DNA from: Candidatus Metalachnospira gallinarum
GTDB taxonomy: Bacteria; Bacillota; Clostridia; Lachnospirales; Anaerotignaceae
Length of the DNA: 64,000 nucleotides
NCBI GenBank assembly: GCA_904378045.1
Contig: CAJFHC010000002.1
Location: forward strand, 1 to 64,000
Reading direction: 5' to 3'
This document shows positions 1 through 64,000 of the stretch, piece after piece. How positions within the stretch are numbered: the stretch's first letter is position 1; every line of letters starts with the position of its first letter. Below the pieces are notes generated by a model. It ran no database searches and had not been told where the DNA came from. It was given only the letters and a program-made list of their open reading frames with translations. Both the position numbers and the translations under genes were made by a program.

Positions 1-62
1 TGCGCCCTGACAAAGTTCAGGGCTTTCCGCAGAAATAGGGATTTATTGCCTTAATTTAAACT

Positions 63-131
63 CGAAAAAGTCCCGAAGGACTTTTTCGACACGCTGGGAC
101 GCTCGTAAGTCTTTCAGACTTACAAGCGTCC
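63..131 (-). terminator. hairpins downstream of lysC (probable terminator)
   Basis: Two strong hairpins follow the lysC stop. One has an 11-bp perfect stem (63-73 with 78-88, loop CGAA). The other is longer (97-112 with 116-131) with one mismatch. On the minus strand the first is followed only by a short T-containing run, so termination efficiency is uncertain. Confidence 0.5.
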
Positions 132-140
132 TTTGCGTTT

Positions 141-1457
141 TTATTTAGTGAATTCGGAATATATGCCTCTTACAACGGTTTCATAATCTTCTTCTTTTAT
201 GCCGATGATAATATTCATCTCGCTTGAACCCTGGTCGATCATTCGTATGTTGACTCCGCTGTCGGCGGCAGCTTTGAATACTCTGTAGGCTGTACCGATA
301 CCGTTTACCATGTTTCGTCCAACGACCGCTACAAGGGCGATACCATCGTCTATTGATATATAATCGGGATGGACGGCTCTTGTTATTTCCTCAGCGATTA
401 CAAGTTTTTTGTTTTTGATGTCCTCGGTATCGACAATTACGGACATGGCGTCTATTGCCGAAGGAAGATGCTCAAATGATATTTTATTGTTCATAAGGAC
501 TTCAAGAACCTTTTTGCCGAAACCGATTTCCGAGTTCATCATATCTTTTTCCAGTACGATGATGGAGAACCCTTTTTTGCCGGCTATGCCCGTTATTATG
601 TCGCCCCCGGGTCCGACCTCGCTGTCCTTGACGATCATAGTGCCCTTATCCTCCGGGCGGTTCGTGTTTCTAATGTTTATCGGAATGCCGGCTATCCTTA
701 CAGGGAATATGGCGTCCTCGTGAAGCACGGACGCTCCCATATATGAAAGCTCTCTAAGCTCTTTATATGTAATTACGTCAATAACCTTGGAGTCCCTTAC
801 GATCCTTGGATCAACCATAAGAACTCCGGACACGTCCGTCCAGTTTTCATACAGATCGGCTGACGCCGCCCTCGCGACGACCGAACCTGTAAAGTCTGAA
901 CCACCCCTTGAGAAAGTCTTGATTGTTCCGTTTGGCATTGAGCCGTAAAATCCCGGTATTACGGCGTACTCGTGTTTGGCGAGTATGGAGGAAAGAACGG
1001 AGTTCGTTTTTTCGGAATCAAACGATCCGTCCTCATTGAAAAATATGCCTTTTTCCGCGTCTATAAAATCAAATCCGAGATATGCCGCCAAAACAATGGC
1101 GTTGAGATACTCGCCTCGGCTGGCGATGTAGTCCCTGCCGGCGTGATGGAGTATGGCCATCTTTATCCTTTGAAACTCCTTTTCAAGGGAAAGGGATATG
1201 CCAAGATCCTTTATTATCTTTTCATATCTTCGTATTATGCATACGAACACGCTGTCTATCTCTTCACCGTCTCTCGTGAGCTCGTAGCATTTGTAAAGCA
1301 TATCCGTTACCTTCTGGTCATCGGGCGTCCTTTTTCCGGGAGCGGACACGACTACATATCTTCTTGAGGGATCGCTTTTTATTATGTTGGCTACTTTTTT
1401 GAAATGCTCGGCGTCGGCAAGGGAGCTTCCTCCGAATTTTAATACTTTGACTGCCAT
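141..1457 (-). CDS. lysC: aspartate kinase (monofunctional)
   Basis: This enzyme phosphorylates L-aspartate, the first step of the lysine, threonine, methionine and diaminopimelate pathway. The 438-residue protein opens with the kinase motif KFGGSSLAD at residues 7-15. It has an amino-acid-kinase fold to about residue 290, followed by two ACT-type regulatory repeats typical of feedback-inhibited aspartokinases. There is no homoserine dehydrogenase domain. An AAAGGAG ribosome site precedes the ATG. It lies 44 bases downstream of lysA on the same strand, so both are probably transcribed together from the riboswitch-controlled promoter upstream of lysA. That link suggests this is the lysine-responsive isozyme, but the inhibitor cannot be read from the sequence. 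Confidence 0.95.
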   Translation of the reverse strand: MAVKVLKFGGSSLADAEHFKKVANIIKSDPSRRYVVVSAPGKRTPDDQKVTDMLYKCYELTRDGEEIDSVFVCIIRRYEKIIKDLGISLSLEKEFQRIKMAILHHAGRDYIASRGEYLNAIVLAAYLGFDFIDAEKGIFFNEDGSFDSEKTNSVLSSILAKHEYAVIPGFYGSMPNGTIKTFSRGGSDFTGSVVARAASADLYENWTDVSGVLMVDPRIVRDSKVIDVITYKELRELSYMGASVLHEDAIFPVRIAGIPINIRNTNRPEDKGTMIVKDSEVGPGGDIITGIAGKKGFSIIVLEKDMMNSEIGFGKKVLEVLMNNKISFEHLPSAIDAMSVIVDTEDIKNKKLVIAEEITRAVHPDYISIDDGIALVAVVGRNMVNGIGTAYRVFKAAADSGVNIRMIDQGSSEMNIIIGIKEEDYETVVRGIYSEFTK

Positions 1458-1501
1458 ATTATTTTCTCCTTTATTAAAGTAGTTTTTATAGATCAGGACT
1501 G

Positions 1502-2797
1502 TTAAAGATCATTTTTCATAAGATCAGCGTAGGTCTCTCTTTTAACGGCAACGTAGCTTTCGCCGCCTTTGAGCATTACAACGGGGGGATTAGGTATCCT
1601 GTTGTAGTGGCTCGCCATGGAATAGTTATACGCTCCTGTTGTCATTACCGCTAAAATATCGCCTTTTTCCGCCTTTGGAAGGCTTACATTCTCCTGTATC
1701 AGGTCTCCGCTTTCGCAGCACCTTCCGCCGACAGTATATCTCTTTTCCGCCGGCTCATTGGCCTTATTGGCCAGGGCGATCGTATAAGGGGACTCATAAA
1801 GCGTGTATCTCGGATTGTCTGTCATTCCGCCGTCAACGGAAACATAATTTTTATATCCCGGTATCTCCTTTGTGCCGCCTACCGTATAAAGAGTCATTCC
1901 GGCGTCCGCCACGATGCTCCTTCCCGGCTCCATAAGAACTACGGGCAGCTTTATGCCAAGCTCCCGGCATTTGGACTTCATCATATCGGCTATGCCTTTT
2001 ATGTTCGCGGCGTAGTCGATCTCGGGATCGTCCTCCACATATCTGACGCCCATACCGCCGCCGAGATTAAGTATGTCAGCCTCGTACCCGAGACTTTCCT
2101 TTATATGAGCGATATATTTGAGCATTATTTCCGCACCGTCAACAAAGGGTTTTATATCAAATGTCTGGGAACCGATATGGCAATGATAGCCGAGAAGAGC
2201 CACGTTCTTCTTTTCAAGAGCCGCTTTGACAGCCTCGTCGGCCTGGCCGGTCTCTATGGCGATACCGAATTTTGAGTCGACCTTGCCGGTAGATATTTTT
2301 ACATGGGTATGAGGATCGATGCCGGGAGTAAGCCTTAAAAGTATTTTCTGGACTATACCATGCCTTTTAGCTGTTTCGTCTATGGCGTCAAGCTCGTCAA
2401 GATTGTCGCATATAAAACAGCCTATGCGGTTTTCAATGGCAAATTCTATATCCTCGTCGGTTTTGTTGTTTCCGTGGAAAAATACCTTTTCCATCGGGAA
2501 GCCTGCCTGCGCGGCCGTATAAAGCTCTCCGGGAGAAACGACGTCAACGCCCATATTTTCCTCTTTAGCTATGCCGTATATCTTTTTAAAGCAAAGGGCT
2601 TTGCTCGCGTAAAGAGGCATGGAGCCGGAAGGAAAGTTTTCGGCTACCGCCTTTACATATATACGCATTTTTTCCCGTATTTTGTCCTCGTCGATAAGAT
2701 AAAGGGGAGTGGAGTATTTCTGAGCCAGCTCGACGGTGTCCTGACCGGCGAAGGTGAGATGGCCAGCTTTGTTTATTCCAATGTTGCTGCAGATCAT
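1502..2797 (-). CDS. lysA: diaminopimelate decarboxylase
   Basis: This PLP enzyme decarboxylates meso-diaminopimelate to L-lysine, the last step of the pathway. The 431-residue product shows the PLP lysine in YASKALCF, the HIGSQ motif, EPGRS, the CESGD motif and a C-terminal AYNYSMASHYN segment, all typical of alanine-racemase-fold decarboxylases. The ATG at 2797 was chosen because an AAGGAG ribosome site lies just before it. The open frame runs upstream to 2854, but that part overlaps the riboswitch terminator hairpin and cannot be the true N-terminus. It is first gene of the lysA-lysC operon and is controlled by the lysine riboswitch directly upstream. Confidence 0.95.
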   Translation of the reverse strand: MICSNIGINKAGHLTFAGQDTVELAQKYSTPLYLIDEDKIREKMRIYVKAVAENFPSGSMPLYASKALCFKKIYGIAKEENMGVDVVSPGELYTAAQAGFPMEKVFFHGNNKTDEDIEFAIENRIGCFICDNLDELDAIDETAKRHGIVQKILLRLTPGIDPHTHVKISTGKVDSKFGIAIETGQADEAVKAALEKKNVALLGYHCHIGSQTFDIKPFVDGAEIMLKYIAHIKESLGYEADILNLGGGMGVRYVEDDPEIDYAANIKGIADMMKSKCRELGIKLPVVLMEPGRSIVADAGMTLYTVGGTKEIPGYKNYVSVDGGMTDNPRYTLYESPYTIALANKANEPAEKRYTVGGRCCESGDLIQENVSLPKAEKGDILAVMTTGAYNYSMASHYNRIPNPPVVMLKGGESYVAVKRETYADLMKNDL

Positions 2798-2828
2798 GAT
2801 GAAGGCTCCTTTACTGTAAAATTCAAAT

Positions 2829-3055
2829 AAAAAAACAGCTTTTTGTTCATTCAATAAGAAGCTGTCGTTCCGTTGAGATTATAAAAACGAGACAGCACTC
2901 CGCTTACATAGCGACAGTTAAACGGATATTGTTCCGCTTACCCAGGTCAGCCTTGCGCCTCGGCAGCCTTCGGCGGCGATCCCTTTCAGACAGATAACCC
3001 TGCGAAGGCCGTAACACTCCGCCTACTAATGATTTACCGCGCCTCTGTCATTAAT
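2829..3055 (-). promoter_or_regulatory. lysine riboswitch (L-box) with transcription terminator
   Basis: Read on the minus strand, the leader contains the L-box landmarks in order: GACAGAGGCGCG (3048-3037), an AGTAGG core, GAAAGGGATCGCC followed by GCCGAAGG, CTGGGTAAGCGG, and ACTGTCGC. The P1 3' arm GCTGTC (plus positions 2891-2896) can pair either with the 5' GACAG (aptamer closed) or with GACAGC at 2861-2866. The latter is part of the terminator stem 2835-2841/2859-2865, which is followed by a T-run. This gives lysine-bound termination versus lysine-free antitermination. The family is RF00168; the assignment is by motif, not by a covariance search. Confidence 0.93.
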
Positions 3056-3068
3056 TGTATTTGAGGTT

Positions 3069-3097
3069 AGTATATTCTTAATTTTTCATATTTGCAA
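3069..3097 (-). promoter_or_regulatory. sigma-A type promoter of the lysA-lysC operon
   Basis: On the minus strand, TTGCAA (3097-3092) and TATACT (3074-3069) are separated by exactly 17 bases. Transcription would start near 3062, a few bases before the first conserved riboswitch nucleotides. Confidence 0.7.
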
Positions 3098-3443
3098 GTA
3101 TTTTCTTATAAAAATTGAATTTTTATGCATATGTCAAAAACTGTCCCGATTTGGTCCCATAAATTTCAGCTCTAAGGACAATATTATAGTAGTCTATGGC
3201 ATTTTTTACGATTGGATTTAAGTTAATCGCATAAAAAAGTGTATTAAAATCCGAACATATACGGCATATTGCTTTAATCAAAACAATTATTTTGGCTTTT
3301 GGCTACTTATTTTGTAGAAGATTGTCATTATTGCAGATTTTACATTTATTTTACTTTAGACGCATTTACATTTTACAATCATATATTATTGTTCACTATG
3401 GAGTTAAATGTTAAATGAATAAATAAGATAGGCGGGATTTATA
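3098..3443. other. AT-rich intergenic region between lysA and the phosphate operon
   Basis: About 350 bases without a credible gene. It holds the upstream DNA of the leftward lysA promoter and, toward its right end, the Pho-box-like repeats and a probable rightward promoter for the phosphate module. No RNA gene was recognised. Confidence 0.6.
3339..3387 (+). promoter_or_regulatory. Pho-box-like direct repeats upstream of the phosphate operon
   Basis: TTTACA (3339), TTTACT (3350) and TTTACA (3372) lie on an 11-base period with one degenerate register at 3361. A further TTTACA is out of phase at 3365. Gram-positive PhoP boxes are TT(A/T/C)ACA repeats with about 11-base spacing. A TATATT -10-like hexamer follows at 3382. 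Autoregulation by the downstream response regulator is inferred. Confidence 0.45.
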
Positions 3444-5207
3444 ATGAGCATATTTAACTTTCTGACAATGGTAGGCGGACTTGCCCTGTTCCTATACGGA
3501 ATGCATCTTATGGGAGAGGGTCTTGAAAAGCTCTCCGGAGGTAAACTCGAGAGAATACTTGAGAAACTTACCAAAAACAGACTGATGGCCGTTCTCCTCG
3601 GAGCTGGCGTAACGGCAATAATCCAGTCGTCGTCAGCAACGACCGTAATGGTAGTTGGTTTTGTCAATTCCGGCATAATGAAGCTTAATCAGGCCATTGG
3701 TATCATAATGGGAGCCAATATAGGTACGACTATGACGGCCTGGCTTTTGAGCCTTACTGCCATTGATGGAGAAAGCTTTTTCTTACAGTTACTTAAACCT
3801 TCGTCATTTTCACCGGTTCTTGCCATCATAGGTATAATATTTATTATGTTTACCAAGAAGGACAAGAAGAAAAACATCGGAAGCATAATGCTCGGATTTG
3901 CCATACTTATGTTTGGTATGGACACCATGAGCACGGCGGTTCAGCCCCTTGCCGATGTTCCGGAATTCACAAGCCTTTTCACTAAATTCTCGAACCCCAT
4001 ACTCGGACTTGCCGTAGGAGCGATCGTAACGGCGGTCATCCAGTCGTCATCCGCGTCTGTCGGTATACTTCAGGCTCTCTGTTTTACCGGTGTAATCAGA
4101 TTTGGAAACGCGTTCCCCATAATTATGGGTCAGAACATCGGTACATGTATAACGGCCATTATTTCCAGTATAGGAGCGTCCAGGGATGCAAAGAGGGCGG
4201 CTGCCGTTCATCTGTACTTTAACCTTATCGGCACGATGATATTTATGGTAGTATTCTATTCTCTGAACGCTGTTTTGGACTTCTCGTTTATGGAAAATAC
4301 AATAAACGCCGCGGGAATAGCTACCATCCATACCACATTCAACGTCATTACAACAATACTTCTGTTCCCCTTCGGCAATCAGCTTGAAAAGCTGGCTGTC
4401 AAAACGATCAGGGACAAGAACCTTCCCGCTACGGAGTTTGAAAAGAGCCTTCAGCTCCTTGACGACAGGTTCCTTGACTCACCCGGATACGCGATTATGC
4501 AGTGCCAGAAGACCGTTAACAAAATGGCTGAGCTTGCTAAAAACGCCGTTGACAACGCGCTTGGCCTGCTTGAGAAATATGACGAGAAGATCGCTGACGA
4601 TATAGTCAAAACAGAGGACGAGGTAGATAAATTCGAGGACAAGCTCGGTTCGTACCTTGTTCAGGTCAGCGGAAAAAATCTTACCATAGAAGAAGGACAT
4701 ACGGTGTCCATGCTTCTTCACTCGCTCAACGACTTTGAGAGAATATCCGACCATGCCGTGAATATCCTTGACGCCGCGAGGGAACTCAACGACAAGGGAC
4801 TGGCGTTCAGCAAAAAAGGTTCGGACGAGATCAGGGTTTATTCTGACGCTGTAAAAGAAATACTTGACATTACGATGAATGCGTTCGAAAATATGGATAA
4901 GGAGACAGCCTCATCCGTCGAACCGCTTGAAGACGTAATAGATGATCTTAATATAGTAATAAAGGAAAAGCATATAAAGCGTTTGAGAACGGGAGAATGT
5001 ACGACCGAGCTCGGTTTTATTCTTTCCGATATTGCTACCAGCTTTGAGAGAGTTGCCGATCATTGTTCCAACATAGCGATATATGTTATGCAGGCGGATC
5101 AGGAGGAAATGGATCCCCACAATTTCCTGCTCCAGCATGGTATAGAGGGAAATAAGGATTTCCAGGAGAAATATATCGGATTTAAGAAAAAATATATGAT
5201 CGATTAA
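3444..5207 (+). CDS. Na+/phosphate cotransporter with C-terminal PhoU-like domain
   Basis: This is a membrane symporter of the NptA/YjbB (PNaS) family that moves phosphate with sodium. Of 587 residues, the first ~310 hold the hydrophobic transport core with two inverted QSSSA repeats (IIQSSSATT near residue 60 and VIQSSSASV near residue 200), the hallmark of the family. Residues ~340-560 are helical and resemble PhoU, with the conserved LLHSLNDFERISDHAVNI and FERVADHCSNIA segments. It is followed after 16 bases by a PhoB-type regulator and then a PhoR-type kinase, so transport and sensing are one operon. The PhoU-like tail may connect the transporter to the kinase, as PhoU does in the Pst system; this is inference. 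Confidence 0.92.
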   Translation: MSIFNFLTMVGGLALFLYGMHLMGEGLEKLSGGKLERILEKLTKNRLMAVLLGAGVTAIIQSSSATTVMVVGFVNSGIMKLNQAIGIIMGANIGTTMTAWLLSLTAIDGESFFLQLLKPSSFSPVLAIIGIIFIMFTKKDKKKNIGSIMLGFAILMFGMDTMSTAVQPLADVPEFTSLFTKFSNPILGLAVGAIVTAVIQSSSASVGILQALCFTGVIRFGNAFPIIMGQNIGTCITAIISSIGASRDAKRAAAVHLYFNLIGTMIFMVVFYSLNAVLDFSFMENTINAAGIATIHTTFNVITTILLFPFGNQLEKLAVKTIRDKNLPATEFEKSLQLLDDRFLDSPGYAIMQCQKTVNKMAELAKNAVDNALGLLEKYDEKIADDIVKTEDEVDKFEDKLGSYLVQVSGKNLTIEEGHTVSMLLHSLNDFERISDHAVNILDAARELNDKGLAFSKKGSDEIRVYSDAVKEILDITMNAFENMDKETASSVEPLEDVIDDLNIVIKEKHIKRLRTGECTTELGFILSDIATSFERVADHCSNIAIYVMQADQEEMDPHNFLLQHGIEGNKDFQEKYIGFKKKYMID

Positions 5208-5223
5208 TCAGAGGTGTGCAGCG

Positions 5224-5910
5224 ATGGCGCTTATTTATATTGTTGAGGATGATGCCAATATCTGTGAGATAGAGGCGATCGCGTTGAAAAACAGCGGTCA
5301 TGAGGTCGAGACTTTTGAAAACGGGAAGTCTTTTTACGACAGGTTCGCCGTAAACCGGCCGGATCTTACTATCCTTGACATAATGCTGCCCGATGAGGAC
5401 GGACTTGAAATCTTAAGAAAAATACGTTCCAAATCGGACACAAGGAGAATACCGGTGATACTTATCAGCGCCAAATCAACGGAGCTTGATAAGGTCAGGG
5501 GGCTTGAGATAGGCGCCGACGATTATATTACAAAGCCTTTTGGCGTAATGGAGCTCATAGCGAGGGTCAAGGCTCTGCTCAGAAGGACGGAGGAGGAAAG
5601 AAAAGCCTCCGGAAAGGAAAAATACATCCGCCTGGGTGACATTTTTATCGACGACTACAGAAGGATAGTATTTGTGGCCGATGAAAAATGCGAGCTTACC
5701 TATAAGGAATACGAGTTGCTTAAGCTGCTTTCTCTTAATGCCGGCATAGTCCTTACCCGTGAGATCATAATGGAAAAGGTCTGGGGGGTGGAGTTTGAGA
5801 GCGAGTCAAGAACAGTCGATATGCATATAAAGACCCTCAGACAGAAACTTGGAGAAGCCGGAAACATAATAAAAACCGTCAGGAATGTCGGTTATGTCGC
5901 CGAATTGTAA
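5224..5910 (+). CDS. OmpR/PhoB-family response regulator
   Basis: This is a two-component DNA-binding regulator of 228 residues. The receiver domain has the acidic pocket EDD (residues 8-10), the phosphoacceptor Asp52 in LTILDIMLPDEDG and the conserved lysine in DDYITKPFG. The C-terminal winged helix (about 130-228) includes LTYKEYELLKLL and SRTVDMHIKTLRQKLG, typical of PhoB/PhoP. It lies between the phosphate cotransporter and its kinase with short gaps, which points to phosphate-starvation control, probably including its own operon via the repeats near 3339-3377. The name phoB/phoP is likely but not proven. Confidence 0.92.
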   Translation: MALIYIVEDDANICEIEAIALKNSGHEVETFENGKSFYDRFAVNRPDLTILDIMLPDEDGLEILRKIRSKSDTRRIPVILISAKSTELDKVRGLEIGADDYITKPFGVMELIARVKALLRRTEEERKASGKEKYIRLGDIFIDDYRRIVFVADEKCELTYKEYELLKLLSLNAGIVLTREIIMEKVWGVEFESESRTVDMHIKTLRQKLGEAGNIIKTVRNVGYVAEL

Positions 5911-5927
5911 GAAAGCGGTGGAACCGA

Positions 5928-7208
5928 ATGAAAAAGAAAATAAATATGTATATGATAGCCGTTGCCATAATTGCCGTTTTGGCAACGGCTGTATTAATAT
6001 TATCCGTATTTGACGGAATAATAGACCGTCAGATCAATAAAGACCTGAAAAACCTGAGCGATGTTATCGTGTCGTCTGATGACGACTACAGAGATTTTAA
6101 CTTCGGCGGCACAAGAGTGACCGTGACCAACGATGGCGGAGGCATAATTTACGACAGCCTTGGAATAAATGAGCCGTACAGCCGGGAAGTTATATCCGAA
6201 ACGGCAGTAAAGGGAGAACACTTTTCCGAGCAAAAGGAAAACGGCGAAAAGGAATACTGCTATTTGCGCGCCCTTGAAAACGGGAATATACTTATTGTTT
6301 CAACGAAGTCGGACAGCATTTATTCGCTCTATGGGGAAAGCGTCTCGGCCGTCGCCGGAATAATTATAATAGTGGCGGTTCTGTGCCTGCTTATAACAAG
6401 AGTGCTGACGGACAGGATAATAAAGCCGATTGAGAGAATGGCCGATGACATCAGCTTCAAGGATCAGCCGGAATATGAAGAGCTTATACCCGTCGTAAAT
6501 ATGCTCAAGGAACAGCACGAGAACATATTGAACAACGCCAGAGTAAGACAGGAGTTCTCGGCCAATGTTTCCCACGAGCTTAAAACGCCGCTGACGATAA
6601 TTTCCGGATATGCCGAGCTTATAGAAAACAAGATGGTCGATGAGGAATCTACGGTCAGATTCGCGGGAGAGATACATCATCACTCCGACAGGCTTTTGAG
6701 CCTTATCAACGATATAATCAGGCTTTCTGAGCTTGATTCGGACAGTGTGGAGATGGTCTATGAGGATGTGAGGCTTGCCGACGTTGTCAACGATTGTATG
6801 GATATACTTAAGGAGAACGCCGTCCGCCATGATATTTCCATTGAGACTGACTGTGACAAAACGGCAATTGTTACCGGAAGCCGTTCCATGCTTGAGGAGC
6901 TTGTTACCAATCTTGTAAATAACGCCATAAGCTACAATAAGCCCGGAGGAAATGTCTGGGTCAGCGTCAGAAAATGCCCCGAGGGCGGCGTAGAGCTTGC
7001 AGTAAAGGATAACGGCATAGGAATACCTGAAAAGCATCAGGAAAGGGTATTTGAGAGGTTCTACAGGGTGGATAAGAGCCGTTCCAAAAGGAGCGGAGGC
7101 ACCGGACTTGGACTTGCCATAGTAAAGCATATCGCCGCGAGCCATAACGCCGTTATAACCCTTGAAAGCAAGGTTGGAAAGGGCACAACGGTAAAAGTTA
7201 AGTTTTAA
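5928..7208 (+). CDS. PhoR-type sensor histidine kinase
   Basis: This membrane histidine kinase of 426 residues is partner of the preceding regulator (17-base gap). It has an N-terminal membrane segment (residues 7-27), an extracytoplasmic sensor of about 110 residues, a second membrane segment near 140-160, a HAMP-like linker, the H-box FSANVSHELKTPLT (phosphoacceptor His), the N-box LVTNLVNNAISYN, and the ATP lid DNGIGIPEKHQERVFERFYR with GGTGLGLAIVKH. All catalytic motifs are present. The sensor region is short and lacks a recognisable PAS domain, so how phosphate status is perceived is unclear. Perception through the PhoU-like tail of the cotransporter is one possibility. Confidence 0.9.
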   Translation: MKKKINMYMIAVAIIAVLATAVLILSVFDGIIDRQINKDLKNLSDVIVSSDDDYRDFNFGGTRVTVTNDGGGIIYDSLGINEPYSREVISETAVKGEHFSEQKENGEKEYCYLRALENGNILIVSTKSDSIYSLYGESVSAVAGIIIIVAVLCLLITRVLTDRIIKPIERMADDISFKDQPEYEELIPVVNMLKEQHENILNNARVRQEFSANVSHELKTPLTIISGYAELIENKMVDEESTVRFAGEIHHHSDRLLSLINDIIRLSELDSDSVEMVYEDVRLADVVNDCMDILKENAVRHDISIETDCDKTAIVTGSRSMLEELVTNLVNNAISYNKPGGNVWVSVRKCPEGGVELAVKDNGIGIPEKHQERVFERFYRVDKSRSKRSGGTGLGLAIVKHIAASHNAVITLESKVGKGTTVKVKF

Positions 7209-7215
7209 AATAATA

Positions 7216-7266
7216 CCCCTCCCACGGATCGGAGAGAACTCCGGAAACTGGGAGGGGCATTTTTCA
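7216..7266. terminator. bidirectional terminator between the phosphate operon and parC
   Basis: CCCCTCCCA (7216-7224) pairs with TGGGAGGGG (7249-7257), with an inner CGGA/TCCG-type extension, followed by a T-run on the plus strand. It separates convergent operons. The hairpin almost touches the parC stop codon at 7264. Confidence 0.8.
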
Positions 7267-9483
7267 TAGCTTTATCTGCCCGGGAATATTATTTTTTTCG
7301 GATTCATCGGGAGTTAATGAATATCCTGACGAAGTGAGCTTTCTGATCCTAAGCCTTTCAATGTCATCGCTTATAAACTCATCGCTTGTAAACATCCTTG
7401 TTATGACGCTTTTCTTTTTCATTGTAAATACCTGCACGCCGCCGGATGACTTGTTTATATTAAGCGGTATAAGCTCGGTGTTGAAGAGCAGAGCCTTATC
7501 CGTATCCCTCAGAAGGACTATGTCCCTGTCGCCTTCGGAAAATGTCATTCCCACAACGGGAGACTTGGCCGAATAGGCGTTGACAAGTTTCCTGCGGTTC
7601 GTTTTCGTGGCATAGCTGTCGAGGTTTACTTTGGCCGCCTTTCCGTTTTCAAAGGCGAATATCATATATCCGGAATAATCCGTTGTGGAAGTGAAATATA
7701 TGATACGCTCGTCTTCCTCAAGATTCAGGATATTAGCGAGATACTCACCGAAACCGGACGCCTTGCAGTCTGCCACGTCGTTGGCCCTCAGCTTATAGAC
7801 ATTGTGCCTGTCGCTGAAAAACAGTATGTCGGCGCGGTTCGTGCATTCACACTCATAAATTATTTCATCGTCATCCTTCAGCTTCTGCTCGGGACTTGTC
7901 CGAAGAGAGGTGAGGGGGATCTTCTTAAAATAGTTCTGAGCCGTGAGGAAAAGCCGTATTCCGTAATCCTCGATAAGATCCTCAGCCTGAAGAGTTTCAG
8001 TCTCCGTATCGGATATTACCGATGTCCTTCTCGGTTCGCCGTATTTTTTAGCCACATTTTTAAGCTCCTTCGCGATGAGCTTTTTTATTTTCATATCGCT
8101 TGAAAGGGTGGCGTTGAGATCCGCTATGGAATCCACAAGCTCGCTGATCTCCTGTATGCGGTTTAAGATATATTCTTTGTTTATATTCCGGAGCTTTATC
8201 TCCGCCACATATTCCGCCTGTTTCTGGTCAATATCAAAGCCTGTGATAAGGTTGGGGATTACCATGGCGTCTACTTCGGTATTCCTTATTATTTCTATTG
8301 CCTTGTCTATATCAAGAAGTATTTTGGACAGACCCTGGAGAAGATGGAGTTTGGCGCTTTTTTTGTCCATATCATATTTAAGACGGCGCTTTACGCAGCC
8401 CATTCTAAACCGCACCCATTCGCCCAGTACGCCCTTTATGCCCATTGTCTTTGGTCTTCCGTCGATAAGGAGGTTGAAGTTGCAGCTGAATGAGTCGCAA
8501 AGCGGAGTAAGGGAGAACAGCTTTGTCATTATCATATCCGCGTCGGCTGTCCTTTTTATGTCAATGGCTATCTTAAGTCCCTTAAGGTCTGTCTCATCCC
8601 TGACGTCTGTTATGTCTCTTATCTTTCCGCCCTTGACGAGCTGGATTATTTTGTCGATAATGGTCTCCACATTGGTGGTGTAGGGGATCTCGTATATTTC
8701 TATACAGCTGTTTTTTTTGTCGAAACGGTATTTTGCCCTGACTTTGAAACTTCCGCGTCCTGTTTCGTATATGGCGTTCATTTCCTCCGGGTTATATATG
8801 AGTTCTCCGCCTCCGGGAAAATCAGGCCCCTTTATATAATCGGAGATGTCGCAGTCCGGATTGGACATAAACGCGGTCGCAGCTTCGCATATCTCCACGA
8901 GATTGAAACTGCAGAAAGAGCTTGCCATACCTACGGCTATTCCCTGATTGGGGTTGACAAGTATATTGGGGAAGGTCGTTGGCAAAAGCACCGGCTCCTT
9001 AGTCGAAGCGTCAAAGTTGTCCACAAAGTCCACGGAATTTTTGTCTATATCCCCGAATATCTCCTCGCAGACGGGAGCCAGCTTCGCTTCGGTATATCTT
9101 GGAGCGGCGTAGGCCATATCTCTGGAATACTGCTTTCCGAAATTTCCCTTAGAGTCAATAAATGGGATGAGCAGTGAGCCGTTTCCCTCCGTAAGCCTTA
9201 CCATCGTCTCATATATGGCGGCGTCTCCGTGGGGATTGAGCCTCATGGTCTGGCCGACAATGTTGGATGATTTTGTCCTTGCCCCCTTAAGGAGTCCCAT
9301 ATCATACATGGTATAGAGCAGTTTCCTGTGAGAAGGCTTAAATCCGTCTATCTCCGGTATTGCCCTTGACACGATGACGCTCATGGCGTAGGGCATATAG
9401 TTGACCTCAAGGGTATCAGTTATTTTTTGTTCGGTTATTATAATATTTTCGTTTTCGTTTGTTTCTTTAGTTTTTCTGGCCAT
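7264..9483 (-). CDS. topoisomerase IV-like (type IIA) subunit A
   Basis: This is the DNA breakage-reunion subunit of a type IIA topoisomerase, which relaxes and decatenates DNA with the ATPase subunit encoded just upstream. It is 739 residues. The active-site tyrosine is Y130 in AYAAPRYTEAKL, and the quinolone-determining region reads RLNPHGDAAIYETMVRL (here LNPHGD replaces the usual YHPHGD). A shortened C-terminal beta-propeller-like part follows residue ~500 and lacks a clear GyrA box, which favours ParC over GyrA. The gap to parE is only 31 bases. Clostridia often carry this diverged pair in addition to gyrAB, which is not in this window. Confidence 0.85.
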   Translation of the reverse strand: MARKTKETNENENIIITEQKITDTLEVNYMPYAMSVIVSRAIPEIDGFKPSHRKLLYTMYDMGLLKGARTKSSNIVGQTMRLNPHGDAAIYETMVRLTEGNGSLLIPFIDSKGNFGKQYSRDMAYAAPRYTEAKLAPVCEEIFGDIDKNSVDFVDNFDASTKEPVLLPTTFPNILVNPNQGIAVGMASSFCSFNLVEICEAATAFMSNPDCDISDYIKGPDFPGGGELIYNPEEMNAIYETGRGSFKVRAKYRFDKKNSCIEIYEIPYTTNVETIIDKIIQLVKGGKIRDITDVRDETDLKGLKIAIDIKRTADADMIMTKLFSLTPLCDSFSCNFNLLIDGRPKTMGIKGVLGEWVRFRMGCVKRRLKYDMDKKSAKLHLLQGLSKILLDIDKAIEIIRNTEVDAMVIPNLITGFDIDQKQAEYVAEIKLRNINKEYILNRIQEISELVDSIADLNATLSSDMKIKKLIAKELKNVAKKYGEPRRTSVISDTETETLQAEDLIEDYGIRLFLTAQNYFKKIPLTSLRTSPEQKLKDDDEIIYECECTNRADILFFSDRHNVYKLRANDVADCKASGFGEYLANILNLEEDERIIYFTSTTDYSGYMIFAFENGKAAKVNLDSYATKTNRRKLVNAYSAKSPVVGMTFSEGDRDIVLLRDTDKALLFNTELIPLNINKSSGGVQVFTMKKKSVITRMFTSDEFISDDIERLRIRKLTSSGYSLTPDESEKNNIPGQIKL

Positions 9484-9514
9484 TTTTAAACCTCTTTACA
9501 AACGGCGGGAACAA

Positions 9515-11494
9515 TCAGGAAATGTCCGCCAGATCAAGATATCTGTAACCGTCGCTTTCGATGAACTCTTTTCTTCCTTTAAGATTTTCTCCGAGAAGAA
9601 GCTCAAATTTATCCCTTGTAAGCTCGGCCAAATCGGGAGTTACAAGTATCAGCCTCCTCGTTTTGGGATTCATTGTAGTCTCCCACATCATTTCCGGCTG
9701 ATTCTCGCCAAGACCCTTTGACCTCTGGATGGTATATTTGCCTTTAATGCCGGACAGTATTTTTGCCTTTTCGTTTTCGGAATAGGCGAAATATGTGCTT
9801 TTTCCGGCGTTTATCTCGTACAGCGGCGACTCGGCGATAAATACCTTTCTTTCCGATATGAGGGTAGGGACGAGCCTGTAGAGCATTGTAAGCACAAGGG
9901 TCCTAATCTGGTAACCGTCAACATCCGCATCGGTGCATATTATTATTTTGTTCCATTTAAGCTGGCTGAGATCAAACGAGTTTATGTTTGAACTGTGTTT
10001 TGTTTTGATCTCCACGCCGCAGCCAAGAACCTTAAGCAGGTCGGTTATTATATCGTTTTTAAATATTTTGTCATAGTCGGATTTTAGACAGTTGAGTATT
10101 TTTCCCCTTATCGGGATGATAGCCTGAAATTCGGCGTCCCTTCCGAGCTTGCAGGAGCCGAGAGCCGAATCTCCCTCTACGATATAGAGCTCCCTGCGGT
10201 TTACGTCCTTTGTACGGCAGTTGACGAATTTATCGACACGGTTATTCATATCGATATTTCCGGTGAGTTTTTTCCTTATATTTACCCTTGTTGTCTCGGC
10301 GGTTTCACGGCTTCTTTTATTGACAAGCACCTGATTGGCTATTTTATCGGCTTCCAGCTTGTTTTCTATAAAGTATATCTCAAGCTGCTGCTTGAAAAAG
10401 TCGGTCATAGCCTCCTGGATAAACTTGTTGGTTATGGACTTTTTCGTCTGGTTCTCATAGCTTGTTATGGTGGAAAATGAATTTATTACAAGGATAAGAC
10501 TGTCCTCTATATCGTTAAATGTTATTTTCTTTTCGTTTTTCTTATAAAGCGAGTTGTTTTTAATATACTTGTCAATGGCTGTCACAAAGGCGCTTCTTAC
10601 TGCCTTGTCTGGGGAACCGCCGTGCTCAAGATATGAGCTGTTGTGATAATACTGGATAGAGTTGATCTCATTATTGAAGCAGAAGGCGGCCTCAAATTTC
10701 AGCTTATATTCCGGCTTGTCCTCCCTGTCGCGGCCCCTTGTCTCGTTTTCCAGATAACATACGCCGGTAAAGCCCTTGCCGTCGTCGAGCTCCTTTATAT
10801 AATCCCTTATGCCGTTTTCATACACATAGGTCTCGTGCTCTCCGCTTTCCTCGTCATAGTATTCAAAAACAAGCCCGGCGTTGACGATCGCCTGTCTTTT
10901 AAGGGTATCCTTAAAATATTCCGATGGAATGTTGATGTCCGTAAAGACCTCGGTATCAGGCCGCCATTTTATATCCGTACCGGACTGTTTTTTATCGGCT
11001 TCTTCCTTAATAAGTCCGGAGATATTTTCTCCCTTTTCAAAATGAAGGCTGTATTTATATCCGTCGCGGTATATAACGGCATCCATATATTCCGAAGAGT
11101 ATTGCGTGGCGCAGGTTCCGAGACCGTTCAGTCCAAGGCTGAACTCATAGTTTTCGCCGGAATTGTTGTTGTATTTTCCTCCGGCGTAAAGCTCACAGAA
11201 TACCAGTTCCCAGTTGTAACGGCCTTCCCTTGCGTTATAATCGACGGGTATGCCGCGGCCGTAGTCCTTTATTCTGACCGAATGATCGGCGTATCTGTAG
11301 ACCTCTATCTTTTTTCCGAAGCCCTCTCTGGCCTCGTCTATGGAATTGCTTAGAATTTCAAAAACCGTATGTTCGCAGCCCTCAAGACCGTCGGAACCGA
11401 ATATAACGCTGGGCCTTAAACGAACTCTGTCGGCTCCCTTTAATGAGGAAATGCTTTCGTCGTTATACTGTTTTTTTGAGTTTGACTTAACCAT
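9515..11494 (-). CDS. topoisomerase IV-like (type IIA) subunit B
   Basis: This is the ATPase subunit of the same type IIA topoisomerase, 659 residues. The GHKL ATP site is seen as EILSNSIDEARE, DYGRGIPVD and LGLNGLGTCATQ. The transducer follows, and then the TOPRIM metal site with EGDSALG and DADVDGYQIRTL. The C-terminus ends with the usual RSKGLGENQPEMMWETTMNP segment that contacts the A subunit. It is the first gene of the two-gene operon. ATG at 11494 is preceded by a modest ribosome site. It could be called gyrB-like; the partner's missing GyrA box makes ParE the better choice. Confidence 0.86.
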   Translation of the reverse strand: MVKSNSKKQYNDESISSLKGADRVRLRPSVIFGSDGLEGCEHTVFEILSNSIDEAREGFGKKIEVYRYADHSVRIKDYGRGIPVDYNAREGRYNWELVFCELYAGGKYNNNSGENYEFSLGLNGLGTCATQYSSEYMDAVIYRDGYKYSLHFEKGENISGLIKEEADKKQSGTDIKWRPDTEVFTDINIPSEYFKDTLKRQAIVNAGLVFEYYDEESGEHETYVYENGIRDYIKELDDGKGFTGVCYLENETRGRDREDKPEYKLKFEAAFCFNNEINSIQYYHNSSYLEHGGSPDKAVRSAFVTAIDKYIKNNSLYKKNEKKITFNDIEDSLILVINSFSTITSYENQTKKSITNKFIQEAMTDFFKQQLEIYFIENKLEADKIANQVLVNKRSRETAETTRVNIRKKLTGNIDMNNRVDKFVNCRTKDVNRRELYIVEGDSALGSCKLGRDAEFQAIIPIRGKILNCLKSDYDKIFKNDIITDLLKVLGCGVEIKTKHSSNINSFDLSQLKWNKIIICTDADVDGYQIRTLVLTMLYRLVPTLISERKVFIAESPLYEINAGKSTYFAYSENEKAKILSGIKGKYTIQRSKGLGENQPEMMWETTMNPKTRRLILVTPDLAELTRDKFELLLGENLKGRKEFIESDGYRYLDLADIS

Positions 11495-11682
11495 ATATAC
11501 ACCCGCTGAAATCTATAAATATTAGAATAAATCGCAAATAATAAAAATCATAACTATATAATGATATATGAAAATCAAAATTTTGTCAAGGATATACGAA
11601 TATACGTTTGCTTATTTACAAAGACGTTTAAATAGTGTTTAATAATATTATGTGAAAGTTTATAGATTTGGGAGAGATGAAA

Positions 11683-12789
11683 ATGGAAAAATCAAAAGTT
11701 TATTTTACTGATTTCAGGGCTAAGCCCGGAATGAACCTCCTTAACAAGTTAGACAGGCTTATAAGAGAGGCGGGAATAGAAAAGATCGATTTTAAAAATA
11801 AGTTTGTGGCCATCAAAATGCATTTCGGAGAACCCGGAAACCTCGCGTTTTTGAGACCGAACTACGCCAAGGTAGTTGCCGATATTGTGAAGGAGTTGGG
11901 AGGATACCCTTTCCTTACAGATTGTAACACGCTTTATGTGGGAAGAAGAAAGAACGCCCTTGAGCATATTGACGCCGCCTACGAGAACGGATTTACGCCT
12001 TTTTCCACGGGCTGCAACGTAATAATCGGCGACGGACTTAAGGGGCTCAGCGAGGTATACGTTCCCGTAAGAAACGGAGAGCTTTGCGAAAAAGCCATTA
12101 TAGGAAAGGAAATAATGGAGGCCGATATAATCATATCCCTTACGCATTTCAAAGGACACGAGCTTACGGGATTTGGCGGCGCTCTTAAAAACATCGGTAT
12201 GGGAAGCGGCTCCCGCGCCGGAAAAATGGATATGCATTCCTCAAGCGGCCCCAGAGTAAGGGAAAAGAAATGCGTAGGATGCGGTACATGTAAGAAAAAC
12301 TGCGCCCATGACGCCATTTCAATAATCGATAAAAAGGCTGTCATAGATAAGGACAAATGCGCCGGCTGCGGAAGATGCATAGGCTCCTGTCCGTTTGACG
12401 CTATGGTTTCGGTGGACGACAACTCCAGCGAAGTGCTCAATAAGAAAATAGCGGAGTATTCGATGGCTGTACTTGACGGAAGACCTAATTTCCATATAAG
12501 CATTGTGAACAATGTCTCACCGTTCTGCGACTGTCATTCGGAAAATGATGTGCCCATCGTTCCCGATGTCGGAATGTTCGCTTCATTTGACCCCGTTGCC
12601 CTTGATATGGCCTGTGCCGACGCCGTAAACGCCCAGCCTGTAATGCCTAACAGCATGCTTGCCGACAAGGATCAGTGCCACCATGACCACTTTACTGACG
12701 CCCATCCCGTGACGGACTGGAAGGCCTGTGTTGACCACGCCGAAAAGATCGGTATCGGAACAAAGGAATATGAGCTTATAAAGCTCTGA
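11683..12789 (+). CDS. DUF362 protein with two 4Fe-4S clusters
   Basis: This is a predicted iron-sulfur protein of unknown reaction, 368 residues. The N-terminal ~180 residues and the C-terminus form the DUF362 domain. Between them is a bacterial ferredoxin module with CVGCGTCKKNC and CAGCGRCIGSC, each followed by a further Cys/Pro, enough to bind two 4Fe-4S clusters. Such proteins are common in anaerobes and are presumed to carry out electron transfer or act on small redox substrates. The ATG at 11683 has a GGGAGAG ribosome site at ideal distance; a TTG at 11668 overlaps that site and was rejected. It is probably monocistronic, with a terminator just downstream. Confidence 0.87.
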   Translation: MEKSKVYFTDFRAKPGMNLLNKLDRLIREAGIEKIDFKNKFVAIKMHFGEPGNLAFLRPNYAKVVADIVKELGGYPFLTDCNTLYVGRRKNALEHIDAAYENGFTPFSTGCNVIIGDGLKGLSEVYVPVRNGELCEKAIIGKEIMEADIIISLTHFKGHELTGFGGALKNIGMGSGSRAGKMDMHSSSGPRVREKKCVGCGTCKKNCAHDAISIIDKKAVIDKDKCAGCGRCIGSCPFDAMVSVDDNSSEVLNKKIAEYSMAVLDGRPNFHISIVNNVSPFCDCHSENDVPIVPDVGMFASFDPVALDMACADAVNAQPVMPNSMLADKDQCHHDHFTDAHPVTDWKACVDHAEKIGIGTKEYELIKL

Positions 12790-12810
12790 TAAAATATTGG
12801 AAATAAATAA

Positions 12811-12851
12811 GGAAAAAACGAATCCCCGGCTCAACCACCGGGGATATTTGC
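12811..12851. terminator. bidirectional terminator
   Basis: ATCCCCGG (12822-12829) pairs with CCGGGGAT (12838-12845). An A-run lies to the left and a T-rich stretch to the right, so it can end both the DUF362 transcript and the leftward secreted-protein transcript. Confidence 0.75.
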
Positions 12852-12860
12852 ATACTTTAT

Positions 12861-13820
12861 TTATTGATAAAGCCAGCCTATATTTGGAAAGCCTTTAGAT
12901 ATATTGACAAAGGGCAGTCCAGGTTTTCCGCTGAACATTTCTCCGGTATATTTGTTGATCATAAGAGGGAGCCCCTCAAAATTATTGAGATGATATACAT
13001 AATATCTTCCCATATTCCCTATATATTTAATGTCCGTGGGATCATAGTCGGGATCAACATTACTGAAAGACCTTCCGGTTTCTGTCAAGTAGCTTTTTAC
13101 GTACTCATAAGTTTCCTTTGAGGAATCCATAAGAATCTCCAGACCTTCCTCAATGGTATAAACTTCGTCATTATATGGAGGCATTTCGATTATTGCCATA
13201 TTAACCGCTGTGTCATAGCTTCCAATCAATCCATCACCATAAGTTTTTTCAAAATCCTGTACATATTCTACAGTTCCGCCCAGCGCCTCTATGATATGTC
13301 TTAGAGGAACGTATATATTTTCGTCATTCCCGTCGTAATTGTATAAAGGGGAAGAGAAGGCTTCGATCTCAGTTTCCACACCGTTGATAACCGCTGATCT
13401 GGAATATGAATTGACCTGTATACTGTTGCCGTTTTTTTCAAACGTATAAGTATTGCGCTCAAAGGTTTCAGAATCAGCCTCATTACCTATAAGCCACGAA
13501 AGCTTATCAGCCGAGATATACAAAGTACCATCTGATGTAAGTAAGGAAGGGTAGGGGACAAAACTGCCATTTACCATAAGTGCATATATACTCCCATTCG
13601 TTGATTTTTCATAAAAAATTTCTGTTTTAGCTCCATTATCAACATTTACCTGATATAGATCATCGAAATCGGTTCTATATACCTGCATATCAGCATTATT
13701 CTCGGTAAATATAGATTTTTCGGGAATCGAATCCTGCTGTGTTTCCGCTCCAAGCGCGCTAAAAGACAGCAAGAAAGAAAGTGATAACGCAAGAAGAACG
13801 GTAAATCTGGTTTTTGACAT
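12861..13820 (-). CDS. secreted protein with copper-amine-oxidase-N-like (stalk) domain
   Basis: This is an exported protein of 319 residues with a signal peptide (residues 1-24, cut after a run ending SALGA). Residues ~75-185 match the stalk domain of copper amine oxidase N-terminal type: a VNGSFVPYPSLL strand, then PLYNYD...YVPLRHIIEALGGTVEY. In Clostridia that domain usually serves as an extracellular structural or wall-associated module, not an oxidase. The C-terminal third (PYNDEVYTIEEG...GLPFVNISKGFP) is not recognised. No membrane anchor or sortase motif was seen. It has its own terminator and lies beside another secreted protein of unknown role. Confidence 0.75.
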   Translation of the reverse strand: MSKTRFTVLLALSLSFLLSFSALGAETQQDSIPEKSIFTENNADMQVYRTDFDDLYQVNVDNGAKTEIFYEKSTNGSIYALMVNGSFVPYPSLLTSDGTLYISADKLSWLIGNEADSETFERNTYTFEKNGNSIQVNSYSRSAVINGVETEIEAFSSPLYNYDGNDENIYVPLRHIIEALGGTVEYVQDFEKTYGDGLIGSYDTAVNMAIIEMPPYNDEVYTIEEGLEILMDSSKETYEYVKSYLTETGRSFSNVDPDYDPTDIKYIGNMGRYYVYHLNNFEGLPLMINKYTGEMFSGKPGLPFVNISKGFPNIGWLYQ

Positions 13821-13851
13821 ATATTCACTCCCTTTCTATTATTGAAATTAT

Positions 13852-13903
13852 ATAAAAAAGCACGGATAAAGACGCAGAGTAGTTCTTTGGCACCGTGCTT
13901 TTA
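13852..13903 (-). terminator. terminator of the 14.6-kb secreted-protein gene
   Basis: AAGCACGG (13858-13865) pairs with CCGTGCTT (13893-13900). On the minus strand the stem is followed by a T-run (plus A-run 13854-13859). Confidence 0.75.
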
Positions 13904-13915
13904 GCTACATAGGTT

Positions 13916-14632
13916 TTATTTTACAAGCTCAAATTCCAGATCAAGCTCAGCGTTGAAGTTTTCCTTAACAAGGTCGTTAAGTTCGTCTACGGAAGCAAGG
14001 TTTGACAAAACGTCTGATTTAACAAAACTTGCGGAAATGCTTACAACATTCTCCTCCTGAGGCATAAAGATGACGATAGCCGAGTATCCGTTATCATATG
14101 TGAACAGATAAAGCTGGTTGTCCTCAACGCCTTCAACGGCTGCCGCTGTTCCAACGGAAGTGAGCGTAAGAGCCGCCAGAGTGTTGACTCCTTCCTGGCC
14201 GTTTATCTGTGAAGGTATGGCGGAAAGGAATCTGTCATCTACAAGAGATTTGATTTCTTCGTCAAAATCTTCAATAATAACGCCTACGGCCTCGGAAGCT
14301 GTGCCTTCGGGAAGGGCAATTTTATATACAGCTGTGGGTGTCGAATAATCACCGGAAGCGATCTCCGATAATATTGCGCTGAAATCCTCGTTTGCAGAAG
14401 CCGCCTCAAGATATTCCGTTGATCCGGCAAGCATAGCCATTTTCGCGATCACATCAAGACCCTTTGCCGCAAGGGGATCTTTTGAATAATCAACTGGCTT
14501 ATCGTTGTCCGTGATAATAACGGCATGATCTCCGACAGGCTCTCTTTCAGTATTGTCGTTAAGTTTGAATCCGGTCGAGAATACCGAAAGGGCAAGAGCC
14601 GAGCATAATGTTAAGGCTAAAATTTTCTTCAT
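13916..14632 (-). CDS. secreted protein of unknown function
   Basis: The 238-residue protein is exported by a clear signal peptide (MKKILALTLCSALALSVFS). The start at 14632 follows an AGAGGAGG ribosome site; a longer frame from 14695 has none. The mature part is acidic, with an Ala/Ser-rich alpha-beta pattern and no cysteines. I do not recognise a family. It is flanked by a strong terminator downstream and by nifJ upstream, so it is probably a single-gene unit. Confidence 0.65.
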   Translation of the reverse strand: MKKILALTLCSALALSVFSTGFKLNDNTEREPVGDHAVIITDNDKPVDYSKDPLAAKGLDVIAKMAMLAGSTEYLEAASANEDFSAILSEIASGDYSTPTAVYKIALPEGTASEAVGVIIEDFDEEIKSLVDDRFLSAIPSQINGQEGVNTLAALTLTSVGTAAAVEGVEDNQLYLFTYDNGYSAIVIFMPQEENVVSISASFVKSDVLSNLASVDELNDLVKENFNAELDLEFELVK

Positions 14633-14756
14633 AAAAATACCTCCTCTGAGTTTATATATTACAATTATAACATATTTCCGCATATATTGACACATTCAAA
14701 AAATATTTATAAAAATTTAAGAAATGGGGAAGGGCTTTTCAGAAACTTCTTCAAAA

Positions 14757-14787
14757 CAAAAAAAGAGGCTCGAAAATCGAGCCTCTC
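14757..14787 (-). terminator. nifJ terminator
   Basis: GAGGCTCGA (14765-14773) pairs with TCGAGCCTC (14777-14785). On the minus strand it is followed by a T-run (plus A-run 14758-14764). Confidence 0.85.
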
Positions 14788-14802
14788 AAAAAATATCTTA
14801 AA

Positions 14803-17800
14803 TTACTCTCCTGCGAGCTTCTTGTAGCCTGCAAGTCTTTCCTTAGCGTACTCCTCTGTCTTTGTGAAGAGTTCCTGAGCGATTTCAGGGAATGTTCTCT
14901 GAAGTGAGCTGTAACGAACTTCATTCTTGATGAATGCCTGGAAGTCGCCTGTAGGATCCTTTGAGTCAAGAGTGAAAGGATTCTTTCCTTCTTCCTTAAG
15001 AAGGGGATTGAATCTGTACATATGCCAGTATCCGCACTCAACGGCTTTCTTGATCTCTGTCTGAGCGTTGACCATACCGCCCTTGATACCGTGGTTGATA
15101 CAAGGAGCATAAGCGATGATGAGTGAAGGTCCGGGATATGCCTCAGCCTCTTTGAGAGCTTTAAGAAGCTGTGCCTGGTTTGCTCCCATAGCTACCTGAG
15201 CAACGTATACATAGCCATAGCTCATAGCCATCATACCGAGATCTTTTTTCTTAACTCTCTTTCCGCTTGCCGCGAACTGAGCAACTGCGCCGGCAGGTGT
15301 TGATTTTGAAGCCTGTCCGCCTGTGTTTGAATAAACCTCTGTATCGAATACAAAGATATTGATGTCTTCGCCCGAAGCAAGAACGTGATCAACTCCGCCG
15401 TATCCGATATCGTAAGCCCAGCCGTCTCCACCGAAGATCCACTGGCTCTTCTTAACAAGCTGATCTCTGTTTTCAAGAACATAATCTATAATAGCCTTAG
15501 CCTCGCTGCTTTCTGTCTTAAATCCTTCAAGTCTTTCAACAAGCTCAGCGGAAGCTGCCTTTGACTCCTCACCGAGGTTCATAACAGCGATCCATTTATC
15601 GATAGCTGCTGCAAGCTCGTCGCAAGCCATGGGCTTAAGTGTTTCAAGTTTCTGTTTGATGCCTGCTCTCATCTGTTTTACGGCCATAGCCATACCAAGA
15701 CCGAACTCAGCGTTGTCCTCGAAGAGTGAGTTGCTCCATGCGGGGCCTTTGCCTTCTCTGTTGGTCGTGTAAGGCGATGTGGGAGCTGAACCTCCCCAGA
15801 TTGATGAGCATCCTGTAGCGTTGGCGATATACATTCTGTCGCCGAAAAGCTGTGTTATAAGTTTAGCGTAAGGAGTCTCGCCGCAGCCTGCGCATGCGCC
15901 GGAGAACTCAAGTAAGGGCTGCTCGAACTGGCTTCCCTTAACGGAATCCTTGCCCATAGGGTTAGCCTTTGCTGAAAGTGATAAAGCGTACTCCCAGTTT
16001 GCTGCTTCCTTCTCCTGTGTAGCGAGGGGTTTCATTGTGATAGCCTTTTCCTTAGCGGGGCATACGTTTACGCAGCTTCCGCATCCAAGACAGTCAAGAG
16101 CGGATACCTGCATAGCGAACTTAAGTCCGGCGAATGCTGCGCCTCCCTTAGCGTCTGCCATCTTGAATCCTTCGGGAGCCTTTTCAGCCTCTTCTGCCGT
16201 AAGAAGGAAAGGACGGATCGTAGCATGAGGACATACATACGAACACTGGTTACACTGGATACATTTTTCAGGATCCCACTCGGGAACATTAACGGCTGCG
16301 CCTCTCTTTTCATAAGCGGCTGTTCCAAGAGGAGTAGTACCGTCCTCGATGCCTTTGAACGCGCTTACGGGAAGAGTATCTCCCTTACGAGTGTTAACTG
16401 CCGTAACGATAGTCTTAACATATTCGGGCTCATCCTTAGCTGCGGGAGCTTCTGCGTCAACAGCGTTTGCCCACTCAGCGGGAACTTTGACCTCAACGAT
16501 GCCATCAACGCCCTTATCAACTGCGGCGTAGTTCATGTTAAGGATGTCGTCGCCTTTCTTGCCATAAGTTTTCTTGATGGCCTCTTTCATATATTTAACA
16601 GCGTCCTCGATGGGGATGATGTTAGCGAGTTTGAAGAACGCTGCCTGAAGAACAGTGTTGATCCTGTTTCCAAGACCGATCTGAGCGGCGATGTCAGTTC
16701 CGTTGATGATGTAGAACTTGATGTTGTGCTGAGCAAGATATCTCTTCATTGAAGCGGGGAGATTCTCGTCAAGCTCGTCTACAGACCATTCTGTATTAAG
16801 AAGGAATGTTCCGCCGTCTTTAAGGTCTGAAAGCATATCATACATATGAACGTATGACTGTTTGTGGCATGCTACAAAGTCAGCCTTGTTTACAAGATAT
16901 GTGGAACGGATAGGCTTGTCTCCGAAACGAAGATGTGACTGTGTGATACCGCCTGATTTCTTTGAGTCGTAATCGAAATATGCCTGAGCGTATTTATCTG
17001 TATGGTCACCAATGATTTTGATAGAGTTCTTATTTGCACCTACAGTACCGTCAGCGCCAAGTCCCCAGAACTTGCACTGGATAGTTCCGTCGCCCTCTGT
17101 AACGTCAACGGGAGCGCCTGTCTCAAGTGAGTGGAATGTAACGTCGTCAACGATACCAAGTGTGAAGTGGTTCTTGGGTTCTGCTGCCTTAAGGTTGTCA
17201 TAAACAGCGATGATCTGAGCGGGTGTTGTGTCCTTTGAGCCTAAGCCGTAACGTCCTGCAACGATAACGGGTCTGTCAGCCTTGTCAAAGAGCGCTGTAC
17301 ATACATCCTGATATAAAGGCTCGCCCTGTGCTCCGGGCTCTTTTGTTCTGTCAAGAACAGCGATCTTCTTGCAAGTCTTGGGAATTGCTCCAAGGAAGTG
17401 CTCAACTGAGAAAGGTCTGTAAAGATGAACCTTAACAAGACCTACTTTTTCGCCTCTTGCGTTAAGGTAGTCGATTGTCTCCTCGATAGTCTCGCATACC
17501 GAGCCCATAGCGATGATGACTCTTTCTGCGTCGGGAGCTCCGTAGTAGTTGAATAACTGATAGTTTCTTCCCGTGATGCGGCTGATCTCTTTCATGTAGT
17601 CTTCGCAAACGCCTACGATGTTCTCATAGTAGGGGTTGCAAGCCTCTCTTGCCTGGAAGAAGATATCAGGGTTCTGAGCCGTACCTCTTAATACGGGATG
17701 CTCGGGGTTAAGAGCTCTTCTTCTGAAAGCGTTGACAGCGTCCATATCAATGATCTTAGCGAGCTCATCATAGTCGATGCACTCAACCTTCTGGATCTCG

Positions 17801-18333
17801 TGTGATGTACGGAAACCGTCAAAGAAGTGAAGGAAAGGAACTCTTCCCTTGATTGCTGAAAGATGAGCTACACATGCGAGGTCCATAACTTCCTGAACGG
17901 AGTTTGAACAGAGCATAGCGAAACCTGTCTGACGGCAAGCCATAACGTCTGAATGATCTCCGAAGATAGAAAGGGCATGGCTTGCGAGAGCTCTTGCACT
18001 TACATGGAATACTCCGGGAAGAAGCTCACCGGCGATCTTGTACATGTTGGGGATCATAAGAAGAAGTCCCTGGCTGGCTGTATATGTTGTTGTCAGTGCG
18101 CCGGCAGCAAGAGAGCCATGTACTGTACCTGCGGCTCCTGCCTCTGACTGCATCTCAATAACCTTTACAGTCTGGCCGAAGAGGTTTTTCTTTCCGTTGG
18201 CAGCCCAGTCGTCTGTGTGCTCTGCCATAGGAGATGACGGTGTGATGGGGAAAATGCCGGCTACTTCCGTAAACGCGTAGGAAGCATAAGCGGCGGCCTC
18301 GTTACCGTCCATAGTTTTCATTACTTTAGACAT
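14803..18333 (-). CDS. nifJ: pyruvate:ferredoxin (flavodoxin) oxidoreductase
   Basis: This single-chain PFOR oxidises pyruvate and CoA to acetyl-CoA and CO2 and reduces ferredoxin, the central catabolic step of anaerobes. The 1176-residue chain has the family's usual length and order: N-terminal pyrimidine-binding and CoA domains (FPITPSSPMAE near residue 31), the gamma/EKR region, two ferredoxin-type clusters (CIQCNQCSYVCP and CLGCGSCVNVCPAKEKA), the proximal-cluster motif CAGCGETPY and the thiamine-diphosphate motif GDGWAYDIGYGG...YSNTGGQ. The start at 18333 follows AAGGAGG; the open frame to 18363 lies before that site. The promoter upstream is close to consensus, in line with high expression. 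Confidence 0.97.
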   Translation of the reverse strand: MSKVMKTMDGNEAAAYASYAFTEVAGIFPITPSSPMAEHTDDWAANGKKNLFGQTVKVIEMQSEAGAAGTVHGSLAAGALTTTYTASQGLLLMIPNMYKIAGELLPGVFHVSARALASHALSIFGDHSDVMACRQTGFAMLCSNSVQEVMDLACVAHLSAIKGRVPFLHFFDGFRTSHEIQKVECIDYDELAKIIDMDAVNAFRRRALNPEHPVLRGTAQNPDIFFQAREACNPYYENIVGVCEDYMKEISRITGRNYQLFNYYGAPDAERVIIAMGSVCETIEETIDYLNARGEKVGLVKVHLYRPFSVEHFLGAIPKTCKKIAVLDRTKEPGAQGEPLYQDVCTALFDKADRPVIVAGRYGLGSKDTTPAQIIAVYDNLKAAEPKNHFTLGIVDDVTFHSLETGAPVDVTEGDGTIQCKFWGLGADGTVGANKNSIKIIGDHTDKYAQAYFDYDSKKSGGITQSHLRFGDKPIRSTYLVNKADFVACHKQSYVHMYDMLSDLKDGGTFLLNTEWSVDELDENLPASMKRYLAQHNIKFYIINGTDIAAQIGLGNRINTVLQAAFFKLANIIPIEDAVKYMKEAIKKTYGKKGDDILNMNYAAVDKGVDGIVEVKVPAEWANAVDAEAPAAKDEPEYVKTIVTAVNTRKGDTLPVSAFKGIEDGTTPLGTAAYEKRGAAVNVPEWDPEKCIQCNQCSYVCPHATIRPFLLTAEEAEKAPEGFKMADAKGGAAFAGLKFAMQVSALDCLGCGSCVNVCPAKEKAITMKPLATQEKEAANWEYALSLSAKANPMGKDSVKGSQFEQPLLEFSGACAGCGETPYAKLITQLFGDRMYIANATGCSSIWGGSAPTSPYTTNREGKGPAWSNSLFEDNAEFGLGMAMAVKQMRAGIKQKLETLKPMACDELAAAIDKWIAVMNLGEESKAASAELVERLEGFKTESSEAKAIIDYVLENRDQLVKKSQWIFGGDGWAYDIGYGGVDHVLASGEDINIFVFDTEVYSNTGGQASKSTPAGAVAQFAASGKRVKKKDLGMMAMSYGYVYVAQVAMGANQAQLLKALKEAEAYPGPSLIIAYAPCINHGIKGGMVNAQTEIKKAVECGYWHMYRFNPLLKEEGKNPFTLDSKDPTGDFQAFIKNEVRYSSLQRTFPEIAQELFTKTEEYAKERLAGYKKLAGE

Positions 18334-18388
18334 TTGCGAATCCTCCTTAATTTTATCTGACATTGTTTAAACGAATTTATACAAATAA

Positions 18389-18417
18389 ATTATAGCAAAG
18401 TAATTTAGCCATATCAA
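18389..18417 (-). promoter_or_regulatory. nifJ promoter (near-consensus sigma-A)
   Basis: On the minus strand TTGATA (18417-18412) and TATAAT (18394-18389) are spaced by exactly 17 bases. The transcript would start near 18382, about 50 bases before the nifJ ATG. Confidence 0.85.
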
Positions 18418-18788
18418 CCTCGCTGGGAAATTTTTGTTGTCACACAAGCCGTGCCAAAGCCTGTATATATCAGGATTTTTTAAAACAAGTTTAATGCTAA
18501 TTTCACAAAATTTTATGTTAATTTGATTTAAAAGGGGATGATTTTTATAAAATCGCCAACTCAAAATAAATTCGACAAATTTTAAGACTTGATTTATGAT
18601 TTAACTGTTCACTTTTTTACGATAAATTATTCCAAAGACATTTATGGAGCCGTTTGAACGATGATTTTTCGGCATATTTTACAGGAAAAAACGGCCGTTT
18701 GTTGTCATACAACAAACGGCTCCATGCGTCTCCATATGGCGAAAAAGCAAACGGCGCGGAGACGGAAGAAGCCGTCAGACCACAGACT

Positions 18789-18941
18789 TTATCTTTTTAC
18801 GAAATTAAAGATCCTGCGTGAAGCGGGATTTGGCGCCGGAGAAACGGTTTTCTCACCGGCGGTTGTTTCTTTATGATACGATAGGCCGGTATAATAATCA
18901 GCGCGTGGAGCTTTAAGAGTGATTTTTTCTTTTATGAGCAT
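18789..18941 (-). CDS. possible small basic protein (50 aa)
   Basis: An ATG at 18941 is preceded by an AGGAG ribosome site (18956-18950 area) at about 10 bases and opens a 50-codon frame. The product begins MLIKEKITLKAPRADYY and ends FNFVKR. It is basic, has no membrane segment or cysteine, and no recognised relatives. It overlaps the hairpin-rich stretch, so it could be a chance frame or a remnant of a longer gene. Confidence 0.3.
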   Translation of the reverse strand: MLIKEKITLKAPRADYYTGLSYHKETTAGEKTVSPAPNPASRRIFNFVKR

Positions 18942-19022
18942 AAACAAGACACTCCTGACGGTAGTTTATTAAATTATATGATAAATGCCAAAAGTAATTG
19001 CATTAGCGCCTTATGAAATTAT

Positions 19023-19052
19023 TTACCATATAAATAAGATTTGTGTTATAAT
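19023..19052 (+). promoter_or_regulatory. candidate dnaE promoter
   Basis: TATAAT (19047-19052) has a TTACCA hexamer 18 bases upstream (19023-19028). It would give a short leader of about 20 bases containing the GGAGGT ribosome site. The -35 match is weak. Confidence 0.45.
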
Positions 19053-19079
19053 AATTCTATTGATTCGGGAGGTGGGTAT

Positions 19080-22000
19080 ATGGAAAACAGAAAAACAGAT
19101 TTTACGCATTTGCACGTTCATACGGAATACAGCCTCCTGGACGGTTCGGCAAAAATAAAGGACCTTGTTAAAAGAGCCGCCGAGCTTGGCATGAAAAGTC
19201 TTGCCATAACGGATCACGGAGCTATGTTCGGAATTATGGACTTTTATAAAGCCTGCAATGAAGCGGGCATAAAACCGATAATAGGCTGCGAGGTTTATGT
19301 GGCTCCGGGAAGCAGGTTTGAAAAAAACAGCAGGGAGAGCGTGAGCTACTATCACCTTGTCCTTCTGGCCGAAAACAACGAAGGATACCAGAACCTTATC
19401 AAGCTGGTTTCCCTCGGCTACACGGAAGGCTTTTATTATAAGCCGAGGGTGGATGAGGAGCTTTTGAGAAAATACCATAAAGGGCTCATCGCCTCCAGCG
19501 CCTGCCTTGCCGGGCCCGTGCCGAGGATGCTTTTGACGGGTTCCTATGATATGGCTAAGGATATGGCGCTCAAATATCTGGATATATTCGGAGAGGGAAA
19601 CTTTTTCCTTGAACTTCAGAACCACGGCATACCCGAACAGAAAACGGTGAACGCCGGACTTATAAAAATGAGCGAAGAAACGGGGATACCGCTTATATGC
19701 ACTAATGACGTTCATTATATAAGGCAGGAGGACTGGGAAGCCCACGACGTTCTGCTTTGCATCCAGACCGGAAAGACGGTGAACGACGAAAACAGGATGC
19801 GCTACGAGGGCAACTGTTATCATTTAAAGAGCGCGGATGAGATGTACGAGCTTTTTTCCTATGTTCCCGAGGCTCTGGAAAACACGAACAAAATCGCGGA
19901 AAGATGCAGTGTGTCATTTACCTTCCATGAGCTTAAGCTGCCTAAATATGACGTTCCCAACGGATATACGGCGGAAGAATTCCTGAAAAAAATAACCTAT
20001 GAAGGCTTTGAGAAAAGATACCCCTCGGCGGACGATGAGCTGAAAAAAAGGCTTGAATATGAGCTTGATACCATAGTAAACATGGGATATGTGGATTATT
20101 TCCTGATAGTATGGGATTATATAAAATTCGCCAAGGACAACGGAATAACCGTCGGCCCGGGAAGGGGAAGCGCGGCCGGAAGCGTTGTCGCCTATTCCCT
20201 GGATATAACGACCATTGACCCGATAAAGTACGACCTTATATTTGAAAGATTCCTGAATCCGGAACGTGTCAGCATGCCGGATATAGACGTGGACTTTTCC
20301 GATGAAAGGCGGCAGGAGGTCATTGACTATGTAACAAAAAAATACGGCTTTGAAAAGGTTGCGCAGATAATAACATTCGGAACGCTGGCCGCCAGAGCCG
20401 CCATAAAGGACGTGGGCAGAGCCCTTGACGTCCCTTACGCCGAAGCCGACAGGATCTCTAAGATGATACCGGCGGAACTCAATATGACCATAGACAAGGC
20501 TCTTGCGATGAATCCGGAGCTCAGAAGCGAATACGAAAATGACGAAAACGTAAAAAGACTCATTGATATGAGCAGAAAGCTCGAGGGACTTCCAAGACAT
20601 GCCTCCACCCATGCGGCCGGAGTCGTTATATGCGGAAAGCCCGTTGTTGAGTATGTTCCTTTATATATGTCCGATAAGGGCGTGTCGACTCAGTTCACAA
20701 TGACAACACTGGAGGAACTCGGAATACTTAAAATGGACTTTCTTGGCCTGCGTACGCTTACTGTGGTGGAAAACGCCGTAAGGGAGATAAAGAGAACCCA
20801 CGGTATCGATGTGGACATTGACCATATCGGTGACGAGGATCCGGAGGTTTACGAGCTTATTTCCCAGGGAAAGACAGAGGGCGTTTTCCAGCTTGAAAGC
20901 GGCGGAATGAAGCAGTTTATGAAAGAACTCAAGCCGTCAAGGCTGGAGGATCTTATAGCGGGAATATCCCTTTACAGGCCGGGGCCTATGGATTTCATAC
21001 CAAAGTACGTTAGGGGAAAAAACAGCGGCGAGACGATACAGTATACTTCTCCAAAGCTGGAGCCCATACTTAAAAATACATACGGCTGTATAGTTTATCA
21101 GGAACAGGTAATGCAAATAGTCCGTGAGCTGGCGGGCTACAGCCTTGGCCGAAGCGACCTTGTGCGCAGGGCGATGAGCAAGAAAAAGGCCGACGTTATG
21201 GCGCAGGAAAGAAAAAACTTTGTCTACGGCATAGAGGGCGAGGTGCCGGGCTGCCTTGCCAACGGCATTCCGGAAAAGACGGCCGAAAAAATATTTGACG
21301 AGATGACTGATTTCGCCAAATACGCCTTCAATAAAAGCCATGCCGCCTGCTACGCGGTAGTTGCTTACCAGACCGCCTGGCTAAAGTGCCATTATCCGGT
21401 TGAGTTTATGGCGGCCCTTATGACATCGGTTATGGACAATACGGCCAAGATCGCCGAATATATCGACGACTGCAAGCATATGGGAATAAAACTTCTTCCG
21501 CCTGATATAAACGAAGGATTCGCCGGATTTTCAGTTTCCGGAAAAATGATAAGATTCGGGCTCGCCGCCATAAAAAGCGTGGGCCGTCCCGGAGTAAGAG
21601 CCATTGTCGGCGAAAGGGAGAAAAACGGGCCGTTTAAGGGGCTTACGGATTTCTGCAACAGGCTGACCGGACAGGAAATAAACAAAAGAATGGTGGAAAG
21701 CCTTATATATGCCGGAGCGTTTGACTCCTTCGGCGGAACAAGAAGGCAGTATGTAAGCGTCTACAGATCCATCATGGATGGAGCGGCTCAGTCCAAAAAG
21801 AATAATATAGAGGGACAGATGAACCTCTTTGACTTGGCCTTTGAGGATGACAGCGCGGCTTCGGCCGACAATTTCCCAAACATTGAGGAATTTTCCGAGA
21901 AGGAAAGGCTCCAAAACGAGAAGGCTGTGCTCGGCATATATATAAGCGGCCATCCCCTCGCGGAATATATAGACGTTCTTGAAAAAAAGGTCAGCGTCCA

Positions 22001-22547
22001 CTGCGCGGATTTTCTTGAAAGCAATATCGACGATGGCCTCAGCGATATTTATGACGGAAAAAAGGTCAAGATAGGCGGCTTTATATCGGACAAAAGCGTG
22101 AAATTTACGAAAAACAATACTCAAATGGCTTTCATAAGGCTTGAGGATATGACCGGAAATGTGGAAATAATCGTTTTCCCAAGAACCTTTGACCAGTTCA
22201 ATAAATATCTTTTTGAGGACAGGGTTATAATAGTTGAAGGACGCGCCGCCATTTCCGAGGGAGAAACTCCGAGGATAGTCTGCGAAAACGTGATTCCGTT
22301 TGAGGAGATAAATTCCGCGCGGAAGCCCGTAAGCGTGGGCATAGTGCTTGATAAAGGAACGGAAATTGATTCCGTCAAAAATATTATAGAAAAAAACCGC
22401 GGCAATGTGCCTTTATATATAAATGATATAACCAATGGCAGAAAATACAAGGCGGACAAGAGCTATTGGGTAAACGTCGACGGTGATACTATTGACGAAC
22501 TAAAAAAGGCTCTTGGAAGTGAAAACATCGTTGTAAAGTACAGATAA
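19080..22547 (+). CDS. dnaE: DNA polymerase III subunit alpha (DnaE type)
   Basis: This replicative DNA polymerase has 1155 residues. It has an N-terminal PHP domain (HLHVHTEYSLLDG, ITDHGAMFG), the palm with PDIDVDFSDERRQ and LKMDFLGLRTL that carries the catalytic aspartates, the HhH-containing fingers region (LYRPGPMDFIP), and a C-terminal OB-fold domain (about 970-1070). It lacks a 3'-5' exonuclease insert, so it is DnaE rather than PolC. The start at 19080 follows GGAGGT; a TTG-started extension from 19041 would begin upstream of the likely transcription start. It is followed after 15 bases by pfkA, the usual clostridial order dnaE-pfkA. Confidence 0.96.
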   Translation: MENRKTDFTHLHVHTEYSLLDGSAKIKDLVKRAAELGMKSLAITDHGAMFGIMDFYKACNEAGIKPIIGCEVYVAPGSRFEKNSRESVSYYHLVLLAENNEGYQNLIKLVSLGYTEGFYYKPRVDEELLRKYHKGLIASSACLAGPVPRMLLTGSYDMAKDMALKYLDIFGEGNFFLELQNHGIPEQKTVNAGLIKMSEETGIPLICTNDVHYIRQEDWEAHDVLLCIQTGKTVNDENRMRYEGNCYHLKSADEMYELFSYVPEALENTNKIAERCSVSFTFHELKLPKYDVPNGYTAEEFLKKITYEGFEKRYPSADDELKKRLEYELDTIVNMGYVDYFLIVWDYIKFAKDNGITVGPGRGSAAGSVVAYSLDITTIDPIKYDLIFERFLNPERVSMPDIDVDFSDERRQEVIDYVTKKYGFEKVAQIITFGTLAARAAIKDVGRALDVPYAEADRISKMIPAELNMTIDKALAMNPELRSEYENDENVKRLIDMSRKLEGLPRHASTHAAGVVICGKPVVEYVPLYMSDKGVSTQFTMTTLEELGILKMDFLGLRTLTVVENAVREIKRTHGIDVDIDHIGDEDPEVYELISQGKTEGVFQLESGGMKQFMKELKPSRLEDLIAGISLYRPGPMDFIPKYVRGKNSGETIQYTSPKLEPILKNTYGCIVYQEQVMQIVRELAGYSLGRSDLVRRAMSKKKADVMAQERKNFVYGIEGEVPGCLANGIPEKTAEKIFDEMTDFAKYAFNKSHAACYAVVAYQTAWLKCHYPVEFMAALMTSVMDNTAKIAEYIDDCKHMGIKLLPPDINEGFAGFSVSGKMIRFGLAAIKSVGRPGVRAIVGEREKNGPFKGLTDFCNRLTGQEINKRMVESLIYAGAFDSFGGTRRQYVSVYRSIMDGAAQSKKNNIEGQMNLFDLAFEDDSAASADNFPNIEEFSEKERLQNEKAVLGIYISGHPLAEYIDVLEKKVSVHCADFLESNIDDGLSDIYDGKKVKIGGFISDKSVKFTKNNTQMAFIRLEDMTGNVEIIVFPRTFDQFNKYLFEDRVIIVEGRAAISEGETPRIVCENVIPFEEINSARKPVSVGIVLDKGTEIDSVKNIIEKNRGNVPLYINDITNGRKYKADKSYWVNVDGDTIDELKKALGSENIVVKYR

Positions 22548-22562
22548 ACGGGAGGCGTTATT

Positions 22563-23540
22563 ATGGAAAACGGACAGCTTAAAATAGGAGTTCTTACAAG
22601 CGGAGGCGACGCTCCGGGAATGAACGCCGCCATCAGGGCGGTCGTAAGGACGGGAATAAATAAAAACTGCAAGGTAATAGGAATACACAAGGGATATATC
22701 GGACTTATAAACGGCGATATAACGGAGCTTAAGTCCAAGGACGTTTCGGATATTATGAACAGGGGCGGCACCATATTACATACGGCTCGCTGCCCCGAGA
22801 TGATGACCGAGGAAGGAGTTACAAGGGCCGCGGCTATATACAATATACTTGGACTTGATGGTCTTGTCGTGATTGGAGGGGACGGCTCATTCAGAGGCTG
22901 TCAGGCTCTCTCGGAAAGGGGAGTAAATGCTATAGGTATCCCCGGAACCATTGATCTGGACATTTCCTGCACGGAATATACCATAGGATTTGACACGGCC
23001 GTAAATACGGGACTTGACGCCATAAGAAAGCTCCGTGACACGTCAAGCTCCCACGAGAGATGCTCGGTTGTGGAAATGATGGGACGAGACGCCGGATATA
23101 TCGCCATGTGGTGCGCTATGACGGGAGGAGCCGAGGAAGTTCTCATACCGGAAAGCAAAGGAATAATCACGGACGATATGGTGATCGAGCAGATACTTAT
23201 GAACAGGAGCCGTGGCAAGAGGCATAATCTTGTTGTCGTTGCCGAGGGCGTTGGCGGAACCGTCAAACTGGCGAAGAAGATACAGGATATAACTGGAATA
23301 CAGACGAGAGCCACGGTGCTGGGACACCTCCAGAGAGGCGGAGTACCCACCGCCGTTGACTGTATGCACGCATCTATGATGGGATATCTTGCCGTAAAGC
23401 ATATACTTGAGGGAGACAGAAACAAGATAATCGCCTATAACAGAGGAAGATATGAAGCCATTGACATAAATGACGCTTTGAATATGACAAAGAAGATAGA
23501 CAGCGAGTATTACGAGGTAGTGAAACTGCTTTCTATCTGA
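22563..23540 (+). CDS. pfkA: ATP-dependent 6-phosphofructokinase
   Basis: This enzyme phosphorylates fructose 6-phosphate, the committed step of glycolysis. The 325-residue chain has the bacterial PFK length. It shows the ATP loop LTSGGDAPGMN, GGDGSFRGC (Gly after GGD favours ATP over pyrophosphate), the catalytic PGTIDLDI, and the effector/substrate segment MGRDAGYIA. Most enzymes have TIDND where this one has TIDLD; the catalytic aspartates are kept, and the Leu form is, from memory, common in Clostridia. It is cotranscribed with dnaE (15-base gap, GGGAGG ribosome site) and ends before the terminator at 23650-23674. Confidence 0.95.
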   Translation: MENGQLKIGVLTSGGDAPGMNAAIRAVVRTGINKNCKVIGIHKGYIGLINGDITELKSKDVSDIMNRGGTILHTARCPEMMTEEGVTRAAAIYNILGLDGLVVIGGDGSFRGCQALSERGVNAIGIPGTIDLDISCTEYTIGFDTAVNTGLDAIRKLRDTSSSHERCSVVEMMGRDAGYIAMWCAMTGGAEEVLIPESKGIITDDMVIEQILMNRSRGKRHNLVVVAEGVGGTVKLAKKIQDITGIQTRATVLGHLQRGGVPTAVDCMHASMMGYLAVKHILEGDRNKIIAYNRGRYEAIDINDALNMTKKIDSEYYEVVKLLSI

Positions 23541-23605
23541 TTGTTTATCTATTGAGCAGCAGCGTTAAGGTCTATTCTATGTATTTTCCAGTCTATCAAG
23601 CCTGT

Positions 23606-23714
23606 AAAAAAGCCACCGGATAAAGGCGCGGTGAGATAAAAAATTTTTTGAGGGACGACATACAGCCGTCCCTCTCTGTTTTCTTAAAACAACGCTCTTA
23701 AATCCGGTGGCTTT
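23606..23714. terminator. nested pair of opposite terminators
   Basis: The inner hairpin GAGGGACG/CGTCCCTC (23650-23657/23667-23674), followed by TCTGTTTTCTT, ends the rightward pfkA transcript. An outer 13-bp stem (23609-23621 with 23702-23714) is followed on the minus strand by a T-run (plus A-run 23606-23611) and fits termination of the leftward surface-protein gene, with the inner hairpin in its loop. Confidence 0.75.
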
Positions 23715-23747
23715 AACTTTGCCGTTTTAAAACCTTAGTTTAAAAAG

Positions 23748-25652
23748 TTACTCATACATTTTAACAAGCTCGTCAATGGTGTATAAACGTGTATCTCCTG
23801 CATCAGCCACGGCATCCTCGGAGGGGATAAGTATGTCGAACTCCTCACAGAGTATGGCCAGAGTGACATTTTCTTTCTTTGCCAGAGCTTCAAGGACGTA
23901 GGCCGGGAGTTTGCCCTTGCTGAGCTGTTCCTCGGAAACGGTTACAACGTCGCCGTCATCGGCCTTATTGATACGCTGAACAATATAAAGCTGCTTGAGA
24001 GAGTAGGTGCTGCGGCTGTCAGGCTTGACTTCCGGTTCATCGGGTTCTTCCGGCTCTTCCGGTTTTTCGGGTTCTTCCGGCTCCTCGGGTTTTTCCGGAG
24101 TCGGATCCACAATTGTTATTTCGCCGCAATTTTTAAGTATGCCCTCATCTTTGAGCTTATCAATATCAGAAGCAGGAATTTCGTTTATCTTGGCTCCCGT
24201 GGAAAGTGTGGTTTTTCCATTAGAATCCCCGTTTGCTGAGCCAATGGCTGGCGTTCCATTATCAGGGTCTTTATATTTCAGTTCCACGTTGGCGTGTTCC
24301 AGGATATTGATTGTGCCGTCGAATTTATTTCCCGCTCCGATACCCGTCTCATTTGATTTATCTCCGAGGGTAATATCCACGTCGGCGTCATCGGTTATGG
24401 TGATGTCTCCGTTCATATTGCCGCTGTCACCGGAGCCTATACCCGAACCGACCTCTGAGCTTGCCGTAACAGTAGCGTCGCCGCCAATGGTGATCGAGCC
24501 GTTTTCGTCTATATTTCCATTTTTTCCAGTGCCGATCCCTGCGCCTTCAGAGCCTGAAGATGCGTTTACATTACTACCGGAAATGTTGATTTTACCGGAC
24601 ATATTGCCATCCATAGCCGATCCAATCCCCGCACCATCACCTTTGGAAGAGGCGGTTACTTCTCCGCCTGAGATAGTGATGGTACCGGACATTTCAGGAG
24701 CGCTGCCAGAGTATAACCCCGCGCCCGATCCAATCCCAGCGCCGTAATAATCAGAAGAAGCAGTTACCTCTCCGCCTGAGATAGTGATGGTACCGGACAT
24801 ATTGCCATTCGTGCCGGATCCAATCCCCGCGTCATATATGGAAGAAGCATTTACCTTACCGTCGGAAATGTTGATTTCACCGGACATATTGCTAGATTCT
24901 CCCGATCCAATCCCCGCACCGCTAAAGCTGGAAGAGGCGGTTACTTCGCCGTCTGAGATAGTAATGGTGCCAGACATAGTGTCTCCCGCGCCGATACCGG
25001 CGCCATATTTCGAAGAAGCGTTTACCTTTCCGCCGGAGATAGTAATGGTGCCGGACATCTCGCCATAATCGCCGGAGCCGATACCGGCGCCAAATTGTGA
25101 TGCGGCCGTTATTTTTCCGCCTTCAATGTTTATTGTTCCTTTGAAGTCTTCTTTATCATTGGAGCCAATGGCAGCTGCGTCATTGAAAGTGTTATCATCT
25201 TCAAACGCGACATTCAGGCTGGCGCTGTTTTCGCCGGTTATGGTGAGTGTTCCATCGGCAACATTTATTCCGGCTTTATCATCACCATCACCCGAGTTTA
25301 CCGTTATGCTGTTTTCGCCGACAAGCTCAAGCACGACATCGGCGCCTGAACCTATGGATATACCGCTTTTATCGGTGGTTTCGATATTTACGCCTTGCAG
25401 CACGATTTTAGTGATTACACCTTTATTTACGATAATAGAGTAATTTAAAGTTTTATTTTCACCGCTGGTGAAGAATATGTGCTCATCATCATCTTCATCA
25501 TCATCTGTGCCTATTACATATGCGCCATCAATGATATAGGAGTCATTGGTATCATTAATGTCATGGTAAATTACCTCAGCCAAAGCCGTCTGCGCCGAAC
25601 CAAAGGTCAGAAGAGAGATCAGCGCCGCGGCAATTAGCTTGCGTTTTTTCAT
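23748..25652 (-). CDS. secreted beta-helix repeat surface protein
   Basis: This large exported protein has 634 residues: signal peptide (1-25, ending ALAE), then from about residue 140 to 480 a string of ~10 repeats of 25-30 residues built as (S/T)G(T/K/E)I(T/N)IS(G/D)G(E/K)V(T/N)ASS...GAGIGSG, which should fold as a right-handed beta-helix. Repeats with GKVNASS and GEVTASS largely alternate. A Pro/Glu linker (PEKPEEPEEPEKP-type) at about 520-545 leads to an unrecognised 85-residue C-terminal domain. There is no LPXTG motif or SLH repeat. Such proteins are probably cell-surface or carbohydrate-binding adhesins. It is a single gene with its own promoter and terminator. Confidence 0.75.
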   Translation of the reverse strand: MKKRKLIAAALISLLTFGSAQTALAEVIYHDINDTNDSYIIDGAYVIGTDDDEDDDEHIFFTSGENKTLNYSIIVNKGVITKIVLQGVNIETTDKSGISIGSGADVVLELVGENSITVNSGDGDDKAGINVADGTLTITGENSASLNVAFEDDNTFNDAAAIGSNDKEDFKGTINIEGGKITAASQFGAGIGSGDYGEMSGTITISGGKVNASSKYGAGIGAGDTMSGTITISDGEVTASSSFSGAGIGSGESSNMSGEINISDGKVNASSIYDAGIGSGTNGNMSGTITISGGEVTASSDYYGAGIGSGAGLYSGSAPEMSGTITISGGEVTASSKGDGAGIGSAMDGNMSGKINISGSNVNASSGSEGAGIGTGKNGNIDENGSITIGGDATVTASSEVGSGIGSGDSGNMNGDITITDDADVDITLGDKSNETGIGAGNKFDGTINILEHANVELKYKDPDNGTPAIGSANGDSNGKTTLSTGAKINEIPASDIDKLKDEGILKNCGEITIVDPTPEKPEEPEEPEKPEEPEEPDEPEVKPDSRSTYSLKQLYIVQRINKADDGDVVTVSEEQLSKGKLPAYVLEALAKKENVTLAILCEEFDILIPSEDAVADAGDTRLYTIDELVKMYE

Positions 25653-25703
25653 GGTTATCCCTCCTTTTTAATAATCCGGCAATACTGTATAATTGATATA
25701 ATA

Positions 25704-25732
25704 ATTATACTTAGGAATTTTTTGTTATACAA
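25704..25732 (-). promoter_or_regulatory. promoter of the beta-helix surface protein
   Basis: On the minus strand TTGTAT (25732-25727) and TATAAT (25709-25704) are separated by 17 bases, and an AAAGGAGGG ribosome site precedes the ATG. Confidence 0.7.
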
Positions 25733-26025
25733 TAATTTGAATAAAAATATTTTTTCGGGGGGGTGAAATCGTTATATTGCACAAAAATTATTCCGGCACA
25801 ATTATTGTAAAAAATATATATTGTGAGTTTTTAACAGCCTTTAATTGACTAACGGGCATAAGAGCAAATTTGGATTATCCAATCAAAAAAATAACTATGG
25901 ATGATATTGGCGGAATATGGAACAGGCTCCATTTATCTATTATTAGAATCCAAGATATAGATCTTATGTTTAAACCGGTGCTTTGAATATGAGGATAATT
26001 TTTGTCTGATTATATAACTTTTTGT
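25733..26025. other. intergenic DNA between divergent promoters
   Basis: This AT-rich stretch has a G7 tract near 25758. Only very short frames (24-28 codons) occur and none has both a good start and a good ribosome site. I see no RNA gene. Confidence 0.5.
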
Positions 26026-26054
26026 TTGACAACTTCGCTTTAACATTTTATCTT
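26026..26054 (+). promoter_or_regulatory. promoter of the AEC transporter gene
   Basis: A consensus TTGACA (26026-26031) and TATCTT (26049-26054) are 17 bases apart. Confidence 0.65.
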
Positions 26055-26096
26055 TATATTAGAAAGCAGTTTTTTAATATTGACAGGGGGAAAAAT

Positions 26097-27035
26097 ATGG
26101 GAGAACAGTTTAATATTTTACTTAATCAGATGTTTGTGTTTTTTACGCTCATAGCCATAGGCTTTGCGGCGCAAAGGATAAAACTTCTGAGCGACGGGGT
26201 CATAGACGCCATGTCCAATATGGTTGTCAGGCTGATTCTGCCCTGCATGGTATGCACTACGGTCGTAAATGGAGCCACCATTGAGGGAGTTGTTGGGAAA
26301 ATACCGTTTTTTGTCTGTTCGTTTCTTATGATAGGCATACTGCTTGTCATAGCTTTTGTCAGCAGTAAGCTTATGCGTATGAGACCTCCCACAAGTTACA
26401 TAAATATGGCGGTAATAGGTTTTCCAAATACGGGATTTATAGGATATCCGCTGCTTTTGGCAATGTTTCCCGAAACGGGAGCCCTTGCCGTGGCGGTATA
26501 TGTAATCGTCGATCAGGTGACATTCTGGTCCATCGTTCCGGTACTTACAAAGCCGCAGATCTCACTAAAGGAAATAAGCCTGAAAAAACTTATCAATCCT
26601 CCGTTTATCTCGCTTCTTGTGGGGCTTGCGCTCATCGCGCTCAATATTCATCCATCCAATACGGCTTGGAACACTGTCACGGATGTTGGCTCCACAAGCA
26701 AGTTTTTCGCTCTTATATATATTGGAGCCGACATAGGAAGAAAGGGCTTTAAATCCATAGTTAAGCGTCCGAAGGTATTTCTTACAATACCTATAAAGCT
26801 CATAATCGCTCCGATAGTCGTTTTCTTTGTGCTGAAGGCGCTCGGCGTTCTTACATCCGAGGAGCTTCTGATGATAACGACTCTGTCCATGCTTCCGTCG
26901 ATGGTTGTCGTATGTATGCTTGCGGCTCAGAATGGATCCGATGACGAATACGCCACCGCCGGCCTTATAGTTACGACCCTTTGCAGTATGGTTACAATGC
27001 CGATTGTAATGAAATTTGTGACTATGTTTATTTAG
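26097..27035 (+). CDS. AEC-family (auxin efflux carrier type) transporter
   Basis: This inner-membrane transporter of the AEC/MdcF superfamily has 312 residues with about ten hydrophobic helices in two five-helix halves. Family features include the N-terminal FFTLIAIGFAAQRIKLL, the NTGFIGYPLL segment in the crossover helix of the first half and the C-terminal LPSMVVVCMLAAQNG. Relatives move malate, malonate or other carboxylates, or are uncharacterised. The ATG at 26097 follows AGGGGG; the frame to 26022 overlaps the promoter. The neighbouring aconitase-like hydratase suggests a dicarboxylate or tricarboxylate substrate, but each gene has its own promoter, so that link is weak. Confidence 0.85.
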   Translation: MGEQFNILLNQMFVFFTLIAIGFAAQRIKLLSDGVIDAMSNMVVRLILPCMVCTTVVNGATIEGVVGKIPFFVCSFLMIGILLVIAFVSSKLMRMRPPTSYINMAVIGFPNTGFIGYPLLLAMFPETGALAVAVYVIVDQVTFWSIVPVLTKPQISLKEISLKKLINPPFISLLVGLALIALNIHPSNTAWNTVTDVGSTSKFFALIYIGADIGRKGFKSIVKRPKVFLTIPIKLIIAPIVVFFVLKALGVLTSEELLMITTLSMLPSMVVVCMLAAQNGSDDEYATAGLIVTTLCSMVTMPIVMKFVTMFI

Positions 27036-27131
27036 GACGGAAATTTGCGGCACTGCTGATTTCTATAGTTCAATGAATGAAAAAAATACATTTTCAGGCT
27101 CGCAATATATTAGTTTTGAACGTATTGGGTA

Positions 27132-27160
27132 TTTACATCAGCGTGCTAAAGCGTTATAAT
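27132..27160 (+). promoter_or_regulatory. promoter of the aconitase-family hydratase
   Basis: TTTACA (27132-27137) and TATAAT (27155-27160) are spaced by 17 bases, about 30 bases before the ATG with its TTGGAGG ribosome site. Confidence 0.75.
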
Positions 27161-27189
27161 ATAAAAAATTTTATTTTGGAGGTCGACAA

Positions 27190-29481
27190 ATGGTTAAATT
27201 ATATGATACAGGCGTTTTTCTTATTGACGGAAAAACGATAATAGAAGATAACGAAAATGCCGGAAGGGCGATGACCGAGGCTAAGGGAAAGACTATCTCA
27301 AAAGAAGAAGCTGCTAAAAATACTATGGCCTATGGTATTTTGAGCAACCATAACACTTCCGGGAATATGGACAAGCTGAAAATCAGATTTGACGCCATGG
27401 CTTCCCACGATATTACATATGTCGGTATAATCCAGACGGCAAGAGCCAGCGGACTTGAGAAATTTCCCATGCCCTATGTTCTTACAAACTGCCATAACAG
27501 CCTCTGCGCCGTTGGAGGCACTATAAACGAGGACGACCATCTTTTCGGACTTTCCTGCGCCAAAAAGTACGGCGGAATATATGTTCCTGCTCACCAGGCC
27601 GTTATCCACCAGTATATGCGTGAAATGATGTCCGGAGTCGGAAAAATGATACTTGGCTCTGACAGCCACACCCGTTACGGAGCGCTTGGCACCATGGCGA
27701 TGGGAGAGGGCGGTCCGGAGCTTGTCAAACAGCTTCTTAATAAAACATACGACATCGACAGACCGCAGGTCATCGCCGTATATCTTACCGGAAAACCGGA
27801 AGACGGCGTAGGACCCCAGGACGTCGCTCTTGCGATAATAGGCGCCGTATTTGACAACGGTTATGTGAAAAATAAAGTAATGGAATTTGTCGGCGACGGC
27901 ATTTCCGGACTTTCCGTTGACTACAGAAACGGCATAGACGTAATGACTACGGAAACGACCTGCCTTTCATCCGTATGGCGTACCGACTCTAAGGTCAAAG
28001 AATGGTATGATATACATGGAAGAAGTGAGGACTTCAAAGAACAGAACCCCGGGGAGATAGCATATTACGACGGACTTATATATATCGACCTTTCGACCAT
28101 AAAGCCCATGATAGCCATGCCTTTCCATCCAAGCAACATATATACCATAGAGGAGCTTAACGGCAATCTGCTTGATATACTTGACGAGGTGGAGAAAACA
28201 GGAGCGAAACAGCTTGACAACGACACGATAAAGTTCTCGCTCAAGGACAAGGTGAAAAATGGCAAGCTCATAGTTGAGCAGGGTGTTATAGCCGGATGCG
28301 CCGGCGGAACATACGAGAATATATGCGACGCCGCTGATATTATAAAAGGCAATTCCATAGGAAACGGAGAGTTCGCTCTCAGCGTTTATCCTTCAAGCCA
28401 GCCGGTATTCCTTTCGCTTGTTGAAAACGGAAAGATAGCCGATATAATGATGTCCGGAGCGACTGTCAGATCGGCATTCTGCGGCCCCTGCTTCGGAGCT
28501 GGAGACGTTCCCGCTAACAACTGCCTGAGCATAAGGCATTCAACAAGAAACTTCCCCAACCGCGAGGGCTCCAAGATCACCAGCGGACAGATCGCGTCCG
28601 TGGCTCTTATGGACGCGCGCTCCATCGCCGCCACAGCGATAAATAAGGGCGTTATCACTCCCGCTACAGATCTTGACGTAAACTATACAAAGCCTAAATA
28701 CTTCTTCAACGGAGAAGTATACAAAAACAGATGCTATAATGGATACGGAAAAGCTGATCCAACGGCAGAGCTTAGATTCGGCCCCAATATTACGGACTGG
28801 CCCGCCATGAGCGCCCTTACGGACGATATAGTTCTCAAAGTCGTATCACTTATTACGGATCCCGTTACAACTACGGACGAGCTCATACCTTCGGGAGAAA
28901 CGTCGTCATACCGTTCAAATCCCCTCAAGCTGGCCGAGTTCGCCCTTTCAAGAAAGGATCCCGCGTATGTTGGCCGCGCGAAAGAGGTGCAGAAGGCTGA
29001 AAAGGCAAGGCTTGACGGAAAAGACCCCGTGGAGGCCTTTGGTGAGCTCAAAGCCGTAAATGAGGCTATAAAGAAGGAATATCCCGATTTTGATATAAGA
29101 AAGACAGGCATTGGCAGTACGATATACGCCGTAAAGCCCGGAGACGGATCCGCCAGAGAGCAGGCCGCAAGCTGCCAGAAGGTGCTCGGAGGCTGGGCGA
29201 ACATAGCTAAGGAGTACGCCACAAAGAGGTACCGTTCAAACCTTATCAACTGGGGAATGCTTCCCTTTATATTTGAACAGGAGCCGCCGTTTGAAAACGG
29301 AGATTATATTTTTGTTCCAGGAATAAGAAAGGCCATTGACGAAAAGAAAAAAGAGATACCGGCATATATCGTCAAAGACGGAAAACTTGTTCCGTTCACG
29401 CTTAAAATGGGCGATATTACTGACGATGAGAGACAAATAATACTTGATGGATGTCTTATAAACTTCTATGCGGAAAAATAA
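27190..29481 (+). CDS. aconitase-family hydratase (YbhJ-like)
   Basis: This predicted 4Fe-4S hydro-lyase of the aconitase superfamily has 763 residues. The cluster cysteines are present ([10 protein letters not shown] and [10 protein letters not shown]), as are the substrate-loop segments [20 protein letters not shown] and RNFPNREGS. The length and the late C-terminal swivel domain fit the uncharacterised YbhJ group rather than AcnA (about 890 residues) or the split AcnX/LeuCD types. The substrate is unknown, and citrate cannot be assumed. It is a single gene with a strong promoter and a strong terminator. Confidence 0.85.
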
Positions 29482-29552
29482 TAAACCGCGTCATACGGTT
29501 CTTATAAAAATTAAGGCTTTCGGCAGAGAACGGCAATAACCAAAACAATCTA

Positions 29553-29592
29553 CCCGTCAGACGCTGTTATATGGCGTTTGGCGGGGATTTTT
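29553..29592 (+). terminator. terminator of the hydratase gene
   Basis: A 12-bp stem (29553-29564 with 29574-29585, two G-U pairs) is followed by ATTTTT. Confidence 0.85.
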
Positions 29593-29835
29593 GCCTTAAT
29601 ATAAAATATAACCGCATACAATGAATCAAATGGCGAATAAGTGGCTATGACGGCTATAGAGTTTTGCGTTAAACAATTCGTTAGCTTTTCGCCAGCATCC
29701 GGAGAATAAAATTTATAAATAATATTTTTGAAAAACTGTCAGCCTTTTGCCGTAAACAGATGGATTGGATAACGCAGGTTCTGAGATATTTATTGAAATA
29801 GCCAATTTTGCTAAGATTATTTAAAATCAAGATAT
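29593..29835. other. intergenic DNA with no recognised feature
   Basis: Together with the flanking terminators this makes a ~400-base gap between the hydratase and yebC. No frame with a ribosome site and no RNA gene was recognised. Confidence 0.5.
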
Positions 29836-29872
29836 AAAAAAAGCAGCGCAGTTCAAATCTACGCTGCTTTTA
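29836..29872. terminator. yebC terminator (bidirectional)
   Basis: AAGCAGCG (29841-29848) pairs with CGCTGCTT (29862-29869). An A-run to the left gives the T-run for the leftward yebC transcript, and TTTTAAT lies on the right. Confidence 0.8.
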
Positions 29873-29886
29873 ATATTTGTTTTCTA

Positions 29887-30621
29887 TTACTCCTGAGAGT
29901 CCCAGTTGTTATATACGTTCTTTACGTCATCGTCATCGTCGAGCATATCAAGGAGCTTATTCATCTTTTTGATATCATCTTCGTTATTAAGAACCGTATA
30001 CGTCTGAGGAATCATGGTTATCTCGGCGCTTGCCATAGGGATTCCTTCTTTTTCAAGGGCTTCCCTTACGGTTTCAAATTCATCGGGAGACGTCGTAATC
30101 TCGTAGCTGTCGTCCTCAACGCCAAAATCCTCGGCTCCTGCCTCAACGGCAAGCATCATAAGCTCGTCCTCATCCATCTCGACTTCTTCCTTATCAATAA
30201 CGATAAGGCCCTTCTCGTCAAACATGAATGACACGCAGCCGGATGTTCCCATATTTCCGCCGCCCTTTGTGAAGGCGTTTCTCACGTTGGCAGCCGCTCT
30301 GTTCCTGTTATCCGTAAGTACCTCAACGATAACGGCTACACCGTTAGGGCCGTATCCTTCGTAGGTAATGGATTCATAAGTAACGCCGTCTCCGCCGCCT
30401 GCGGCCTTTTTGATGCTTCTCTCAATAGTATCGTTAGGCATATTGTTGGATTTTGCCTTTGCGATGACCTCACGGAGCTTTCCGTTATTATTGGGATCGG
30501 GTCCACCGGCTTTTACGGCAACGGCGATCTCACGGCCGATCATTGTAAATACCTTGCCTTTTGCGGCGTCATTTTTTTCTTTTTTATGCTTAATATTAGC
30601 AAACTTTGAATGTCCGGACAT
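29887..30621 (-). CDS. yebC: YebC/PmpR-family protein (TACO1-like)
   Basis: This is a conserved cytoplasmic protein of 244 residues. It opens with the diagnostic [19 protein letters not shown] and contains [17 protein letters not shown] and [14 protein letters not shown]. Members are described as transcriptional regulators or, more recently, as ribosome-associated factors that help at polyproline-like stalls. Which applies here is unknown. It is a single gene with promoter 30658-30686 and its own terminator. Confidence 0.95.
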
Positions 30622-30657
30622 TAAAGTTACCCCCCTGGAAATTTTAAATTACAAAAT

Positions 30658-30686
30658 ATTTTATCATTTTTCGGGCGCAAGTTCAA
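30658..30686 (-). promoter_or_regulatory. yebC promoter
   Basis: On the minus strand TTGAAC (30686-30681) and TAAAAT (30663-30658) are 17 bases apart. Confidence 0.6.
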
Positions 30687-30777
30687 GAAAAATTTATATT
30701 GCCGGAAAAGAAAACCTATGTTTTCCGGACGGATAACGCGCCTGCCAAGACAACACGCCTGAAAAGGAGACGGATTT

Positions 30778-30945
30778 TCAGACGAATTTGATCGTCAGTT
30801 TGGGGAATCCGTCAAGCTCCATGGTATATGAATCTCCAGCGGATGCGGCGTCAGAGGCCATAAACGCTCCGGAAAGAACGGTATATCCTTAAAGCTGCTT
30901 TGCGATCGCTTTTCTTAAATCGCTGTCCAATCCGTAATTATTCAA
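30778..30945 (-). pseudogene. 2-keto-4-pentenoate hydratase remnant (internal deletion)
   Basis: A TTG start at 30945 behind AGAAGG opens a frame reading NNYGLDSDLRKAIAKQL, the usual N-terminus of MhpD-type hydratases. It then hits TAA (30891-30889). In the same frame it continues with GYTVLSGAFMASDAASAGD and ends KLTIKFV, which is the typical C-terminus of the same family. About 200 middle codons are missing. The pieces are joined in frame with a stop at the junction, so this is a deletion-scarred pseudogene rather than a small gene. Confidence 0.65.
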
Positions 30946-31186
30946 TTTGTGTCCTTCTTTTTTGATCCGTTTACTGCTCCGCCGGGTTTAAGGCCTGTCC
31001 GTATGATATATGGCAAACAGCCATATATCAAGGCAAGCCGGTGTTTCTTATAAACGGTATACACTTTACGGGAAAACAAGTAAAGCGGGACGTTATAAAT
31101 CGCGCGAAAAGCGAAAGCGCGCCAAAAGGTTTTTATCCTTCGGCACGCTCGCGTAATTTAAAAGATATTTTTAAAAATATTGCGTA
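30946..31186. other. intergenic DNA with an 11-bp perfect hairpin
   Basis: TGATATATGGC (31004-31014) pairs perfectly with GCCATATATCA (31020-31030) around a 5-base loop, with no T-run on either side. A GCGCG/CGCGC-type repeat lies near 31097-31119. No gene was recognised. These may be decayed regulatory or terminator structures linked to the hydratase remnant. Confidence 0.5.
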
Positions 31187-32344
31187 TCATAAATTTTTAA
31201 TAAGCTCGGCATAGACCATCATAGCTTCTTTTATCTTTTCAACATCGCAGTGCTCGTCTCTCATATGGGCAAGTTTATACTCTCCGGGGCCAAAACCGAT
31301 AGTAGGAACTCCCATCGCGACGGGCGTTATGGCGTTTGTTCCAAAATCCCAGAAATCATACTTATCAGGATAACTTCCGTAAACGGTATTATACGCCTCT
31401 CTGAGAGCCTGGGTAAGGGGGGCGTCCTCATCTATTTTCCACGGCTCATGCATGGGCTCGTAAACGAGCTTTCCGCCGTTCCATGACGTATGATAAAGCG
31501 TTCCGACTTCCCATCTTGCGTCTTTGCCCTTGATAAGCTCGTCCATTTCTTTTTTTACCTTGTCCAGGCTTTCGCCGAGCACAAGCCTTCTGTCAAGATA
31601 AATGCTGCACTGGCTGGGAACGGCGTTAAGAGACGCGCTTTCACAGCTTATATCGGACAGGACTATGGTTCCGTGTTCAGCGCCTTCGGATGAAAGTTTC
31701 TCATTCAGCTTTTCAACTCTCTGGATTATCTCAGCCATCTCATATACCGCGTTCTTTCCTTTTTCGGGAGCGGAGCCGTGAGCCGAGATTCCGTTTGTGA
31801 TTATCCTTATCTGTGCCTTTCCCTTATGTCCGAGCGTTATCGTATTGTCACAGGGCTCGCAGATAACGCAGAAATCAGGCTTAAGGTCAAATTCCTTATA
31901 AAAATGCTTGAGATTTTCTCCGTCGCAGTATTCCTCGCAGACGGTTCCCGTAACATATACGGTCTTTCCCTCAAGATATCCCTTGTCCCTTGCCATAGCC
32001 GCGGCATAAACGGAGGCGCAGAGAGCGGATTTCATATCTACCGAGCCTCGTCCCCAAAGAACTCCGTCCCTTATCTCGCCGGAGAAGGGCGGAACCTGCC
32101 AGAGCTCCTCGTCATTGACCCTTACGGTGTCCATATGGCTGTCAAAATGTATGATCTTTGAGCCGTTTCCGATTTTGCCGACTACATTTCCTACGGAGTC
32201 GATCAATACCTCATCGTATTTGAGCTCTTCCATTGTTTTCTTTATGAGAGCGGCGAAATTGCCTTCCTCGTCCGAATAGCTCCTTGTTCTTACGGCTTCC
32301 TGAGCGAACTCAATCAGCTTATTTTTATATTCATTTACGTCCAT
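31187..32344 (-). CDS. M20-family metallohydrolase (YgeY-like)
   Basis: This zinc-dependent amidohydrolase/peptidase has 385 residues. Metal-site motifs are SHMDTV with the preceding HFDS, WGRGSVDMKS (bridging Asp), EEYCDG (catalytic Glu/metal Glu) and the C-terminal GPGEYKLAHMRDEH. The lid domain holds GISAHGSAPEKG. The pattern matches the YgeY group of the ArgE/DapE superfamily, some members of which are linked to purine or selenium-associated catabolism; no such neighbours are seen here. It diverges from an AraC regulator across 97 bases, so that protein may control it. The substrate is unknown. Confidence 0.85.
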   Translation of the reverse strand: MDVNEYKNKLIEFAQEAVRTRSYSDEEGNFAALIKKTMEELKYDEVLIDSVGNVVGKIGNGSKIIHFDSHMDTVRVNDEELWQVPPFSGEIRDGVLWGRGSVDMKSALCASVYAAAMARDKGYLEGKTVYVTGTVCEEYCDGENLKHFYKEFDLKPDFCVICEPCDNTITLGHKGKAQIRIITNGISAHGSAPEKGKNAVYEMAEIIQRVEKLNEKLSSEGAEHGTIVLSDISCESASLNAVPSQCSIYLDRRLVLGESLDKVKKEMDELIKGKDARWEVGTLYHTSWNGGKLVYEPMHEPWKIDEDAPLTQALREAYNTVYGSYPDKYDFWDFGTNAITPVAMGVPTIGFGPGEYKLAHMRDEHCDVEKIKEAMMVYAELIKNL

Positions 32345-32441
32345 TTTTAAAACCTCCTTTATATATATAAAATTATATTGATTTTTTAGCTTAAAAATAT
32401 AATAATATAAGCGTAAAATATAATTATTTTGAGGTATTTAT

Positions 32442-33320
32442 ATGCAAATATACGATATTGACATAAATGAGAACAAAATGGAGACGACCTCCCATAAAAC
32501 CGATGATTTTCCGGTCGCCATATATGAAACAATATTGAAAAAGAACATACTCGGCTTTGTGGACTGGCACTGGCACAGCGAAATACAGTTTTGTTATGTA
32601 ACGGCCGGGAGAGTGCGGTTTTGCGTCAATTCTTTTTCGGCCGTCGTGGAAAAAGACGGCGGTATATTTATAAACAGCGGAGCGCTTCATATGGCCGAGC
32701 CGATGACGGACGACGCGGCATATATATGTATAGACGCCTCCAGCGAGATAATCGGCTGCGGAGCCATAGGGAAAAAATATGTTCTGCCATATATAAACGA
32801 TCCTTCCTTTTCGTTTGAGATATTTGACGAAGACGGAAGGGCTGTAATTGACAGGCTTAAACGCGCGCATGACGTGTCGGCGGAGCGCTCGTTCGGATAT
32901 GAGATAGAGGTGGCCTCGCTTCTGTCTATGTGCTGGAAGGATATGCTGCAAAACAGAACGCCGGCGGAGGTCTGCGAAAACGAAACATACGAAAGGCTTA
33001 AATCAATACTTACATATATACATGATCACTACAGCGAAAAAATATCCCTCTCCGGACTCGCGGAAGAGATACACCTGTGTCCAAGCGAGTGCTGCAGGTA
33101 TTTCAAAAAAAGGATGAACAGAACCATATTTGAGTATATTACAGACTACAGGATAACCCAGAGCACGAACGCCCTCATAAACGAGCCTGAAATGTCCATA
33201 AGCCGTATCGCTTATGAGTATGGCTTTGGAAGCACAAGCTATTATATAGAAAAATTTAAGAGCAAAACCGGCACGACGCCGCTTGCCTACAGAAAATCAT
33301 TTCCGAAAGCCGGTTTATAA
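32442..33320 (+). CDS. AraC-family transcriptional regulator
   Basis: This DNA-binding regulator has 292 residues. The N-terminal cupin-like sensor contains FVDWHWHSEIQFCYVTAG and INSGALHM, as in ligand-binding AraC proteins. The C-terminal ~100 residues carry two helix-turn-helices, SLSGLAEEIHLCPSECCRYFKK and SISRIAYEYGFGSTSYYIEKFK, ending with PLAYRKSF. It is divergently arranged to the M20 hydrolase, its likely target. ATG at 32442 is preceded by TGAGG. Confidence 0.92.
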   Translation: MQIYDIDINENKMETTSHKTDDFPVAIYETILKKNILGFVDWHWHSEIQFCYVTAGRVRFCVNSFSAVVEKDGGIFINSGALHMAEPMTDDAAYICIDASSEIIGCGAIGKKYVLPYINDPSFSFEIFDEDGRAVIDRLKRAHDVSAERSFGYEIEVASLLSMCWKDMLQNRTPAEVCENETYERLKSILTYIHDHYSEKISLSGLAEEIHLCPSECCRYFKKRMNRTIFEYITDYRITQSTNALINEPEMSISRIAYEYGFGSTSYYIEKFKSKTGTTPLAYRKSFPKAGL

Positions 33321-33402
33321 AGAAATCAGCGGCATACTAAGCCCAAAAGATATATACTCAATAATGCCAAGCCTTTTTGGCTCTACAGGACAGGAACAAA
33401 CC

Positions 33403-33461
33403 AACAGCCATTTTATAGCTAAGCCCCGGACGGGAAAAGCTGTGAAACGGCTGTTTTTTTT
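33403..33461 (+). terminator. terminator of the AraC gene
   Basis: AACAGCC (33403-33409) pairs with GGCTGTT (33449-33455), with inner pairing TATAGCT/AGCTGT, and is followed by eight T. Confidence 0.65.
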
Positions 33462-33861
33462 CGCGGGAAAGACTTGTAAAAAATTTTAGAAATAGCATAT
33501 TAATTGTCAAAAACAGATGGTTAAATATGTGACAAAATATTTGATACCGCCGTTATTTATTAAGGATAGCTCAAGAAAAAAATGTAAATTTATAGAATAT
33601 ATGCGAGACAAAAAAGAAGCGGGCTCCGCTTCGGATTTAACGCCGGCGTGATGAGGGAGCTGAAAGATTTATGCCGGTGATACGAAAAACTAATTAGTTT
33701 ATTAACTCTCTAATAGGCTGAAATGACGGAACCTGTAAGCAGTTAATTATTAATTTATTGCTGGGAAAATATAGAAAATATGTCGAATTTAATTGCACAA
33801 CGTCAGGGTTCCATCCTAAGCCTTTATTATATAATCATCATTTTAAAAAGGATGATTATGC
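33462..33861. other. intergenic region with palindrome and 0A-box-like site
   Basis: About 400 bases upstream of the Spo0A_C-like gene. It holds a small hairpin GAAGCGG/CCGCTTC (33616-33632) with a T-run on the minus strand only, a perfect 14-bp palindrome AAACTAATTAGTTT (33687-33700), an exact TGTCGAA (33781-33787, the 0A-box core), and a TATAAT (33830-33835) without a good -35. The last two suggest an activator-dependent promoter, but a 7-base match is expected by chance several times in 64 kb. Confidence 0.4.
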
Positions 33862-34266
33862 ATGACAAAATCGGAATCTGTGATTCGCTCCATCCTTGGC
33901 GCTGTCAGAGTGGATATACGTCCGTTGGCCTTTGCCGTGGATACGGCCGTTGATCTTATGTTTGTTCAGGGCATACCGATGGACGACATATTTGTCACTG
34001 ATGATATTTATCCTAAGGCAGCCGAACATTTCAGGAAAAGATCAGGAGAAGCATCAACTCCAAAAGCCGTTGCCAGACGAATAGAGCGCCTGTCAAACCT
34101 GTGCTGGGACACGATTGTTTCCAGAGGATTGGTCATGGATTATATAGGAGCACAAATCAAAGACATTCGAGCGCCAAGAGATATTATTTTTTATCTGGCG
34201 TTCTATGTCTACTTTGACAAACCGTTTTTTACGGTCATAGCCAAGCAGCCGGCTCTGCTCTTTTAA
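33862..34266 (+). CDS. Spo0A C-terminal-domain-like DNA-binding protein
   Basis: The 134-residue protein's first ~100 residues resemble the DNA-binding domain of Spo0A. Helices around RSILGAVRVDIRPLAFAVDTAV are followed by DDIYPKAAEHFRKRSGEAS and PKAVARRIERLSNLCWDTI, which aligns with the LYP.IA..F..T...VERAIRHAI pattern of Spo0A. There is no receiver domain and no room for one upstream. It could compete at 0A sites or be a regulator on its own. The C-terminal ~35 residues are not recognised. Its stop codon lies inside a terminator hairpin. Confidence 0.6.
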   Translation: MTKSESVIRSILGAVRVDIRPLAFAVDTAVDLMFVQGIPMDDIFVTDDIYPKAAEHFRKRSGEASTPKAVARRIERLSNLCWDTIVSRGLVMDYIGAQIKDIRAPRDIIFYLAFYVYFDKPFFTVIAKQPALLF

Positions 34267-34278
34267 GCAGGGCCTTTT
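34251..34278 (+). terminator. terminator overlapping the stop codon of the Spo0A_C-like gene
   Basis: GGCTCTGCT (34251-34259) pairs with AGCAGGGCC (34266-34274) with one G-U pair, followed by TTTT. Confidence 0.65.
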
Positions 34279-34408
34279 GCCGTTTCAAAATTTGGGCATA
34301 AATTTTATGTTGCAACGAGACAGTTCATATGGTAAATTGTTAATAAAGTTCACTTTAAAAAACGGGGAAATATTGTCGCTTAAGCCCATCGCGGACGGAG
34401 GATATTTG

Positions 34409-34864
34409 ATGCATAAAACTAAAAAATACGCCCTTATGACTACAGTATTGATTTCGGCATCATTACTGTATTTTGGGCTTAACGCGGAAACGGGAGGGAA
34501 TATAGAATATCCGGATTTTGAAACATATGGCCAGACTGTCTATTTGCCGACTTATATTCCGGAAGGGTATACGGTGAATAATGTTGAATTAAATGGGAAG
34601 ATAGTATCAGCTATGTTTGCAAATGATTCAGATTATATATTTTTTACACAAATGAGATATTCTAATGCACCATCTGATGTAGATAACAGCAATTATGCGA
34701 CTCATAAAACTAAACTTGGTTATACAGATGGATATCTTTCAGAGGAAGGTGGCAGGACATTATTTATCTATTATGAGGGAGGATATTCCTTTTCTATTTC
34801 AGGAGGTCTTGATAAGGATGAATTGAGCAAAATAGTGAGCAGTATAAAATTATACGCCCAATAG
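34409..34864 (+). CDS. exported DUF4367 protein
   Basis: This small exported protein has 151 residues. A membrane/signal segment (about residues 8-25) is followed by a DUF4367-type domain: the TVYLPTYIPEGYTV segment opens a beta-sheet domain ending at DKDELSKIVSSIKL. The start at 34409 follows GGAGG; a longer frame from 34277 has no ribosome site. The same YVPEYLPGGYTV-type domain ends the anti-sigma-like protein at 35465, so this gene is probably part of the same envelope-stress cassette. The molecular role of DUF4367 is unknown. Confidence 0.7.
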   Translation: MHKTKKYALMTTVLISASLLYFGLNAETGGNIEYPDFETYGQTVYLPTYIPEGYTVNNVELNGKIVSAMFANDSDYIFFTQMRYSNAPSDVDNSNYATHKTKLGYTDGYLSEEGGRTLFIYYEGGYSFSISGGLDKDELSKIVSSIKLYAQ

Positions 34865-34929
34865 GGCTTATTATTTATAACAATTAAAGTGTTGCGGGAT
34901 ATTATAAACGGATTAAAGATCTAAGAGAA

Positions 34930-35481
34930 ATGGTGTTTGAAATGTTTTTGATTCTTGATAACAACGATGACAAAGAAAAATTTTGCTTTTTATATAAAAA
35001 GATAAATGCTTCGATATATAAAAGGGTTTACAGCATTTTGAAGAATGAGCATGATACCGAGGACGCCCTGCAGGAAACATGGGTTAAGGTAATGAAAAAC
35101 TTTCATAAAATAAAGGATCAGAGCTACGAGAAGGAAATAGGCTTTATATGGATGGTAGCGAAAAATACGGCAATCGATATTTATAATAAAAGAAAAAGAA
35201 CCGTAGATATAGACGATATTGATTCCATGCTCAGCGAGAGAACGGAGTCCGTGGAAAACAATGTTATTTCAAAGATAGAAACGGACAAGATGCTCTCGGC
35301 GGTCAAAAATATCAACGAAAAATATAAAGCGCCTCTTATGCTCAAGCTGCTGTATGGCTTTACAAACAAGGAAATAGCCGAGATACTGAACATAACCGAG
35401 ACGAATGTGAGCACAAGAATTTCGAGAGCGAAGGAAAGCGTAAGGAAAATAATTTTAAAAAGAGATGAAAAAGATGAATAA
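34930..35481 (+). CDS. ECF-type RNA polymerase sigma factor
   Basis: This extracytoplasmic-function sigma factor has 183 residues. Region 2 is seen as YSILKNEHDTEDALQETWVKV and WMVAKNTAIDIYNKRKR. Region 4 has LMLKLLYGFTNKEIAEILNI followed by the recognition helix TNVSTRISRAKESVRK. The gene overlaps the next one by 17 bases, implying translational coupling with its membrane-bound partner. A second ATG five codons in is possible. The target promoters are not known. Confidence 0.9.
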   Translation: MVFEMFLILDNNDDKEKFCFLYKKINASIYKRVYSILKNEHDTEDALQETWVKVMKNFHKIKDQSYEKEIGFIWMVAKNTAIDIYNKRKRTVDIDDIDSMLSERTESVENNVISKIETDKMLSAVKNINEKYKAPLMLKLLYGFTNKEIAEILNITETNVSTRISRAKESVRKIILKRDEKDE

Positions 35482-36178
35482 TTCTGATAAATATTCGGAC
35501 GAATATTTTGAAAAAATGATTAAAGAATTGCTCGAAAATGATTTGGAAGAAACATCCGGGAAACTTGAAGAAGAAAGCGGGTATGCCGTGGAGCCGGATT
35601 ATTCCGATGAATATAAGCGGTTCATCAACAAACTTGCCGGAAAGAAAATATACGACACAAAGAAAAAAAGGGGAAGAAAACTTTTTGTCGGAGCGGCCTT
35701 ATGCGCCTGTTTTATTATCATCTTAAGTATAAGTTCCGTAGCCGACATAAGAAATATCATCAAAAACCTGTTTATCACATTTAACGAAGACAGCACGCAT
35801 ATTACTGAATATGATATGAATCAGGACTACAGCCTATATGCCATACCGGAAAGCTGGGAATATATATATGTTCCTGAATATTTGCCGGGAGGCTATACGG
35901 TTGCCGGCCTTGAAAGCGACGATAAGGAAATCCATATAGTGTTTACGAATTCCGATGAGGAAAGCATTGAATACGATTTATACAGAGATATTGATATTGA
36001 CTTTGACGAGTATGAGAATATCGGCTACAACGGAAAAAATATATATTACGCCGAGAATGACGGAAGAAAGACGGCCGTATATAAGGTGACCGATATGTAT
36101 ATCAAAGTTTCCTCCGAATACGCGGATAAGGACGAAATAATGCAAATAATAAAAAATGTTCAGATTTTAGGCAGATAA
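35465..36178 (+). CDS. membrane anti-sigma-like protein with DUF4367 domain
   Basis: This is a predicted regulator of the overlapping sigma factor, 237 residues. It has an acidic cytoplasmic N-terminus (1-75), one membrane segment (about 76-95, VGAALCACFIIILSISSV) and an external DUF4367 domain (YIYVPEYLPGGYTV to IMQIIKNVQILG). Size, topology and the 17-base overlap are those of ECF sigma/anti-sigma pairs. No zinc-binding anti-sigma motif is visible, so the sigma-binding surface would be of another type. The role is inferred from context. Confidence 0.75.
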   Translation: MKKMNNSDKYSDEYFEKMIKELLENDLEETSGKLEEESGYAVEPDYSDEYKRFINKLAGKKIYDTKKKRGRKLFVGAALCACFIIILSISSVADIRNIIKNLFITFNEDSTHITEYDMNQDYSLYAIPESWEYIYVPEYLPGGYTVAGLESDDKEIHIVFTNSDEESIEYDLYRDIDIDFDEYENIGYNGKNIYYAENDGRKTAVYKVTDMYIKVSSEYADKDEIMQIIKNVQILGR

Positions 36179-36330
36179 TCCTGAAACAATAATTGATTTA
36201 AACATATTGTTCAACGCGGCGGGCATATAAAAAACAGGCGAAAAAATTCCCGCCTATATGTGATACCATCCTGTGTTCAAAGGTTTTATACATGTAAATA
36301 AATTTTGAACATATTTTAGGAGGTATTGTT

Positions 36331-36756
36331 ATGAAAAAGAAATTAGGAATTGCTTTATTGGCGGCTGTAATGAGCATCGGTTCGGCGCTTCCTGCCCATG
36401 CCGCCGAAGTTGACGAGAAAGTGGAAGAAAGCATATCGCCGAGATATGAGAATATTCTTATGATTATGAGAGCCTTTGAAATCGATGGTGACTGGGTTGG
36501 AAGCTTTGGAATTACTGTTTACCCTAAAGAATTTAGCGATATCGATGTTGTAGTAAATATCCAGGAATATGACGATGACGTTGAGGATTGGGTAACAGTT
36601 GACACATTTACTCGCTCTATTAAAAATACAGGAGTGCTTATATTAAGTGATGAAACGCAGTTAACACCTCATTGTGTTGCAAGGGCGGAGTTTATTGTTA
36701 CAGTCACAACAGACGGAGTTGAGGAAACTGAAATAAGATATAACTATGACAACTGA
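36331..36756 (+). CDS. small secreted protein (DUF6147-like?)
   Basis: The 141-residue exported protein has a textbook signal peptide (MKKKLGIALLAAVMSIGS...AHA). TTAGGAGG precedes the ATG. The mature ~117 residues are acidic and beta-rich, starting at SPRYENI. The pattern is reminiscent of DUF6147, but that is tentative. It follows the sigma/anti-sigma pair after 150 bases and may be one of its targets, as secreted proteins often are; no promoter motif supports this yet. Confidence 0.65.
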   Translation: MKKKLGIALLAAVMSIGSALPAHAAEVDEKVEESISPRYENILMIMRAFEIDGDWVGSFGITVYPKEFSDIDVVVNIQEYDDDVEDWVTVDTFTRSIKNTGVLILSDETQLTPHCVARAEFIVTVTTDGVEETEIRYNYDN

Positions 36757-36848
36757 TGTCTTGAAAAATATTATTAAATTTTCTACATATATCAATTTTT
36801 TATAAGGCGCGTATTTTCTGATTGCGCGTAAAACATAGCAGCGATTAT

Positions 36849-36893
36849 CGGGAGCGGCAAAGCGAAAGCGGAGCCACTCCCGCTTTGTTTTTA
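36849..36893 (+). terminator. terminator downstream of the small secreted protein
   Basis: CGGGAGCGGC (36849-36858) pairs with GCCACTCCCG (36873-36882) with one mismatch, followed by CTTTGTTTTT. Confidence 0.6.
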
Positions 36894-37012
36894 GGCTCGA
36901 AAAACGAGGAGATTTTATTTTCGGAATCTTACTATATTTTTATTAAATGGTGATAATAATGTTGAGACGACAACAATTTTATGTTAAAATAAATGTGAGG
37001 TGATTACACTTT

Positions 37013-38311
37013 ATGGAACGTAAAATAGAAAAAGCAATACTTGATTGGAAAAACAGCGTAAGAAGAATGCCTCTCATTATCAAAGGAGCAAGGCAGACCG
37101 GAAAAACATATACGGCTCTTATGGCTGGAAAAAAATACTATAAAAATACTGTTTATTTTAATATGGAAGATTCGCAGGAGCTTGTAAGCATATTTGAAAA
37201 AGATTTTGATACGGATCGTATTATTGCTGAGCTTTCAATAAGAAGCGGAGAAACAATCTTTAAAAACGAGACGTTAATAATTTTTGATGAAATACAGGCG
37301 TCGGAGAGAGCGCTGTTATCATTAAAATATTTCTGTGAAAAAGCTCCGGAGTATCATATTATTGCCGCGGGAAGCCTGCTTGGCGTGGCTTTAAACAGGG
37401 AAAAATATTCGTTCCCAGTTGGCAAGGTCAATATGATTAATATGTACCCTATGGATTTTGAAGAGTTTTTATGGGCTTTGGGCAGGCGGGATCTGGCCGA
37501 TATGATAAGGGAGCATTATTTGTCAAATGAGATGTTTTCTCTTCATGATACGGCTATGAAATATTACAGAACATATCTGCTTGTCGGAGGAATGCCGAGA
37601 GTTGTATTGGATTATATTGAAACAAACGATTATAACTTTGTAACGGCTTCTCAAAAAAGCCTTAACGACTCATATATTGCGGATATGGCAAAATACGCGA
37701 CGGCAAATGAAACTACAAAAATAATGAACGCATACAACAGCATACCGGCGCAGCTTTCAAAAGAAAACCGAAAGTTTCAATACAGAGTGATAAAGTCAGG
37801 AGCAAGGGCCTACGAGTATGAGACTCCCATTGAATGGCTTAACGCTTCCGGAGTTATTAACAAGTGCGTAAAAGTAAAAGACGGCAAAATGCCGCTGTCC
37901 ATATTTGTTGAAAATGAATCATTTAAAATATACATGGCCGACACTGGAATTTTATGCTCTAAGTTTTCCATTCCGCCCAAAATGATTTTAACCGAGACAA
38001 ACACATTTGATAATTTTAAGGGAGCGCTGACCGAAAATTATATAGCTTCCGCTTTAAGAACCATAGGATATGACCTGTATTACTGGGAAGCCAACGGAAA
38101 AGCGGAGGTTGACTTTGTGATCCAGTCATCGGAAGGAGAGGTCATACCCGTTGAGGTAAAGGCTGCTGATAACGTAAGGGCGAAGAGCCTTGGTGTTTTT
38201 ATGAAAAAATATAGCATAGAAAAAGCCCTGAGAATATCGTCAAAAAATTTCGGCTTTGAGAATAATATAAAAAGCGTCCCTCTTTACGCGGCGTTTGCCA
38301 TAGACGAATAA
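37013..38311 (+). CDS. AAA-family ATPase with DUF4143 domain
   Basis: The 432-residue ATPase has Walker A GARQTGKT (about residues 25-32) and Walker B LIIFDEIQ (about 88-95). The C-terminal half is DUF4143, with FKGALTENYIASAL and an endonuclease-like core EVDFVIQ...VIPVEVKA that resembles the (D/E)xK fold. Such proteins are widespread and poorly understood; links to toxin-like or defence functions are speculative. It is a single gene with GTGAGGTG before the ATG. Confidence 0.85.
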   Translation: MERKIEKAILDWKNSVRRMPLIIKGARQTGKTYTALMAGKKYYKNTVYFNMEDSQELVSIFEKDFDTDRIIAELSIRSGETIFKNETLIIFDEIQASERALLSLKYFCEKAPEYHIIAAGSLLGVALNREKYSFPVGKVNMINMYPMDFEEFLWALGRRDLADMIREHYLSNEMFSLHDTAMKYYRTYLLVGGMPRVVLDYIETNDYNFVTASQKSLNDSYIADMAKYATANETTKIMNAYNSIPAQLSKENRKFQYRVIKSGARAYEYETPIEWLNASGVINKCVKVKDGKMPLSIFVENESFKIYMADTGILCSKFSIPPKMILTETNTFDNFKGALTENYIASALRTIGYDLYYWEANGKAEVDFVIQSSEGEVIPVEVKAADNVRAKSLGVFMKKYSIEKALRISSKNFGFENNIKSVPLYAAFAIDE

Positions 38312-38389
38312 CGGTGATATTAAATTTGATAGTTACTTGTAAAAGTCTCGGCTCAGTGTATAATTTAATAAAAAACGGGGGCGATATAT

Positions 38390-38557
38390 ATGTATAAGCC
38401 AAAGCTGGAAAAGGACATCCGCTGTCCTCTTGAATACGGTTTGGATCTGTTCGGCAAGAAGTGGAAATCAAGAATAATATGCGTGCTGGCGGAAAAGGGC
38501 ACAATGAGATATGGAACACTGCGCCATGAAATGGCGAATATCACGGGCAGGGGATAG
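38390..38557 (+). pseudogene. HxlR-family regulator, 5' fragment
   Basis: A 55-codon frame starts MYKPKLEKDIRCPLEYGLDL and continues FGKKWKSRIICVLAEKG, RYGTLRHEMANIT, which is the N-terminal half of an HxlR winged-helix regulator. It then breaks at the position where family members continue with ITDKMLT and stops at TAG. The break coincides with the start of a GNAT fragment in another frame, so a deletion has joined two genes. Confidence 0.7.
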
Positions 38558-38721
38558 CGAGCAAAATGGTTGAGATGGTAAAGGAAAAGTACCGGGATTA
38601 CCTCTACGTCGAAATCATGCAGGAAGAAAGCAAAAACGCCCCTTTTTATGAAAGGCTTGGCTTTAAAAGGATGACGGACGGCGTGGCGATGCAGATAGTA
38701 AATCCCGGAGAAAAATATTGA
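38545..38721 (+). pseudogene. GNAT acetyltransferase, 3' fragment
   Basis: In the frame ending TGA at 38721 the sequence reads GQGIASKMVEMVKEKY, then YVEIMQEESKNAPFYERLGF and DGVAMQIVNPGEKY. This is acetyl-CoA motif A plus motif B and the end of a GNAT N-acetyltransferase. The N-terminal ~80 residues are missing. It overlaps the end of the HxlR fragment by a few bases, which places the deletion joint at about 38539-38548. Confidence 0.7.
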
Positions 38722-38741
38722 TATAAGCTGCTGGGAGAATA

Positions 38742-39671
38742 TTATATGGCAAACAGCGTTATTTCCGTCGGATATATGGGTGAACCCTTATACCGGAGGT
38801 AAAAGCTGTAGTCATCCCGTATGCCATCGATTATTTCCGGTATCTTCCATATATCCTCGTTGTTATGATAAACGGATATAAGAAGTCTTGGGCGGTCATT
38901 TTTTATATGTTTCGCCGCACCAAGCAGAGCCTTTCGCTCAAAGCCCTCAATATCGGCTTTTATTATGGTCAGGGGCTCGGTTATATCAAGGTCGAGAGTG
39001 GTGACCTCAACTTCTCGGCTTCCCGCCTCCCCGAGCGTATTTGCCGAAGAGCTTACGGAATTTTGTTTTATATACATGACCCCGGGACGGTCGGAAACAG
39101 CCTTTTGACGAGGCAGGACGTTTTCGTAGGGCTCAAGATTTTTCCTCAGTATTTCAAAAGTATCGGGCGTCATTTCATAACAGTACATTCGTTTGCAGGA
39201 TTCGACTCCGTAGTTTTCAAAAAAGCTGAGAGCCGTGTCTCCGGTATAGGCGCCCAGATCGGCGATCACCTCGGCAGAGCCGCATTTAAGCAGATCGTGG
39301 TCAAAATAGTCGTCAAAAAGATATTCCCTCGTTTCCGATGTGGAAACAAAATCGTACCTGTACCAGTTGCTCAAAATGGAATAAAGAGTTCTTTTTGAAC
39401 GAAAATCAGAAAGCCTTTCATACACGCCCCGAAAATCATCCAGATGAGCGCTAAGAGCTTCCTGTTTAAGCTCTATTTCTTCATAGTTTCCGTTTTCTTC
39501 ATCTATCTGTCCCCAGTAGTCAAACTGACGGAAAAAATCTATACAGCTTTTTCGTGTTTCACGGGGAACGCTTGAGTATGCCGTTCGCATACGGTGATAA
39601 AGTTCTTTTTCGCTCAAAGAAGCTATCTCGGTTATTAGGGCGTAAAAATCCCTGTCTGTTTTGTTCATCAT
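38742..39671 (-). CDS. FkbM-family methyltransferase
   Basis: This predicted SAM-dependent O-methyltransferase has 309 residues. An N-terminal helical part (1-130) is followed by the FkbM domain with the SAM loop VIADLGAYTGDTALSF, the acidic motif TTLDLDI and the conserved KADIEGFE, then RPRLLISVYHN. Such enzymes methylate sugars or lipids of surface polymers or natural products; the substrate here is unknown. The stop codon is only 20 bases past the GNAT remnant on the other strand. It is a single gene. Confidence 0.85.
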   Translation of the reverse strand: MMNKTDRDFYALITEIASLSEKELYHRMRTAYSSVPRETRKSCIDFFRQFDYWGQIDEENGNYEEIELKQEALSAHLDDFRGVYERLSDFRSKRTLYSILSNWYRYDFVSTSETREYLFDDYFDHDLLKCGSAEVIADLGAYTGDTALSFFENYGVESCKRMYCYEMTPDTFEILRKNLEPYENVLPRQKAVSDRPGVMYIKQNSVSSSANTLGEAGSREVEVTTLDLDITEPLTIIKADIEGFERKALLGAAKHIKNDRPRLLISVYHNNEDIWKIPEIIDGIRDDYSFYLRYKGSPIYPTEITLFAI

Positions 39672-39779
39672 TCCGGCCTCACAAATGTTTTATAACAGTA
39701 TATGTATGAAAACGCCGTTTAGGAACGGTATGGGAAATTTATACATTCAGCCCGCCGAATATGCAGGCTCGCAATATAA

Positions 39780-39809
39780 AAGACCCATTCATATACACAA
39801 ATGGGTCAA
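39780..39809 (-). terminator. DegV terminator
   Basis: GACCCATT (39782-39789) pairs with AATGGGTC (39800-39807). On the minus strand it is followed by TTTTATATT. Confidence 0.7.
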
Positions 39810-39825
39810 TTAATTTTGTTATTTA

Positions 39826-40665
39826 TCACACAGATACGACGATTCCGCCTCTTCCGGCGTACAGACTTGCCACGCCGCGGGTGTCGTTTATATAAACGGT
39901 TATATTGGGGAAACGCTCCTTTATTTTTTCCATAACATAGACCGCTCTTTCCGAAGCGCAGCAGTGGGATATGACAAGTCTTTCAGCCTTAAGCTCCTCG
40001 CAGTAGCCAAGAATAATGTCAATGAGCTTTGAAAGCGCCTTTTTCATACCACGGGCCTTATCAAGCTGGCATATCGTGCCTTCTGGTGTCGCTCCGAGTA
40101 TGGGCACGATGTTGAGCAGGTTGGCCGCTATTTTTTTTAATCCGGTAAGACGGCCGTTCCTTTCAAGAAACGTCAGATCCTCAAGAACAAAGGTCGTTGT
40201 CATAGCTTCGATGTATTCTTCCACGGTCTTGACCGTCAAATCGTAATCCATACCGGATTCCTCACATTCGGCGATTTTAAGTCCAATGAGAGTTTCACCG
40301 GCCGAAGCCGATTTGCTGTTGAAAACATAGACCTTTGTATATGGGTCGGCTTCTTTGAACAGCTTTTCCGCGAGACAGGCGCTGTTATAAGAGCCGCTTA
40401 GCTCGGCGGAGAGAGTGACAACATATACTCTGTCGCAGCCGCATTCGTATGATTTCATATACTGCTCAGGAGAAGGGCAGGCTGATTTAGGGCAGTCGGA
40501 TGAAGCGGCGACGAGGTCAAGAAACGCCGCCTGGTCGAAGGTTTCATCGTCGATTATGCTTTTTTCCCCAACCTTGAGCGTAAGAGGGATGTTTTCAAAA
40601 TTTCCGCTGTTTTTCATAGCTTCCGTAAGCTCTCCGCAGCTATCTAAAATTATCTTATATGACAT
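39826..40665 (-). CDS. DegV-family fatty-acid-binding protein
   Basis: This cytoplasmic protein binds a fatty-acid chain; FakB-type members hand it to the kinase FakA. It has 279 residues: IILDSCGELTEAM at the N-terminus, SACPSPEQYMKSYE, VVTLSAELSGSYNSA around the ligand head group, and FLERNGRLTG plus LNIVPILGATPEG toward the middle. No fakA-like gene is nearby. It diverges from a TetR regulator across about 190 AT-rich bases. Confidence 0.9.
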   Translation of the reverse strand: MSYKIILDSCGELTEAMKNSGNFENIPLTLKVGEKSIIDDETFDQAAFLDLVAASSDCPKSACPSPEQYMKSYECGCDRVYVVTLSAELSGSYNSACLAEKLFKEADPYTKVYVFNSKSASAGETLIGLKIAECEESGMDYDLTVKTVEEYIEAMTTTFVLEDLTFLERNGRLTGLKKIAANLLNIVPILGATPEGTICQLDKARGMKKALSKLIDIILGYCEELKAERLVISHCCASERAVYVMEKIKERFPNITVYINDTRGVASLYAGRGGIVVSV

Positions 40666-40852
40666 AGTTTTTGAAACTCCTTTATCTTGACTAAGTTACT
40701 ATAATCTACTATAATTAACTATATACAAAACAGAAAGATTTGCAAGCAACAAATCCTGGCTTAACGAATCAAAATATACAAAAAATCAAAAAATGTTTAT
40801 TTCTGTTTTAATATTTTGTTAATATATAGCCGGAATTTTGCGAGGGATGGTT

Positions 40853-41413
40853 ATGAAGGAAAACAGAAGAACTCAAATGACGAAAAAATTGCTCAAAGAA
40901 AGCGTTTTTGAGCTGATGGAAAAAAAGCCGCTCAATAAAATAACTATAAAGGAGATCTGCGCCAATGCCGACGTCAACAGGACGACATTTTATAAGTATT
41001 ACGGCGATCAGTATATGCTGGTGAAGGACGTGGAAGGCGAGCTTTTGAGAAAGACCTCGGAGTTTTTGAAAAACCTCAGCTCCGATGAGAAAAAAATCAC
41101 TCTGCTTGAGGAGTTTCTTGCCTATATGAGGGCAAACGGAGATACTTTCCGTATTTTGCTTGACAAAAACAGTGATACGGATTTCCGAATAAATATGATG
41201 AAAGTCGCTATGGAAAAGGTTATGGCCGAAAAATATGAGCCTAAAATCCAGGATGAAGGGAAAAAATATGTTTTCTCCATGATAATTATGGGGGCGATCA
41301 ACACAATAGGGCTGTGGATAGATTCGGGCTACGATATGTCTGAGAGGGAACTGGCGGAGCTTATGTTCAGGTTTGTGGACGCCGGGATCAAGGAGATAGA
41401 GATAAAGGAATAA
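40853..41413 (+). CDS. TetR/AcrR-family transcriptional regulator
   Basis: The 186-residue regulator has an N-terminal helix-turn-helix (KITIKEICANADVNRTTFYKYYGDQY, about residues 27-52) and an unrecognised ligand-binding C-terminal domain. The start at 40853 lies six bases after GCGAGGG; an ATG two codons upstream touches that site and was rejected. It is divergent to degV, which it may regulate. TetR_C-like proteins of this size often respond to fatty acids or drugs; no ligand can be named. Confidence 0.88.
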   Translation: MKENRRTQMTKKLLKESVFELMEKKPLNKITIKEICANADVNRTTFYKYYGDQYMLVKDVEGELLRKTSEFLKNLSSDEKKITLLEEFLAYMRANGDTFRILLDKNSDTDFRINMMKVAMEKVMAEKYEPKIQDEGKKYVFSMIIMGAINTIGLWIDSGYDMSERELAELMFRFVDAGIKEIEIKE

Positions 41414-41447
41414 ATATGTAATTCCAATAAATAACATACGATAAAAC

Positions 41448-41500
41448 AAGGCTCAATCCTTACCGAGTTTTAAAGAAACGGCAGGATCGAGCCTTTTGCT
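41448..41500. terminator. bidirectional terminator between tetR and cysK
   Basis: AAGGCTCAATCCT (41448-41460) pairs with AGGATCGAGCCTT (41483-41495) with one mismatch, followed by TTTT. The genes on either side converge. Confidence 0.75.
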
Positions 41501-41515
41501 TTGAATATCTTATTT

Positions 41516-42448
41516 TCAGTCGGTAAATACGCCTGAGGACATATATCTGTCTCCCGAGTCGGGGAGCACCGTAACAATATTTTTACCGGCGTTTTCCGGA
41601 CGCTTTCCTATCTTAGCCGCAGCGGATACGGCCGCTCCGGACGATATTCCAACAAGTATGCCCTCCAGCTTGGCGATGGCGTTGGCGGCTTTGTAAGCGT
41701 CGTCATCGGTGACGGTAAGCACCTCGTCATAAAGATCCGTATCAAGTATTTCCGGAACGAAATTCGCCCCGATACCCTGTATTTTGTGAGGACCCGCTTT
41801 ACCGGCGGAGAGCAGGGGAGAAGAAGCCGGCTCCACGGCCACGATTTTTATGTTGGGATTTTTTTCCTTCAAATATTTAGCCGTTCCGGTGAGAGTTCCG
41901 CCGGTTCCGACCGTGGCTACAAAAATATCTATTTTTCCGTCGGTATCGGCCCATATTTCCGGACCGGTAGTCAGATAATGCGCTTTTGGATTAGAGGGAT
42001 TCTCAAACTGGCCGGCAATAAAACTTCCGGGGATGTTTTTCGCCAGCTCGTCGGCTTTCGCGACTGCTCCCGCCATACCCTTGGCTCCTTCGGAAAGCAC
42101 GACCTCGGCGCCGTACGCCTTAAGAAGATTAATCCTTTCCACACTCATGGAGTCCGGCATAACAAGCACGCACTTATATCCCAGGGAAGCTGCGGCAGAC
42201 GCGAGACCGATGCCTGTGTTTCCGCTGGTAGGCTCGATTATGGTGGAGCCCTTTTTGAGTTTTCCCGATGATTCGGCGTCAGATATCATCTGTTTTGCGA
42301 CCCTGTCCTTCGCGCTTCCGGCGGGATTGAAATATTCGAGTTTCGCAAGGATCCTGCCGTTTATATCAAAATTTTTCATGTAGTTATGAAGTTCCATAAT
42401 TGGCGTTCCGCCAACAAGATCAAGAACATTGTTATATATTTTTGACAT
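41516..42448 (-). CDS. cysK: cysteine synthase (O-acetylserine sulfhydrylase)
   Basis: This PLP enzyme makes L-cysteine from O-acetylserine and sulfide. The 310-residue chain has the PLP lysine in NPAGSAKDRVAK, the substrate loop EPTSGNTGIGLA, the phosphate-binding GTGGTLTG and the C-terminal LPDSGDRYMS. The length and motifs fit CysK rather than CysM or cystathionine beta-synthase. GAGGTGAT precedes the ATG. No cysE is nearby. It is divergent to pdaB across 129 bases. Confidence 0.94.
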   Translation of the reverse strand: MSKIYNNVLDLVGGTPIMELHNYMKNFDINGRILAKLEYFNPAGSAKDRVAKQMISDAESSGKLKKGSTIIEPTSGNTGIGLASAAASLGYKCVLVMPDSMSVERINLLKAYGAEVVLSEGAKGMAGAVAKADELAKNIPGSFIAGQFENPSNPKAHYLTTGPEIWADTDGKIDIFVATVGTGGTLTGTAKYLKEKNPNIKIVAVEPASSPLLSAGKAGPHKIQGIGANFVPEILDTDLYDEVLTVTDDDAYKAANAIAKLEGILVGISSGAAVSAAAKIGKRPENAGKNIVTVLPDSGDRYMSSGVFTD

Positions 42449-42577
42449 AATATCACCTCGGTTTTGTATTTAATACGCTAAAATTATACCGCCGGCTCCG
42501 TACCGCCGTCAATATCAGAATTTACAGCGGCGCGGGCGAATATACATTTAATAAAGATTTTAGACGGGTGATACATA

Positions 42578-43165
42578 ATGATTATAAAAACATTCAGGCT
42601 GAGAGCGAAAAATATAGCTGCGGCCGTCGTTTTGACATTTGTCGCCGCGGCTGCGGTCAAGGCTGCCCCTCCGGCGGCAAAAGCGGTATTTTCAATAGCC
42701 TCCGGAGAAAAAAGGTTATTGCCGATATACAGCGTAGAGACTGAAGAGCCTGAAATAGCCATCAGCTTTGACGCCGCCTGGGGAGCGGACGATACGGACA
42801 CTTTGCTTGAGATTTTGGAGGATAATGATGTAAAAACGACATTTTTTATGTGCGGGTACTGGATAGACAAATATCCGGACGAGGTCAAAAAAATAGCAGA
42901 AGCCGGCCATGACCTCGGAAACCATTCCGCTACCCATCCGCATATGAGCAAGCTTACAAAGGAACAGATCGCGGACGAGATAAAAGAGACCGGAAATAAG
43001 ATAGAGGAGCTGACGGGCGTAAAGAGCGAGCTTTTCCGGGCACCCTTCGGCGAGTATACAAACGATGTCATAAGCACGGCCGAAGAGCTGGGATATTATA
43101 CAATACAGTGGGATGTGGATACATTAGACACTAAACTGAAAACTACATTCTCCAATCAACTGTAA
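42578..43165 (+). pseudogene. pdaB: PdaB-like polysaccharide deacetylase, truncated by prophage
   Basis: This is a sporulation-type peptidoglycan/polysaccharide deacetylase interrupted by integration. A membrane or signal segment (residues 12-38) is followed by the NodB-fold motifs EIAISFDAAWGADDT (the AAWG form typical of PdaB), GHDLGNHSATHPHM with the metal histidines, and LFRAPFGEYT. Homologues continue past IQWDVDTLD with about 60 more residues. Here the frame runs on through KLKTTFSNQL and stops at 43165 inside the recombinase gene. It therefore lacks the last motif (the LFHN-type region). The missing 3' end should lie beyond the far end of the prophage. Confidence 0.82.
43115..43142. 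other. left prophage attachment junction (attL) inside pdaB
   Basis: Similarity to PdaB is lost just after the codons for DTLD (ending 43129), while the recombinase stop codon is at 43143-43145. The recombination core should thus lie at about 43118-43142. The exact core needs the right junction, which is not in the window. Confidence 0.7.
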
Positions 43166-44624
43166 TAACACTTTCCCTCGTAATTACCACATTTTTGACC
43201 ATACTGCGTGCTGCAGCTTTTTTCTCATCAAGGCTCTTTTCTTCCCAATCATAGAGGGATGGGACAGCCAGCATATCCGCTTCAAAACTCCATGTACCGT
43301 TTTCTGCCTCCAATTTTGCCTTCTCGGCGTCTAATTCCTCGATACGTTTATTTATATACTTTAATGACACAGCGCCTGCCTGCTCGAGATTAAGGACAAG
43401 ATTTTCGATCCTGGCATTTATATCCTCGATCTGGCTGTGTATCTCCGATAGTTTCTGATTTATATTTGTTTTGCCTTCTTTTTTTGCCTTTTCAATGGAA
43501 TAGGCTCTTTTAACCATAGCATCATAAACATAGTCCTCAACGTCGCTCACAAGATGTGTATGCGGACTGCAGGCTTTATGGCCCGTCTGATTGCTGCAGT
43601 AGAAATTCGCAACATATCCGTCTTTTCGCTTATACCTCTTTACCACCATCGCATATCCGCATTCACCGCACTTTATAAGACCTGAAAGCCAGGTATACTG
43701 TCCCTTATGGGAGTTCTTGATCTGGCGGTTCTTTGAAAGCTTTTCCTGACAGTATAAAAATGTCTGGCTGTCGATTATGCCTTCGTGCCTGCCCATTGTG
43801 AGGGTATGGTCTTTTACGCTGGTGTATTTTCTTTCGTTTGCCTGTCTTTTTCCGGCCAGAAGGCAGCCGTGGACTCCGTCAAAGCTGTCCATAGGGGAGG
43901 CGATCCTGGCACCGCTCTTATAGTAGTAATTGTATATGGACAGATCCGCCATAACATAGGCAGGATTATGCAGCCGTCTGGATATGTCAGAAGTCTGCAT
44001 TGAAATATCATATTTATTCTTGAGCATCTTCTGAACATCAGAAAGGGTGGTCAGAGGATTTTTATATACCTCAAACATCTCCTGTATAATGGTAGCATCC
44101 TGATTTTTAATATATATGGAGTGCTTTTTGCCGTCCAGAACGACAGAACTGTTATCATATCCAAAGGGTGCAGGGCCTCCTCCAATGGCACCCAGTTTAA
44201 GACGCTCATAATAACTGTCCTTTACACGCTCACTGGTACTTTCTCGCTCCATCTGGGCAAAGGTAGATGTCATATATAACATAGCTCTGCCGGCAGGGGT
44301 GTCCAGCGAAAAGTTTTCCTTTGCTGATATAAAAGAGCAGCCGTATTTATTCAGTATTTCCATAAGCCAGGAAAAATCTGATACACGCCTGCTTATCCTG
44401 TCCAGCTTATATACTATGACTTTATCAAATTTACCGTTTTCTATCCCTTTGAGCATTCGCTGAAAATCTGGGCGCACTGTGTTTTTCCCTGAATATCCCG
44501 GATCGGAAAATATCTCATAGGGTTCGTCGGGGTCCAGATATTTTTTTGCATACTCTATCTGGACATCTATGCTTTCGCTGTCCTTTTTCTCAATGGACTG
44601 ACGGGTGTAGATCGCAGCTGACAT
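43143..44624 (-). CDS. large serine recombinase (site-specific integrase)
   Basis: This is a DNA recombinase that integrates and, with a directionality factor, excises the element. The 493-residue protein has the resolvase catalytic domain with the nucleophile serine in AIYTRQSIEK (residue ~10) and the YSGKNTVRPDFQRML and YKLDRISR motifs. A recombinase domain follows, then a zinc ribbon (CGECGYAMVV...CSNQ...C) and a coiled-coil segment near 400-450. All parts seem intact. The start at 44624 follows AGGAGG. It points toward the attachment junction, its stop lying about 14 bases from it, the usual position for such enzymes. Confidence 0.93.
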   Translation of the reverse strand: MSAAIYTRQSIEKKDSESIDVQIEYAKKYLDPDEPYEIFSDPGYSGKNTVRPDFQRMLKGIENGKFDKVIVYKLDRISRRVSDFSWLMEILNKYGCSFISAKENFSLDTPAGRAMLYMTSTFAQMERESTSERVKDSYYERLKLGAIGGGPAPFGYDNSSVVLDGKKHSIYIKNQDATIIQEMFEVYKNPLTTLSDVQKMLKNKYDISMQTSDISRRLHNPAYVMADLSIYNYYYKSGARIASPMDSFDGVHGCLLAGKRQANERKYTSVKDHTLTMGRHEGIIDSQTFLYCQEKLSKNRQIKNSHKGQYTWLSGLIKCGECGYAMVVKRYKRKDGYVANFYCSNQTGHKACSPHTHLVSDVEDYVYDAMVKRAYSIEKAKKEGKTNINQKLSEIHSQIEDINARIENLVLNLEQAGAVSLKYINKRIEELDAEKAKLEAENGTWSFEADMLAVPSLYDWEEKSLDEKKAAARSMVKNVVITRESVITVDWRM

Positions 44625-44674
44625 AAAAAAAGACCTCCTTTTTCTAAAAAATTGTATGGAAAAATAGGCGGTCT

Positions 44675-44713
44675 TATGATACAATACACTTGCTTAGGGT
44701 GGATTGTATCATA
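44675..44713. promoter_or_regulatory. inverted repeat upstream of the recombinase (putative operator)
   Basis: TATGATACAAT (44675-44685) is repeated as ATTGTATCATA (44703-44713), an 11-bp perfect inverted repeat with a 17-base spacer. It lies about 50-90 bases before the recombinase start. Without a T-run it is more likely a protein-binding site than a terminator. Confidence 0.45.
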
Positions 44714-44728
44714 TACAAACCGCTTCGT

Positions 44729-44760
44729 CCCTTCCTGTTGGCGCAGGAGGGGATTTTTTA
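44729..44760 (+). terminator. rightward terminator with no rightward gene in front
   Basis: CCCTTCCTG (44729-44737) pairs with CAGGAGGGG (44744-44752), one mismatch, followed by ATTTTTT on the plus strand. It would stop transcription coming from pdaB or from an antisense start within the recombinase gene before it enters the lysogeny operon. Confidence 0.5.
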
Positions 44761-44788
44761 ATTTAACTAGCAATACTTGAGGATAGCT

Positions 44789-45529
44789 TTATATGCTTTC
44801 AATTATCTCAAGCCTTTTTTCCAGTTCGTTTATCTCATATCCGGCTATGAGCTCTATCATACTTTCGCCATTATCATTTTTGACGTAGTAATTATCAAAA
44901 CATTCATAGTATCTGCGTCTGTCCGTAAATTTGATATTTATAGGCAGCAGTCCGGCCTTTATAAGCTCCAGATTAAGAATGAGCCTTCCGGTTCTTCCAT
45001 TGCCGTCGATGAAGGGATGTATACCCTCAAATAAAATATGGAACAGTCCTATGGCTTCGATAATGTGCTTCTCCTTTTTCATCTGGTCATAGTCCATTAT
45101 CAGCCTTTCCATTTCAACAGGCACAAGATAGGGCTGGGGCGGATTATGCTCCGCACCGAGTATTTTTACAGGAAGTCTTCTATATACACCTCTGTTTACG
45201 GCGTCATTCATAAGCACCAGTGAATGTATATCCTTGATGGCTTTTTCCGTGAGAGGTTCCTTCCTGTCAGCCAATTCGACCATATATAAAAACGCATCTT
45301 TATGTCCTATGGCTTCCAGATGATCCTTAAGGGGCTTTTCCGCTATGGTGATGCCTTCCTGCAGTATAAGGGCTGTTTCCCTTAAAGTCAGGGTATTGCC
45401 CTCTATGGCATTGGAATCGTATGTGTTTTCTATCATAAATTCTTCCGATAAACGCTTAAGCTCCGCCTGTGACAGGGGACGGGCGTTTTTCAGTTTTTCG
45501 GATAGAATATCGAGTTTTTCAAAATTCAT
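44789..45529 (-). CDS. Fic-domain protein with N-terminal inhibitory helix (class II)
   Basis: This is a predicted AMP-transferase (Fic family) of 246 residues. The active-site loop is complete, HPFIDGNGRTGR, with catalytic His and the anion-binding GNGR. An inhibitory motif of the (S/T)xxxE(G/N) form, SNAIEGN, lies upstream (about residues 34-40), so autoinhibition is expected. The start at 45529 follows CGAGGTGAT. It is the last gene of the leftward lysogeny operon (repressor, ImmA, membrane protein, Fic), expressed in the lysogen. Possible roles are host modification or defence against other phages; neither can be shown here. Confidence 0.9.
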   Translation of the reverse strand: MNFEKLDILSEKLKNARPLSQAELKRLSEEFMIENTYDSNAIEGNTLTLRETALILQEGITIAEKPLKDHLEAIGHKDAFLYMVELADRKEPLTEKAIKDIHSLVLMNDAVNRGVYRRLPVKILGAEHNPPQPYLVPVEMERLIMDYDQMKKEKHIIEAIGLFHILFEGIHPFIDGNGRTGRLILNLELIKAGLLPINIKFTDRRRYYECFDNYYVKNDNGESMIELIAGYEINELEKRLEIIESI

Positions 45530-45548
45530 TGGTATCACCTCGGATAAA

Positions 45549-46418
45549 TTATAGTAATTTTGCATCGCCGGAAACTACTTCATATTTTAAAACTTCTATG
45601 CCTATGGTATTTTTGATTAAATCATAAGCTAATTTTTTAGAAAAATCACTTTTTGTAATACAGTATATATCTGTTCCTTTTACTTCCTCAATTTCCAAAG
45701 GAACAGAATAATCAAAAAATGTATGTCTTAACTGATGATAAATAATATAGCGGTCCCTTTCTGAAAGAGGATTACAGTCAAGAATAAAAACTATATTGCT
45801 GTCCTCAGTAGAAATTCCGCCAGGAAAAGCAATTGAGTGATGTATATAAAGTTCAATATTATTGTCGATGGCCGTACAATCTTTTAAAGTTGAAACAAGT
45901 ATGTTTCTATAGTAGCTCTTATTTTCTATATCAGTAAAATATAAATACAAGTCGCTATTTAATATGCGGTTATCACATTCAATTTCAAAACTTTTGCTGC
46001 TCTTTGCAGTAAGAGAACCTACATATTGTCTTTTATAGTTAGGGTAATTTTTAACATCAATATATTCCCAAAATACATTCAGAGCTGTTCCAGGTCCATC
46101 AGATATTACACTTATATCAAGTGATTCCAGCATACCATTACTAACTTTTTTAGGTTTAGCTGAAATTATAATGTTTGGTATTTTGTTTCTTTCAGCAATA
46201 ATTTTATCCTTGTCTTTCTCATATATATAAGTCCAGCCAAGACCTGCTACTGTAACGGCTGCTCCTATTATGGTGCACACATACGCTATAAAAAAATCAA
46301 CGTGGGAGTCAAGCGGTATAAAAAGACATAGAACTTTATAAATTATTACAGTTGCATATACAATCAAAAGTATCAAAACTGGATTTTTATCAATTATTTC
46401 CCTAAAATATTTTAACAT
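45549..46418 (-). CDS. two-TM prophage membrane protein (homologue of 52406-53143)
   Basis: The 289-residue protein of unknown function has two N-terminal membrane helices (about 12-33 and 43-64), then a cytosolic or external beta-rich domain with VISDGPGTALNV near residue 105. It is AT-rich compared with its neighbours, as phage cargo genes often are. The region FFIAYVCTIIGAAVTVAGLGWTYIYEKDKDK lines up with LLAFYGNILTAAAAVLGVYYTLDYSKFK in the protein at 52406, and both go on to a short Pro-containing strand. It lies in the lysogeny operon between immA and fic with gaps of about 20-30 bases. Superinfection exclusion or another defence role is conceivable. Confidence 0.7.
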   Translation of the reverse strand: MLKYFREIIDKNPVLILLIVYATVIIYKVLCLFIPLDSHVDFFIAYVCTIIGAAVTVAGLGWTYIYEKDKDKIIAERNKIPNIIISAKPKKVSNGMLESLDISVISDGPGTALNVFWEYIDVKNYPNYKRQYVGSLTAKSSKSFEIECDNRILNSDLYLYFTDIENKSYYRNILVSTLKDCTAIDNNIELYIHHSIAFPGGISTEDSNIVFILDCNPLSERDRYIIYHQLRHTFFDYSVPLEIEEVKGTDIYCITKSDFSKKLAYDLIKNTIGIEVLKYEVVSGDAKLL

Positions 46419-46450
46419 AGTAATGCCTCATAGTTTAATACAAAAAATAT

Positions 46451-46939
46451 CTAACAAATATTTCCATTTTCAATGTTTTCTATTTCTTCGACGCTATATC
46501 CTGCATCATTAAATCTAATAGCATAATTATCATATCTGTATATGATGCCATAAGTATTTTTGAATACCTCGATGGCTTCAAGAAGAAACTTATCAGTTAC
46601 ACCAAGATAATCGGCAACATCAGATATATATTCGCAGCCGGACCTGCTTGCTTTAATAAGATCTTCAATAGTAATCAGCCGATTAACAGCCCATTTACGA
46701 GCTGCTTTTTCTTGCTTCATATTATTAAACTTAGAGGTATCAATAATGTTTCCAACGGTGGTGTGGTGATGTCCAAGTTCTTCTGCCAGGATACAGGTTT
46801 TTTCGACCTCATTCAGTTTATTGTTTATATCGATAGTGCCATCACAATATAGCCCCTTAATTCTGTTACTAAACTTATATTCAATAACCTGGACATTTTC
46901 CATGTCAGCATGATTATACAAAACGTATAATTTATCCAT
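46451..46939 (-). CDS. ImmA/IrrE-family metallopeptidase-like protein
   Basis: In ICEBs1-like elements ImmA cleaves the repressor after DNA damage to start induction. Here 162 residues contain LAEELGHHHTTVGN, which takes the place of the HExxH zinc motif (ExxH kept, the first His replaced by Glu as seen in many phage relatives), and KAARKWAVNRLI with the downstream conserved helix. The start at 46939 follows GGAGGTGG; the frame to 46954 overlaps that site. It is directly downstream of the repressor gene (23 bases), the usual partner order. Confidence 0.85.
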   Translation of the reverse strand: MDKLYVLYNHADMENVQVIEYKFSNRIKGLYCDGTIDINNKLNEVEKTCILAEELGHHHTTVGNIIDTSKFNNMKQEKAARKWAVNRLITIEDLIKASRSGCEYISDVADYLGVTDKFLLEAIEVFKNTYGIIYRYDNYAIRFNDAGYSVEEIENIENGNIC

Positions 46940-46962
46940 AATAACCACCTCCAAAGGCAGTT

Positions 46963-47274
46963 TTATTTTCTTTTGTTTTTTACAAACTCAGCAAATCTTT
47001 TTATTTCTTCAAGTTCGTCTGCTGTATAGTCATCACCATCAAAGTGAGCGGCAAGCGTTGAAGAATCATAGTCATCTATTCCAAGTAAAGTATCAGCAGA
47101 TGTATTTAAAACATCAGCTATTTTTTTTATTGTCTGCACGTTAGGTTCACGATTTCCGCTTTCATATAATGAATATGTGGATTTTGCCACACCGATCTGC
47201 TCTGCAACGTCTTTTTGTGACAACCCTTTTTGAAGCCTTATTTTTCTTAAGTTTTCATGAAATAATTCGCCCAT
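46963..47274 (-). CDS. prophage repressor (XRE/cI-like)
   Basis: This lysogeny repressor has 103 residues. The helix-turn-helix covers LSQKDVAEQIGVAKSTYSLYESG (about residues 17-40), followed by VQTIKKIADVLNTSADTLLG and an acidic tail ending EIKRFAEFVKNKRK. It has no LexA-like self-cleavage domain, so inactivation should depend on the neighbouring ImmA. The start at 47274 has AAAGGAGG. It is expressed from a consensus promoter whose spacer contains an operator half-site, suggesting autoregulation. Confidence 0.92.
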   Translation of the reverse strand: MGELFHENLRKIRLQKGLSQKDVAEQIGVAKSTYSLYESGNREPNVQTIKKIADVLNTSADTLLGIDDYDSSTLAAHFDGDDYTADELEEIKRFAEFVKNKRK

Positions 47275-47298
47275 GCTGACTCCTCCTTTATATTTTTG

Positions 47299-47327
47299 AT
47301 TATATATTTGCGTTTTCATTGTGTCAA
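47299..47327 (-). promoter_or_regulatory. repressor promoter (consensus)
   Basis: On the minus strand TTGACA (47327-47322) and TATAAT (47304-47299) match consensus exactly with a 17-base spacer. The spacer contains an operator-like TTTGCGTTTTCAT (47307-47319). Confidence 0.88.
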
Positions 47328-47411
47328 CAAAAAGTTTGCAAAATGAAAATTAATCTATTGATAAATTTGCAATATGCAATTATATTATAATTATAGTTTG
47401 CAATATGCAAA
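47307..47411. promoter_or_regulatory. operator array of the lysis-lysogeny switch
   Basis: Two near-identical palindromes TTGCA-ATA-TGCAA lie at 47367-47379 and 47398-47410. Degenerate copies are TTTGCAAAATGAAA (47335-47348) and TTTGCGTTTTCAT (47307-47319). The sites are spaced by about 30 bases between the divergent repressor and Cro-like genes and overlap both promoters, as expected for repressor/Cro control. Confidence 0.8.
47358..47386 (+). promoter_or_regulatory. rightward early promoter
   Basis: TTGATA (47358-47363) and TATATT (47381-47386) are 17 bases apart. The operator palindrome at 47367-47379 lies between them, so repressor binding would block it. Confidence 0.7.
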
Positions 47412-47433
47412 TTTAAGAAGTGGAGGTGATAAA

Positions 47434-47637
47434 ATGTTCAGAAATCTTGAGGCAGAACAGGCAAGACTTGGATATACAAATACCGATGTAGCCAAAAAAC
47501 TCGGTATATCAAGGGTCTCTTACGAAAATAAAAAGAAAAACGGAAAATTTACAACACTGGAAATTAAAAGTCTTTGTAAATTATTTAAATGCAAATTTGA
47601 CTATTTATTTTACACAGATGGAGAAGGGGAAGAATGA
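47434..47637 (+). CDS. Cro-like XRE DNA-binding protein
   Basis: The 67-residue helix-turn-helix protein begins MFRNLEAEQARLGYTNTDVAKKLGISRVSYENKK. GTGGAGGTG precedes the ATG at 47434; the longer frame from 47374 crosses the operators and was rejected. It is the first gene of the rightward early transcript opposite the repressor, hence probably the Cro-type antirepressor or a small activator. Confidence 0.85.
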   Translation: MFRNLEAEQARLGYTNTDVAKKLGISRVSYENKKKNGKFTTLEIKSLCKLFKCKFDYLFYTDGEGEE

Positions 47638-47781
47638 GACAATGGCAATTGAGCTCAAACTGGGATAAATCATTATGACACTGGCAAACCCAATGTATGA
47701 GCGGATTATAGATAAATAACCTGTCAAGATGTACAACCCCTGCCACATACAATTTACCAATAGATCAAAGAGGTGATACAT

Positions 47782-48057
47782 ATGCCCAGAGTAAGGCCGA
47801 AGAGAATTTACAAGGTAATAAATATCTGTACCAGGAGAACGCCTGAGGAGCAGGCGAAATATATGGAGGAGGTAATGCCCATATTTGTAAAGCTGGGGCT
47901 CTACAAAATAGTAGATGAGAACTACAAGCCAAAGCCCATAAGAGAGATACCCATAGACGAGATCGGTGATGAAGCGGGCTGTGAAAAGACAAAGCAGTTT
48001 TTGAGGGATCACCCGGAGTATATGGCTTGGGAGCTGGCGGAAGATACAGTAGATTAA
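47782..48057 (+). CDS. small prophage protein, unknown
   Basis: A 91-residue charged protein starts at an ATG behind AAAGAGGTGAT. It has no membrane segment, no cysteine pair and no recognised domain. It is encoded in the early block between the Cro-like protein and replication genes. Confidence 0.6.
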   Translation: MPRVRPKRIYKVINICTRRTPEEQAKYMEEVMPIFVKLGLYKIVDENYKPKPIREIPIDEIGDEAGCEKTKQFLRDHPEYMAWELAEDTVD

Positions 48058-48069
48058 GGCGGTGGCGTT

Positions 48070-48249
48070 ATGGAACTTACACTGTTTGAGCTGGCGTTTT
48101 TGGGAGGATGGTATGCCTTAAGCTATGCAGTGCTTAAACATATTGAAATACGCATCATAAATACCAGGCTCAAGGAAGAAAACAAGCGTTTAAGAGAAGG
48201 CAGGAATACAAGGAAAGGTGTTTACTATGAAGGTAAAACTTACAAATGA
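48070..48249 (+). CDS. small membrane-anchored prophage protein (59 aa)
   Basis: The 59-codon frame begins MELTLFELAFLGGWYALSYAVLKHIE, one hydrophobic helix, and then a basic, Glu/Arg-rich tail. GGCGGTGG precedes the ATG. It overlaps the next gene by 23 bases, as in compact phage operons. The function is unknown. Confidence 0.55.
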   Translation: MELTLFELAFLGGWYALSYAVLKHIEIRIINTRLKEENKRLREGRNTRKGVYYEGKTYK

Positions 48250-48535
48250 TAAACTGAGACGCGCATTTTTAGATAATTATGAGGCGTGGGGCGTATGGTT
48301 TTACGAACCGCGCCTCGGCGTTAATTATTACAGATGTTCCTTCCCGGATAACAGCGGGATAGTAGTAGAGGAGCAGACGAGTGCAGGGCTGCATTCACCA
48401 AGGGTAGTTACCTCTGTAAGATATCACAGGGTATCGCCCTATGGAAAGTATGATATGGAAGAAAGCAGTATGGCAGATATGATCCGAAACTTAAGGAACT
48501 GGACAGGCATAGTAGAGATCGGTATTTCGGATTGA
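48227..48535 (+). CDS. small prophage protein, unknown
   Basis: The 102-residue protein starts MKVKLTNDKLRRAF behind AGGTG and contains an aromatic-rich stretch (YEAWGVWFYEPRLG). No domain was recognised. It overlaps the preceding gene. Confidence 0.6.
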   Translation: MKVKLTNDKLRRAFLDNYEAWGVWFYEPRLGVNYYRCSFPDNSGIVVEEQTSAGLHSPRVVTSVRYHRVSPYGKYDMEESSMADMIRNLRNWTGIVEIGISD

Positions 48536-48556
48536 GCAGGTAAGGCGGGATGTAAA

Positions 48557-48790
48557 CTGAAAAGGATAATAGTTAAAATAAGTGACAACAGAATTTGCAG
48601 AAACTGTAAACATCGTATAAAGACGGACTGGTCAGAGTTTGATAAATGCGAGATATACGCTCCCGCATTTAAAGGCGATGAACTGCTGGTGAGCAGGAAA
48701 GATAAAGTGAGACCCGAGGAATGTCCCCTTGACACCTGTATTTACGGTGAGAGATGGATTTTTTATTTTAAGAGAAAGATAGGTCTATAA
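48557..48790 (+). CDS. small Cys-rich prophage protein with a probable CTG start
   Basis: The frame after the previous stop has no ATG, GTG or TTG near its front. A CTG at 48557 stands seven bases after AAGGCGGG and gives xKRIIVKISDNRICRNCKH..., a natural-looking N-terminus. The 77-residue product has CRNCKH, then a single Cys, then ECPLDTC, spacing that could bind zinc. The coding sense is convincing; the start is not certain. Confidence 0.55.
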   Translation: MKRIIVKISDNRICRNCKHRIKTDWSEFDKCEIYAPAFKGDELLVSRKDKVRPEECPLDTCIYGERWIFYFKRKIGL

Positions 48791-48812
48791 ATAAACTTAA
48801 GGAGGTGCGCCC

Positions 48813-49097
48813 ATGGAAAATGGCAGGCCTGAAGTGGACCTGAGGACAAAAGTAGAAAGGGCGGTATATTTGCCATATCCGGCAGTAAGGCTAAAAGGCA
48901 TAAGAGCGTGGCTGAATATGGCGCCTGGTCAGAAAATAAATATAGATGGCCAAAGATATGTGATAGAGGGCATATATGAGTTTCATATAACTGCCATAAA
49001 CACAAAATACGGATGGAGAGAATCCTTTACATATGCTAAAGTTTGGACAAGCACCGTAAAAAGAAAGCGGGGTGAGGCCTATGGCAGCACCGACTAA
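48813..49097 (+). CDS. small prophage protein, unknown
   Basis: The 94-residue protein has a strong AAGGAGGTG ribosome site. It contains LPYPAVRLKGIRAWLNMAPGQ and a beta-rich centre (INIDGQRYVIEGIYEF). Its 3' end overlaps the start of the replication initiator gene. No family was recognised. Confidence 0.6.
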   Translation: MENGRPEVDLRTKVERAVYLPYPAVRLKGIRAWLNMAPGQKINIDGQRYVIEGIYEFHITAINTKYGWRESFTYAKVWTSTVKRKRGEAYGSTD

Positions 49098-50013
49098 GGC
49101 CGGACTGGACTATTTCCCGTTCTATACAACACTTATAAGGGATAGGAAACTGCGTCCGGCCAAGCTCAAATACGGATACCTGGCCACAATGGTGTATATA
49201 TGTCTTTTATGCATCATTTATGACGACCACGGATACTACTGTGACTGCCGTGATGAGGAAAATCTTATATGGGACATAATGGAGATGCTTCAGGGGAAAT
49301 ATCAGCCCGAAGCGGAGACCGTCAAGGGTGTGATTGAGATGCTGGTGGCGTGTGAACTATTCAGCGGCGACCTCTACAGATCAAAAATATTGACATCCAA
49401 ACGCATACAGGACATTTATTACAGATCCACACTTAAGCGTACTGGACTGACGGTAAACAGAAAGATATGGCTGCTGTCCGAGGAGGAAATGAGAGCCATA
49501 TCCACCCATAGCAGTATTCTGTCCTTTTTGGTTAATGACGGAAATAACGGAGTAAATGACGTCAATAACTCAGTTAATGACGCCAATAATGAACAAATAA
49601 AAGAAAATAAAATAAAAGAAAAGAAAACTAAAGAAAACAGCTTTCCTTCAGACAGCTTCCAGATGGAAGCAGCCAGAAGGCTGAGAGACGGTACATTAAG
49701 GCTTTTCCCGAAGCAGAAGATGCCTGATGATAAGGGGCTCAATAAGTGGGCGGAGATAATAGACAAGATGATAAGGCTGGATAAAAGAAGCGAGAATGAT
49801 ATACTGGACGTTTTGGACTTTGCCCTTGAGGACGATTTCTGGAGACAGAATATACGCTCTGCGGACAAGCTGAGGAAGCAGTTCGATAACCTTTATGTAA
49901 AAATGGTTTCAGGCAGAAGAGGTCAGAAAAATGAGCAGAAAAACGATATAAGAAAAAGCCAGACGGAGGAATATTTCAGACAGCTTGAGCAGGAAATGGA
50001 GGCGGGCAGATGA
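49081..50013 (+). CDS. DnaD-like replication initiator (Lin1244/DUF4373 type)
   Basis: This phage replication protein has 310 residues. The N-terminal ~120 residues (GLDYFPFYTTLIRDRKL, ATMVYICLLCIIYDDHGYYC) resemble the Lin1244/Lin1753 winged-helix domain. A low-complexity linker with NDGNNGVNDVNNSVND and a Lys/Glu run follows, then a C-terminal helical domain that probably binds helicase. It overlaps the DnaB gene by four bases, consistent with origin recognition and helicase loading as a pair. The ATG at 49081 follows GGGGTGAGG. Confidence 0.75.
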   Translation: MAAPTKAGLDYFPFYTTLIRDRKLRPAKLKYGYLATMVYICLLCIIYDDHGYYCDCRDEENLIWDIMEMLQGKYQPEAETVKGVIEMLVACELFSGDLYRSKILTSKRIQDIYYRSTLKRTGLTVNRKIWLLSEEEMRAISTHSSILSFLVNDGNNGVNDVNNSVNDANNEQIKENKIKEKKTKENSFPSDSFQMEAARRLRDGTLRLFPKQKMPDDKGLNKWAEIIDKMIRLDKRSENDILDVLDFALEDDFWRQNIRSADKLRKQFDNLYVKMVSGRRGQKNEQKNDIRKSQTEEYFRQLEQEMEAGR

Positions 50014-51362
50014 AGGATAAAACATCAGAGAGGAAGGAAAGCTCAGGAACACATAGCACATCGTCAACGGAAATTCCCTGCTCCGTAGAAAGTGAAAGGG
50101 CTGTGCTTTCCTGTATGCTTATGGATAGTGATTCGGCTCAGATGGCACTTAGTTCATTGAGGGAAGAAAGCTTTTATACGGGACTTTACAGGGGAATATT
50201 CAAAGTAATGAAGGAGCTGGCCCAGAATGGCAGGAGCATAGATGTGGTGGTGCTTTCCGACAGGCTCTCCCAAAGGGACCCGGATGAAAACTGGGTAAGG
50301 ATACTGGCTGACATAGCTTCAAGCATCGGTACATCGGTAAATATAAAAGAGTACATAAGGGTGCTGCAGGAGAAGGAATACAGACGAGCCACCATAGCCG
50401 CTGCCAATGAGCTCAAGGAGAAGGCTAAAAGCGGAACCATTGATGAAATAGTATCGGTACTTGACAGGCAGAAGGAAAACTATGTATCCACCGGAAAGCT
50501 CCTGCCCATATCCGAGGCGCTGGAAAAGGCACTCATAACGGTAAATGAAAGGATAGCATCCGGCTCGGCCTACTCAGGACTTAGGACAGGTTTTGATAAA
50601 CTTGACAAAATGACCGGAGGACTGCAGGATTCGGACCTTATAGTCATAGCCGCCAGACCGTCCATGGGAAAGACCGCCCTTTGTCTGGATATACTTAAAA
50701 ACGCCGCTCCGGAGCTTAAAAAGAATAATAAATGCGCCATATTTTTCTCCCTGGAGATGAGCAGTGAGCAGATAGCCATGAGGATGTATTCTTCGGCACT
50801 GAACATACGAAACGAAAGGTTCAGGAGCGGTATGTTAAAGAGTGAGGATTTCAGAAAAATAGAAAAATACTCGGATAAGTTTTTAAAGGCAGTGGACTGC
50901 CTGCACTTTAATGACGATATGGTGACAGGCATAGAGGACATATATATGCAGTGCCACGAGCTGAAATACAGCGGAGGAAAGGATATAGGTCTCATCGCCA
51001 TTGATTATCTGCAGCTTATAAATACTCCGGGCGATAACAGAAACAACGAGATAGCCAAGATAACCAGAGGACTTAAAAATCTGGCAAAGACCTTTGGATG
51101 TCCGGTAATAGTTTTATCCCAGCTGAGCAGGGCGGTGGAGAGCCGTAACGATAAGCATCCGACCCTGGCAGACCTGAGAGAATCAGGTTCCATCGAGCAG
51201 GATGCCGATGTGGTCATATTTATTTACAGGGATGAGTATTACAGGGCGGAAAGCGAAAATAAGGGCATCGCCGATATCGAGATAGCCAAACAGCGAAACG
51301 GTGCCACAGGACGCTTTGAACTTAGGTTCATAAAGGAAATGACAAGGTTTGAGAATTTTTGA
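50010..51362 (+). CDS. replicative DNA helicase (DnaB type)
   Basis: This hexameric helicase for prophage replication has 450 residues. The N-terminal DnaB domain starts at EIPCSVESERAVLSCMLMD. The RecA-like core has Walker A ARPSMGKTA, the FFSLEMSSEQIAMRM segment, Walker B IGLIAIDYLQLI, and VIVLSQLSRAVE. The C-terminal DLRESGSIEQDADVVIFIYRDEYY and AKQRNGATG are typical. The ATG overlaps the end of the initiator gene (ATGA). Confidence 0.93.
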   Translation: MKDKTSERKESSGTHSTSSTEIPCSVESERAVLSCMLMDSDSAQMALSSLREESFYTGLYRGIFKVMKELAQNGRSIDVVVLSDRLSQRDPDENWVRILADIASSIGTSVNIKEYIRVLQEKEYRRATIAAANELKEKAKSGTIDEIVSVLDRQKENYVSTGKLLPISEALEKALITVNERIASGSAYSGLRTGFDKLDKMTGGLQDSDLIVIAARPSMGKTALCLDILKNAAPELKKNNKCAIFFSLEMSSEQIAMRMYSSALNIRNERFRSGMLKSEDFRKIEKYSDKFLKAVDCLHFNDDMVTGIEDIYMQCHELKYSGGKDIGLIAIDYLQLINTPGDNRNNEIAKITRGLKNLAKTFGCPVIVLSQLSRAVESRNDKHPTLADLRESGSIEQDADVVIFIYRDEYYRAESENKGIADIEIAKQRNGATGRFELRFIKEMTRFENF

Positions 51363-51390
51363 GAATATTTGATGATATGAAGGTGGAAGT

Positions 51391-51819
51391 ATGAGCGTTG
51401 ATGATGCCATAAAACGGCTTAAGACCGAATCCAGAAGCATAATCGAAGCCAGAGAACAGCAGGAAAAGGCCAGGGAGATCACTGCCGGCAGAAAAGATAT
51501 AAGTACTGACGGTTTCAGCGGATCCAGGCTGAAAAGGATAGCTGATGCCTTTAAAAGAATGGACGAAAACTACTGGTAGGATTTCTTTAAAAGGCAGAAT
51601 GACGGCCTTAAGGGTCTGACGGGCGAAGATGAGGAAAGGTACATCGAAGCTTGTGTTTACGAGTATAAAAGGATGGAAGCCATATATAAGGGATACGAAA
51701 GGATATTGAAAGAGCCGCACCATTTGGAAGAACATCTTAAAAAGCTCAAACAGGATCTTAAAAATATGGCTGAGGAATACGATAAAAAATGTTCGGAACA
51801 GATAAGCCTGTTTAAGTAA
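51391..51819 (+). pseudogene. prophage coiled-coil protein with in-frame TAG
   Basis: An ATG behind GAAGGTGG opens a frame of 142 codons. Codon 63 is TAG (51577-51579). The frame before it ends RMDENYW, and after it continues DFFKRQNDGLKGLTGEDEERYIEA to SEQISLFK and TAA. Codon use and Lys/Glu-rich helical character are the same on both sides, so this is one gene with a nonsense codon, perhaps from CAG. The function is unknown. The first half alone would be 62 residues. Confidence 0.65.
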
Positions 51820-51836
51820 AGGGGAGGCGGGACAGA

Positions 51837-52289
51837 TTGATAACTGAAGATGAAAAACAGATAAAGCGTCTGCTTTGGGAATACGGAACTGCCGATGAGC
51901 GTATAAAAGATATCAACCTTCAGATAAGGCTCCAGAAGGAGACCCAGGAAAGTATGCGGGATATTGGGGCAGTAAAAATAGACGGTATGCCCCATACAAA
52001 TGGCCTGAGTGACCCGGTATGCGGTGCAGCCATAAAGATAGTCGACAGGGTGGAAATGAATATAAAAGACCTGGTGTCGGAGCTTACGAAAATATATGAA
52101 ATGCGGGAAATGATGAGAAAACTGCTTTCCTGCCTGGATGATGAGGAATACAGAGTAATAGATCTGCGATACATAAGGCACATAAGATGGAGCGGACTGC
52201 CCTCCAGAATGCACTGCAGCAGGAGTACGGTGTTCAGGATCCACGACAGAGCCATAAGAAAACTTATGGAAAATTTCAAAAAAACATGA
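51837..52289 (+). CDS. ArpU-family late transcription regulator
   Basis: The 150-residue protein of the ArpU/RinA-like, sigma-related group begins at TTG behind GGGGAGGCGGG. The N-terminal helix is coiled. The C-terminal part has CLDDEEYRVIDLRYIRHIRWSGLPSRMHCSRSTVFRIHDRAIRKL, a sigma-region-4-like helix-turn-helix. Its place between replication genes and virion genes fits activation of late transcription. The DNA just downstream (52290-52340) may hold its target. Confidence 0.8.
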   Translation: MITEDEKQIKRLLWEYGTADERIKDINLQIRLQKETQESMRDIGAVKIDGMPHTNGLSDPVCGAAIKIVDRVEMNIKDLVSELTKIYEMREMMRKLLSCLDDEEYRVIDLRYIRHIRWSGLPSRMHCSRSTVFRIHDRAIRKLMENFKKT

Positions 52290-52359
52290 AGTTGGGACTA
52301 AATGACACTTTTTTTATGGTAATGTGGTAGTGTGGAAATAAAGGTCCTGCCCTTAAGGA

Positions 52360-52388
52360 TTGCTTATTTTGGCGTATTTATTTATAAT
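52360..52388 (+). promoter_or_regulatory. separate promoter of the 2-TM cargo gene
   Basis: TTGCTT (52360-52365) and TATAAT (52383-52388) are 17 bases apart, directly before the gene at 52406. A private promoter is typical of phage morons expressed from the lysogen. Confidence 0.6.
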
Positions 52389-52405
52389 CTTTATGGGGTG
52401 AGGAT

Positions 52406-53143
52406 ATGAAGAAGTATTGGACGAAAAATAAAGTCCTATTTATTGTGATAGTAGCATTGATAGCGGCCATAATACCATTTATTATAAATTGGGCATATAA
52501 GACCGGAGGATATGTGACTGTCTGGGATGGAAGTGACCTGCTTGCCTTTTATGGCAATATACTTACGGCAGCCGCAGCGGTTCTAGGCGTTTATTACACC
52601 CTGGACTATTCAAAGTTCAAGCAAACGGAATATGACAAACAGAGAGTCAAACCTTGTCTTGAAATAACTTCAAAGCAAAATTTTTATGAAGTAAGTGTAT
52701 GCGGTCAAAATGATGAATGTATATATATAGTATTAGGTCAGCCAGATATTAATATAGGCATAGGTGAATTGCCTTCAAAATTAGTATCTGAGATTACCAA
52801 AATAGGTAACGTGAATTTTTTTAGAAAATGCTATTATATGGATTTAAACATAAAAAATGTTGGTGCTGATAATGCTGTTTCTATATTTTTTTATATAAAT
52901 GAGATTAATTGTGTTAAGGCTTTTTCTTTACCTAAAAATAATTCAAAAATAATAAAAGTATTTATAGATTTTGGAAACAACTTTTTTGAACAAAACATAT
53001 CAATACGAATGAGATATAAAAACACATACGGTAATGCTAATTATGAACAAAATTTGAATTTTATGATATATAGAGATAAGAAATCGATAGGATTTACAAC
53101 TAATGCAGGTAATCTAATTTTATCAGACCCAATTGAAATATAA
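52406..53143 (+). CDS. two-TM prophage membrane protein (moron)
   Basis: The 245-residue protein has two N-terminal membrane helices (about 10-30 and 45-68), then a beta-rich domain with NIKNVGADNAVSIFFYI near residue 150 and NISIRMRYKNTYGN near 200. It is clearly more AT-rich than the genes around it. Architecture and the second-helix region match the lysogeny-operon protein at 45549-46418. It has its own promoter and sits between the late regulator and the recombinase, interrupting the usual order. The function is unknown; exclusion or defence is the leading guess. Confidence 0.7.
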   Translation: MKKYWTKNKVLFIVIVALIAAIIPFIINWAYKTGGYVTVWDGSDLLAFYGNILTAAAAVLGVYYTLDYSKFKQTEYDKQRVKPCLEITSKQNFYEVSVCGQNDECIYIVLGQPDINIGIGELPSKLVSEITKIGNVNFFRKCYYMDLNIKNVGADNAVSIFFYINEINCVKAFSLPKNNSKIIKVFIDFGNNFFEQNISIRMRYKNTYGNANYEQNLNFMIYRDKKSIGFTTNAGNLILSDPIEI

Positions 53144-53194
53144 TTAATAACTAAGAACGTGTTCTCCACGTTCTTTTTTATTGGCGGTGATCTA

Positions 53195-53746
53195 ATGAAC
53201 TCAGTGGAGCCCATAAGGGGAAAAAACACCATAAATAAATTTGCGCAAGTCCTGCGTTCCTATTCGGAGAGGGATTATGTGCTGTTTCTTACGGGCATAT
53301 ATTTGGGCCGAAGGATATCCGACATACTTCCCTTAAAGGTGAAGGACGTCAAGGACCGAGAGTATGTTTATTTCCGTGAGTCCAAAAAGAACAAGGAAGC
53401 TTACCTCAAAATAAATAAGAAGCTCAAAAAGGTGTTCAAAGATTACTGTGCCGATATGGACGGAGAAGACTATCTCTTTGCGCCTCTTAAAGGGAGCCGT
53501 GACAGGCATATAACCAGACAGCAGTACTGGAACATATTAAACAGGGCAGCGTCTCAGATTGGATACAGGGATAAGATAGGCTGCCATTCATTGAGAAAGA
53601 CTCTGGGACACGAGCTTTATTCATCGGGAGTTGATATTACTATGATAATGCTGGTGCTTAATCAGGATGATGTGAACTATACGAAAAGATATATCGGAGT
53701 TACAGCCGATGAGATAAATAATGCCCTTGAAAGGCTTTCTTTGTAA
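53195..53746 (+). CDS. minimal tyrosine recombinase (catalytic domain only)
   Basis: This site-specific recombinase has 183 residues and lacks the N-terminal core-binding domain. Catalytic residues seen are Arg in YLGRRISDILPL, Lys in ESKKNKEA, HxxR in CHSLRKTLGHEL and the Tyr in YTKRYIGV. The His usually found before SS/DD is Gln here (LNQDDVNYTKRY). The element already has a serine integrase, so this one probably has another task (multimer resolution, or a late-phase role). The start at 53195 follows GGCGGTGAT. Confidence 0.82.
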   Translation: MNSVEPIRGKNTINKFAQVLRSYSERDYVLFLTGIYLGRRISDILPLKVKDVKDREYVYFRESKKNKEAYLKINKKLKKVFKDYCADMDGEDYLFAPLKGSRDRHITRQQYWNILNRAASQIGYRDKIGCHSLRKTLGHELYSSGVDITMIMLVLNQDDVNYTKRYIGVTADEINNALERLSL

Positions 53747-53853
53747 AGGATATTTGATTTAATAAGAAAGTGTCAAATACGGACCTCTCGAAAAAACATC
53801 TACATTATATGAGGCGAAAAAGAATGTTTAACAGAATATGAATTATGTAAAAT

Positions 53854-54129
53854 ATGGTAATATTGCATAACTATAAAATGACGGACAGATTCAGGGAGCA
53901 GGTATATGAAAAGAATATTTTCTATCTTCCAAACCCGGTATTAAACTTCGCCATGTCAAACGCTGTGGTAAGGAAAAACAACGGTCTTATAAAGATAGAT
54001 AAGGATGCCTCGGATAAGAGGATAGACCCGGTGGATGCGGCACTGTGTGCCTTTAAGCTGGCGCTTTATTATGACTGCGGACAAAGCAGTTTTGATGAGG
54101 AAAAATGGCTTGAATCCGATGAATGGTAA
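53854..54129 (+). pseudogene. large terminase subunit (TerL), C-terminal remnant
   Basis: The frame reads FREQVYEKNIFYLPNPVLNFAMSNAVVRKNNGLIKIDKDASDKRIDPVDAALCAFKLALYY, the last ~80 residues of phage large terminases (nuclease-domain end). Family members are 500-600 residues long and are preceded by a small terminase subunit; neither is present in the 130 bases before it. A deletion with its joint at about 53830-53880 has removed both, so the DNA-packaging motor is lost. Confidence 0.8.
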
Positions 54130-54162
54130 AGGAATGACAAAGGTGAAAGGAGGTGTAAACAA

Positions 54163-55404
54163 ATGGGCTTAAAAAGCTTTTTCAATATTCTGACTGATAG
54201 CAAGGAAAATACGGGTGACGTTTTGACAGGTACAGAGGGAAGTGACGGAGGAGGCCTTGACTGGCTGCAGCTTCTTATGTCTCGCAATGTGAGGAAGGGA
54301 CGCTCCCTGGAGAGCATCACCTATTATTCCTGTATGCGCATACGCTGTGACTCCATAGCAAAACTGCCCCTAAAGATTATGAGACATCTGGATAAGGGCG
54401 GCAGCGAGCTGGTATCTGACAATGAAGTTTACTCGCTTTTAAGGCTCAGGCCCAACAGGTTTATGGGAATATATGATTTTCTTTTTGCCACGGAGTTTCA
54501 GAAGCTGGAATACGGCAATGCCTTTTGGCTGCCGTCCTATGACAGCAGGGGCAGGCTCAAGGAGATCTATCTTCTGGACAGCCTCAAAATGGAGATAGTC
54601 GTAGACGAATACGGCAGACTGTACGGCAAACCCGATGTTTATTACATTTACAACGGAAACAGCGTATATTCCGAAGATGCGCTTCTCCATTTCAAAAATT
54701 TCTCCCTGGACGGCATAAAGGGCATACCGGTAAAAAGGTATATAGAGACGGTAATAGCTAATGAGCAGATGTCAGGCTCCATACTCTATGGGAAATATGA
54801 AAACGGTATGCAGGACCCCGTCATCGTGGAGTACATAGGAGACCTGGACGAGGCTAAGCAGACCAAAATAAAAAGAAAATTTGAAAATCTGGGCGGGGTG
54901 AGAAATGCCGGAAAGGTAATACCCATACCGTCACAGTTCAGAGTATCCCAGCTCAGCACGAAAATGGTGGATAATCAGTTCTTTGAGCTGCAGGGACTGA
55001 CCGCAAGGCATATATCCAATGCCTTCGGTGTAAAAAGCTTCCAGCTCAATGACCTGGAAAAAAGCTCTTACAGCAGTATTTACGAACAGAACAGACTGTT
55101 TTATTCCGATACGCTCCAGGGAGTTTTGACGGAATACGAACAGGAGATAGACTATAAGCTTTTGACGGGAGAGGACAGGGAGAAAAATCTCTATTCAAAG
55201 TTCAACATTGACGCACTGCTCAGGGCGGATATAGAAGCCAGATATAATGCCTATGCTGCAGGTATAAAAAATTCATTTATAACGCCTGCCGAGGCAAGGG
55301 CCAGGGAGGATATGCCCTTTATTCAGGGCACAGACAGACTGCTGGCATATAACGGAGCTTCCGTATGGCTTGACCAGATAGGCGTTCAGTATGACGGAAA
55401 GTAA
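54163..55404 (+). CDS. phage portal protein (HK97 family)
   Basis: This is the dodecameric channel of the head. The 413-residue protein has the portal pattern LESITYYSCMRIRCDSIAKLPLKIM near residue 45, LRPNRFMGIYDFLFATEFQKLEYGNAFW, and GLTARHISNAFGVKSFQL toward the end. A strong AAAGGAGGTG ribosome site precedes the ATG. It is followed by protease and capsid genes in the standard HK97-like order. Confidence 0.9.
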   Translation: MGLKSFFNILTDSKENTGDVLTGTEGSDGGGLDWLQLLMSRNVRKGRSLESITYYSCMRIRCDSIAKLPLKIMRHLDKGGSELVSDNEVYSLLRLRPNRFMGIYDFLFATEFQKLEYGNAFWLPSYDSRGRLKEIYLLDSLKMEIVVDEYGRLYGKPDVYYIYNGNSVYSEDALLHFKNFSLDGIKGIPVKRYIETVIANEQMSGSILYGKYENGMQDPVIVEYIGDLDEAKQTKIKRKFENLGGVRNAGKVIPIPSQFRVSQLSTKMVDNQFFELQGLTARHISNAFGVKSFQLNDLEKSSYSSIYEQNRLFYSDTLQGVLTEYEQEIDYKLLTGEDREKNLYSKFNIDALLRADIEARYNAYAAGIKNSFITPAEARAREDMPFIQGTDRLLAYNGASVWLDQIGVQYDGK

Positions 55405-55422
55405 AAGGAGGTGAGGACGAAA

Positions 55423-56181
55423 ATGAACAGGAACAGTTTTTTCAGTGTGAGGAATATGACCGATGACAGAGCCGAGATATACATATACGGCGATATAGTT
55501 TCATCTGACTGGGAGAAATGGTCTGAAAACGATGTATGCCCGTTGGATATTAAAAATGCCATCGAAAGTGTGGGAAGCAGAAATGCCGATATACACATAT
55601 ATTCGGCAGGCGGTTCGGTATTTGCCGGAGAAGCCATAAGGAATATGCTCTCAAGGCTTACGGGCCATAAAAGAGTATATATAGACGGCCTTGCGGCAAG
55701 CATAGCCTCAGCCATAGCCATGTGTTATGACGAACTGCATATATCCGATGGCTCCTATATGGTCATACATAATCCAAGCACGCAGATATGGGGTACAGCC
55801 GAGGACCTGAGAAAGGCTGCCGACACTTTGGATATGATAAAGGGCACCATCATAGAGGTATACAGCCAAAAGGCGGCAGACAGCTTTGACACATCGCTCC
55901 TTGACAGTATGCTCAATGAGGAAACGTGGCTTACAGCAAAAGATGTATGTGCTATGTTTAAAAATGCCGTTCTGGATAATTCCAGGGCATATATTTCGGA
56001 CAGCATCGATAATAAAATGCTGAAATATTTTAACAGGCTTCCCGGTGATATCATACTGCCGTCAGCAGCAGATGAAAATGAGGCAGAGGAAATGCGTTTA
56101 CAGATGGCGTGTGAAAGGCTTAAGAATGAACTAAGGATCAAAAAACTTTCTGATAGTTTAAGACCGCAAAAATTAATTTAA
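55423..56181 (+). CDS. ClpP-like head maturation protease
   Basis: This prohead protease of the S14 type has 252 residues. It has the fold motifs IHIYSAGGSVFAGEAI, the catalytic Ser segment GLAASIASAIAM and the catalytic His in YMVIHNPST. It should cleave scaffold or capsid N-termini. The start at 55423 follows AAAGGAGGTGAGG; a GTG four codons earlier lies inside that site. A hairpin terminator separates it from the capsid gene. Confidence 0.9.
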   Translation: MNRNSFFSVRNMTDDRAEIYIYGDIVSSDWEKWSENDVCPLDIKNAIESVGSRNADIHIYSAGGSVFAGEAIRNMLSRLTGHKRVYIDGLAASIASAIAMCYDELHISDGSYMVIHNPSTQIWGTAEDLRKAADTLDMIKGTIIEVYSQKAADSFDTSLLDSMLNEETWLTAKDVCAMFKNAVLDNSRAYISDSIDNKMLKYFNRLPGDIILPSAADENEAEEMRLQMACERLKNELRIKKLSDSLRPQKLI

Positions 56182-56193
56182 CCACAGCTTACA

Positions 56194-56217
56194 ACAGACA
56201 TAATGTCTGTTTTTTTA
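56194..56217 (+). terminator. intrinsic terminator between protease and capsid genes
   Basis: ACAGACA (56194-56200) pairs with TGTCTGT (56204-56210) around TAA, followed by a run of seven T. It lies inside the late operon, so it probably acts as a partial terminator or a 3'-end/processing site. Confidence 0.7.
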
Positions 56218-56235
56218 TTTTAAGGAGGAACGAAT

Positions 56236-57429
56236 ATGACAAAATCAGTTGAGATGCTCAAAAATCTGGATTCCATGATAGGCGAATGCCAGAACCTCAT
56301 TGATGAAGGCAGACTTGAGGAAGCCAAAAACAAAAAGAAGGAAATAGATGATTATAAAGCTCTCATATCCATACAGGAGGAGCTGGAAAACGCCGAAAGG
56401 ACAGGTTTAAGGGATAAAATAGACAAGCTCCCTCCTGCCGAGGCAAAGAGAGCGTCAAGCGGAGTAAGAGCCATTATTAAAAGATGCCTTGGCCACGATC
56501 TTACCGAGGCTGAAAATGCTCTTTTAATACCTACCACATCATCACCCAACGGAGAAAACGGTGAAGGATACATCCTTCCTGTGGACGTAAGAACTACCAT
56601 AACAAAACTTGTGAGGGATTATGGCTCCGTAAGGGATATTTTCGGATATATGAAAGCCTCAGCCCTTAAGGGAAGTTTTGCCGTAGAAGCCTATGAGACC
56701 ATTTCAGAGCTGGTGGATCTGGATGAGAGCGCCGACGGAAAGGATATCGATGACATCAAGTTCTCCAATGTGTCCTATGCCCTCAAGATTAAGGCCGGCT
56801 TCATAAGTATTTCAAACATACTCTTAAACTTCACCGATGAGGACCTTCTTTCATATATCTCATCAATATTTGCCAGAAAAAAGGCAGTTACGGAAAATAA
56901 GATGCTCCTTGAAGCCGCAAAGAAAAATAAGACAGGAGTGGCGGTGGAGGGCTATTCGGGAGTTAAAAGCGTCGTAAATAAGACCCTCGACCCGGCGGCA
57001 GCATTAAACTGCGTTTACCTCACCAATCAGAGCGGATTTGACATACTGGATAACGAAAAGGACCAGATGGGCAGACCCATACTCCAGCCTGATCCCACAC
57101 AGCCCACAAGGATGCTTTTAAAGGGACATCCCATAAGATACGTCTCCGACGATATACTTCCCAACGTAAGCGGAGAGTCGGTGAACGGTTCGCCCATATT
57201 CATTGGGGACTTAAAAAGCGGAGTTTATTTTGTGGATGCGGAAAGCGACTCCCTCAATTTTGATAAGTCCGTAGGCTTTATGAAAAACAGGACTGTGGGC
57301 AGGATAATAACCCTCATTGATGCCGTACAGACGGATAAAAGCGACAAATGCTATGTTTATGGACTTCTTTCAGCTCCGGCAGCGGCGGCAATGGCGACAC
57401 TTGATGAAAACGGTGAAGCCGGCGTCTGA
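56236..57429 (+). CDS. major capsid protein (HK97 family)
   Basis: The 397-residue shell protein has a helical, charged N-terminal ~75 residues (scaffold-like delta region, removed by the protease in relatives). The HK97 fold begins near ALLIPTTSSPNGENGEGYILP and includes AALNCVYLTNQSGFDIL and FIGDLKSGVYFVDAES in the P/A domains. TAAGGAGG precedes the ATG. Confidence 0.93.
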   Translation: MTKSVEMLKNLDSMIGECQNLIDEGRLEEAKNKKKEIDDYKALISIQEELENAERTGLRDKIDKLPPAEAKRASSGVRAIIKRCLGHDLTEAENALLIPTTSSPNGENGEGYILPVDVRTTITKLVRDYGSVRDIFGYMKASALKGSFAVEAYETISELVDLDESADGKDIDDIKFSNVSYALKIKAGFISISNILLNFTDEDLLSYISSIFARKKAVTENKMLLEAAKKNKTGVAVEGYSGVKSVVNKTLDPAAALNCVYLTNQSGFDILDNEKDQMGRPILQPDPTQPTRMLLKGHPIRYVSDDILPNVSGESVNGSPIFIGDLKSGVYFVDAESDSLNFDKSVGFMKNRTVGRIITLIDAVQTDKSDKCYVYGLLSAPAAAAMATLDENGEAGV

Positions 57430-57463
57430 TTTTAGGAAAGTATGGGAATAAGGGAGTGATGCC

Positions 57464-57748
57464 ATGGAGCTTATGAATCTTATGAGTGTCAAAAAGTATC
57501 TTAGGATAGACTTTGACGGTGACGATGAAATACTGGAAATCATAATGCAGGCGGCCGCTGATTATATAAAGTCGGCGGTGGGAGATTTTAACGCCGAAGA
57601 CCCCAGGGTAAAGCTCCTGTTTCTCAATATTACAGCGTCCATGTATGAAAACAGGCTCTATAGTGTCGATACGACAAATGAGAAGCTGTCCTGGATAAAC
57701 TCAAGCCTGCTTCTGCAGCTTCAGCTGGAGGATGAAGATTATGAATGA
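57464..57748 (+). CDS. head-tail connector protein (gp6-like)
   Basis: The 94-residue adaptor has the helical pattern MSVKKYLRIDFDGDDEILEIIMQAAADYIKSAVG seen in HK97 gp6/DUF3199-type connectors, which form the ring below the portal. It overlaps the next gene by eight bases. Confidence 0.85.
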   Translation: MELMNLMSVKKYLRIDFDGDDEILEIIMQAAADYIKSAVGDFNAEDPRVKLLFLNITASMYENRLYSVDTTNEKLSWINSSLLLQLQLEDEDYE

Positions 57749-58077
57749 TCTTGTAAACCAGCTTAAATATCCCGTGGATCTGTATGCTTCAGAGCCCTCG
57801 GTGAATGAGATCGGCGAGGACTGCGATGTGCCTAAGTATTTAGGCACCCTGTGGGCAGGCATAACGCCGTCGTCGGGAAAAAAACGTAAATATCGCCGGA
57901 GATATGGAAGGCAGTGAGATAACCCATCTGTTCATAGTCAGAAGTGCAGCCCTTCCCAAAAATCTCAGGGAACCGTATTTTGTCTTTGACGGTGAAAAGT
58001 ATCATTTTATGTATGTGTACCCATATTTCAAACAGCGTGACAGGATACAGATATACTGCAGAAGGGAGGAAAAATAG
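57741..58077 (+). pseudogene. head-tail adaptor protein, frameshifted
   Basis: This is a head-closure protein of the SPP1 gp16 type. The ATG frame from 57741 reads NDLVNQLKYPVDLYA to LWAGITPSSGKK and then degenerates. From the A7 run at 57888-57894 the next frame continues NVNIAGDMEGSEITHLFIVRSAALP, YFVFDGEKYHFMYVYPYFKQRDRIQIY and stops at TAG 58075. One extra A in the run explains the break. Ribosomal or polymerase slippage could restore some product, but simple mutation is the plain reading. Confidence 0.8.
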
Positions 58078-58511
58078 TGGCACAGAGTATAGACGGTTCA
58101 GAGCTTGACAAGTTCTCAAAGAACCTCCTTGAAACAGCGGAAAAGACAATGCCCAGAGAAATATACTTTTTCATAAACAGAGAATCCCAAAAACTTACTT
58201 CTAAAACAAAGGGTGAAGCCGTAAAGGCGGTATTTAAAGTAAGCGGAAAGTACCATTCTTCCATAAAAAAGAGAAAGTTATCTAAGAAAAAAGGCATATA
58301 TTCCGGAGGTGTTCAAAGTGAGGACAGAAAGGCCCACCTCCTTGAATTGGGACACGACCAGGTGATAAACAGGGGTGCAAGAAAAGGAGAAAAAACAGGC
58401 GTCGTTGCGGGGAGAAATGTATTCGGAGCGGCTTCCGATGATTTTAAAAATACATTTTACAGCGACTTGGACAAACTCATAGAAAAAATAACAAAGGAGG
58501 CTGCCCGATGA
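58077..58511 (+). CDS. HK97 gp10-like head-tail protein
   Basis: The 144-residue basic protein starts with GTG overlapping the preceding TAG. It has an N-terminal helix (GSELDKFSKNLLETAEKTMP), a Lys-rich middle and a C-terminal FGAASDDFKNTFYSDLDKLIEKI. Size, charge and position after the adaptor fit the gp10/minor head-tail family. Confidence 0.75.
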   Translation: MAQSIDGSELDKFSKNLLETAEKTMPREIYFFINRESQKLTSKTKGEAVKAVFKVSGKYHSSIKKRKLSKKKGIYSGGVQSEDRKAHLLELGHDQVINRGARKGEKTGVVAGRNVFGAASDDFKNTFYSDLDKLIEKITKEAAR

Positions 58512-59008
58512 TAAGTATGAGCCGTATAAATGAGGGTTTAGTCTCCTTTGTAAGGGAAACGGCAGCGGAAGTCTACGGCAGGGAAATAAGGGTCAAATCG
58601 AACGATGAAAAGGAACCCTAAAGACCATCTGCCAGGATATTTACCGACAATCTGGAAAGAACGGTCATATCCGCCTGCTCAAGATTTATGCAGATAAACT
58701 GTGAAATATATTTTTATACCAGTGATGCCAGGCAGTACCGCACGGAAGCCCTGCAAATAGCTGACATTTTAGAAACAAAACTGCTGGAGCCGCTTTTTAT
58801 AACCGATGATTTTGTTATATACCCGGAAAATGTCCGGACAGAAATAAACGGCAGCAATATGCTGTGCAGTTTTGATTTTTCCATACTTGAGGAAATACCT
58901 CAGGAAGATATATCCCTTGCGGAGGAGCTGGAAAACAGCATAATAAACTGCACTGACAGTATGGACTATACGGAGGATACGGACAGCGCAGATAAGGAGA
59001 TGATATAA
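58508..59008 (+). pseudogene. tail terminator-like protein (DUF6838) with in-frame TAA
   Basis: From the ATG at 58508 (overlapping the previous stop) the frame reads MSRINEGLVSFVRETAAEVYG to DEKEP and hits TAA at 58619 (codon 38). It continues in the same frame with RPSARIFTDNLERTVI and onward to TAA at 59008, 166 codons in all. The whole has the length and position of the phage tail terminator family. The stop could come from CAA. Confidence 0.72.
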
Positions 59009-60094
59009 ATGAGCATTACCATGCCCGCCATAGAAATAAAATTCAGACAGCTGGCCTTGACTTTCATTCAGAGAAGTGAAAGGGGGACGGCTGTTTTAAT
59101 AATAAAGGATGATACCGAAGGAGCAGGTTTTGTGAAATACACCGATGCCGCCGCTGCTTCGGCTGATAAGGCATATTATACCGCCGCCAATATGCTCTAC
59201 ATAACCGATGCCCTAAGTTTTAAGGCAAAGGAGGTCTATGTTGTAAAAATTCCGGCTGAGGGTGCCATAAACGACGCTTTGACTGCCATCAAAAAAAGGC
59301 TCACCACCGGCTGGATAACCATTGCGGACGGCACAAAAGAGGAGTTTGAACAGCTTAAAAGCTGGATAGTATCCCAGGAGGCCTAGAACCTTACCTATAA
59401 GGCCGTAGTATTTGGACTTACGGCTCCTGACTGTATGCATATAGTCAATCTGGTAAATGAAAAGGTGACATTTAACGACGACAGAGGAGAGGTCAGAGGA
59501 GAAAAATATACGCCGTCCCTGGCAGGAATGCTTGCAGGATGCAATGTTGAGCAGGGTGCGACCGGATATTTGTGTTCAAATCTTTCATACGTCCAGGAAG
59601 TTGAGGACAGGGACGCCGCCCTTGATAAGGGAGAGTTCATTCTCTATAACGATGATGAGAGTGTAAAGGCAGCCAGGGGCATAAACTCACTGACTACTCT
59701 GGACGGCTCCACAAAAACCGAGGATATGAGATTCATAGATATAGTCGAGGCCATGGACCTTATAAAGGACGATATATCTTCCACCTGGGGTGATGATTAC
59801 TGCGGAAAGTACAAAAACCTGTATGATAACCAGGTTCTTTTTATTTCGGCGGTAAACGGATATTTCAGGGATTTGGCTGATGAGAATGTGCTGGATAAAA
59901 ATTATGATAATCTCTGCAGTGTAGATGTGGAGGAACAGCGCTCGGCATGGCTTGCCTCGGGAAAGAGCGAGGCGGCTTCCTGGGATGAGGCTAAGGTAAG
60001 GAATATGACCTTTAAGAGAAAGGTCTTTCTTTCAAACAGTATAAAAATACTTGGGGCCATGGAAGATCTGGAATTTGTATCAAATCTGGCCTGA
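59009..60094 (+). pseudogene. tail sheath protein with in-frame TAG
   Basis: This is a contractile sheath protein, the marker of a myophage tail. The frame spans 361 codons, with TAG at codon 126 (59384-59386). Before it: MSITMPAIEIKFRQLALTFIQRSERGTAVLII and WIVSQEA. After it, without change of frame: NLTYKAVVFGLTAPDCMHIVNL, YLCSNLSYVQEVEDRDAALDKGE and the C-terminal NSIKILGAMEDLEFVSNLA. Both parts match XkdK-like sheaths. Position and codon are compatible with CAG to TAG. Confidence 0.85.
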
Positions 60095-60106
60095 GGAGGT
60101 TTTTAA

Positions 60107-60475
60107 ATGGATAGGAATAAACTTTTAAACGGTATCGGCGGGAACGTATGGGTGGACGGTGAGCTTTTATGTAATGTCAAAAGTGTGGATTTTAAGCTCA
60201 CCGGAAACTTTTCGGATATTGCCTGCTGCGGAGACCCTGCCACCTATGCCGCATACGAAGGATATGCCGGTGAGGGCACCCTTGAGACCTATAAGATGAA
60301 CAGTTCACTGGCGGCAAAAACGGCCGAAGGTTTCAGAAGCGGCGTTATACCTGACACAAAAATAATCACAAAGGTGGAGAACCGTGCCACGGGACAGGCC
60401 GAAAGATGGGCTTTGACAGGCGTTGTATTCACCGAAGCGTCCATAGCCAAGTTTGAGGCACAGAAAACCATTTAG
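60107..60475 (+). CDS. tail tube protein (XkdM-like), ends at an in-frame TAG
   Basis: The 122-residue inner tube protein has GGNVWVDGELLCNVKSVDFKLTGNF and the C-terminal FTEASIAKFEAQKTI. GAGGAGG precedes the ATG. The frame does not end naturally. After TAG (60473-60475) it continues ESFPIKFSHAENLETIKG to TGA at 60530, right where the next gene starts, and XkdM-type proteins end with a similar PF.F......I segment. About 18 residues are therefore lost by a nonsense codon. Confidence 0.8.
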   Translation: MDRNKLLNGIGGNVWVDGELLCNVKSVDFKLTGNFSDIACCGDPATYAAYEGYAGEGTLETYKMNSSLAAKTAEGFRSGVIPDTKIITKVENRATGQAERWALTGVVFTEASIAKFEAQKTI

Positions 60476-60536
60476 GAGAGTTTCCCCATAAAATTCTCCC
60501 ACGCCGAAAACCTGGAAACAATAAAGGGGTGAGATG

Positions 60537-60953
60537 ATGACTAAGGGAAAATATGAAAATGCGTCAATGGACGACCTTCTCAGGTCCATAGAGTGGAAGT
60601 CAAAATATAAGGAGCGTACCGTTAAGATCGATATACCTTTTCTGGAAAGGTCCCTTGAATTCAGAACTCCCACCCAGGACGAGTTTTTGAGGTTTTTTGA
60701 TGAGTTTGGCGAGAGCGCCGAAAAACAGTATGACGCCTATTCCCATCTCATATACGATACCTGCCCAATTTTACACGATACACAGCTGCATGAAGTTTTG
60801 GATATAAAGGACCCCTATGATGTGGTGGGAAAGCTTTTCTCAGCACAGACCGTATTTGAGATAGGAGCGGAACTCAACAGTGAATTTGACATAAATAAAA
60901 GAGACAGGGCCGAATCGTTAAAAAAGCCATCGAAGAAGGAGAACCAGACCTAA
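60537..60953 (+). CDS. tail assembly chaperone, short form (gpG-like)
   Basis: The 138-residue chaperone (XkdN-like) of tail assembly is acidic and helical, with LERSLEFRTPTQDEFLRFFDEFGE. It is followed by a frame that overlaps its end. ATG at 60534 or 60537; the latter is seven bases from GGGGTGA. The slippery heptamer at 60920-60926 allows a longer product. Confidence 0.82.
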   Translation: MTKGKYENASMDDLLRSIEWKSKYKERTVKIDIPFLERSLEFRTPTQDEFLRFFDEFGESAEKQYDAYSHLIYDTCPILHDTQLHEVLDIKDPYDVVGKLFSAQTVFEIGAELNSEFDINKRDRAESLKKPSKKENQT

Positions 60954-61084
60954 ACCTTTATATGTTCTGGGCGCTTAAGGGGCACAGCCTCAGCGAAATG
61001 GCTCTCTGGACACCTTTGGAAAAGAGTTTTATGACGGCTGCGGCTCTGGTTTATATGGAAAAGGCGGCCGCTGACGGGGAGTGA
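60537..61084 (+). CDS. tail assembly chaperone, -1 frameshift fusion (gpGT-like)
   Basis: A -1 shift at A_AAA_AAG joins codons 60537-60926 to the overlapping frame AIEEGEPDLNLYMFWALKGHSLSEMALWTPLEKSFMTAAALVYM, ending TGA at 61084 (182 residues). This is the classical G/GT arrangement before the tape measure gene. The downstream frame has no start codon with a ribosome site of its own near its front. Confidence 0.8.
60920..60926 (+). promoter_or_regulatory. -1 programmed frameshift slippery site
   Basis: The heptamer A AAA AAG lies in phase in TTA AAA AAG of the short chaperone frame. This is the same slippery sequence as E. coli dnaX. Confidence 0.82.
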
Positions 61085-61089
61085 ATAGC

Positions 61090-62748
61090 ATGTCCACAAA
61101 GGTTATAAGCACCATACTGACCCTCAGGGACAATATGTCCGGAGGGCTCATAAAAGCATCTAAAAACATAAAGGGAATGTCAAAGGAAGCCCAGACCGCT
61201 TCAAAAAGCATGGTCTCTTTAGCCAAAAACTTCAAAAAGTCCGCCGATGAGATGATAGGAAAGTCCGTAAAGCTCGGAGCGGCAGCCGCAGCCGCCCTGG
61301 GCGGACTGGCGGTAAAAACAGGTCTTAGTGAAGCCTTTGACCTGGAGGGCTACAGGACCCAGCTTGAGACAGCCACCAAGGATACACAAAAGGCCGCCGA
61401 CATAATGACCTATGCCATAAATCTGGCTAACAAAACTCCCTATGAGGGCGGACAGATGATAGAAGCGGCCTCAAAGTTTGAATCCATGGGAATGGATGCC
61501 TATAAATGGCTTTCTTTATCGGGAGATACGGCAGCCGCCACAAATAAAGACCTGATACAGGCCACGGAAGCTCTAATCGATGCCCAGACAGGGGAACTGG
61601 AAAGGCTCAAGGAATTTGGAATAACAAAGGATATGGTTACCGAGAGGGCCAATGAACTATGGTCAGGGGTCCAGGTGGTAGATAATAGCGGAAGCATAAC
61701 GGACCTTGCCAAATTCAATGAGGCCTTAGTGGACCTTATGGAGGAAAAATACAGCGGCGGTATGGAAAAGATGGCTAATACCACAAAGGGTATGTGGTCG
61801 ACCATCACAGGCATAACCAAAAGCGCACTGTCCAAAATAATGGGTATGCAGGAGGACGGAAGCGTAAAGGCAGGCTATCTTTTGGACCTCATAAGGAATA
61901 AACTGCAGGCCGTATCCGAAAAGATGCAGCAGTGGCAGAAGGACGGCACCTTTGACAGTCTGGCTGAAAAAGCCGCTCACTATTTCGGGGTGATAGAAAG
62001 CGGTGTATCGGCTGTGGCGTCCTTTGTATCGGAACATAAGGAAGGTATAAAGACCCTGGCTGTGGCGGTCACAACATTTTACGGAGCCGTTAAGGCAGCC
62101 GGTTTGATAAAGACCGCCATAACCGGTGTACAGGTGGTATGGGGACTTTTAAACGGCACAATGGCTTTAACTCCCCTTGGTATGGTCGTATTTGGCATAA
62201 CTGCAGTTGTTACGGCCCTTTATCTGCTTTATCAGAACTGGGATAAAGTAACATCCTTCATAAGCGGTGAAATAGAGATAATAAAGACCAATCTGGGAAA
62301 TATGGTAAATGCCGTAAAAGAGAAGGCTTCAGCCGTATGGGAAGGGATAAAGTCAGTATTTTCGAGTATGTCCCAGTGGGTCAGCGAACATATAATATCG
62401 CCCATATCCTCCCTTGTGCCCCAGTGGCTTAAAAATCTCTTTGGCGGAGGAAGAGCCAAGGCGGAAATAACCGTCAAGGATGAAAGAAACGATAAAAGTC
62501 CGGGTAAAAACGCCCTGGGCACACAATACTGGCGTGGCGGCACCACATGGGTGGGAGAAAGGGGTCCTGAGCTTTTGACCCTGCCTTCGGGCTCTAAAAT
62601 AACTCCCTCCGACAGGGTGCCAAAGGGCGGAAACAATATAAACGTGTATCTTACTGTACAGGGGAACCTCTACAGCAATGACAGCGCCAAAAAGGAATTT
62701 GGTGAATACATAGCAAAAGAAGTGCTTTTCAGGCTTGCTAAGGCATAA
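61090..62748 (+). CDS. tail tape measure protein
   Basis: The tail-length and DNA-ejection protein has 552 residues, short for the family, implying a short tail. It has an N-terminal coiled region (LRDNMSGGLIKASKNIKGMSKEAQ), Ala-rich segments, a hydrophobic stretch at about 320-390 (VTTFYGAVKAAGLIKTAI, MVVFGITAVVTALYLLY) and a C-terminal GTQYWRGGTTWVGERGPELLTLPSGSKI typical of phage tape measures. The start ATG at 61090 follows GGGGAGTG, whose TGA ends the chaperone fusion. The sequence looks intact. Confidence 0.9.
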   Translation: MSTKVISTILTLRDNMSGGLIKASKNIKGMSKEAQTASKSMVSLAKNFKKSADEMIGKSVKLGAAAAAALGGLAVKTGLSEAFDLEGYRTQLETATKDTQKAADIMTYAINLANKTPYEGGQMIEAASKFESMGMDAYKWLSLSGDTAAATNKDLIQATEALIDAQTGELERLKEFGITKDMVTERANELWSGVQVVDNSGSITDLAKFNEALVDLMEEKYSGGMEKMANTTKGMWSTITGITKSALSKIMGMQEDGSVKAGYLLDLIRNKLQAVSEKMQQWQKDGTFDSLAEKAAHYFGVIESGVSAVASFVSEHKEGIKTLAVAVTTFYGAVKAAGLIKTAITGVQVVWGLLNGTMALTPLGMVVFGITAVVTALYLLYQNWDKVTSFISGEIEIIKTNLGNMVNAVKEKASAVWEGIKSVFSSMSQWVSEHIISPISSLVPQWLKNLFGGGRAKAEITVKDERNDKSPGKNALGTQYWRGGTTWVGERGPELLTLPSGSKITPSDRVPKGGNNINVYLTVQGNLYSNDSAKKEFGEYIAKEVLFRLAKA

Positions 62749-62791
62749 CCAAAGGTAAAGATAAAGACACATCAGGAAACGGGGAATAAAA

Positions 62792-63220
62792 ATGGATATC
62801 ATATTTTCCGCAAACAACAATGAGGAGATAAAAATAATACCTGTCATACCGCAGGACCTGCCCCAAGTGGATAAGAGCTACAGCTCATCATCCATAAATA
62901 CCCTTTACGGAGAGCTTAATCTCATAGGCGTAAAGGGCTTAAGGAGCCTGACACTGGAAAGCTTTTTTCCAAGCAGGCGCTATCCCTTTATGAGACCCGG
63001 AAGCAGCACCGATTATAGCTCATACATAAGGTTTTTTGAAAAATGGGCAGATGAGAGAAAGCCCATCAGGATAGTCATAACCGATACAAACAGAGAAATA
63101 CTGAATATGGCTGTCACGGTACAGAATTTTACCTGGCAGGTGATGAGAAACCTGGACGTATCCTATCGTCTAGAGCTTAAGGAATATGTATTTGTAAAGG
63201 TAAGGAGGCTGGGACAGTGA
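62792..63220 (+). CDS. XkdP-like tail/baseplate protein without LysM
   Basis: The 142-residue protein matches the N-terminal domain of XkdP (INTLYGELNLIGVKGLRSLTLESFFPSR, YIRFFEKWADERKPIRIVITDTNREILNM, VSYRLELKEYVFV). The C-terminal LysM that XkdP of PBSX carries is absent. It lies between tape measure and XkdQ-like hub, as in PBSX-type tails. Confidence 0.8.
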   Translation: MDIIFSANNNEEIKIIPVIPQDLPQVDKSYSSSSINTLYGELNLIGVKGLRSLTLESFFPSRRYPFMRPGSSTDYSSYIRFFEKWADERKPIRIVITDTNREILNMAVTVQNFTWQVMRNLDVSYRLELKEYVFVKVRRLGQ

Positions 63221-64000
63221 GCTATCATATTTATGACGCAAGGGGCAGTGAGCTTTATGACATAACGGAGATAACAGGAGATATGGAATGGGGCGACAGC
63301 ACCGACAGCATCGGAGCAGATATGAGCCTTACTGTTTTTACCGGGGCGGACTTCAAGGTGCAGGGAAAGGATATTCTCATTTTAAGGAATGAGGAGGATG
63401 AGCTTTTCAGAGGTATAGTATCGGAGGCCACAGACCCCCTTGACGGCACCGTATCCTGCAGACTCTATGATTTTGCGTATTTTATGGGTAAGAGCACCAT
63501 CATAATTCAGTTTAATTCGGTAAGGGCCGATGAGGCGGTGAAACAGGTATGCTCAAGATGCGGCATTGATTGTGTCATACTTACGGAAATGACGGCTGTT
63601 ATAAAGAAAGTGTACTTTAACGAGCACCTTTCGGATATCATAAAGGACATCGTTTCCCAGGATAAGGGCGAAAATGCCCAAAACCTGTATATGGAGATGA
63701 GAGGGTCTGTATTTTACATATATCTGCCCTTTGAGGTCACGGGTACCTTTAAGCCGGCGGATAACATAGCGGAATTTGATGTTGCAAATACTCCTTCTTC
63801 ACCTGTTATCACCGAAAGCATATCAGGCATAAGCAATTCCGTTGTGGTGGTATCCGGTTCGGCAGAGAGTTACCGCATCATAGCCGAAGCCAGGGACGAT
63901 AAGGATATATCCGTCTCCGGGCTCAGGCAGACCGTAGAGGTCATAGAGGAAAAGAACATAAGCCAGGCGGCAAATATAGCCAAAAACAGACTTAAGGAGC
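63217..64000 (+). CDS. XkdQ-like baseplate hub protein (partial, runs off the window)
   Basis: A GTG at 63217 behind AAGGAGG overlaps the previous stop (GTGA) and opens a frame without stop to the window end (261 codons). The content MEWGDSTDSIGADMSLTV, LYDFAYFMGKSTIIIQFNSVRADEAVKQVC and KNISQAANIAKNRLKE is typical of XkdQ/gp27-like hub proteins. No internal stop is seen in the visible part. Confidence 0.85.
   Translation, partial: MSYHIYDARGSELYDITEITGDMEWGDSTDSIGADMSLTVFTGADFKVQGKDILILRNEEDELFRGIVSEATDPLDGTVSCRLYDFAYFMGKSTIIIQFNSVRADEAVKQVCSRCGIDCVILTEMTAVIKKVYFNEHLSDIIKDIVSQDKGENAQNLYMEMRGSVFYIYLPFEVTGTFKPADNIAEFDVANTPSSPVITESISGISNSVVVVSGSAESYRIIAEARDDKDISVSGLRQTVEVIEEKNISQAANIAKNRLKE

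Follow-up and report, generated by a model that had tools for sequence, protein, structure and literature searches.

Several sporulation genes are known to be interrupted by removable elements, namely sigK, spsM, spoVFB, spoVR, gerE, and yabG. In Bacillus subtilis and Clostridioides difficile, the mother-cell gene sigK is split by skin, a defective prophage-like element that includes its own serine recombinase gene and whose excision rebuilds sigK. The spore envelope gene spsM of B. subtilis and B. amyloliquefaciens hosts SPbeta, an active phage with a large serine recombinase (LSR), and worn-down SPbeta-type elements are known from B. amyloliquefaciens (PMC4191935). In gerE of B. cereus, the gin element places non-phage DNA between the gene halves and has three recombinases, whereas yin, a prophage-like element with an LSR in yabG of Clostridium botulinum, was reported as unique to one strain. 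A related strategy is found in Anabaena, where excision elements in nif genes let the gene be rebuilt only in a terminally differentiated cell, the heterocyst; as organisms, genes, and cell type are all different, this is an analogy only.

The gene considered here is named spoVIE or pdaB in B. subtilis, where it belongs to the mother-cell sigmaE regulon and where a pdaB mutant sporulates at 5% (PMC4703394). A sequence-only reading of the present DNA had proposed a skin-like layout, with a prophage lodged in a pdaB-type gene, and had held that pdaB is not a described site of this kind. In the literature searched, outside which lie most subscription papers and all preprints, no report joins pdaB/spoVIE with a prophage, and the skin-like reading is supported by the sequence comparisons presented below.

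The window, i.e., the whole stretch of DNA analysed, comprises the first 64,000 bases of a contig totalling 74,210 bases (positions on the whole contig are prefixed C2). Its frame 42578-43165 encodes a polysaccharide deacetylase (Pfam Polysacc_deac_1, 127 bits) whose best NCBIfam model is PdaB TIGR02764, matched over model positions 1-134 of 191. Similarity to PdaB ends at about 43120, near the position of about 43129 where the sequence-only reading had placed the break, and past residue ~181 the frame continues through unrelated codons of an inserted element to a stop at 43165. The 5' part of the gene thus delimited occupies 42578-43119 on the plus strand (residues 1-180 plus two bases of codon 181), and its 3' part is found beyond the window, at C2:70360-70605 (L004:10360-10605). 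A PdaB profile search of the whole genome returned these two pieces (profile positions 1-134 at 42734-43135 and 125-191 at C2:70348-70548) and no other pdaB, and a second copy of the gene is ruled out. An intact second pdaB with no 3' half beyond the element had been named as the arrangement that would speak against a skin-like layout; what the genome holds is a single gene whose 3' half stands beyond the element, in frame and next to the matching att core that had been looked for.

The two att sites are attL (43090-43148, core GA at 43118-43119) and attR (outside the window, core GA at C2:70360-70361), with 27,242 bp between the two cores. Both junctions consist of the GA core flanked by palindromic arms. 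This insertion point, termed site 1, is the GA within the codon for Asp181 (motif WDVD-SLDWK). Joining at GA yields WDVDSLDWK in frame and a protein of 261 aa; the stretch SLDWK is invariant across eight aligned uninterrupted relatives, and the related genomes lacking the element carry an unbroken pdaB with the very sequence that excision would recreate. The joined protein aligns end to end with PdaB TIGR02764 (1-191 of 191, 226.7 bits) and scores better there than against the sister families PdaA (142.7 bits) and YlxY (166.3 bits). As its score lies under the curated cut-off of 237.4 bits, the name PdaB-type is used; three uninterrupted relatives likewise fall just under this cut-off (224.7-233.2 bits), and none of the control genomes passes it in the profile search, B. 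subtilis included. A chimeric assembly is ruled out by identical junctions in many genomes, including the single-contig G022 and G029.

The DNA between the cores (43120-64000 and on to C2:70359) is a decayed prophage. It includes a lysogeny region with a metalloprotease and repressor-like regulators (46451-47637), replication genes for a DnaD-like initiator and a DnaB-like helicase (49072-51362, plus strand), genes for the portal, head maturation protease, and major head protein (54163-57429, plus strand), tail genes, and an amidase. The phage is unlikely to be productive, judging from a large terminase reduced to its C-terminal 91 aa (53854-54129, plus strand) and a tail sheath gene (59009-60094, plus strand) split by a stop codon at 59384-59386. 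In contrast to these broken phage genes, the LSR is whole: it is encoded on the minus strand at 43143-44624 (start ATG at 44624), counts 493 aa with Resolvase, Recombinase, and Zn-ribbon domains, and has its end 24 bases inward of the left junction. Both the decay of the phage and the intact recombinase beside the junction had been recognized by the sequence-only reading. Just ahead of the terminase remnant, a 195-aa tyrosine-recombinase-like protein (53159-53746) may be what is left of another mobile element, one that disrupted the terminase gene. A Fic-domain protein (SoFic/PDC-S04-like, 44789-45565), an adenine methyltransferase (L004 7328-8098), and an SMC-like ATPase (L004 8413-10212) are possible defence cargo of the prophage. 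Neither known RNA families nor tRNAs were found in the window part of the element. Free phage was sought in IMG/VR: the attP pattern gave 0 matches, and the LSR as query gave one close viral contig of 34 kb, 70% identical and ending at the LSR.

A candidate sigmaE-type promoter (44651-44679, minus strand; TCATAAG-14-CATACAAT) has its end 26 nt ahead of the LSR start; the related elements of G003, G004, and G012 conserve it in part. It is a consensus match only, and the sigmaE-like motif used in scanning this site and the candidate sites ahead of LSRs in relatives was loosened after the data had been looked at; as a link to sporulation control, the match is suggestive, not proof. A hairpin (44668-44723, minus strand) overlaps the candidate -35 box, and the folded stretch 44624-44760 has a z of -5.24. 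The strong hairpin region (44668-44760) is also visible in G003, G004, and G012, has no Rfam match, and might act as a terminator or in regulation. Ahead of pdaB itself, a weak candidate sigmaE-type promoter was read by eye (42518-42546, plus strand; GAATTTA-14-AATATACA), and the promoter scan favoured another site (p 0.35); several relatives display clearer sigmaE-like sites 24-26 nt upstream of the pdaB start. In G028, G029, and G030, pdaB part 1 is followed on its own strand by the LSR gene, which has a ribosome site; the pdaB promoter itself may therefore drive the LSR. In G056 (L048) and G057 (L081), the gap separating the pdaB 5' part from the LSR holds a conserved ORF of ~43 aa that immediately precedes the LSR in the same orientation and is a candidate directionality factor.

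The genome of the window encodes Spo0A, SigK, and a SigE-like factor, and its SigK is uninterrupted. Our main reading, to which we assign a probability of about 0.83, is that a decayed prophage sits in pdaB and that LSR-mediated excision in the sporulating mother cell rebuilds the gene. A temperate phage would have integrated through its LSR at the GA of the Asp181 codon and later decayed, the LSR and a putative directionality factor remaining able to excise the element precisely. During sporulation, excision under sigmaE would rejoin pdaB in the mother cell and provide the deacetylase for a stable spore, while the spore chromosome would stay unexcised and pass on the split gene. Excision itself, its timing, its link to sigmaE, and its restriction to the mother cell are what we infer from the layout of the locus and its recurrence in relatives.

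This recurrence was followed with the joined protein as query in 58 genomes of the family (Anaerotignaceae, Lachnospirales), the junctions being read base by base. The gene is split in 29 of them and uninterrupted in 26, three being without a call. At exactly the same GA, 26 genomes are split, that of the window included, and seven are split at a second position, site 2 (SFDAA|WGADD); four of these are split at both sites, with the gene in three pieces. Split and whole genes are found inside one genus, and the three congeners of the window genome lack the element and have a whole pdaB. An LSR nearly always adjoins those junctions of this set that were readable. The LSRs at site 1 belong to several lineages (33-47% identity to that of the window), and those of site 2 form a separate clade (22-23% identity). 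Beyond the family, 196 genomes of the order were surveyed, and at least five more families (f12, f14, f16, f22, f24) proved to have site-1 splits, with an LSR adjoining the junction in G191, G118, and G088. GA is present at both ends in all 22 usable junction pairs. The element arms are palindromic, with a mean of 17.1 matches out of 28 versus 9.5 with shuffled arms; right versus permuted arm pairing gives p below 1e-4, in part because the lineages differ. The site-2 arms of different species covary, reading CGTACTT/AAGTACG in G029, CCGTACTA/TAGTACGG in G028, and CCGTACCA/TGGTACGG in G030.

Two calls were discarded. The apparent site-1 split of G043 was rejected as two contigs that merely overlap, the gene being uninterrupted at this site, and G016, which had also looked split, was placed among the genomes without a call, as its contig begins 24 nt before the site. 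In the congeners G043 (L077, reverse strand) and G044 (L008 1705-1707), codon 68 of pdaB is TAG in place of the conserved TGG (Trp68). This TAG lies exactly at insertion site 2 of two otherwise uninterrupted genes, and the frame is otherwise open and evolves under purifying selection, with pN/pS 0.138 downstream of the TAG. Reading as pyrrolysine was rejected, no pyrrolysyl-tRNA synthetase (PylS) being found above cut-off. In G070 (L208 744-1502 and 3978-4229), the interval between the two pieces of a split pdaB (C1:15863-16093 and C1:26492-26725) contains a whole pdaB, as though the element had brought along an intact copy.

What lies between the gene parts varies from prophage, through a 2.5-kb remnant, to segments of host genes. 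The smallest elements, in G045-G047, measure 2.5-2.8 kb and hold, besides the LSR, an Amidase_3 protein and a small ORF in divergent orientation. This Amidase_3 cell-wall hydrolase (L045 2896-3606, L046 2832-3638, L047 3503-4366) shows dN/dS of 0.10-0.29 and might serve mother-cell lysis. In G049, G050, and G051, the segments (15,516, 15,529, and 15,497 bp) hold host-type genes in place of phage genes, as judged by eye from translations: MarR, an RND efflux pump, a lipoprotein, a peptidase, chromate transporters, and cobalt uptake, about 75-98% identical between species.

These segments bear directly on the first alternative, an ordinary prophage that uses pdaB as its attachment site, the gene being dead meanwhile and never rebuilt in development. 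Conserved genes do serve as attB for many serine-integrase phages, the insertion in the window could be recent given its element-free congeners, and G205, whose pdaB 5' part carries stops and lies on the opposite strand, is a split gene that has died. A dead host gene fits poorly, however, with a decayed phage whose LSR, att pair, and flanking gene parts are all intact, with elements worn down to 2.5-2.8 kb that retain the LSR, and with the old segments of relatives, in which both gene parts stay under strong purifying selection. Indeed, the pdaB parts of G049-G051 show dN/dS of 0.005-0.03 at dS of 0.9-2.0, and the range is 0.005-0.04 when the split parts of G049-G051 are taken together with part 2 of G028-G030 (Nei-Gojobori values near saturation and hence approximate). 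The LSR of G049-G051 has dN/dS of about 0.14 at a dS similar to that of the pdaB parts, and from these values the segment has probably been present since their common ancestor. Selection was measured in these relatives, the three congeners of the window genome being free of the element. We regard this first alternative as unlikely.

A second alternative retains excision and detaches it from sporulation: phage induction or stochastic loss (active lysogeny) would yield a subpopulation with a whole gene, which makes the spores. It has a precedent in yin of C. botulinum, which was excised from yabG at all time points (PMC10747680). The phage of the window, however, is hardly able to produce particles, the segments of G048-G051 hold long-conserved host genes, and in G028, G029, and G030 the site-2 segment encloses yerC-pcrA-ligA with the only ligA of the genome, so that its loss during growth should kill the cells. 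One of these genomes, G029, is the complete chromosome NZ_CP097810.1 of Clostridium sp. MD294 strain ASF356, which is in culture. In G031, where pdaB is whole, yerC-pcrA-ligA lie 4-10 kb downstream of it, and a rearrangement therefore brought them inside the segment in G028-G030. That the sole DNA ligase gene is enclosed speaks against excision during growth, and we hold this second alternative to be quite improbable. Assembly of the two parts as separate polypeptides with no DNA rearrangement, which both open and conserved frames might suggest, is hardly credible, given that the 3' part of the gene interrupted here lacks a start codon with a ribosome site where it meets the element, that the junctions are att sites, and that the insertion point leaves the metal-binding motifs in one part and the DxxDW and LFHN motifs of CE4 deacetylases in the other, so that each part by itself should be inactive.

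The intervening DNA in relatives appears to be best explained by excision limited to the mother cell. On a broader scale, we find it reasonably probable that pdaB/spoVIE is developmentally reassembled across much of Lachnospirales, with distant LSRs having repeatedly entered at one dinucleotide and at a second site, and with segments made in part of ordinary chromosome, including the only DNA ligase gene, so that the mother cell would discard host genes, even an essential one. On the main reading, pdaB would stand as a seventh sporulation gene beside the six reported as interrupted by removable elements. The named relatives of the hosts are mostly gut bacteria of animals, for which spores are important in transmission, and automatic annotation may label a split pdaB as a pseudogene, with species wrongly counted as non-sporulating. 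Among the relatives, prophage, remnant, and host-gene segment form a natural series in which the upkeep of such elements is directly testable, and the sole DNA ligase gene inside the segment of strain ASF356 makes a sharp test of excision timing possible.

The sequence features expected from skin and SPbeta are all found at the pdaB element, namely an in-frame split, no second copy, an intact recombinase, a shared core, and a prophage origin, and on these grounds it is predicted to work as they do. As in skin, a defective prophage-like element with its recombinase gene inside splits a sporulation gene, here one predicted to act in the mother cell; the target is pdaB/spoVIE instead of sigK, and excision is here predicted from sequence. 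As in SPbeta, a prophage with an LSR has worn-down versions in relatives, whereas the pdaB phage is itself decayed, occupies another gene in another bacterial order, and belongs to a set in which unrelated LSR lineages share one site and the gene has a further insertion site. The host-type segments of G048-G051 and G056 resemble gin in their non-phage DNA. Against the three recombinases of gin, the pdaB segments read have a single LSR at the junction, and they hold host-type genes, with the only ligA in some genomes. Like yin, the pdaB element is prophage-like and brings an LSR into a clostridial sporulation gene, yet splits of pdaB affect about half of one family and recur in several others. 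To the extent of our search, neither the use of two insertion sites within a single gene nor the enclosure of an essential host gene has a precedent among such systems.
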